Shown here: piece by piece, positions 1 through 32,984 of the stretch | Position numbering within the stretch: position 1 is the stretch's first letter | Layout: the number at the start of each line of letters is the position of its first letter | DNA from: a candidate division WWE3 bacterium | GTDB lineage: Bacteria; Patescibacteriota; WWE3; UBA101185; UBA10185 | Length of the DNA stretch: 32,984 bases | Assembly: GCA_003599255.1 (NCBI GenBank) | Contig: QZJF01000005.1 | Span: forward strand, 1 to 32,984 | Direction of reading: 5' to 3' | The notes under the pieces: generated by a model | Database searches by the model: none | The model's input: only the letters and a program-made list of their open reading frames with translations | Told to the model about the DNA's origin: nothing | Made by a program: the position numbers and the translations under genes

Positions 1-31
1 CTCGCGGCGTTTTGCTTTTATGCGGTAGTGA

Positions 32-37
32 TATACT
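32..37 (+). promoter_or_regulatory. Extended -10 (TGaTATACT) 8 nt before the ATG at 46
   Basis: gtagTGaTATACTaaaaacatATG; implied TSS at or within 1-2 nt of ATG. Confidence 0.5.
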
Positions 38-45
38 AAAAACAT

Positions 46-3000
46 ATGTTTCTTTCCCTTAAAGATAAGATTCTCAAGCCCCTTTTTATGCCCTTCCGAC
101 TTATACTTGAAGTTTTCAAATCAGCAAAAACTCTTTCTGTAAAATCGGTAATAGATTTTTTAATAAGCTTCTCAAAAAAGTACACTATAGCTTTATTGCT
201 TATTCTTATTTCTACTTTGGTATCTCTTAGAAATTACGATCCGGGCACATTTCTGACGGGGTGGGACACACTGCATCCGGAATTCAACATGAGGGAGTAC
301 TGGATAAGAATAATTGATGGGGTATGGCAGGAACACCAGGCATTGGGCTCCGTCGCTACCCAGGCGCATCCATCGGAAATTCCCAGAATGCTGATAATGT
401 CTTTCTTTAGCCTTTTTATGGCCATGGACCAGCTCCGATACGCGTATGCCTTTTTGATGCTCATTCTTGGACCCTTTGGTGTCTACGTTTTTCTGAAACA
501 AGTAATATTAAAAAATCTTTCATTCCGATCACGAGAAATAGGTGCATTCGCAGGAGGTATGTTGTATCTGCTAAATCTTGGAACGTTACAGCACTTTTAT
601 GTACCTCTCGAAATGTTTCTTACTCATTACGGATTTTTGGGGTTTGTGTTTTTGTATGGTTCCCTCTATTACGAAGAAGGCAAAAAAGCAGATTTATTCT
701 ACTTCCTTATCGTTTCGTTTTTTATGGCGTCACAGTCACATACGGCCACTCTTTTTTACGCATACGTACTAAACCTTATGATGTATTTCGGCCTTCTAAT
801 TTTGTATGACATGGTCAAGGGGATATGGACAAAGAGCCCGAGTATATTTTTTACCGGTTGGCACAGGGCGTTTATTTTGGGGATTTATACTCTTTTAATC
901 AACGCGTTTTGGTTGCTGCCTAACGGTTATTTCATTATCAAACATAGTGCCGAGATAAAAGAATCCAAAATACATCATCTTTTTTCTGAAGAGGCATTTC
1001 TACAAAACAAAGAATTCGGGCGGATAGAGGATGTGTCCATCTTGAAAAACTTTCTGTTTAACTGGGGAGAACACACAGGCAATCTTGAGTTTGGCCCCTT
1101 GCTGGACGAATGGAATACCCATCTAAAGCGGCCGGGTGTATTAATAATTGGATATAGCAGTTTTGCCTTGGTGTGTTTTGGGATGGTTTTGGCACTTCTT
1201 AGGAGGGAAAAATACGCTTTTCCATTGGTTGGGATTCTTGCCATATCAATGTTTTTTCTCTTCAATGTAAACCCGCCCCTGGGGTTTTTGTTCGTTTACC
1301 TGCAGAATAATTTTGAGATTTTCAAAGAGGCATTCAGGTTTCCGTTTACAAAGTTCTCAATTACTCTGATGTTTGCCTATGCATCATTTTTTGGGATATT
1401 TTTTGCATATTTGGGATTTCTTGTTCAAAGATTATTCAAAAAAACTTTTGTTGTATATCCATTGTACATAATATTGTACTCAATAATCATCTTTTCCCTT
1501 TTCTACTACATGAGACCGGCGGTTAACGGATACATGATAAGCCCGTCAATGCGGGTAAAAATACCTCAAAGATATTTTGAAATGTTTTCCTATTTGGGAC
1601 AACAAGAAGAATACGGAAGAGTAGCAAATTTACCCATTCATTCATTTTGGGGATGGGTATATTACAATTGGGATCCGTTTACTAAATTGGGTTACCAGGG
1701 AGCCGGTTTTCTATGGTTTGGAATCGATAAACCCCTTATGGACCGTGAGTTTGACAGGTGGAATTTGCTAAACGAGCAATATTATAGGGAGATGTCCCTT
1801 GCAGTATATTCTGAGGACATTGAATTTGTGGAAAGAATACTGGAAAAATACAAAATCAGGTGGGTTTTACTAGACGAAAGTGTTGTAGCGCCCGGTTCAG
1901 AGCAGATAGTACTATATTATCCTCAAATAAAAGCTTTATTGGGATCATCCGCCCAAATCAGCATGGAGAAAAATTTTGGGGATGGACTTGTCCTTTATAA
2001 ATATTCTCCGGAGCGTGAATACGCAGAAAAAGAGATTTTGGATAATTTCTCGTTTACAGGGGACTCAGTCTTTAAGGAGTACACGGATCCTATGTACAGT
2101 ATCTATGGAGACTATGTAAAGAGGGACAAGGAAAAGTACTTTCCGTATGTAGGTATAACGCATTTTGACGAGAGCATTCTTCCTCAGTTTGTTTCTTCCG
2201 ACAGGGAAAACACATATTTTACAAACAGGCTTGCTTTCTCAAAGATAACCGCCTCGGGAGTTTCTGATCTCTTCCAATATCATATTTTGTTGAAAAAGAG
2301 TGGGGACGAAGAAGGTCTATATCTGCGATTATCAGATGTCCCGGGATTTGTAGGTTCAGAAGACTTTGAGACATTACTTGAGGTCCAGGAGTTGCCTGAA
2401 AGCTTTATTTTGAGATTAAACAACAGCTTATTTCTGGTAAATACAGGGGATATAGGTATGGAAGAATATACAGAAATTGGGCTTATCGCCATTAATCCCT
2501 CCCGACAACTTGACCTGTCCTTGCTGACACCATCCATAGTAGAGTTAAAAAGTCTGGATTATCCCAAATTACTGGAAAGGTGCAGCGACACAGGGATAGG
2601 TTCCACGTATTCAATCGAATTTTTAGAAGACGGTTTTAAGATATTGGCAAAGGACATTAAAACCTGTCTGACTATGAGTTTTGAAGATCTGCTAATTAGC
2701 AGTGATTTCCAGTCTAATTCTATCCTGCTAAGCGCAGACGTGGAGGAAGCAGAGGCTCGAGCGGACATTTGCATTTTAGACAGCGTGACCGGTCTGTGTG
2801 TCAACCGGCCTTTAAATAGCGGATATACCGCGGCGGTGATAGATACAGCCCGTTTTAATAAGTACTTCCTTAGGTTTACGGTCAGTGGGATTTTGGAAAG
2901 CAAAGAAGTTGGTGTGACCTTCAGAAACCTGCGAATTAACAGCCTTTCTCCAATATTTGTTAATACATACGATGTAAGCAGTTTTACAAAAGTATCGGGT

Positions 3001-3735
3001 GAGTATTTCGGAAGACTGGTATTCAGAAAAGACTTAGACTACTCAGGAAATGTTACGGATTTGGGTTACAACCCAAGAATTTGTCAGACCGGTTATAGAA
3101 ATTTCAAGAACTCTTTTGTAAAGATTTTTGAGAACAGTATTTTATATGAATCTCATGGTGACTCCCTATGCGATTCATTCCAGTTCCCATTTGCTTCTCA
3201 TGCTTCCGGGTACATTCTGGAAGTCAAAGCCAGAAACATTGAGGGCATGCCTCTTAGGATATGCCTTACGAATGAGTATTCCAAAAGATGCGACCTTTAC
3301 GTAACACTGGGTACTGAAAAGGAATTTAATACTCATTACTTTTTGGTTCCTCCTATGGGAGAGGGGTCCGGCTATACAGTCAATTTCAGCAATATCGTTT
3401 TTGGCGAAGGGACCAGCATAAATGAGCTGGAATACATTTCTCTTACACCGTTTCCTTATAACCTTCTAAGGAATCTCCACGAGGAAGTTCCGCGTGCCTC
3501 AGGACAAAAACTTCTGGTGTTAAACCAGGCATATGAAGACGGGTGGACAGCTATGTGTGGCTTTTTCCCATGTAAGGCTCAGCATTCTATTGTAAATAAT
3601 TGGTCAAACGGGTGGATTTTTGAAACCGGCAATGTTCCCGAGGATGTAAAGATTATATTCTGGCCACAGTTGCTGGAATATTTTGGTCTTGTGCTTACAG
3701 CAGGTTCATTAATTTTGATAAGAAAGGTAAATTAA
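46..3735 (+). CDS. Large multi-spanning membrane protein, GT-C / YfhO-like (arabinofuranosyltransferase-like) envelope glycan protein
   Basis: 1229-aa ORF; N-terminal half with many hydrophobic segments, long extracytoplasmic part, C-terminal 'LVLNQAYEDGWTA...NNWSNGWIF' resembling YfhO-type GT-C proteins, then a final TM segment. Confidence 0.7.
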   Translation: MFLSLKDKILKPLFMPFRLILEVFKSAKTLSVKSVIDFLISFSKKYTIALLLILISTLVSLRNYDPGTFLTGWDTLHPEFNMREYWIRIIDGVWQEHQALGSVATQAHPSEIPRMLIMSFFSLFMAMDQLRYAYAFLMLILGPFGVYVFLKQVILKNLSFRSREIGAFAGGMLYLLNLGTLQHFYVPLEMFLTHYGFLGFVFLYGSLYYEEGKKADLFYFLIVSFFMASQSHTATLFYAYVLNLMMYFGLLILYDMVKGIWTKSPSIFFTGWHRAFILGIYTLLINAFWLLPNGYFIIKHSAEIKESKIHHLFSEEAFLQNKEFGRIEDVSILKNFLFNWGEHTGNLEFGPLLDEWNTHLKRPGVLIIGYSSFALVCFGMVLALLRREKYAFPLVGILAISMFFLFNVNPPLGFLFVYLQNNFEIFKEAFRFPFTKFSITLMFAYASFFGIFFAYLGFLVQRLFKKTFVVYPLYIILYSIIIFSLFYYMRPAVNGYMISPSMRVKIPQRYFEMFSYLGQQEEYGRVANLPIHSFWGWVYYNWDPFTKLGYQGAGFLWFGIDKPLMDREFDRWNLLNEQYYREMSLAVYSEDIEFVERILEKYKIRWVLLDESVVAPGSEQIVLYYPQIKALLGSSAQISMEKNFGDGLVLYKYSPEREYAEKEILDNFSFTGDSVFKEYTDPMYSIYGDYVKRDKEKYFPYVGITHFDESILPQFVSSDRENTYFTNRLAFSKITASGVSDLFQYHILLKKSGDEEGLYLRLSDVPGFVGSEDFETLLEVQELPESFILRLNNSLFLVNTGDIGMEEYTEIGLIAINPSRQLDLSLLTPSIVELKSLDYPKLLERCSDTGIGSTYSIEFLEDGFKILAKDIKTCLTMSFEDLLISSDFQSNSILLSADVEEAEARADICILDSVTGLCVNRPLNSGYTAAVIDTARFNKYFLRFTVSGILESKEVGVTFRNLRINSLSPIFVNTYDVSSFTKVSGEYFGRLVFRKDLDYSGNVTDLGYNPRICQTGYRNFKNSFVKIFENSILYESHGDSLCDSFQFPFASHASGYILEVKARNIEGMPLRICLTNEYSKRCDLYVTLGTEKEFNTHYFLVPPMGEGSGYTVNFSNIVFGEGTSINELEYISLTPFPYNLLRNLHEEVPRASGQKLLVLNQAYEDGWTAMCGFFPCKAQHSIVNNWSNGWIFETGNVPEDVKIIFWPQLLEYFGLVLTAGSLILIRKVN

Positions 3736-3738
3736 ATC

Positions 3739-4749
3739 ATGACAAGCAAGAAACCTGTGCTTATTACCGGGGGAGCGGGCTATATTGGCAGTCACGCAGC
3801 AAAGCTCTTTTTGGAAAAGGGTCATAAAGTAGTTATTTTGGACAATTTGTTTAGGGGATATCAAGGTGCGATTGATGTCCTTAAGAAATACGGTGATGTT
3901 GATTTTCATAAGATTGATCTTAGAAATTCAGAAGAAGTGGATGCATTATTTGACCAATATGAATTTGATTCCGTTCTTCATTTCGCAGCCCTGTGTCTTG
4001 TGAGCGAATCTATGGAAAAGCCTGAAGAATATTTTAAGAACAATGTCTACGGGTCATTGAATCTTTTTGAGGCAATGAGGCATCACAACGTTAGAAATCT
4101 TGTTTTTTCTTCTACCTGTGCTGTTTACGGCGAGTCTGAATATCTTCCGTTGGACGAGAAGCACCCGAAAAATCCTACGAATTCATATGGTGAGTCAAAG
4201 CTGATAGTGGAACAGATGTTGAAATGGTACGACAGGGTTCACGATTTTAGACATGTGACTTTTAGGTATTTTAATGTGTGCGGGGCCGCGCCGGACGGGA
4301 CAATAGGAGACAGCAAAAGACCCTCGGTCCTGTTAGTTCAAAATGCTGTCAGAGGTGCCTTGGGAATCGAAGATTTCAAACTCACCTGCCCAAAAGTTGA
4401 AACACCGGATGGTACGCCAATAAGGGATTATGTTGACGTAAATGATCTTGTGGAGGCACACTTTCTTGCATACGAATATTTACTGAACGGTGGTAGCAGC
4501 GATGCTCTTAATCTTGGGAGCGGTAACGGCATATCCGTTTTAGAAATTATCTCTCAGGTAGAAAATATACTTGGTACTAAGATAGAGGTAAATCATGGAG
4601 TGGCCAGAAAGGGTGAATATGCTAAGGTTTATGCTTCATACAACAGGGCCAAAGAAAAGCTTGGGTGGAATCCGAAATTAAGTCTTAAGGACAGCGTTAA
4701 TGCTTTGGTTGCTTGGTATAGGGACCACCCCCGGGGATACGACGCCTGA
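3739..4749 (+). CDS. galE: UDP-glucose 4-epimerase
   Basis: N-terminal Rossmann GGAGYIGSH; STCAVYG...YGESK SDR active site; RYFNVCGAAPDG. Confidence 0.93.
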   Translation: MTSKKPVLITGGAGYIGSHAAKLFLEKGHKVVILDNLFRGYQGAIDVLKKYGDVDFHKIDLRNSEEVDALFDQYEFDSVLHFAALCLVSESMEKPEEYFKNNVYGSLNLFEAMRHHNVRNLVFSSTCAVYGESEYLPLDEKHPKNPTNSYGESKLIVEQMLKWYDRVHDFRHVTFRYFNVCGAAPDGTIGDSKRPSVLLVQNAVRGALGIEDFKLTCPKVETPDGTPIRDYVDVNDLVEAHFLAYEYLLNGGSSDALNLGSGNGISVLEIISQVENILGTKIEVNHGVARKGEYAKVYASYNRAKEKLGWNPKLSLKDSVNALVAWYRDHPRGYDA

Positions 4750-4785
4750 TTTTATATAGGTCCAGACACCGACTGCCCTATAGTG

Positions 4786-4814
4786 TTGACAAAAATCCCG
4801 CTATGAGATATAAT
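4786..4814 (+). promoter_or_regulatory. Consensus sigma70-type promoter TTGACA-17-TATAAT
   Basis: TTGACA 4786-4791, 17-nt spacer, TATAAT 4809-4814, upstream of the LPKTG protein gene. Confidence 0.88.
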
Positions 4815-4823
4815 CTTACGCGT

Positions 4824-4860
4824 AAAGGTTTAGTAACCTTTATTGTTGTTAATACAACAA
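4824..4860 (+). promoter_or_regulatory. Two adjacent 5'UTR stem-loops with tetraloops
   Basis: AAAGGTT-TAGT-AACCTTT (4824-4841) and TTGTTGT-TAAT-ACAACAA (4843-4860), both perfect 7-bp stems just after the predicted TSS. Confidence 0.7.
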
Positions 4861-4933
4861 ATAGTTTCCTGCCAAAGCCTAATATCCTTGCTGTTCTTGA
4901 ATGTGAGAGGAGTACAGGTATTAGCCTTAAAAA

Positions 4934-5614
4934 ATGAACTTATTTAACAAAGGTTTGAAAAACTTAATATTCGCTTCTGTCTTGGCAGCTATGTTTGCTT
5001 TCTTTCCTGTTGCTGTTTACGCTGAAGATTGTGATAAGACTTACGGTGGAGGAGAAGTTTGCATAGTTAACAAAAGCTTTAAGATCAGAAAATGGGTTAA
5101 GCTTGAAGGAGACAGCAATTGGAAAGAGGAAGTAACCATTGATCTTAACGACGATGATGAGAACGATAAAGAGATAATCTTTAAGATCGAAGTTGAGAAC
5201 AATGTTGAAAGTGACGATATGGATGTCGACGATTTCGAGTTTGATGATATGGAAATGAAAGACATTCTACCTGATGAATTTAAGCTTGACGATGATAGTG
5301 AAGATGATCTTGAAGAAGAATGGGATAACTTCAAGGCCGGTGATGAGGAAACTTTCTATATCACCGTGAAGTTAAGAGACAGTGAAAAAGACAGAGAAGG
5401 TACATTTCATAAATGTGCCATCAACAAGGCCGAAGTCTACTATGACGGAGAATTTGAAGGTGCCGATGACGCATCCGTATGCTGGAAGAGAGGCGAAGAA
5501 GAGGAAGAAATTAAAGAGCTTCCTAAAACAGGAACTCCTCTTTCAGCCGGTGTCACAGGTTTAGGATTAGTAGCACTTGGTACTCTGATAAAAAAGAGTA
5601 AGAAATTAAAGTAA
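4934..5614 (+). CDS. Acidic secreted surface protein with C-terminal LPKTG sortase-anchoring signal
   Basis: N-terminal signal peptide (...AMFAFFPVAVYAED), D/E-rich body, C-terminus ELPKTGTPLSAGVTGLGLVALGTLIKKSKKLK (LPXTG + hydrophobic + basic tail). Confidence 0.85.
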   Translation: MNLFNKGLKNLIFASVLAAMFAFFPVAVYAEDCDKTYGGGEVCIVNKSFKIRKWVKLEGDSNWKEEVTIDLNDDDENDKEIIFKIEVENNVESDDMDVDDFEFDDMEMKDILPDEFKLDDDSEDDLEEEWDNFKAGDEETFYITVKLRDSEKDREGTFHKCAINKAEVYYDGEFEGADDASVCWKRGEEEEEIKELPKTGTPLSAGVTGLGLVALGTLIKKSKKLK

Positions 5615-5622
5615 CTTTTAGA

Positions 5623-5653
5623 CCCAGTCCAAAAGCTTGTCTTTTGGACTGGG
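5623..5653 (+). other. Perfect 13-bp inverted repeat, 5-nt loop (intergenic hairpin)
   Basis: CCCAGTCCAAAAG-CTTGT-CTTTTGGACTGGG; no T-run follows. Confidence 0.8.
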
Positions 5654-5656
5654 GAT

Positions 5657-5696
5657 AGAATGGTTGGGTTTGGCCCCCGCCTTACGCGACCATTCT
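5657..5696 (+). other. Second intergenic inverted repeat (8-bp stem)
   Basis: AGAATGGT ... ACCATTCT enclosing 24 nt. Confidence 0.5.
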
Positions 5697-5741
5697 GTTT
5701 CCGGTCCAAGGGCAGTTAGTATTTACCGATAACGAAATCTC

Positions 5742-6479
5742 ATGAATAACAAAATGCGCCTGCGCTACAGAATAGAATATGTGTTAGATAAATTAATTCT
5801 TGATAAGAGAGTCGGCCTGGCTGTAGCCGTACTTTCCCCTCTGTTTTTTATGGGAAGCGCCCTGTATTTAAGTGGCTATGCCAAGTATGTGGGAATTGAT
5901 AACAAGTTTGGGGAAATAGTCTCCTTCATATCCAAAAGTGATAAGAACCAGGCATCACCGGAAAATACCGAAGATCCTCAGTCAGGGGAAGTTAAATCAG
6001 CATTTGAAGAGGCGTTGAAGCCTATTTACACTGCTCCTTCCCGATTATTTACCGATGACGGGAAAATAGATGTGGAGTTGATTGAAGTTGGTGTAGATGA
6101 CACAGGTATGCTTGTTTCTCCTAAAGATTGGAACAAGGGCGGGTGGTTTAGATCCGGGTCCCGTCCAGGAGAGACCGGAAACCTGATAATTAATGCCCAC
6201 TACGACAACAACTATGCTCAGCCTGCTGCATTTTGGGAGTTGAAAAATGTTAAGGTAGATGATAAATTGACTGTGTTAGATAAGTTTGGAAAGAGTTATA
6301 CTTATGTCGTTAGCGAGTCTTTCCTTGTGGATATAAATGACCCCAATAGACTACAGATTTTTGAAAACGCAGAAAATAACTCTACTATGACCTTAATAAC
6401 ATGCGGAGGCGTATGGTTGCCGGGACAATCTACTTATAACAAGAGGCTTGTTGTTAAAGGGATACTTCTGACCGATTAG
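5742..6479 (+). CDS. Sortase family transpeptidase
   Basis: N-terminal TM; catalytic His in 'LIINAHYDN', Cys in 'MTLITCGG', Arg in 'YNKRLVVKG'; directly downstream of LPKTG protein. Confidence 0.88.
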   Translation: MNNKMRLRYRIEYVLDKLILDKRVGLAVAVLSPLFFMGSALYLSGYAKYVGIDNKFGEIVSFISKSDKNQASPENTEDPQSGEVKSAFEEALKPIYTAPSRLFTDDGKIDVELIEVGVDDTGMLVSPKDWNKGGWFRSGSRPGETGNLIINAHYDNNYAQPAAFWELKNVKVDDKLTVLDKFGKSYTYVVSESFLVDINDPNRLQIFENAENNSTMTLITCGGVWLPGQSTYNKRLVVKGILLTD

Positions 6480-6497
6480 TTCAAGAATTTTGAAGTT

Positions 6498-6530
6498 GGG
6501 AGGTAGCACGGGGCAGTGGCTATCTCCCAT
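6498..6530 (+). other. Intergenic hairpin in the sortase-rho gap
   Basis: TGGGAGGTAGC-ACGGGGCAGTG-GCTATCTCCCA, 11-bp stem with one G-U. Confidence 0.65.
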
Positions 6531-6533
6531 CTT

Positions 6534-6552
6534 TAGAATTTTTGAATTCTAA
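6534..6552 (+). other. Second hairpin in the sortase-rho gap
   Basis: TTAGAAT-TTTGA-ATTCTAA, 7-bp stem. Confidence 0.5.
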
Positions 6553-6646
6553 GTACTTTCATTTTCTTCGTTGTGATAGCAAGTACCCGAAGGTAAATGT
6601 AGTATCAAATGCCTACTAGTATATATTTCATAATTGGTAACAAAAT

Positions 6647-7960
6647 ATGCCTCTAAAAAAACAAAAAGATGAAGAAGTAGTAAATTCCTCACAGCATGAT
6701 GCTCCGATGTCCGAACCCCCTAAACCGCAAAAGACTGCTAATAGAACAAGGAGAACCGGTTATGGCAAAGAGTACGATACAAGTGCCGGAAGCTCATATT
6801 CTAATAACAGTGGCTACTCAAATGGTGAGTCCTCATATTACAATGGCGAAGTGATCGGGATTAAAGGCATGTTGGAGGTGTTGCCTGATTATGGTGTTAT
6901 CAGACAGGAAAATAATGTCGACGCCGATTTACCAAAGGATGTTTATATAAGCCAATCGCAGATAAGAAGATTTAACTTGAGAATGGGTGATTCGATTACC
7001 GGTTTCGCACGTCCTCCAAAAGAAGGTGAAAGATATCTGTCGCTTTTAAGAGTCGAATCGGTTGCCGGAATGGACCCTGAAGAAGCCAGAAAAAGGCCGA
7101 TTTTTTCGAAACTTACTCCGATTTTTCCTAACGAATGGCTTAAATTGGAAACTGAGCCCGGGATTATTTCAACCAGATTAATTGACCTTATCGCACCTAT
7201 AGGACGCGGACAGCGCGCATTAATAGTAGCTCCTCCTAAGGCCGGTAAAACATGGTTATTGAAGGATATTGCAAATGGTATCACTACAAATTATCCCGAT
7301 GTCGTCTTGTTGGTTGCTCTAATCGGCGAAAGACCCGAAGAAGTAACTCACTTCAGCAGGAGTGTACAGGGAGAGGTATTTGCAAGCAACTTTGACGAAA
7401 AGGCTGATGAACAGACAAGAATTTCGGAAATATGTCTGGAACACGCAAAAAGACTAGCCGAATCAGGAAAAGACGTAGTTATACTAATGGATTCAATTAC
7501 AAGATTGGCGCGTGCCTATAACATGGTTGCACCTCCTTCCGGAAGAACACTGACAGGAGGATTTGATCCGGCAGCTTTATATCCTGCAAAGCACTTTTTT
7601 GGAGCCGCTCGTAACTTTGAAGAGGGTGGAAGTTTAACAATTGTTGCGACTGCCCTTGTTGATACCGGTTCCCGTATGGACGACGTAATCTTCGAGGAAT
7701 TTAAGGGTACGGGCAATATGGAACTTAGGTTGGACAGATCCCTTGCGGAAAGAAGGATTTACCCTTCCATTGATATAAAAGCCAGCGGAACTAGACACGA
7801 GGAATATCTGTTGGATAAGCTTGAACTTGAAAAAGTCTTTAGGCTCAGACGCATGGTTGATCTGCTTGATGACAGAGATTCAACTGAACTCGTTATTGAC
7901 CGACTGAAAAAGACTAAAAGCAACAAGGAATTCCTTGATAATCTGCACAAAAGTCAGTAG
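6647..7960 (+). CDS. rho: Transcription termination factor Rho
   Basis: OB-fold '[33 protein letters not shown]', Walker A '[15 protein letters not shown]', '[15 protein letters not shown]', '[34 protein letters not shown]'. Confidence 0.97.
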
Positions 7961-8028
7961 GTTTGAGTTTTGTTAATTTCCCCATATGCTGATAAAATAA
8001 GCCGATCGGAATAACTAATTTTGGCTAT

Positions 8029-9234
8029 ATGATTTTTACTATTAAAAGACCTAAGTCTAAAAGGTTTTTTCAGCTAAGTTTTGAGGGTTTTAAGCCGGGG
8101 GGACGAACCAGACTTGATAAGGTATTTCGTTCGTGGGGTGGGTTTTTTAAATCCCTTTATCAGTATCTATCAAGAAAAATGTGGCTTTTTGTTCTATTGC
8201 TGGGAAGTTTTTTCAAGTTTTTATTCAAGTTACCTTCAGAAATCAAACGTTTCATCGTAAGAAAATTAATATGGTCTAGAGGGAAACTTGGCAGACCCGT
8301 CGCAACCATTGCAGTCATATCAGTCGGTTTTATTGTTTTTCTTTTTGGCGAAGTGTTTAGCAGTTTCTCCTTCGTTATTGATAAGGAGGTCAATGCTGAC
8401 TATCTTTCTAACACTTCCGATATTATTCCGAAAAAAGAAATTGCTACAACCACCATACCTGACATCAGAAAAAGAACCGAGCCATTCGTTTATCGGGTAG
8501 AAGGCGGGGACACTCTGTCAGGTATCGGTGAGAAATTTAAAGTTTCTGTAGATGCTCTAAAATACGTTAATAATCTTACTGACTACACCATTTTGAAGGT
8601 AGGGCAGGAAATAACAATACCACCTGTCTCCGGGCTTATACATACAGTTAAGAGCGGCGACACTCTTAATTCTATTGCCGCAAAATACGATGTTGCGCCG
8701 CAAGCCATTGCAGACTTCAACTACGTTTTGGACACTTCCAAACTTGCCTCAGGCACTGAACTGGTTATTCCGGGAGCAAAAGTACCTGAACCGGTGCTTC
8801 CTCCCGTATATGCGCCTCCTTCAATATCCCTTCCGTCCACAGGTGGTACTGCAACCCCGAGCAAGAGTTTCTGTGTGTGGCCAACGACTGTGCGTATAGT
8901 CACGCAATACTATGCGTGGTATCACAATGGTATAGATGTCGCTACTCCTTGGGGAAGAGGTATGCCGCCGCTATTTGCCTGTACAGGTGGAAGAGTCGTG
9001 AGAGCAGGATGGGATCCGTTTGGTTTAGGGCTACACGTGAGAATTGATCACGGAAACGGATATGAAACAGTATATGGCCATATGAGTAGAATAGATGTAG
9101 GATATGGCCAGAGGGTGGACAGAGGTCAGGTAATTGGCCTGATGGGTAATACAGGTCGTTCCACCGGCCCTCATGTACACTTCACGGTTAACTTTAACGG
9201 GGTATCTCAGAACCCCATGAATTATACGAATTAG
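8029..9234 (+). CDS. LysM-domain M23 family metallopeptidase
   Basis: TM segment, two LysM repeats ('YRVEGGDTLSGIGEKF', 'HTVKSGDTLNSIAAKY'), M23 motifs 'HNGIDVATPWG', 'YGHMSRIDV', 'GPHVHF'. Confidence 0.92.
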   Translation: MIFTIKRPKSKRFFQLSFEGFKPGGRTRLDKVFRSWGGFFKSLYQYLSRKMWLFVLLLGSFFKFLFKLPSEIKRFIVRKLIWSRGKLGRPVATIAVISVGFIVFLFGEVFSSFSFVIDKEVNADYLSNTSDIIPKKEIATTTIPDIRKRTEPFVYRVEGGDTLSGIGEKFKVSVDALKYVNNLTDYTILKVGQEITIPPVSGLIHTVKSGDTLNSIAAKYDVAPQAIADFNYVLDTSKLASGTELVIPGAKVPEPVLPPVYAPPSISLPSTGGTATPSKSFCVWPTTVRIVTQYYAWYHNGIDVATPWGRGMPPLFACTGGRVVRAGWDPFGLGLHVRIDHGNGYETVYGHMSRIDVGYGQRVDRGQVIGLMGNTGRSTGPHVHFTVNFNGVSQNPMNYTN

Positions 9235-9243
9235 GAATAACAT

Positions 9244-10377
9244 ATGATAGATATAGCCGAGATTAAAATAAAAGCTGGAAACGGAGGAGATGGCAAAGTC
9301 TCATTCCGAAGAGAAAAATATATATCCAAAGGTGGCCCGGACGGAGGAGATGGAGGAAAAGGCGGAAATATATATTTGATGGCCGATGATAATATGGCTA
9401 CCCTGATAGATTTTAAGTCGAAAAATATGATTGAGGCGCAGAACGGAGAACCGGGTGGAAAGAAGAAGATGACTGGGAAGAACGGAGAGGATTTGTTCGT
9501 TAAGGTTCCCGTCGGAACACTCATATACGAGATGCGAGACAAAGACGAAGTTCTTGTTGCCGATATGAATGCCAAGGGAATGGAGTTTCTTATAGCCTTG
9601 GGCGGTGTTGGAGGAAAGGGAAACTTCAGATTCAGGAGTTCCACCAACCAATCACCGATGCAATATACAAAAGGTACTTTAGGCGATCAGAAGAAGATTA
9701 AGCTGGAAGTAAAATTGGTAGCGGACGTCGGCATTATCGGGCTTCCAAATGCTGGTAAATCTACTTTGCTTAATGTACTCACCCGAGCTAATGCAAAAGT
9801 TTCTTCATATCCTTTTACTACACTAAGTCCCAATCTTGGCACCGTTTTGTTAAAGTCCGGTAAAACTGTTGTGTTGTCCGATATTCCCGGTCTGATAGAA
9901 GGTGCCTCTGAGGGTAAAGGACTCGGAGACGAATTCTTAAGACATGTGGAGAGAACAAGAATACTGGTTCATCTCATTGACCCCTTAGAGGGTGTTTCGG
10001 ACGTTTCAGAATGCCAGGAAAATGCGTTTAGGAAGTATGAAACAATTAGAAATGAATTAAAGAATTACGGAAAAGGTCTTGAAGACAAGAATGAAATAAT
10101 TGTTATCAATAAGCTTGATCTCGCAGAAGTAAAAACTCAATTTAATGATATAAAAAAGTATTTTGCGAAAAAAATAAAAAATCCTGTTATTGGTATTTCC
10201 GGAGTTACAGGGGAGGGTGTAGAAACATTGCTTAACTTTATTGAAGAAAATCTGTCAAAAATAGAAAAGAAGGTCGAATTCGATGTCGTGACTCCTGTTA
10301 AACTTTATGATATTGGAAATCTTCCAAATAAGCGCATAGTTTTCCACGACACCAAGGTGGATATATCAGAACAATAA
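9244..10377 (+). CDS. obgE: Obg-family GTPase
   Basis: Gly-rich Obg N-domain 'AGNGGDGKVSFRREKYISKGGPDGGDGGKGG', G1 'GLPNAGKSTLLN', G3 'DIPGLIEGASEGKGLG'. Confidence 0.96.
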   Translation: MIDIAEIKIKAGNGGDGKVSFRREKYISKGGPDGGDGGKGGNIYLMADDNMATLIDFKSKNMIEAQNGEPGGKKKMTGKNGEDLFVKVPVGTLIYEMRDKDEVLVADMNAKGMEFLIALGGVGGKGNFRFRSSTNQSPMQYTKGTLGDQKKIKLEVKLVADVGIIGLPNAGKSTLLNVLTRANAKVSSYPFTTLSPNLGTVLLKSGKTVVLSDIPGLIEGASEGKGLGDEFLRHVERTRILVHLIDPLEGVSDVSECQENAFRKYETIRNELKNYGKGLEDKNEIIVINKLDLAEVKTQFNDIKKYFAKKIKNPVIGISGVTGEGVETLLNFIEENLSKIEKKVEFDVVTPVKLYDIGNLPNKRIVFHDTKVDISEQ

Positions 10378-10410
10378 GTTTATAATGTTCTAACGAAATG
10401 TCGGTCGTAC

Positions 10411-10486
10411 GGGCCGTTAGCTTAGTTGGTAGAGCGCTTCCATGGCATGGAAGAGGTCAGCGGTTCGAATCCGCTACGGTCCACCA
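10411..10486 (+). tRNA. tRNA-Ala (anticodon GGC), CCA encoded
   Basis: Acceptor GGGCCGT/ACGGTCC, anticodon stem-loop CTTCC-ATGGCAT-GGAAG, T-arm GCGGTTCGAATCCGC, terminal ACCA. Confidence 0.96.
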
Positions 10487-10510
10487 TATATCAATTTACG
10501 CATCCCCTAA

Positions 10511-10798
10511 ATGTCAATAGAGCTGTTAAGAAAACAAATAAAGGAATTATTGCAAGAAAGAGAAAAGGCCACCTTAGAAAAAGGATTGGCCGCTGAAGAT
10601 AACAAGGATCTAAGGGAGAATTTTGCATATGACTATTGGGCTCAAAAAGAATTCGCTTTAACCTCAAAAATCAGGAAGCTTACCGCCGAAATAGATAGAT
10701 TAGCAAAGAAGACATCTACACAAAAAAGGAAACCCCGAAGAGTAAATACAAAACCGGTTGAAAAAATCAAAGATCTTCCCCAAAACAAGTGGCTCTGA
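10511..10798 (+). CDS. Small stand-alone Gre-factor N-terminal coiled-coil-like protein
   Basis: 'NKDLRENFAYDYWAQKEFALTSKIRKLTAEIDRL' parallels GreA N-domain '[31 protein letters not shown]'; no C-terminal FKBP-like domain. Confidence 0.65.
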   Translation: MSIELLRKQIKELLQEREKATLEKGLAAEDNKDLRENFAYDYWAQKEFALTSKIRKLTAEIDRLAKKTSTQKRKPRRVNTKPVEKIKDLPQNKWL

Positions 10799-10830
10799 TA
10801 AATCAAATCTGCTGAGGTTCTTCCTTTTGA

Positions 10831-13101
10831 TTATTGGTCCTGTTCCTGGTTTTGCTGAGTTGCTCCGGGTGTGTTACCGGGTAATGCTTCCAGGTTGATA
10901 TTCTGGCTGTTCAGATCGCCATTCTCGTCAGGATTGCTGAGAGGTGGTTGATTCTGCTCAGCAGGTTGTTGTTGGCCGGCAATTTCCTCGACAGTGGGTT
11001 TGTCTGCGGATGCTCCTGCAACCTCAGGTGCAGCGGAAAGAGCAGCGATCTCTTGTTCGACTCTTTTGTAGTCTTCTGTGTCCTGAGCCAGGAGACTCTT
11101 TGTTAGCTCGAGTTCTGCCCTGGCGTTATTTACGTCGTTGAGCTTTAACAGTGCCTGCGCAAAGTTGTAATGTGCGTTGGCGTAGTTTGGTTTGAGCGCA
11201 GCCGCCTGTCTGAATAGGTTAGCAGCGGCCAAGTACTGTTCCGCACCATAGTATATCCCCCCCAGTTCCAATCTAAGAGCAGGGTTTGTCGGATCAAGCT
11301 GTATTGCGTTATTGTAGGATGCAATGGACCACTCAGTAGCATTTTGGGCCACACCGGCTATGCTTCTGTATATCAAACCTCGTGTTTGCCAGTTGTTGAC
11401 GTTAAGAGGATTTACAACTTCCGTTGACATCCTGGAGCTACGAATTGCCTGGGCTATAAGGGTTTGAATTGTTTGTCTTTCTGCATCGCTCAGATCCTGT
11501 TTTCCTGCTAGGGCATTGGCAAGAACAAGGTTTGTTTGCGCATACGCAGTGTGGTAGGAGTCTCTTCTTGGATTGATATTAATCGCCTTGGCTTGGTTTT
11601 CGTATGTTTTTGTGGCTTCATTATTGAGTGCCGCAACTATGGCTCTTCTCATATAAACTTCCGCAGCGTAAGTTTTTGCAAAAGTGAATCCGCCAAATAG
11701 GGTGAGCGCAATAACAGGGACAGCAGCAATAAAGTTAATGTATTCCTTTTTTAGAGCGCTGGCCTCGCCGATTGTAGATACGGCCGCAAAGGATGAAAAA
11801 CTAACGGTTATAAGCTCTACAGTTTTACCAAAATCTACAAACACGTTTGCTGCTACAAGGAGACTTAACAAATAAAAGAAAACAAATGCGTTTAGCACGG
11901 TTGCATGTGAAAAGAAAAAGAATGCCAAGGCCGTAGTTGTTCCTACCGCAATTATTTTGCTTAATCCGGTGTCATCACTAGTGTATCTGACATTTCCGAT
12001 AAGTCTTACGACTCTTGAACCGAAGAAGAGCAGCGCGACAAGGCCGATTATACCCATAGTCGCCATGGTATTGAGTATCTCGTTATATGGTTTGTCAAAT
12101 CTTATGTTCCAGAAGTTTCCATTGTTCATAGAAAGGGGTCTGTATCTCGTAAAGTTTAGGTGGAATGTAGATGGTCCGGTCGCAAGAAGAGGGTAATCCT
12201 GTATTGATGAGGAAGTCACTATCCAGCTTTCTTTTAGCGGAAGATAAATTTCCGCAGGGTAATTGGTATTTACAATGACCTCTCTGGTTCCTGGAAGAAG
12301 TGTAACAAGCAAAATTGCAACCAATATTCCAAGAGTGAACATTGACAGTACTCTTTGTGCGAAAAACTTCGAAATGTCCGTAAAGACGAATACTGCAACA
12401 AGTCCTACTCCCAGAACCATCCAAGTTCCTGGCATATTTATCAAGCCTACGAAAAACAGATTTATGATTGTAGTCGTTAGTAATACTATTTGAACCGGAA
12501 GCTTCTTCTCATATGTGATGTATGACAGGGCAAGAACTACAGCTAGTGCCGCAAGAAATGCTACGGTTACTACAGATCCGGTCGTATTGAAGTTTGGAGT
12601 TCTCATGAAAGGTTCGGTGCCGAGGAAAATATTAAAGTAGCTAAGCAGGGCACTGAGGGTTGCCAGTGTGGATCCCAATATTAGTCCAAGAAGAGACCAT
12701 TTAATCGCGAAATGATCTTTTAGATTCGGAGTGTTCAAATAATAGTATGCAACCAGTAACAGGAAACCGAAAAGACTCGGGAACCACCTACCTTGGCTGC
12801 CGAAAATGCTGGTGTTCTTGTTTAAAGAAAATAAGGTGGCGAGGACAAAAACACCTGTGAGCACGATTAAAGGAACGTCGGCCGTGGACTTTACTAATTT
12901 TATTTCCTGCCCGAGAAGTATTCTGACACTCCAAGCTAATACAAGAAGTACCATGCCGGTCATTAACAATGCCATTTTGTTAAACTCAAAAAATTCTGTT
13001 GTAGTTGGAAGGAAGAAAATTGGCATCAAAAATCCTAATGCCACATTTATAAAAATTGAGAGTCTCTCTAATATAAAAGTTTTGTTGTTTGAAATTTCCA
13101 T
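10831..13101 (-). CDS. O-antigen ligase/Wzy-like multi-TM protein with C-terminal TPR domain
   Basis: Multiple TM segments, 'SSIQDYPLLATGPSTFHLNFTRYRP' ligase-like loop, TPRs 'AIQLDPTNPALRLELGGIYYGAEQYLAAANLFRQAAALKPNYANAHYNFAQAL'. Confidence 0.8.
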   Translation of the reverse strand: MEISNNKTFILERLSIFINVALGFLMPIFFLPTTTEFFEFNKMALLMTGMVLLVLAWSVRILLGQEIKLVKSTADVPLIVLTGVFVLATLFSLNKNTSIFGSQGRWFPSLFGFLLLVAYYYLNTPNLKDHFAIKWSLLGLILGSTLATLSALLSYFNIFLGTEPFMRTPNFNTTGSVVTVAFLAALAVVLALSYITYEKKLPVQIVLLTTTIINLFFVGLINMPGTWMVLGVGLVAVFVFTDISKFFAQRVLSMFTLGILVAILLVTLLPGTREVIVNTNYPAEIYLPLKESWIVTSSSIQDYPLLATGPSTFHLNFTRYRPLSMNNGNFWNIRFDKPYNEILNTMATMGIIGLVALLFFGSRVVRLIGNVRYTSDDTGLSKIIAVGTTTALAFFFFSHATVLNAFVFFYLLSLLVAANVFVDFGKTVELITVSFSSFAAVSTIGEASALKKEYINFIAAVPVIALTLFGGFTFAKTYAAEVYMRRAIVAALNNEATKTYENQAKAININPRRDSYHTAYAQTNLVLANALAGKQDLSDAERQTIQTLIAQAIRSSRMSTEVVNPLNVNNWQTRGLIYRSIAGVAQNATEWSIASYNNAIQLDPTNPALRLELGGIYYGAEQYLAAANLFRQAAALKPNYANAHYNFAQALLKLNDVNNARAELELTKSLLAQDTEDYKRVEQEIAALSAAPEVAGASADKPTVEEIAGQQQPAEQNQPPLSNPDENGDLNSQNINLEALPGNTPGATQQNQEQDQ

Positions 13102-13107
13102 GTATTA

Positions 13108-13137
13108 AGTTTATTCATTAATCGAAGTTAGTGTCAA
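13108..13137 (-). promoter_or_regulatory. Promoter TTGACA-18-TAAACT, -10 ending 6 nt before ATG at 13101
   Basis: Minus strand: TTGACACTAACTTCGATTAATGAATAAACTTAATACATG. Confidence 0.7.
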
Positions 13138-13174
13138 GGCCTAATTCTCGTAACGGGAAGTTGGAATGGCGGGG

Positions 13175-13834
13175 TTAATTAGTTATCCACCAGTTGAATT
13201 CACTATTGTTAAACACCGGTGTATCCAACTCTACCGTAAAGCCGTCATAGTCTTTTATCTCGGAAACCCAGAATCTAGTGGCAGGTGAATAATCCTGATT
13301 AAAGGTTACATATACTTTTGAATCAGTTTTTACTAACTTTGTTTCGATATAAATCTTTCTTTGATTTTTGGGCATGAATGCCACCCCGCTATCCATTATT
13401 TGTTTAGGAAGTGAGGTATCTGTATAAATTGCTTGGCTCTTGCTTTTGCCAAGAGAGATTATTCCCAGCTCGTTTGAGAGGATAATGGCAACCATTACGA
13501 CTACAAAATAAATGAGGACTTGATTTCTTCCTTCTCTGGTAGCCAGTACTCCTTTTAAGGTCTGAAACCTGTTCCTAATTTGTAATTTTTTGAATATTTC
13601 ATCATTTGAAGCCCCTTTGGCTTTAAGTTCTTCTATTGAAATCAGTCTTTCAAGCACCCATGAGGGGTAATGCCCCCTTATGCTTCCCACATCGTCTTTT
13701 TTTCTAAGCATGTGAGGAAGCCAACCGATTTTTGTGTAATATCTTAGTCTGTTGTATGGGTCACCTTTGCCGAAATCAATGCCTTTTTTCCTTGCTTCTT
13801 CAATTAGATTTTCTATGCTTATAAGGTCTTCCAT
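13175..13834 (-). CDS. MerR-like HTH protein with a membrane anchor and extracytoplasmic C-terminal domain
   Basis: MEDLISIENLIEEARKKGIDFGKGDPYNRLRYYTKIGWLPHMLR...; single TM 'VLIYFVVVMVAIILSNELGI'; internal Met at 13834 preferred over ORF start 13894. Confidence 0.6.
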   Translation of the reverse strand: MEDLISIENLIEEARKKGIDFGKGDPYNRLRYYTKIGWLPHMLRKKDDVGSIRGHYPSWVLERLISIEELKAKGASNDEIFKKLQIRNRFQTLKGVLATREGRNQVLIYFVVVMVAIILSNELGIISLGKSKSQAIYTDTSLPKQIMDSGVAFMPKNQRKIYIETKLVKTDSKVYVTFNQDYSPATRFWVSEIKDYDGFTVELDTPVFNNSEFNWWITN

Positions 13835-13927
13835 ATGTATATCTCTGACTTTTTGGATAATAGCACATACTGTAAAGCATTTGCTACTGTGCATAGAATT
13901 TACTCAATTGTTCAAAGTGTTCAATGA

Positions 13928-13937
13928 TGTAAATTGT
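13928..13937 (+). promoter_or_regulatory. Start-proximal motif TGTAAATTGT upstream of dprA
   Basis: GATGTAAATTGTgccCATATG; same 12-mer plus CATATG occurs before comEA. Confidence 0.6.
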
Positions 13938-13943
13938 GCCCAT

Positions 13944-14819
13944 ATGAGTAAATTTGTTTCTTATTGTGTAGATGCTTCTTCTGCGGTTTATCCCGGAAAA
14001 CTCCGAATGTTAAAGGACCCTCCCAAAAGCATTTATGTAAAGGGGGATTTAGATGGCGGATTGTTAAGCCGGGGGATCGTAGGAATAGTAGGCAGTAGAA
14101 AGATATTTCAGTATTCACGTGAAATACTGCGACATATTTTTAGGGAGGTGCTGCCTATAAATGTCGCTACGGTATCTGGATTTATGTTTGGTGTTGATAC
14201 TGAGGCGCATAAGTTAAGTCTGGAGAACTTTATACCTACAATTGCGGTATTACCCTGCGGAATTGATGCCATACACCCTGTGTCGAACTATGCGTTATAT
14301 GACAAAATCCCCGGAAGCGGAGGGTTGATAATTTCGGAATATCCCGGTTTCTCTGCACCGAAAAAATGGACATTTGTGAATAGAAACAGAATCATTGCGG
14401 CACTTTCAGATATCTTAATTGTAGTACAGGCAGGGGAAAAAAGCGGATCACTCATAACTGCAAATTATGCTAATAAACTTGGGAAACCTGTTCTTGCCGT
14501 TACCGCAGGTTATTTTCACAGGGGATTTGAGGGTAATTTGCAATTACTTTCTACGTATGCCAAGGCACTAGTTTCAGATAATCAGATCAATCAGTTACTT
14601 GGATATGCTCCGGGAAAATTGATTAAAGACACTAGTAATAAATCATCCCTGCTCCATGATGAAAAAGTGGTTTATGATCACTTATGTGAACAACCCGCAA
14701 GTCCTGACATTCTGGCAGTGCGCCTGAAATTGCCCGTTAAATCAGTTTCTATGCTATTAACAAATTTGCAGATAAAAGGCGTGGCCTTTGAAACTGACGG
14801 GGTTTACCATGCTCGTTAA
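13944..14819 (+). CDS. dprA: DNA processing protein DprA
   Basis: Rossmann/SMF core 'GIVGIVGSRK', 'VSGFMFGVDTEAHKLSL', 'IAVLPCGIDAIHP', 'NRNRIIAALSDILIVVQAGEKSGSLITANYANKLGKPVLAV'; start at 13944, not 13752. Confidence 0.94.
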   Translation: MSKFVSYCVDASSAVYPGKLRMLKDPPKSIYVKGDLDGGLLSRGIVGIVGSRKIFQYSREILRHIFREVLPINVATVSGFMFGVDTEAHKLSLENFIPTIAVLPCGIDAIHPVSNYALYDKIPGSGGLIISEYPGFSAPKKWTFVNRNRIIAALSDILIVVQAGEKSGSLITANYANKLGKPVLAVTAGYFHRGFEGNLQLLSTYAKALVSDNQINQLLGYAPGKLIKDTSNKSSLLHDEKVVYDHLCEQPASPDILAVRLKLPVKSVSMLLTNLQIKGVAFETDGVYHAR

Positions 14820-16341
14820 ATTAAATTGTGTTTCTTTTAAGGACCTACAGCCCACTTCCATAACTGTGGAGGTCTATGTTTCCAGCAGGGGACTTCCGGC
14901 ATTTGACATTGTAGGTTTAGCCGATAAGGCTGTGGACGAGAGTAAGCACAGAGTAAGGACAGCGTTTCGAAGCACTGGGCTGGATTTTGCGGATAAAAAG
15001 ATTACCGTTAACCTGGCCCCGGCTGACATACATAAGGAAGGATCGTATTACGATCTGCCTATTGCTGTTGGCATATATTGTGCAAGACAGGGCATTTGCC
15101 CGGACGAGACTGATGTTTTTTATGGTGAGTTGTCACTTGACGGTTCGTTGCGTTCTACTCCGAGGACATTACTGGTCAGCATTTTTGCAAAAGAGACCGG
15201 TTTTCGACGTTTGTTTATTCCTTCGTACAATTTACACGAAGCGGCAATATACACCGGGACCGAAGTTTACGGTATCAGAAATCTCTCACAGATATTCGAG
15301 CATCTTGCCGGGAAAACGCGATTGGAACCTGCAGAAAATTTACAGTTCAAAGCCTTTTCCAAGAAATTAAACAGGGAAAGTAATAACTCATTTACAAGGG
15401 TAATAGGACAGTTTCAGGCGAAACGTGCTTTGGAAATTAGTGCAGCCGGAGGCCACAATGTTCTTCTCACCGGCAGCCCGGGAACGGGAAAAACTATGTT
15501 GGCTAATGCTCTTGTGTCCATCCTTCCCCCGCTTTCAGAAGAGGAAAGTTTAGAAGTTACGAAGATATATTCATATATCGGAGAAACAAATCCGGATTTG
15601 CCTCTTATATATTCGAGACCTTTTAGATCCCCTCATCATACGGCGTCTTTTGCCGGAATGATTGGCGGCGGGAATCCTATTACTCCCGGAGAGGTTACAA
15701 AAGCTCATCGAGGCGTACTGTTCTTGGATGAGATGCCTGAATTTGCCAGAAATATTCTTGAGGCCCTAAGGCAACCCTTGCAAGATGGCGTAGTTAATAT
15801 TACAAGAAGCAGGGGAAGTACGATGTTGCCGGCGAAGTTTATGCTTGTAGGGGCCTGCAACCCTTGTCCTTGCGGTTTTTTTGGCCACCCAACAAAGGAG
15901 TGTACTTGTTCGATTTCGCAGATTAATGGATACAAACGCAGACTCTCAGGTCCCATCTTGGACAGGATAGATCTTTTTGCCTCGACAGTACCATTGAATC
16001 CGGATGAGCTGGAAGAATCCTTACGCACAAAAGATACATCCTACAGTGGAGAGACTCCCATCATCGAAAATATCACCAAGGTGCGCAAACTTCAGGTCAA
16101 GAGGTTTAAAGGGGAGACCATATTTTCAAATTCTGAAATGAACAGGGACCATATTTTGAAGTATTGCCGGTTAAAAAACTCCGTTGAAGAGTTTCTTAAG
16201 AGCGTGACAACAAAGATGACACTCTCTACCAGGTCTTACTTTAAACTTATAAAGGTTTCAAGAACAATTGCGGATTTGGATGAATGCGGGGACATTGAAG
16301 TGGAACACATGGCAGAAGCGGCTCAATACAGGTTGCGTTAG
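14809..16341 (+). CDS. comM: YifB/ComM-type Mg-chelatase-like AAA+ ATPase
   Basis: 'SSRGLPAFDIVGLADKAVDESKHRVRTAF', Walker A 'GSPGTGKTMLA', 'FRSPHHTASFAGMIGGG', 'NPCPCGF'; likely start 14809. Confidence 0.94.
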   Translation: MLVKLNCVSFKDLQPTSITVEVYVSSRGLPAFDIVGLADKAVDESKHRVRTAFRSTGLDFADKKITVNLAPADIHKEGSYYDLPIAVGIYCARQGICPDETDVFYGELSLDGSLRSTPRTLLVSIFAKETGFRRLFIPSYNLHEAAIYTGTEVYGIRNLSQIFEHLAGKTRLEPAENLQFKAFSKKLNRESNNSFTRVIGQFQAKRALEISAAGGHNVLLTGSPGTGKTMLANALVSILPPLSEEESLEVTKIYSYIGETNPDLPLIYSRPFRSPHHTASFAGMIGGGNPITPGEVTKAHRGVLFLDEMPEFARNILEALRQPLQDGVVNITRSRGSTMLPAKFMLVGACNPCPCGFFGHPTKECTCSISQINGYKRRLSGPILDRIDLFASTVPLNPDELEESLRTKDTSYSGETPIIENITKVRKLQVKRFKGETIFSNSEMNRDHILKYCRLKNSVEEFLKSVTTKMTLSTRSYFKLIKVSRTIADLDECGDIEVEHMAEAAQYRLR

Positions 16342-16349
16342 TGCAACCT
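16330..16349. repeat. 7-bp inverted repeat at the comM stop codon / ArsR-type gene upstream region
   Basis: AGGTTGC-GTTAGT-GCAACCT. Confidence 0.65.
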
Positions 16350-16353
16350 ATAT

Positions 16354-16363
16354 TGTATATTGT
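16354..16363 (+). promoter_or_regulatory. Start-proximal motif TGTATATTGT upstream of the ArsR-type gene
   Basis: TGTATATTGTcgtcATG; one mismatch to the dprA/comEA motif. Confidence 0.5.
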
Positions 16364-16367
16364 CGTC

Positions 16368-16661
16368 ATGTTGCTTTCTAAGGTTTCAAAAGCATTTTCC
16401 GACGATAATAGATTAAAAATATTAAAGTACCTAAGCGATGGGGAACGTAATGTTACCCAGGTGGCAGACAAATTGAATGTCGAAGAAAATCTGGCTTCGC
16501 ATCATTTGAGGGTTCTGGCAACTCTCGGATTTTTGAAAAGCGACAAAAAAGGCAGAGAAGTCTTTTATAAGATAAACGACGTAAAGTTTGTTTCTTTAAT
16601 CAAGGACCTTAAAAAAAGTAAGGTATTCCGTGAGATTATTCTGAGAGCTCTGGACGAATAG
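16368..16661 (+). CDS. ArsR-type winged-helix transcriptional regulator
   Basis: 'AFSDDNRLKILKYLSDGERNVTQVADKLNVEENLASHHLRVLATLGFLKSDKKGREVFYKI'; start at 16368. Confidence 0.88.
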   Translation: MLLSKVSKAFSDDNRLKILKYLSDGERNVTQVADKLNVEENLASHHLRVLATLGFLKSDKKGREVFYKINDVKFVSLIKDLKKSKVFREIILRALDE

Positions 16662-16772
16662 TTACCCGGGTCTAACTTCTTCTCCCCCAAAAATATATAC
16701 AGCCTCACTCTTTATTTTTTTCTGCATCTGGTACAAGGCGAGATCATATATATAATTATTCGCTTGAGACTC

Positions 16773-16794
16773 GCGGTAAATATGCGGTAAATAC
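16773..16794 (+). repeat. Tandem 11-bp pair GCGGTAAATAT-GCGGTAAATAC
   Basis: Direct reading; repeated 65 bp downstream at 16838. Confidence 0.85.
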
Positions 16795-16837
16795 AATGCA
16801 CTTAATCCTATACACGGGGTTTACAATCGCAATCTGT

Positions 16838-16859
16838 GCGGTAAATATGCGTTAAATAA
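16838..16859 (+). repeat. Tandem 11-bp pair GCGGTAAATAT-GCGTTAAATAA
   Basis: Direct reading; second copy of the 16773 pair. Confidence 0.85.
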
Positions 16860-16906
16860 TATCTAAGGGTATTAGAATTATCGGCCTACTAATTTTTTTT
16901 CGAAGA

Positions 16907-16916
16907 TGTAAATTGT
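16907..16916 (+). promoter_or_regulatory. Start-proximal motif TGTAAATTGT upstream of comEA
   Basis: GATGTAAATTGTttCATATG. Confidence 0.6.
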
Positions 16917-16921
16917 TTCAT

Positions 16922-17557
16922 ATGTGGAGCAGTATAAAAGATGTGCTTAATCTGAGATTCATATTAGGAGTGTTGCTGATAACCGTTTTAATACTGGCAA
17001 TTGGTGTTGCCTACATATTAAGCTCAAATCATGCAACAACCATCTCAGTTGGAGACACTGACGATTTGGTTGAGTCGGTTGATAGCAGCAGCTCCGCCGA
17101 AGTCCAAACCAGAATTTATGTTGATTTATCCGGGGCAGTGAAAAAACCTGGAGTATATGAGCTCGCAGTAGATTCCAGACTGGTAGATCTTATCTCGGAT
17201 GCCGGGGGATTCGAGTCAAGTGCATCTGCAATGTGGGTTGCAAAAAATCTTAACTTATCCCAAAAGTTAGAGGATATGGATAAATTCTACATACCCTTCA
17301 ATTGGGATGTACAAGAGGAAGTATCGTTAAAAATTCAGGATACAAGTATGACTAAAAATGACATATCATCAGCGTCATCCGTGGACCTTAACACAGGTAC
17401 AAAAGCAGAGATTTTAGAACTACCTGGAATAGGTGAAGTTTATGCTGGCCGAATAATTGATAATAGGCCTTATAAAGACATCGAAGATTTTAAAGTCAGG
17501 TCGGGATTGTCACAGAAGGTCATAGATAAAATTTCCGATATGATTGTCGTACATTGA
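16922..17557 (+). CDS. comEA: ComEA-like DNA-uptake protein (TM + SLBB + helix-hairpin-helix)
   Basis: 'YVDLSGAVKKPGVYELAVDSRLVDLISDAGG' SLBB; 'VDLNTGTKAEILELPGIGEVYAGRIIDNRPYKDIEDFKVRSGL' HhH; ATG at 16922. Confidence 0.92.
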   Translation: MWSSIKDVLNLRFILGVLLITVLILAIGVAYILSSNHATTISVGDTDDLVESVDSSSSAEVQTRIYVDLSGAVKKPGVYELAVDSRLVDLISDAGGFESSASAMWVAKNLNLSQKLEDMDKFYIPFNWDVQEEVSLKIQDTSMTKNDISSASSVDLNTGTKAEILELPGIGEVYAGRIIDNRPYKDIEDFKVRSGLSQKVIDKISDMIVVH

Positions 17558-18606
17558 CATGGCGCTACTTACTTCTGTTGATTGCACTTATTGTATTGAT
17601 TGTTCGTATTTCGACATACCTAGTCTCTCAGAGTATCACTACACAATGTTCCGAACAATGTGTTAGATATGCAGACAATGGTCTCACTTACATTGAGAGA
17701 ATCAGGGACATTATATATAAAACTGTGTCAGAACGTATTTTTAAATTGTTACCAAGTCCTCATGCTGATTTAATTCTTGGCCTTACCTTGGGATTTGACA
17801 ATCTGAGTAGGAATACGAAATTCAAGGAATATTTGAAATCTACGGGAACCATACACGTAGTTGTTGTATCCGGATTTAACATTACGCTCGTACTTAGTTT
17901 TATTTCAAAATTTATAGAGTCCCGATATACGATTAGGGGATTTATCAAATTATATTTTCTACTTTTCTTGTATTCGGTTGTTTCGGGTTTTAATCCACCT
18001 ATAGTACGTGCGTACATTATGAGTTTTTTTCAGGGATGGGGAACAGTAACCGGCAGAAAAATTCCTATCGCAGAAATTTTAATTGCTTCCGGGGTAATAA
18101 TGTTAATAATTAAACCGTCATACATCTCAGACTTCAGTTTTATTTTAAGTTTTTTAGCCACTTTAGGACTTTGCGCATTTAGTGAGGAAATAATCAATTT
18201 TTTTCGGAAATTTAAAGTTGACCGTTATCAGATTATCAACGACTTTTCCTCGTCCTTGGCAGCACAGCTTTTAGTTTGGCCGGTTATTTCTTTTAACTTT
18301 GGAGAATTTAGTATTGTAAGTCTGTTGGCAAACATGCTGACCCTATGGACTATTCCGGTTTCAACAATTCTAGGTTTTATTCTTTTGGTTTTTTTATTCG
18401 TACCCGGGCCTGTCGCGAATATACTTGCAGCTCTGGTGTATCCGTTTCTGGATATATTTGTATCTTTAGTTAAAATTCTTGGAAACCTTCCATTTTCCTC
18501 GATACAGTTGAGAATAAGTTTATTTACCTTGGCAACTTATTACATCGCAATTTTTATTTTTTATAGAATTTTAAGGGCAAATAGAACCGACACAAAATTA
18601 CCATGA
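17554..18606 (+). CDS. comEC: ComEC competence (channel) domain protein
   Basis: 'LILGLTLGFDNLSRNTKFKEYLKSTGTIHVVVVSGFNITLV' signature; multi-TM; TTG start overlapping comEA stop (TTGA). Confidence 0.9.
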   Translation: MTWRYLLLLIALIVLIVRISTYLVSQSITTQCSEQCVRYADNGLTYIERIRDIIYKTVSERIFKLLPSPHADLILGLTLGFDNLSRNTKFKEYLKSTGTIHVVVVSGFNITLVLSFISKFIESRYTIRGFIKLYFLLFLYSVVSGFNPPIVRAYIMSFFQGWGTVTGRKIPIAEILIASGVIMLIIKPSYISDFSFILSFLATLGLCAFSEEIINFFRKFKVDRYQIINDFSSSLAAQLLVWPVISFNFGEFSIVSLLANMLTLWTIPVSTILGFILLVFLFVPGPVANILAALVYPFLDIFVSLVKILGNLPFSSIQLRISLFTLATYYIAIFIFYRILRANRTDTKLP

Positions 18607-19463
18607 AAGAAATAAGAAAGTTGATTCTTATCATTCTTCTTTTTTACATGCTAAAAAGCAGTTATTTGTACTTTTTTTATTACGATAGTTATTTCATTCA
18701 GTTTTTGGATGTAGGACAGGGAGACTCGATAATAGTAGGGTCACCGGGGGCGGGGAGGTTGATTATAGATGGGGGAGGAAACTGGGATTTAGACATGTAT
18801 CTATCAGGAATTCAAACTCTGCCATTCTGCAAATTAGATTACATAATATTGACTCATGCTCATGTGGATCACCTTATTGGTTTAAACCGACTGATGGATA
18901 GATGTCGTGTCAGGAACATTATGTTTAACGACATCTCTTACTCTTCAGAGACTTTTCAAGATTTTAAGAAAAAAATAAATGAAAGCCGGAATTATGAAGA
19001 TACCTCCGCTGCAAATATTTCCAACCTTGTCTCGGGGCAAACATTTAAATTAGGAAAGCTGGAATTCTACGTAGCATGGCCGGATAGATCATTACTGAAA
19101 AATGATATACCGGGTAGCGGGATAAACAAAACTTCGGTGGTTGTTTTGCTGGACTACGGTAAATTTGAAGTTCTTTTTACAGGAGACCTTGATGGTATTT
19201 TATTGGAAAAGGCAACCACTGAGTTTTTACTTAAACATATAGATGGAAACCTCGACGTTCTAAAAGTACCTCATCATGGTTCCAATGACGGAAGAAATTT
19301 TGCATTTTACAAATCTTTAGCTCCGAAATATTGTGTGATCTCTGTAGGACATCAAAACAGGTACGGGCATCCTCATCCGGACCAATTCGACGATCTGAAG
19401 AAACTGGGATGTAAAATATTGAGAACTGACGAAAACGGTACTATTGAGTTCAAACTTAAATGA
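18603..19463 (+). CDS. ComEC metallo-beta-lactamase domain protein (separate gene)
   Basis: 'FLDVGQGDSIIVGSPGAGRLIIDGGG', 'LTHAHVDHLIGL', 'FTGDLD', 'LKVPHHGSNDG'; ATGA overlap with upstream gene. Confidence 0.92.
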   Translation: MKEIRKLILIILLFYMLKSSYLYFFYYDSYFIQFLDVGQGDSIIVGSPGAGRLIIDGGGNWDLDMYLSGIQTLPFCKLDYIILTHAHVDHLIGLNRLMDRCRVRNIMFNDISYSSETFQDFKKKINESRNYEDTSAANISNLVSGQTFKLGKLEFYVAWPDRSLLKNDIPGSGINKTSVVVLLDYGKFEVLFTGDLDGILLEKATTEFLLKHIDGNLDVLKVPHHGSNDGRNFAFYKSLAPKYCVISVGHQNRYGHPHPDQFDDLKKLGCKILRTDENGTIEFKLK

Positions 19464-21412
19464 GTGCTATTATGCTGAAGACTATGAATATTGAGGAAAT
19501 GCTTCATTCGAATATTATTAAAATTGTTAAAGAAACATATGACGTTGATGTAAAAGATTTTATTGTAGAACACCCGGATAATAGGGAATTTGGTGACTAT
19601 TCAACCAACATAGCATTTATCTTGTCTAAAACCCTTAAGCAGCCACCATTAGAAATTGCTAAAAAGCTCTCCTATAGGTCTACACAAGAAATCGTAAAAA
19701 CCCTGACGGACGCTAAAGAAAACAGGATTTTCGAATCGGCTGAATTTGTTGCTCCGGGCTTTGTTAACTTTAAATTATCCAAGAGATGGTTACAGCTTGT
19801 ACCCAATGAAATTATACTTCAGGAAAAGGCCTATGGGTCCAGTGATGTTGGAGGAGGAAAACGCATCGCGTTGGAACACTCGAATGTAAATCCAAACAAG
19901 GCGGCGCATGTTGGACATCTAAGAAATGCATGCATCGGTCAGTTTCTGGAAAGGTCATATGAGAATCTTGGATATAACGTTGAGGTCCAATATTACGCAA
20001 ATAATGTCGGTGTACAGGTAGTAACCTCTTCCATGGGTATGGAAATGGTAAATGATATTAATCCGGGCGATTACGAAAAATTCGATCATTACGCATGGGA
20101 TGTTTATGCTTCCATGGAATCGAGGATAAGTGAAGATCCGGAACTGCAAAAGAAAAGGCAGGAGCTTCTACTGAAACTGGAAGATCCCAATAGTGAAGAG
20201 TTCAAGAAACAAAGTATCCTGGCAAATAAAATCCTGATGGATCAACTTATTACTTTTAAAGAACTTGGGTTTGACTACGACGTCATAATATACGAATCTG
20301 ACATTTTGATGCTCGACCTGTGGAAAAAGGCCTTCGAAATGCTGAAAACCAATCCAAACGTTTATTACGCGGAGACCGGAAATTCAAAAGGATGTTGGCT
20401 TGTCAGACTCAAAGAACAGCCGATACAAAATTCGGCAGAGGATGTTGAAGAGGACAAAATAATTGTCAGGTCTAACGGAGTCCCTACTTATACCGGAAAA
20501 GACATCGCATACCACATGTGGAAATTCGGGTTGCTTGATGTAGATTTTGGCTATAAAAAATGGAATTCCGGCACACAGAAAAAGGAATTGTGGGTTACTT
20601 CCTCGGATCCTGAAAATAGCCTTTCACCGGTGAGTTTCAGCAAGGTCGACTATGTTTATGATGTGATTGGAACAGAGCAGTCTTATGCCATAGATGTGGT
20701 CAAAAAATCCCTTGGATATCTAGGATTCACTAAGGAATCAGAAAACATGAAGCATGTTAATTACGGGTTTGTTTTTCTTTCCAAAGATACAGCCAGGCTA
20801 CTGGGAATGGATGTTGCCGATGATAAGGATTTCTACGCCATGAAAGGAAGAAGAGGCTGGGGCATTAAGATTGACGATCTGATAAAAATGGTAGACGGGC
20901 GTCTTTCCGACGAATACGGAAATTTTGAATATCTGACTACAGTGCGTACCGGCGCCATAAAGTTTCAAATGCTTAAACCCAATACATTTCAGGACATTGT
21001 TTTTGATTTAAACGAGGCTCTTGATATAAAAGGTTATTCAGGTCCCTACATTCAGTACGCTTATGTTAGGGCAAATTCCGTACTGGCTAAGTCAGGAATT
21101 ACGCCCGCGGAACTGGCAGAGGTGCAACCTGATTTGCCGGAGCTCTCGGAAAGAGAGACGGATTTACTAAGAACCATTTATAAATATCCGGAAATTGTTC
21201 AGAAGGCGGCATACAATTTCTCGCCTAATGCTATGTGCGATTTTCTTTTTGAGCTTTCAAAATCATTCAATGCTTTCTACAACGATATACATATCCTTGG
21301 AGAAGAGAATCACGATAAGAAATTGTTTAGACTTTCCCTTTGCGCCGCGACCCGTCAGGTCGTTGTGAACGGGCTTTATTTGCTGGGGATCGATGTACCT
21401 GAAAAAATGTAG
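19460..21412 (+). CDS. argS: Arginyl-tRNA synthetase
   Basis: 'VEHPDNREFGDYSTNIAF', 'ALEHSNVNPNKAAHVGHLRNACIGQFLERSYENLGYNVEVQYYANNVGVQV' (HVGH), 'VRTGAIKFQML', 'YAYVRANSVLAKS'. Confidence 0.94.
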   Translation: MSAIMLKTMNIEEMLHSNIIKIVKETYDVDVKDFIVEHPDNREFGDYSTNIAFILSKTLKQPPLEIAKKLSYRSTQEIVKTLTDAKENRIFESAEFVAPGFVNFKLSKRWLQLVPNEIILQEKAYGSSDVGGGKRIALEHSNVNPNKAAHVGHLRNACIGQFLERSYENLGYNVEVQYYANNVGVQVVTSSMGMEMVNDINPGDYEKFDHYAWDVYASMESRISEDPELQKKRQELLLKLEDPNSEEFKKQSILANKILMDQLITFKELGFDYDVIIYESDILMLDLWKKAFEMLKTNPNVYYAETGNSKGCWLVRLKEQPIQNSAEDVEEDKIIVRSNGVPTYTGKDIAYHMWKFGLLDVDFGYKKWNSGTQKKELWVTSSDPENSLSPVSFSKVDYVYDVIGTEQSYAIDVVKKSLGYLGFTKESENMKHVNYGFVFLSKDTARLLGMDVADDKDFYAMKGRRGWGIKIDDLIKMVDGRLSDEYGNFEYLTTVRTGAIKFQMLKPNTFQDIVFDLNEALDIKGYSGPYIQYAYVRANSVLAKSGITPAELAEVQPDLPELSERETDLLRTIYKYPEIVQKAAYNFSPNAMCDFLFELSKSFNAFYNDIHILGEENHDKKLFRLSLCAATRQVVVNGLYLLGIDVPEKM

Positions 21413-21439
21413 CATTTTCAAGGTATAATATACGCAGAT

Positions 21440-22450
21440 ATGAGCAAGGCGAAGAGGAAATCATCCGGTAACACATTTTTATTCAGATTGCTAAGGTCTT
21501 TTATGGCCATTGTTGTGTTGACCGGTTTTGTACTTGGAATTTCTTTTTTTATTAAGGGTTTGGCAAACGCGGATTCTGGCAAGGTTCTTAGTTATATACG
21601 TCCTTTACTGGCAAAACTAAATATAAGCGACGAGGAGATAGGACAAGTAGCCGGTAAATTTGTTTCAAGGGAAGACGCAGGAGAATCGCAGGATGATGTA
21701 AGCGCCGAGGAGGAAGAGAACAAGTCCGCGGATAAACTTGCCCATACACAGGACGAAGTATTAATAAAACTTGCGGTTATGTCAGACACACACAACGATT
21801 TTGAGAATCTTAGAAGTGCCTTATCTGACGCTAAGGAAAAAGGAATAGGTAACGTGTTTTTCCTTGGAGATTTTACCGAGCTTGGGCTCACCGAAGACCT
21901 TGAAGATGCCAAAGAAATCATGGAGGGCGGTGGTATCGATTATCTGGCTATACCTGGAGACCATGATCTTTGGAAAACCGTAGGGCCGGAGAATTTTCTG
22001 ACCATTTTCAAAAAAAATAATCACACGGTTACTCTCAACGGAGTAAAGTTTGTTCTTTTGGACAATAGTGCCAATTACACCTTAATTGACGATGAAACTA
22101 TCTCTTGGTTTCAAAAGGAAATAGCTGATGCGGACTTTGTGCTCTTATCGCAACCGCTTTATCACCCGACTCTACAGGTGGTTATGGGGGTTGTAAACGG
22201 AGAGGAGCAGTCGGAAGTAAAGTCCCAAGCAGGACAGCTCCTTGCTATGATCAGATCAAGCGGTGTTAGGGCTGTAATTGCCGGAGACCAGCACGCATCC
22301 AGTACGAACGATGACCCGGAAAGGTCCGGACTTAAACATATTGTTGTGGGTGCACTGACCGACGACAGAAACCTGCAGAGCCCGCGATATTCGGTTTTGG
22401 ACGTCTATCTTGATATGGATTTTGATATAAAAGATGTTGTGCTAGAATGA
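21440..22450 (+). CDS. Membrane-anchored metallophosphoesterase
   Basis: N-terminal TM; 'AVMSDTHNDFENL', 'FFLGDFTE', 'AIPGDHD', 'VIAGDQHAS'. Confidence 0.85.
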   Translation: MSKAKRKSSGNTFLFRLLRSFMAIVVLTGFVLGISFFIKGLANADSGKVLSYIRPLLAKLNISDEEIGQVAGKFVSREDAGESQDDVSAEEEENKSADKLAHTQDEVLIKLAVMSDTHNDFENLRSALSDAKEKGIGNVFFLGDFTELGLTEDLEDAKEIMEGGGIDYLAIPGDHDLWKTVGPENFLTIFKKNNHTVTLNGVKFVLLDNSANYTLIDDETISWFQKEIADADFVLLSQPLYHPTLQVVMGVVNGEEQSEVKSQAGQLLAMIRSSGVRAVIAGDQHASSTNDDPERSGLKHIVVGALTDDRNLQSPRYSVLDVYLDMDFDIKDVVLE

Positions 22451-22470
22451 TAAATCAATAGGAGTTATCT

Positions 22471-23052
22471 ATGATTCAAAAATCTTTAGTTTTAATGAAA
22501 CCCGATGCAGTTAAGAGAGGCATAGTGGGTGAAATACTTCACAGATTTGAAAGATCCGGCCTTAAGATGGTGGGAGCTAAATTGGTGCATGCAGATCAGG
22601 CACTCGCCGGAAAGCATTACCCGAATTCTGATGAATGGAAGATGAAAGTAGGTCAGAGGACAATTGATGATTGTGAAAAATACGGTATCGATCTGATGGA
22701 AAATATGGGTACCACGGACCCAGTGAGAGTTGGGGAAATAGTGAAACAGTGGAACGTTGATTTTTTGACATCTGGGCCTGTTTTGGCAGTTGTCTTTGAG
22801 GGTGTAAACGCTGTGGAAAGAGTTAGGGCGTTGGTTGGCGAAACTGTTCCGGTCAAAGCAATGCCGGGCACTATACGTGGTGACTTCTCTTTGGATTCCG
22901 CTATTGCCGCGAACAGAAGAAAAAGAACAATATTTAACCTCATACATGCTTCCGGATCCGAGGAAGAAGCTGAAATTGAAATTAAACTATGGTTCAAGGA
23001 AAATGAGCTTTTCTCATATCGCAGGGTACATGAAGATCTTTACATGTATTAA
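22471..23052 (+). CDS. ndk: Nucleoside diphosphate kinase (long form)
   Basis: 'SLVLMKPDAVKRGIVGEILHRFE', 'FLTSGPVLAVVFEG', 'MPGTIRGDFS', 'NLIHASGS'; SD AGGAG before ATG. Confidence 0.92.
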   Translation: MIQKSLVLMKPDAVKRGIVGEILHRFERSGLKMVGAKLVHADQALAGKHYPNSDEWKMKVGQRTIDDCEKYGIDLMENMGTTDPVRVGEIVKQWNVDFLTSGPVLAVVFEGVNAVERVRALVGETVPVKAMPGTIRGDFSLDSAIAANRRKRTIFNLIHASGSEEEAEIEIKLWFKENELFSYRRVHEDLYMY

Positions 23053-23057
23053 TAATC

Positions 23058-24140
23058 ATGAAGTTTGATTACTACAACTCCAAAAAACTCTCTAACGGAA
23101 AAACGTATGTCTTGACTGATCCCGCAGAAAGAAGACAATACTTTGAAGCCAAGCTTGGTCACAAGATAGACGATGTAAAAAGCTATCTTGAGCATAATAC
23201 ATTTATCGGGTATCTTTTGGCGAAAAAACAAGCTGGAAAAGGAACTTACTCGAAGATGATTGAGGAAATACTTGGGCCGGAGCGGTTTGCGCATATCTCC
23301 GTAGGAGATGTAGTACGGGACTTTCACGAAAAATTGGAATCGGGTGAGGATATAAGTGATGTTATTAATCTTGTCCGCAAGCACTACAGAGGATTTATTT
23401 CGGTCGAGGAGTCGATGGAAGCCTTGAGGAACAGGACAACTGACAAGGTATCAGTACCTGCAGAACTTATGTTGACTCTACTTAAATTGGAGATAGATAA
23501 GATAGGGCGAAAGGGTTTATTCATTGACGGCATGCCAAGAACATTGGATCAGATTTCATACTCACTTTATTTCCGCGACCTAATTAATTACAGGGACGAT
23601 CCTGATTTCTTTTTGCTGATAAATGTATCCAACGATCTGATAGATTTAAGAATGAAAAACAGGGTAATATGTCCGGAGTGCCATACGTCCAAAAGCATGA
23701 TTCTTAATCCCACGACAAATGTCATATATGACCAAACCGATAAGCAGGTAAAGTTCATATGTGATAACAATACTTGCTCGGGCTATAACAAGGCCGTTTA
23801 CATTCATAAGGAGGGAGACGAGTTAGGAATAAAAGCTATTGAGGAAAGATTGAGATCGGACGAGGATCTTATGCAGAAGGCCCTTAACTTGCACGGTATA
23901 CAAAAGATTCTGATTGAAAGTTCAATACCAGCCTCCATTGCAAATGACTATCTGGAGGAGTATGAAATACAACCGGCGTACGAATTTGAAGTAGTCGGCG
24001 ACCCTGGGAACGAAACAATAAACATTAAAACAGGTCCTTTGAAATTCAAAGACGACGACGGGGCTGATTGCTACACCATGTACGCGGCCACATACGTTGT
24101 TAATATATTCGATCAGCTCCACAAAATATTGATAGGGTAG
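23058..24140 (+). CDS. Divergent adenylate kinase-family protein with Cys4-type LID and N/C extensions
   Basis: 'AKKQAGKGTYSKMIEEILGPERFAHISVGDVVRDF', 'LFIDGMPRTLDQ', 'NRVICPECHTSKSM...FICDNNTCSGYNK'. Confidence 0.82.
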   Translation: MKFDYYNSKKLSNGKTYVLTDPAERRQYFEAKLGHKIDDVKSYLEHNTFIGYLLAKKQAGKGTYSKMIEEILGPERFAHISVGDVVRDFHEKLESGEDISDVINLVRKHYRGFISVEESMEALRNRTTDKVSVPAELMLTLLKLEIDKIGRKGLFIDGMPRTLDQISYSLYFRDLINYRDDPDFFLLINVSNDLIDLRMKNRVICPECHTSKSMILNPTTNVIYDQTDKQVKFICDNNTCSGYNKAVYIHKEGDELGIKAIEERLRSDEDLMQKALNLHGIQKILIESSIPASIANDYLEEYEIQPAYEFEVVGDPGNETINIKTGPLKFKDDDGADCYTMYAATYVVNIFDQLHKILIG

Positions 24141-24203
24141 TGGAAAATATCCCGTTTTCAACATATAATTAGTCGGTTCAAACGTGCGTAGTTGTGCGCC
24201 TGT

Positions 24204-24293
24204 GGAGGGGTCGCATAGTGGTCTAGTGCGGCGGTCTTGAAAACCGCTATAGCCGCAAGGTTATCGTGGGTTCGAATCCCACCCCCTCCGCCA
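24204..24293 (+). tRNA. tRNA-Ser (anticodon TGA), long variable arm, CCA encoded
   Basis: Acceptor GGAGGGG/CCCCTCC, anticodon loop CTTGAAA, variable arm, T-arm GTGGGTTCGAATCCCAC. Confidence 0.95.
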
Positions 24294-24303
24294 AATAACA
24301 CTT

Positions 24304-24333
24304 TTGTTAGTGATACTCTTACGGTGTTAGAAT
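24304..24333 (+). promoter_or_regulatory. Promoter TTGTTA-18-TAGAAT (extended TGt), -10 ending 6 nt before ATG at 24340
   Basis: TTGTTAGTGATACTCTTACGGTGtTAGAATtacactATG. Confidence 0.6.
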
Positions 24334-24339
24334 TACACT

Positions 24340-24888
24340 ATGCACAACAAGCATCGTTTGTTTGTATTTTTCCTTATTACCTTTGTTTTAACTTTTATCT
24401 TTTACATTATCTCGGCTGTACTCATATTGAGACTTGGGGATAAATGTACTTGTTATGGTGTTAACTATGACGACAAATGCTGGGGTGTGCGTACGCCGTG
24501 TTTTGGATTAATGCCTGCCATTGATTTATCAAACATGCCAAAAAGCGGACCCATTAGAGCAAATTTTAATGGAAAAGTACTGAACTTGGTTGACAATTTT
24601 TATTTTGAACCCGAAGAGCAGTGCATGGGAGATTTGAAGGCGAGGCTTGTTTATGTCTACGACAATGCAATAGTTATCGATATTATGGAAGAAGAAGGCA
24701 TGGCCGGTAATTTCTCAAAAGTTAGTCCCCCTAAGAGAGTTACTATTAAAGACGGTACCTGTATACAGGCACCTCAGAAATGCTTGGATTCGTATTTTAG
24801 GTATTGTTTTACGGCGGATCAGGAAACCAACCCTCCTACATACACATATGAGGTACGGGGGGAAAGCACAATGCCCTTGCCGGAGTAA
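24340..24888 (+). CDS. Hypothetical membrane-anchored Cys-containing protein
   Basis: N-terminal TM, then 'CTCYGVNYDDKCWGVRTPCFG' and further cysteines; convincing upstream promoter. Confidence 0.7.
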   Translation: MHNKHRLFVFFLITFVLTFIFYIISAVLILRLGDKCTCYGVNYDDKCWGVRTPCFGLMPAIDLSNMPKSGPIRANFNGKVLNLVDNFYFEPEEQCMGDLKARLVYVYDNAIVIDIMEEEGMAGNFSKVSPPKRVTIKDGTCIQAPQKCLDSYFRYCFTADQETNPPTYTYEVRGESTMPLPE

Positions 24889-24967
24889 TGATAACGTTTT
24901 CCTGTGTTACGGGAGCTTATTTACACGTTAATTAATTTCCAAAACCTGTTAAAATAACGCATGTTAG

Positions 24968-25042
24968 GCCCCCGTAGTTCAACGGACAGAACGCGGACCT
25001 CCTAAGTCTGAAATGCAGGTTCAATTCCTGCCGGGGGCACCA
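24968..25042 (+). tRNA. tRNA-Arg (anticodon CCT), CCA encoded
   Basis: Acceptor GCCCCCG/CGGGGGC, anticodon loop CTCCTAA, T-arm GCAGGTTCAATTCCTGC. Confidence 0.94.
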
Positions 25043-25088
25043 TAAAAACGCTTTGGGGTGTGAGATAAATTTTCACTCCTCTTATTGT

Positions 25089-25164
25089 CGGGGTGTAGCT
25101 CAGTTGGTAGAGTGCACGTTTCGGGTACGTGAGGCCGGCGGTTCGAGTCCGCCCACCCCGACCA
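25089..25164 (+). tRNA. tRNA-Pro (anticodon CGG), CCA encoded
   Basis: Acceptor CGGGGTG/CACCCCG, anticodon stem CACGT/ACGTG with loop TTCGGGT, T-arm GGCGGTTCGAGTCCGCC. Confidence 0.94.
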
Positions 25165-25467
25165 ACAAGATTCTTAAATTATCACTAATCAGCATTTTTA
25201 TTCATACTGTCCTTAAAAAGTCGCTTTCGCTTTTATAGTGGGCAAATAATTTATTCGATACTGTTATTCTGCACTAAAATAAACCTACATTCATTGCACA
25301 TTTTTTAATCAGCACCTGAAATTGAATGTTAAATTAGTTCAAAACAAGCCATAAATTTACGAACTATAAATAAGGCAATAAATGGCTGTTGGCATTCATT
25401 CTGCAAATTTGCCGAAGATTAAAAATGTCATATTCTTACCTCAAATGTATTGGGTTATAATTTAAAT

Positions 25468-26181
25468 GTGAAAATCAGACACCTAAAAATTTTTTACTTT
25501 GGTATAATGCCAAATTTGCTTATACTTGTAGGCATATCTCTGATTGTTTTGTCTTTAGGCCCGTTGGTAATTGATGAAGTTTGGTACAAAATAAAGGAAG
25601 CAAAAGATCAGGAGTACTTTTTGGATCCGGAATTGACAGAAAGTACAGAGAGCACTCGCAGTTTAACCGGGATGCCTGTAGGAGACAGTGTGTTTTCAAG
25701 ATTCTTATCTACACGACCCGTTTTAATCAATCCTGTTAACAGGGACTTTGCACTAGTTATCGAAAAGATAGGTATAAACGCTCCGGTTGTTGCCAACGTC
25801 TTGGTGACAGACAAAGACGCCTATAATGATGCTTTAAAGCGGGGAGTTGCGCACGCTCTTGTTTCGGAAACTCCTAGCGAGGAATCCGGAAATGTGTATC
25901 TTTTTGCGCATGCTTCACTCAACTTTTGGAATTTAGGCAAATACGCAACCACATTTAATCTTCTAAGGAAACTGGATAATAATGACAGAATCTACCTTTT
26001 TTACAAAAATAGGATATTTGTTTACTCTGTTGTTAATAAAGAAGTGCTACGTGGATGGAATACTTATCCGCTGACCAGAGCGGTGATAGAACCGATTTTG
26101 ACTTTGCAGACCTGTGATCCGCCAGGAACTACGCTAAATAGACTTGTGGTAACCGCTAAACTTGTGGATATTCAGGATTAA
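25468..26181 (+). CDS. Second sortase family protein
   Basis: 'NVYLFAHASLNFWN' (His), 'LTLQTCDPPGTTLNRLVVTA' (Cys, Arg); GTG at 25468 sits 6 nt after TATAAT (25456-25461), so preferred to TTG at 25450. Confidence 0.85.
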   Translation: MKIRHLKIFYFGIMPNLLILVGISLIVLSLGPLVIDEVWYKIKEAKDQEYFLDPELTESTESTRSLTGMPVGDSVFSRFLSTRPVLINPVNRDFALVIEKIGINAPVVANVLVTDKDAYNDALKRGVAHALVSETPSEESGNVYLFAHASLNFWNLGKYATTFNLLRKLDNNDRIYLFYKNRIFVYSVVNKEVLRGWNTYPLTRAVIEPILTLQTCDPPGTTLNRLVVTAKLVDIQD

Positions 26182-26186
26182 TAAAT

Positions 26187-27347
26187 TTACCTGATGCTGA
26201 CGGTATAAAGATCAATCTGATTATTTGACTTAAATGAGGTGGAAATAATTACTTTGTCTCCGCCCGGGGTACTGTACACATTGTCCGAAAGAAGCGTGTT
26301 GCTGTATATCTCGGTTTTGTTTGTGCCGTCTATTCTGATCAGGCTTATTACACCTCTTTTTTCAACCACGGGATCACCCTCAACCAGTATCAGGTGAAAG
26401 CTATCCGAGTACCAGCTGATTTTAGGCTGAGGATCGGCCGAATTCAGCTCAAATACCAGATTTTCAACCTTTTCTCCAATAGGTATGGGTTTCTCAAGGT
26501 TGTACACTTTATATGTCGTTTTGTCGCCGTTTTGCTGAACGTGTAAAAATTTCTTTTCATCAGGTGACCAAATAGCATTGTCGGAAAGACCCAGGTCTCT
26601 TATGTCTTGGTCAATTTCCAGCTTTTCAAGTGATTCAACCCTTTTTTGTTCGATAATTTTGCGCCATGTTTCCCTGACAAGGTTTGGAGAAGCGGTTGTT
26701 TCTGCTGTGTTCTTTTGCAGATCCACAAGATAGTAGACACTGTTAGGACCTTCCATCAAAATATTTGTTTCGTCAGGAGACCACTCCATTAACACACCTT
26801 GTGAAAATTTGTTCACTCGCGTGTCTTTAATTGCCACGTTCGGATTTGATTTAAACAAACTGATTCCCCCGAAGCCACCCAAGGGGACCACGTAAATACC
26901 AGGTTCCGCGTCATCTTCTGAGAAATATGCGAGTTTATTCATTGTAGGTGAAATTATTGGTAAACGGGCACCGGTGTTTGTCAGTGGCTCGATTCTTGGG
27001 CTTTGCGATACAAGGACTGCTGTGATGTCAGTAACAAGTTCAGGAAAAACCTCTATCTCTTTTTCCCAGTCAACAAACCCCTTTCTTACAATTTTTAGGG
27101 TATGCATCCCGGGTTCAATACCGGCAATGGTGTCGTTTGTCGCAGTAACTATCTCTCCGTCCAGATATACTGTAGCTGCCTCTGGGATAGACTTGGCATT
27201 GACCATTCCCGTCTGGGTCAAGTCTATGGTCTTTTCCTCGCTTTTTTGAAGTCTGTACCCGGATGTGTAAAGATACAGTACTGTTGAAATTCCTAAAATT
27301 ATTGCTAATGTTAGAATTGTTTGTAGAAGATCTTTGACTTTATTCAC
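26187..27347 (-). CDS. PEGA-domain protein with TolB/WD40-like C-terminal repeats
   Basis: 'SIPEAATVYLDGEIVTATNDTIAGIEPGMHTLKIVRKGFVDWEKEIEV' PEGA; 'SPTMNKLAYFSEDD', 'WSPDETNILM', 'WSPDEKKFLHV' repeats. Confidence 0.82.
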   Translation of the reverse strand: MNKVKDLLQTILTLAIILGISTVLYLYTSGYRLQKSEEKTIDLTQTGMVNAKSIPEAATVYLDGEIVTATNDTIAGIEPGMHTLKIVRKGFVDWEKEIEVFPELVTDITAVLVSQSPRIEPLTNTGARLPIISPTMNKLAYFSEDDAEPGIYVVPLGGFGGISLFKSNPNVAIKDTRVNKFSQGVLMEWSPDETNILMEGPNSVYYLVDLQKNTAETTASPNLVRETWRKIIEQKRVESLEKLEIDQDIRDLGLSDNAIWSPDEKKFLHVQQNGDKTTYKVYNLEKPIPIGEKVENLVFELNSADPQPKISWYSDSFHLILVEGDPVVEKRGVISLIRIDGTNKTEIYSNTLLSDNVYSTPGGDKVIISTSFKSNNQIDLYTVSIR

Positions 27348-27416
27348 AGATGCATTTTATCAAATTACTGCCCGGCTGTAATGTAACAGTCGGAGGGATT
27401 CTGCCCGAATAATAAT

Positions 27417-28421
27417 ATGTTTGGAAAAAAAATTGCTATAGATTTAGGTACGGCCAACTCTTTAGTCTATGTTTCCGGAAGGGGAATAGTGTTAAGGGAA
27501 CCCACTGTTGTAGCGGTGTCTATCGACGAAGAGAGAGTGGTAGCTGTGGGAAGCGAGGCCAGAGAAATGCTGGGGAAGACTCCTGAGAATATTACTGCCA
27601 CAAAACCTTTGAAAGATGGTGTCATCGCCGATTATGTTGTAACTGAGGCACTTCTCAGGTATTTCATAAATAAAGTAATGGGCCGTTACAGATTTGTCCG
27701 GCCGGACGTGATTATTTCAATACCAGCGGGGGCAACCTCTGTAGAGGCGCGGGCTGTTCTGGAAGCGGCGTATTCGGCCGGAGCAAAGCGTGCGTTTCTC
27801 ATACCTGAACCCCTGGCAGCTGCAATAGGGGCAGGTCTTCCAATTTCCGAGCCCTCCGGCAATATGATAGTGAATATTGGGGGAGGTACTACCGAAATTG
27901 CAATAGTGTCACTTTACGGCATGGTTGTTCATGGTAGCGTAAGGGTTGGAGGTAACGTGTTGGACGAAACAATAGCGACTCATATCAGGAGAAAATACGG
28001 ACTTGTGATAGGCGATAACACGGCCGAGCGGGTTAAGATGGAGATAGGGCAGGCTATTTCTCCGCAAAAAGATAGAATGATGGAAGTCAAAGGCCGGGAC
28101 TCTGTTACGGGTTTTCCCAAAACAATTACGGTCAGCGCTTCCGAAATCGCCGGTTGTATGGCGCAGCCGCTTACTCAAATTGCCCAGGCAATCAAGACAG
28201 TACTGGAAAAAACACCACCGGAGCTTTCGTCTGACATAATAGATAAAGGTATAGTTCTTAGCGGGGGGACGGCTTTACTTGGGGATCTTGATAAGCACAT
28301 TTCCGAGTATACGGGAGTCCCGGTCCACATAGCGGACGATCCATTATTATGTGTTGTAAAAGGTTTAAGTAAAGCTTTGGATAACCTTGATACATTTAGC
28401 AAAAGTATGATAAAGAGGTAA
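27417..28421 (+). CDS. mreB: Rod-shape determining protein MreB
   Basis: 'KKIAIDLGTANSLVYVSGRGIVLREPTVVA', 'MIVNIGGGTTEIAIVSLYGMV', 'GIVLSGGTALLGDLDKHI'. Confidence 0.95.
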   Translation: MFGKKIAIDLGTANSLVYVSGRGIVLREPTVVAVSIDEERVVAVGSEAREMLGKTPENITATKPLKDGVIADYVVTEALLRYFINKVMGRYRFVRPDVIISIPAGATSVEARAVLEAAYSAGAKRAFLIPEPLAAAIGAGLPISEPSGNMIVNIGGGTTEIAIVSLYGMVVHGSVRVGGNVLDETIATHIRRKYGLVIGDNTAERVKMEIGQAISPQKDRMMEVKGRDSVTGFPKTITVSASEIAGCMAQPLTQIAQAIKTVLEKTPPELSSDIIDKGIVLSGGTALLGDLDKHISEYTGVPVHIADDPLLCVVKGLSKALDNLDTFSKSMIKR

Positions 28422-28427
28422 TTTTAT

Positions 28428-29324
28428 ATGCTTAATCTTGACGCAAAATATATCTTAAATACCAAAATCAATACAGGTCTTGATATGAAAGATGTACTCT
28501 CAGTCATTGAAAACAAATATTTAACCGATGGTAATACTCATTATGTCTGTACCACAAATCCCGAATTTATAATGCTGGCACAGCAAGATAAAGAATTCCT
28601 GGACATTATTAATAACTCTGACCTTTCTCTGCCGGATGGTGCAGGAGTCCTTCAAGCAATTGATTATCTTGATGATGTTTCACATTATGAAAAGAACGTA
28701 TTGTATCCGATAAGGTGTCTCTTAAAAGGTTTTAAAATTGGGTTGGGTTCATTTAAAAATGATCAATATGTAAGGAGGAAAATAAGGGGCGTCGAATTGG
28801 TAGACAACTTATGCCAACTCTCTTCGGAAAAAAGGTACTCAGTTTTTTTACTAGGAGGAAGGCTGAAAGACAAACGAGGACGCTTAATCGAAAGCACGGA
28901 CAAAGACATTGCTGAATTAGCTGCCCAAAAACTCACCGAAAAATACCCCGGAATAAATATTATTGGTGCTTCGTCTAAATTTCATAGATCTGCACAAGAT
29001 GATGAGATAACTTTAAGATACATAAAAGACTGTATGTCAAAACATAATACGTCACATTTAGACTTTTTATTTGTTGCTTATGAACAGGGTCATCAAGAAA
29101 AATGGATCGTAAGAAATGCACATAAAATTAATGCAAAAGTATCCATAGGTGTAGGGAGTACTCTAGATTACATGGCAGGTACTATGAAATATAGCCCAAA
29201 TATATATAATAGATTGAATTTAGAGTGGTTATATAAATTAATTACTCAACCGTGGCGTTTAAAGCGTATTATCAATGCTTTTCCTCTATTTCCTTTCCGC
29301 GTTTTTATTGACTCTTTACAATAA
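28428..29324 (+). CDS. WecG/TagA/CpsF family glycosyltransferase
   Basis: 'VCTTNPEFIMLAQQDKEFLDIINNSDLSLPDGAGV', 'FLLGGRLKD', 'IGVGSTLDYMAGTMKYSPNIYNRLNLEWLYKLITQPWRLKR'. Confidence 0.9.
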   Translation: MLNLDAKYILNTKINTGLDMKDVLSVIENKYLTDGNTHYVCTTNPEFIMLAQQDKEFLDIINNSDLSLPDGAGVLQAIDYLDDVSHYEKNVLYPIRCLLKGFKIGLGSFKNDQYVRRKIRGVELVDNLCQLSSEKRYSVFLLGGRLKDKRGRLIESTDKDIAELAAQKLTEKYPGINIIGASSKFHRSAQDDEITLRYIKDCMSKHNTSHLDFLFVAYEQGHQEKWIVRNAHKINAKVSIGVGSTLDYMAGTMKYSPNIYNRLNLEWLYKLITQPWRLKRIINAFPLFPFRVFIDSLQ

Positions 29325-29354
29325 ATTACATCTAATCACATTTCGTTGCATCTA

Positions 29355-29366
29355 TTGACATGTCAA
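29355..29366. promoter_or_regulatory. 12-bp perfect palindrome TTGACATGTCAA containing a -35 hexamer
   Basis: TTGACA-18-TGTATT-AAATT-ATG; palindrome overlaps the -35 of the HTH gene. Confidence 0.6.
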
Positions 29367-29389
29367 TAATCTTATGGTTGTATTAAATT

Positions 29390-30301
29390 ATGATACAACT
29401 TGAAGAAAAACTTTATACGTCAACCGAAGTCGCTGAAATTTTAGGTGTAAGTTTAAGATCTGTTTACAGATATTTAGAAGAAAATAAACTCCAAGCGGAG
29501 GTAAAGACTGCAACTGGCAGACATAGATTTTCCAAGCAAAATATACTTGATTTCTTATACCCTAATGGAATAGATAAGCCCGCAGTTACACTTGAAGAGA
29601 AGAAAGAAACTCTAGGTCAGACAAAAGTGACACTAGACGAAAATATAGTTGAAAAAGATACAAATGTTGAAGAAACTAACCAAGATGAGAATGTTTTGGA
29701 AACACCTGAAGAGGAGCCAATCGATTGGTTAGCAAAATTTAGAGAAGCGGCCAAGAAATTTAGAGAAGAGTCTGACGAGCAGCCTGCTGCGGAAGCTGCG
29801 GTAGAACCCGTGACCCAGCCTGATGAACCTAAAGTAGTAGAAGTAATTGAACAGGAATTTGTGCAAGAGACAGTCACTCAATTTTCCGAACCCGTAAAAC
29901 CCAAAGAAGCCGTTTCCAATAAATACTATTATAGAAGCGGGTTGGGTGGTCTAAAGGATATTGCCCAAAACATTGATAAAAATTCAAGAACATCTTTTTT
30001 AGATTATGCGTTTACCCTAAATGCTGGTTTGTCGCTTTTCAAACCCATTAAGCCTTTCTCCATGCTTCATGTGTATGTAAGACCCAATGATCTTTCCTTT
30101 TTCGAGAAAACATTGGCACTTACACCTAGCGAAGAAAGCAATGCACAGCTTTGCCTGTTGGTGTCAGATGACAATGCCATCTATTCCGGGCGTGAAGAAC
30201 TCCACGGACTCTTTGTAGTCTCTAAGGAAAGATTATCACACGATATAAAAACAATAGGGGATGGCGCCCTTTCATCTGAAGCTCAGTCAGTACTGGGATA
30301 G
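29390..30301 (+). CDS. HTH (MerR/excisionase-type) DNA-binding protein with acidic linker and C-terminal domain
   Basis: 'LYTSTEVAEILGVSLRSVYRYLEENKLQAEVKTATGRHRFSKQNILDFLYP', then E/P-rich linker. Confidence 0.78.
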   Translation: MIQLEEKLYTSTEVAEILGVSLRSVYRYLEENKLQAEVKTATGRHRFSKQNILDFLYPNGIDKPAVTLEEKKETLGQTKVTLDENIVEKDTNVEETNQDENVLETPEEEPIDWLAKFREAAKKFREESDEQPAAEAAVEPVTQPDEPKVVEVIEQEFVQETVTQFSEPVKPKEAVSNKYYYRSGLGGLKDIAQNIDKNSRTSFLDYAFTLNAGLSLFKPIKPFSMLHVYVRPNDLSFFEKTLALTPSEESNAQLCLLVSDDNAIYSGREELHGLFVVSKERLSHDIKTIGDGALSSEAQSVLG

Positions 30302-30360
30302 CGCTTGATTTTCCAAAGTTATATATAGGCATAAAAATATTTGATAGAATGGATACACTT

Positions 30361-31926
30361 ATGGCCTTTACTCAGAAGAAAAGTAAGGTTCGCGAAGAAG
30401 AACAGGAAAAAACAAGAAGTCTTAAGATCTTGTTAGTTGCAACGGAAGCCGCTCCCTATGTTACAGTAGGTGGAGCGTCGGCCGTTATAAATCATTTATC
30501 AAAATCTCTTCAGTCACTGGGACATTCTGTAGCTATATTTATCCCCAAATTTGGTTTTATTGACGAGGAAAAATATGGTATTGAGATGGTATATGAGGGT
30601 TTACAAGTTCCGACTGATGACGAAAATATCCCTTTTTTAACCTGCAACGTTAAATGTGCCAAATGCGAAGCAGGCATGCCCATATATTTTCTGGAGAATC
30701 AGGAGTATTACGAAAAGCGCGCAAACGTATATAGTTACAGCGATGACCCGACAAGGTGGACCTTGTTATCCAGGGGAGTTCTTGAGTTTGTTTCAAAAGG
30801 GATTTTTGTTCCGGATGTTATTCACTGTAACGATTGGCACACAGGGATAGTTCCCAATTATTTAAAAACTGCTTACGTAAAAGATCCGATACTATCAAAT
30901 ATTGCCACAGTATATACCATTCATAATCTCGCGTTTCAAGGGATGTTTGATCACAAACATGTTACTGAAATGGATTACGATGACGGCAAATCTCCGGTCG
31001 CATCATTTTTCTCGCCACGGCTGAACAAACAGAATTTCATGAAAAGAGGAATCATTTATGCGGATGCGGTAAATACCGTATCCAAGACGTATTCAAAAGA
31101 AATTCTTACTCCGGAGTTCGGAGAAGGTTTGGATAAACTTTTACTTGAGTTAAAAGGAAAGATCTTCGGTATAGTCAACGGGATTGACTATGAGGAGTTT
31201 GACCCGGCTAAAGATAATTTTATTGAAAAGAACTTTTCTATTGATACCTTAGAAGATCGCGCGGAAAACAAAGTTGCTGTACAGAAAGAATATGACTTGC
31301 CGGTGAAGCCGGAAGTTCCTGTCTTTGGTTTTGTGGGTAGGCTGGACAATATGAAGGGAGTGGATTTAATGGTTCAGACTCTGAGGCATGTGTTAAATGA
31401 TTACGAAATTCAATTTGTTCAGGTTGGGGGCGGTGACGGAGGTCTGGCCGAGATGCTAAGACAACTGAAAAATGAGTATCCCGGAAATGTAGGCATTCAT
31501 CCTTATCCCAATTTCACTCTTCCTCGTTTGTTGTTTGCCGGTTGTGATTGTATTTTATATCCATCCCGATTTGAGCCTTGTGGTATTGTCCAGATAGAAG
31601 CGATGAGATTTGGGGCTATCCCAATTGTCCGCAGAGTAGGGGGACTTGCAGATACAGTAAAGGACTTTGATTCCGGGACCGGAGCAGGTACGGGTTTTGT
31701 GTTCAATAAGTTTAATGAGTTCTCTTTGTATGGGCAAATTGTTCGGGCGATAGAAATATATAAAAACAAGCCGCTTTGGCTGAAACTTCAGAAAAATGCT
31801 ATGAGATCAGACTTCAGCTGGGAATATAGCGCAAAAGAGTACGTCAAGCTATATGAACGCGCCCTCACTTTTAAGACTAAATCCAACATCCGCGAGCGTT
31901 TATATGCTCATACACAACGCATGTAA
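30361..31926 (+). CDS. glgA: Glycogen/starch synthase (GT5)
   Basis: 'LKILLVATEAAPYVTVGGASAVINHLSKSLQSLGH', 'VIHCNDWHTGIVPNYLKT', 'GFVGRLDNMKGVDLM', 'ILYPSRFEPCGIVQIEAMRFGAIPIVRRVGGLADTV'; ATG 30349 overlaps the -10, so ATG 30361 preferred. Confidence 0.92.
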   Translation: MAFTQKKSKVREEEQEKTRSLKILLVATEAAPYVTVGGASAVINHLSKSLQSLGHSVAIFIPKFGFIDEEKYGIEMVYEGLQVPTDDENIPFLTCNVKCAKCEAGMPIYFLENQEYYEKRANVYSYSDDPTRWTLLSRGVLEFVSKGIFVPDVIHCNDWHTGIVPNYLKTAYVKDPILSNIATVYTIHNLAFQGMFDHKHVTEMDYDDGKSPVASFFSPRLNKQNFMKRGIIYADAVNTVSKTYSKEILTPEFGEGLDKLLLELKGKIFGIVNGIDYEEFDPAKDNFIEKNFSIDTLEDRAENKVAVQKEYDLPVKPEVPVFGFVGRLDNMKGVDLMVQTLRHVLNDYEIQFVQVGGGDGGLAEMLRQLKNEYPGNVGIHPYPNFTLPRLLFAGCDCILYPSRFEPCGIVQIEAMRFGAIPIVRRVGGLADTVKDFDSGTGAGTGFVFNKFNEFSLYGQIVRAIEIYKNKPLWLKLQKNAMRSDFSWEYSAKEYVKLYERALTFKTKSNIRERLYAHTQRM

Positions 31927-31944
31927 GGCGCTAAATACCCTAAA

Positions 31945-31973
31945 TTGACAAACCTATATGTTTTTGCTATTAT
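31945..31973 (+). promoter_or_regulatory. Promoter TTGACA-17-TATTAT for the intergenic RNA
   Basis: TTGACA 31945-31950, TATTAT 31968-31973. Confidence 0.82.
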
Positions 31974-31979
31974 GCAAGG

Positions 31980-32083
31980 GTAATTTTTGGGAGGCCTCTC
32001 CTGGAAGGGACATTAAAGTTTCTTAAACTGTGGGCAGGAGTTTACGAAACCGTCTCTTTCAGGGTAGACCTCCTAATTTTTTT
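31980..32083 (+). ncRNA. Candidate rod-shaped small RNA (unassigned family)
   Basis: Nested helices: 31987-31994/32069-32076, 32000-32011/32052-32063, 32018-32022/32046-32050, 32024-32029/32039-32044; apical loop GTGGGCAGG; seven Ts at 32077-32083; own promoter. Confidence 0.75.
32077..32083 (+). terminator. Poly-T tract ending the structured RNA (Rho-independent-like)
   Basis: TTTTTTT directly after the closing helix ...CCTCCTAA. Confidence 0.65.
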
Positions 32084-32091
32084 AGAAGGTT

Positions 32092-32120
32092 TTGACATAA
32101 ATACTCATTTAGGCAATAAT
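32092..32120 (+). promoter_or_regulatory. Promoter TTGACA-17-AATAAT for GH57 gene
   Basis: TTGACA 32092-32097, AATAAT 32115-32120, ATG at 32136. Confidence 0.75.
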
Positions 32121-32135
32121 TTACGATGTGAACCT

Positions 32136-32984
32136 ATGAACTTAGCTTTTGTTTTGCATTTATATCAACCGCCGACTCAAAGTGAGTCTGCACTAAAAAC
32201 CATTGTCGCTGAATCTTATATTCCGCTTCTTAAACTTATTAAAAATAAAAGTGACACTTCGTTTACGTTAAATGTACCTTTGAGTGTACTCGAATTGCTT
32301 GATAAGTATGGCTATACAGAGGTAATAAATACAATTAAGGATTTAGTAGAGCTAGAAAAAATCGAGCTTACCGGATCAGGAGCATACCATCCTCTGCTTA
32401 CTAAAATTAGTGAGAAGAATGTATATCAACAAATCATACTCAATGAGTACGGACAAGGCTACTATTTTGGAGCTCGGCAGGGATTTGAGGGAGAAAATTC
32501 AATACTCATCAAAAATTTAAAAGGATTTTTTCCTCCGGAATTATGTATTAATATGAAATTAATTGATATTCTCAATGACTTAGACTATGAATGGGTGCTG
32601 ATAGATTCCTCAGCTCTAGATGAAAATTCGGAGGGTTCTATCTTTAAAGTGGGGGGACACAAAATAAACCTGGTAAAAAGAGACACCGATTTAAGTAATA
32701 TTTTAGCTTTTAAAAGAGACGCGGTAATAGACGACATAGTTAAATATGTCATGAATTTACGTACAGAGGCAGCAGTTATAGCGTTAGACGCTGAGACATT
32801 CGGACATCATAATAAAGATGGCATTTATCTTTTAGATTTGCTTATCGATAAACTTCATCAAATTAATGTCAAAATCATAAATATAAGCACACTTGTTTCA
32901 CAAACAGAGTCAAAGGATATAAATACAGTACTTGAATCGACATGGGCATTTGAAAAAGGAGGTATACATATGGATATATATCGC
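32136..32984 (+). CDS. GH57-family glycoside hydrolase, 3'-truncated by window end
   Basis: Open frame of 283 codons to window edge: MNLAFVLHLYQPPTQSE..., 'IELTGSGAYHPLL', 'AAVIALDAETFGHHNKDG'; absent from ORF track because no stop is present. Confidence 0.82.
   Translation, partial: MNLAFVLHLYQPPTQSESALKTIVAESYIPLLKLIKNKSDTSFTLNVPLSVLELLDKYGYTEVINTIKDLVELEKIELTGSGAYHPLLTKISEKNVYQQIILNEYGQGYYFGARQGFEGENSILIKNLKGFFPPELCINMKLIDILNDLDYEWVLIDSSALDENSEGSIFKVGGHKINLVKRDTDLSNILAFKRDAVIDDIVKYVMNLRTEAAVIALDAETFGHHNKDGIYLLDLLIDKLHQINVKIINISTLVSQTESKDINTVLESTWAFEKGGIHMDIYR

What the first reader, a model, noticed from the sequence alone, without database searches (positions are those of the whole stretch)
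31945..32087. Self-contained promoter / rod-like RNA / poly-T unit between glgA and the GH57 gene
TTGACA-17-TATTAT predicts a TSS near 31980. The following ~97 nt fold into one long interrupted hairpin: TTGGGAGG/CCTCCTAA; CCTGGAAGGGAC/GTCTCTTTCAGG (12 bp, two G-U); GTTTC(T)TAAACT/AGTTTA(C)GAAAC; 9-nt loop GTGGGCAGG. Seven Ts follow, then an independent promoter for GH57. I see neither the SRP RNA GGAA tetraloop with its conserved flanks nor a clear 6S architecture. It could be a new small RNA family, perhaps tied to glycogen metabolism.
Basis: partly seen in the sequence, partly recalled or inferred. Interest (0 to 1): 0.75.

Follow-up and report, generated by a model that had tools for sequence, protein, structure and literature searches.

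The report
New rod-shaped small RNA in WWE3
Between two sugar-polymer genes, a group of tiny uncultured bacteria (WWE3) carries a previously undescribed RNA gene that folds into a long rod with an almost unchangeable nine-letter tip; it stays even in a relative that has lost the glycogen genes around it, so it probably has a job of its own.

Summary
Window 31945-32083 holds a promoter, a ~100-nt rod-shaped hairpin and a T-run. The window lies in a WWE3 (Katanobacteria, CPR) genome. A covariance model finds the same RNA exactly once in 24 of 27 genomes of the family and nowhere else in the phylum sample. In all 24 it lies directly upstream of a GH57(-like) gene. 32 of 35 base pairs show compensatory double changes (92% of cells paired; 72% shuffled, 41-50% slid). 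G-U pairs outnumber A-C 91 to 9, so the + strand RNA is what is selected. TTGACA is exact in 24/24. Eight of nine apical-loop bases ([G/U]UGGGCAGG) are invariant. Rfam 15 has no match. GH57 has its own promoter, its -10 ending 6-7 nt before the start codon in most genomes, so the RNA is not its leader.

The tie to glycogen is only partial. Five genomes keep the RNA although glgA is gone from the locus and the adjacent GH57 has lost catalytic motifs; in a complete genome (G011) glgA and the second GH57 are absent altogether. Best reading: a new stand-alone structured small RNA family whose invariant loop is probably a protein-binding site. Partner unknown; expression untested.

The parts
31945..31973 (+). 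Promoter P1 of the small RNA: TTGACA-N17-TATTAT with extended -10 TG
   Evidence: exact TTGACA at 16-17 nt spacing in 24/24 homologous loci, TG before -10 in 21/24
31980..32083 (+). Predicted ~104-nt transcript (TSS inferred from the -10 position, 3' end from the T-run)
   Evidence: sequence; not measured
31987..32076 (+). Rod-like hairpin, 34 covarying pairs plus one loop-closing candidate
32012..32017 (+). 5' side of the asymmetric internal loop ATTAAA (opposite one C at 32051); present in the main subgroup, missing or short in divergent members
32030..32038 (+). Near-invariant apical loop GTGGGCAGG (consensus [GU]UGGGCAGG, 8 of 9 positions invariant in 24 genomes)
32077..32083 (+). Seven-T run, intrinsic-terminator-like 3' end
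   Evidence: at least 5 T in an 8-nt window after the stem in 19/24 loci, absent in G008
32092..32120 (+). Promoter P2 of the GH57 gene (TTGACA-N17-AATAAT), placing its TSS close to the start codon
   Evidence: in most family genomes the GH57 -10 ends 6-7 nt before the start codon
30349..31926 (+). glgA-like glycogen/starch synthase (GT5), upstream neighbour
   Evidence: Pfam PF08323
32136..32984 (+). GH57 gene (cut by the window end; continues to 33371 of the contig), invariable downstream neighbour
   Evidence: Pfam PF03065; synteny

Best explanation
This is a discrete, single-copy, stand-alone noncoding RNA of about 100 nt, a new family restricted to one family of WWE3 bacteria. It is transcribed from its own strong sigma-70-type promoter, folds into a near-blunt rod and ends at an intrinsic terminator; the GH57 gene behind it starts from a separate, nearly leaderless promoter. 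The stem is selected for shape only; the near-invariant loop [GU]UGGGCAGG at its tip is the working part. I think most likely the rod presents this loop to an RNA-binding protein (as a decoy or as part of a ribonucleoprotein) that acts on the neighbouring GH57(-like) gene or product. Shown here: conservation, structure, strand, promoter sequence, synteny, persistence without glycogen synthesis. Inferred: transcription, loop as protein site, and the link to the neighbour.
For: Found once per genome in 24/27 family genomes. 32/35 pairs with compensatory changes on the CM-fitted alignment and 26/35 on an unfitted MAFFT alignment. G-U 91 vs A-C 9 shows the + strand RNA is selected, not a DNA palindrome or the minus strand. 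P1 exact TTGACA in 24/24, its -10 ending 5-24 nt before the stem base. GH57 -10 at 6-7 nt before its start codon in most genomes, so the RNA is not its leader. Loop 8/9 invariant while stem sequence turns over. RNA always directly upstream of GH57(-like), even where glgA is gone. Complete genome G011 keeps the RNA without glgA or second GH57. CCTGCCCAC occurs only once in G012, in the RNA itself, and CCTGCCC occurs only once outside the RNA in 24 loci of up to 10 kb, which argues against a shared full-loop antisense target.
Against: No expression data. No protein partner identified; CsrA, the classical GGA-loop binder, is absent. T-run weak or missing in about 5 of 24 loci. Shared absence of RNA and GH57 in three genomes is at locus level at least in G014, which lacks the whole gene cluster, so it does not prove a specific RNA-GH57 link. 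Synteny may simply be inherited.
Confidence: 0.5

Rival explanations
1. A trans-acting antisense small RNA: the G-rich loop pairs with C-rich stretches of target mRNAs, the rod only protecting and displaying it.
For: A near-invariant single-stranded loop on a variable stem fits a seed. Partial matches are frequent: 7-nt CCTGCCC occurs dozens of times in G011.
Against: The 9-nt complement is absent from G012 outside the RNA itself, and CCTGCCC occurs once in the 24 neighbourhoods, so no shared full-loop target; no conserved target position seen in the neighbourhood.
Confidence: 0.2
2. A cis-regulatory leader: RNA polymerase from P1 reads through the hairpin into GH57, and the hairpin with its T-run is a conditional terminator or a protein-controlled attenuator.
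For: The RNA is always directly upstream of GH57(-like); in G008 there is no T-run and GH57 starts 12 nt past the model end; T-run weak in several loci.
Against: GH57 has its own promoter with -10 at 6-7 nt from the start codon in most genomes; no alternative antiterminator pairing is apparent; a 34-bp rod is more than a terminator needs.
Confidence: 0.18
3. Only a transcription terminator or insulator for the upstream glgA operon, with a chance promoter.
For: Hairpin plus T-run just behind glgA.
Against: Conserved dedicated promoter in 24/24, near-invariant loop, and retention where glgA is lost are not explained.
Confidence: 0.06
4. A diverged housekeeping RNA (SRP RNA or 6S RNA).
For: Single copy, own promoter, rod shape; no RF00169 or RF00013 match elsewhere in this genome.
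Against: No SRP protein M domain in 57 phylum genomes and no GGAA domain-IV motif; no central 6S bubble; not found in sister families; at least one family genome lacks it along with the whole locus.
Confidence: 0.05

Closest known systems
Bacterial small SRP RNA (4.5S, RF00169)
   Same: ~100-nt rod-like hairpin, own promoter, single copy
   Different: No covariance-model match; lacks GGAA tetraloop and domain-IV internal loops; partner Ffh absent from the phylum sample
6S RNA (RF00013)
   Same: Long interrupted rod from its own transcription unit
   Different: Half the length, no large central bubble, no model match
CsrB/RsmY-type CsrA decoys
   Same: Hairpin loop with AGGA, location near glycogen genes (Csr controls glycogen in E. 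coli, PMC5666160, title and abstract as listed)
   Different: One loop only; CsrA absent from 27/27 family genomes
Single-loop protein-binding hairpins (for example iron-responsive elements, phage coat-protein operators), from general knowledge
   Same: Invariant apical loop on a helix selected for shape
   Different: Those lie within mRNAs; no partner known here; resemblance of logic only, not tested as homology

Membership tests
Any Rfam 15 family | Covariance-model match | tested here: not met
   No match at the element for the window (E up to 10) or for five diverse homologues (E up to 5)
SRP RNA | RF00169 match | tested here: not met
SRP RNA | Ffh M domain (PF02978) encoded in the genome | tested here: not met
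   0 of 57 genomes of the phylum, 14/14 control genomes positive
6S RNA | RF00013 match / central open bubble | tested here: not met
   structure
CsrA-sequestering RNA | CsrA present; several exposed GGA loops | tested here: not met
   PF02599 absent in 27/27; one loop
cis leader / riboswitch of GH57 | Lies inside the GH57 transcript | tested here: inconclusive
   Separate P2 in most genomes argues against; read-through not measurable here
Stand-alone structured small RNA | Own promoter, conserved structure with covariation, 3' terminator | tested here: met
   (T-run in 19/24)
Stand-alone structured small RNA | Discrete transcript | not testable with these tools
   no RNA-seq

The most novel reading that the evidence does not exclude
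The RNA and the GH57-derived protein encoded next to it form a ribonucleoprotein: in WWE3 an ancestral glycogen enzyme became a partner of a newly born RNA, and in lineages that dropped glycogen synthesis the protein survives as a catalytically dead RNA partner.
Probability: 0.12. Interest if true: 0.88.

Novelty: new variant of a known kind. Interest (0 to 1): 0.62.

Why it matters
I found no description of small RNA families in WWE3 in the searched literature. This one has dense covariation evidence, a dedicated promoter, an almost immutable loop, and a datable origin: sister families mostly have glgA followed directly by GH57 with nothing between. Its survival next to a catalytically broken GH57 in a complete glycogen-less genome means it has a function not explained by glycogen, in a lineage of ~1 Mb genomes that apparently also lacks SRP. 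The loop sequence gives a simple bait for finding the partner.

Tried and rejected
Rfam for window and five homologues: nothing at the element. SRP RNA and 6S in the genome: none. Ffh: none in the phylum sample. CsrA partner: none. Loop as antisense: no shared 9-nt target. Wider distribution: phylum sample 0 outside the family; refined model R2 on sister families and other classes gave one weak hit (L153, E 8.8e-5) and several at E > 0.01; the three inspected (L153, L154, L160) are other hairpins or nothing, without the loop. Three non-WWE3 hits of the loop pattern (L084, L088, L092) are of the number expected by chance and their genomes gave no R2 match below E = 0.28. First alignment mixed strands and was discarded; the palindrome is long enough for MAFFT to align the wrong strand. 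Small inner hairpin CUG-UGGG-CAG in the loop: rejected because G001/G022 (C-G for U-A) and G009 (A-U for C-G) support the outer closing pairs, and the variants with U at the first loop position break it. Specific RNA/GH57 co-loss: weakened, because G014 lacks the entire locus. Literature searches found no description in WWE3.

Full report
OBSERVATION. The window carries, between a glgA-type GT5 gene (30349-31926) and a GH57 gene (from 32136), the unit described: TTGACA-17-TATTAT (31945-31973), a 90-nt rod (31987-32076) with apical loop GTGGGCAGG (32030-32038), seven Ts (32077-32083) and a second promoter (32092-32120). RNAfold gives -41.5 kcal/mol; the rod alone has z = -5.2, and 24 homologues average z = -7.4.

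IDENTITY OF THE GENOME. The genome is 1.1 Mb in 25 contigs. A 20-nt pattern of the loop region hits 16 contigs in the named genome collection; 13 are candidate division WWE3 or unclassified Patescibacteria, the other three are about the number expected by chance.

DISTRIBUTION. DNA search found 16 of 57 relatives; a covariance model from them (R1) finds the RNA in 24 of 27 genomes of the same family, at one place per genome (second hits are the same palindrome read from the other strand at far lower score), and in none of the other-family genomes of a 287-genome phylum sample. A refined model (R2) finds nothing convincing in sister families.

STRUCTURE IS SELECTED. On the 24-sequence alignment 92.3% of cells pair against 71.9% after shuffling and 41-50% after sliding; 32 of 35 pairs have at least one compensatory double change; none of 500 shuffles reaches any of the five measures. 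That alignment is fitted to the model, but the unfitted MAFFT alignment of 16 gives the same picture (26 of 35 pairs, 90.9% paired). G-U pairs number 91 and A-C mismatches 9, which fixes the + strand transcript as the selected form. The near-invariant part is the tip: [G/U]UGGGCAGG, closed by U-A and C-G pairs that themselves change in a compensatory way in G001, G022 and G009. The mid-rod asymmetric loop is absent or short in divergent members.

TRANSCRIPTION UNIT. All 24 loci have an exact TTGACA, 16-17 nt spacing and a good -10 ending 5-24 nt before the stem base, 21 with extended TG. A T-run follows the stem in 19 of 24. The GH57 gene has its own -10 ending 6-7 nt before the start codon in most genomes, i.e. 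a leaderless mRNA from P2 (in this window the leader would be about 9 nt). So the RNA is best read as its own unit; transcription itself is inferred.

SYNTENY AND GLYCOGEN. In all 24 genomes the RNA sits directly upstream of GH57(-like), normally behind glgA, inside a block PEGA / MreB or other / WecG / HTH_17 / glgA / RNA / GH57 / GH57 / GT5. In five sister-family loci glgA runs straight into GH57 with nothing between; two others (L115, L121) have an intergenic gap but no such RNA. In five genomes (G016, G022, G024, G002, G011; three genera) glgA is missing from the locus, a second GH57 is not found genome-wide, and the remaining GH57-like ORF has lost catalytic motifs: the nucleophile region PPE reads PAH, PTG, PSY or PTK in four (kept in G002), and the DAETFGHH block is gone in all five. 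Yet the RNA is intact there, and in G016 it is among the best-scoring. For the complete 897-kb genome G011, tblastn finds no glgA, no GT5 and no second GH57 anywhere. The three family genomes without the RNA have no GH57 either, but G014, read in full, lacks the whole block, so this shared absence is a locus-level fact.

MECHANISM. An unconstrained stem with a near-invariant loop is the signature of a loop that is recognised by something. A shared full-length antisense target is unlikely. CsrA is absent, SRP protein is absent. I therefore favour recognition of the loop by an unidentified RNA-binding protein, with the neighbouring GH57(-like) gene or product the most likely client. Confidence that this is a real, structured RNA gene is about 0.95; that it is stand-alone about 0.75; that the loop binds protein about 0.5; the neighbour link is weaker.

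NOVELTY. Not in Rfam 15, not found in the searched literature (open-access papers only). It is a new family within the known kind 'bacterial structured small RNA'.

LIMITS. No expression data; E-values from short calibration; genomes are mostly MAGs; relatedness inflates counts of cells, though less so the number of distinct pairs with double changes; the genome-wide absence of glgA was checked in G011 only.

Noticed in passing
G000 and 56 other phylum genomes: No SRP protein M domain (PF02978) in any of 57 genomes, several over 99% complete, while all 14 controls ring; own genome has only a sub-cut-off PF00448 match and no RF00169. The SRP pathway seems lost in this lineage.
   Followed up: partly
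L053, L060, L061, L063, L065 (G016, G002, G022, G024, G011), first ORF after the RNA: GH57-like ORFs that keep an open reading frame but have lost catalytic motifs, in genomes without glgA at the locus: candidate pseudo-enzymes.
   Followed up: partly
window 32115-32136 and the same place in the other loci: The GH57 mRNA looks leaderless: -10 box ends 6-7 nt before the start codon in most WWE3 genomes.
   Followed up: yes
window 31945-31973 and P1 of the other 23 loci: The spacer of the RNA promoter is itself conserved (roughly TTGACAnnCCTATAAnnnnTTGNTATAAT), a possible family-specific promoter signature or operator.
   Followed up: no
window 29390-30301: A 303-aa HTH_17/MerR-like protein is encoded just upstream of glgA and remains the upstream neighbour of the RNA in genomes that lost glgA; a candidate regulator or partner.
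   Followed up: no
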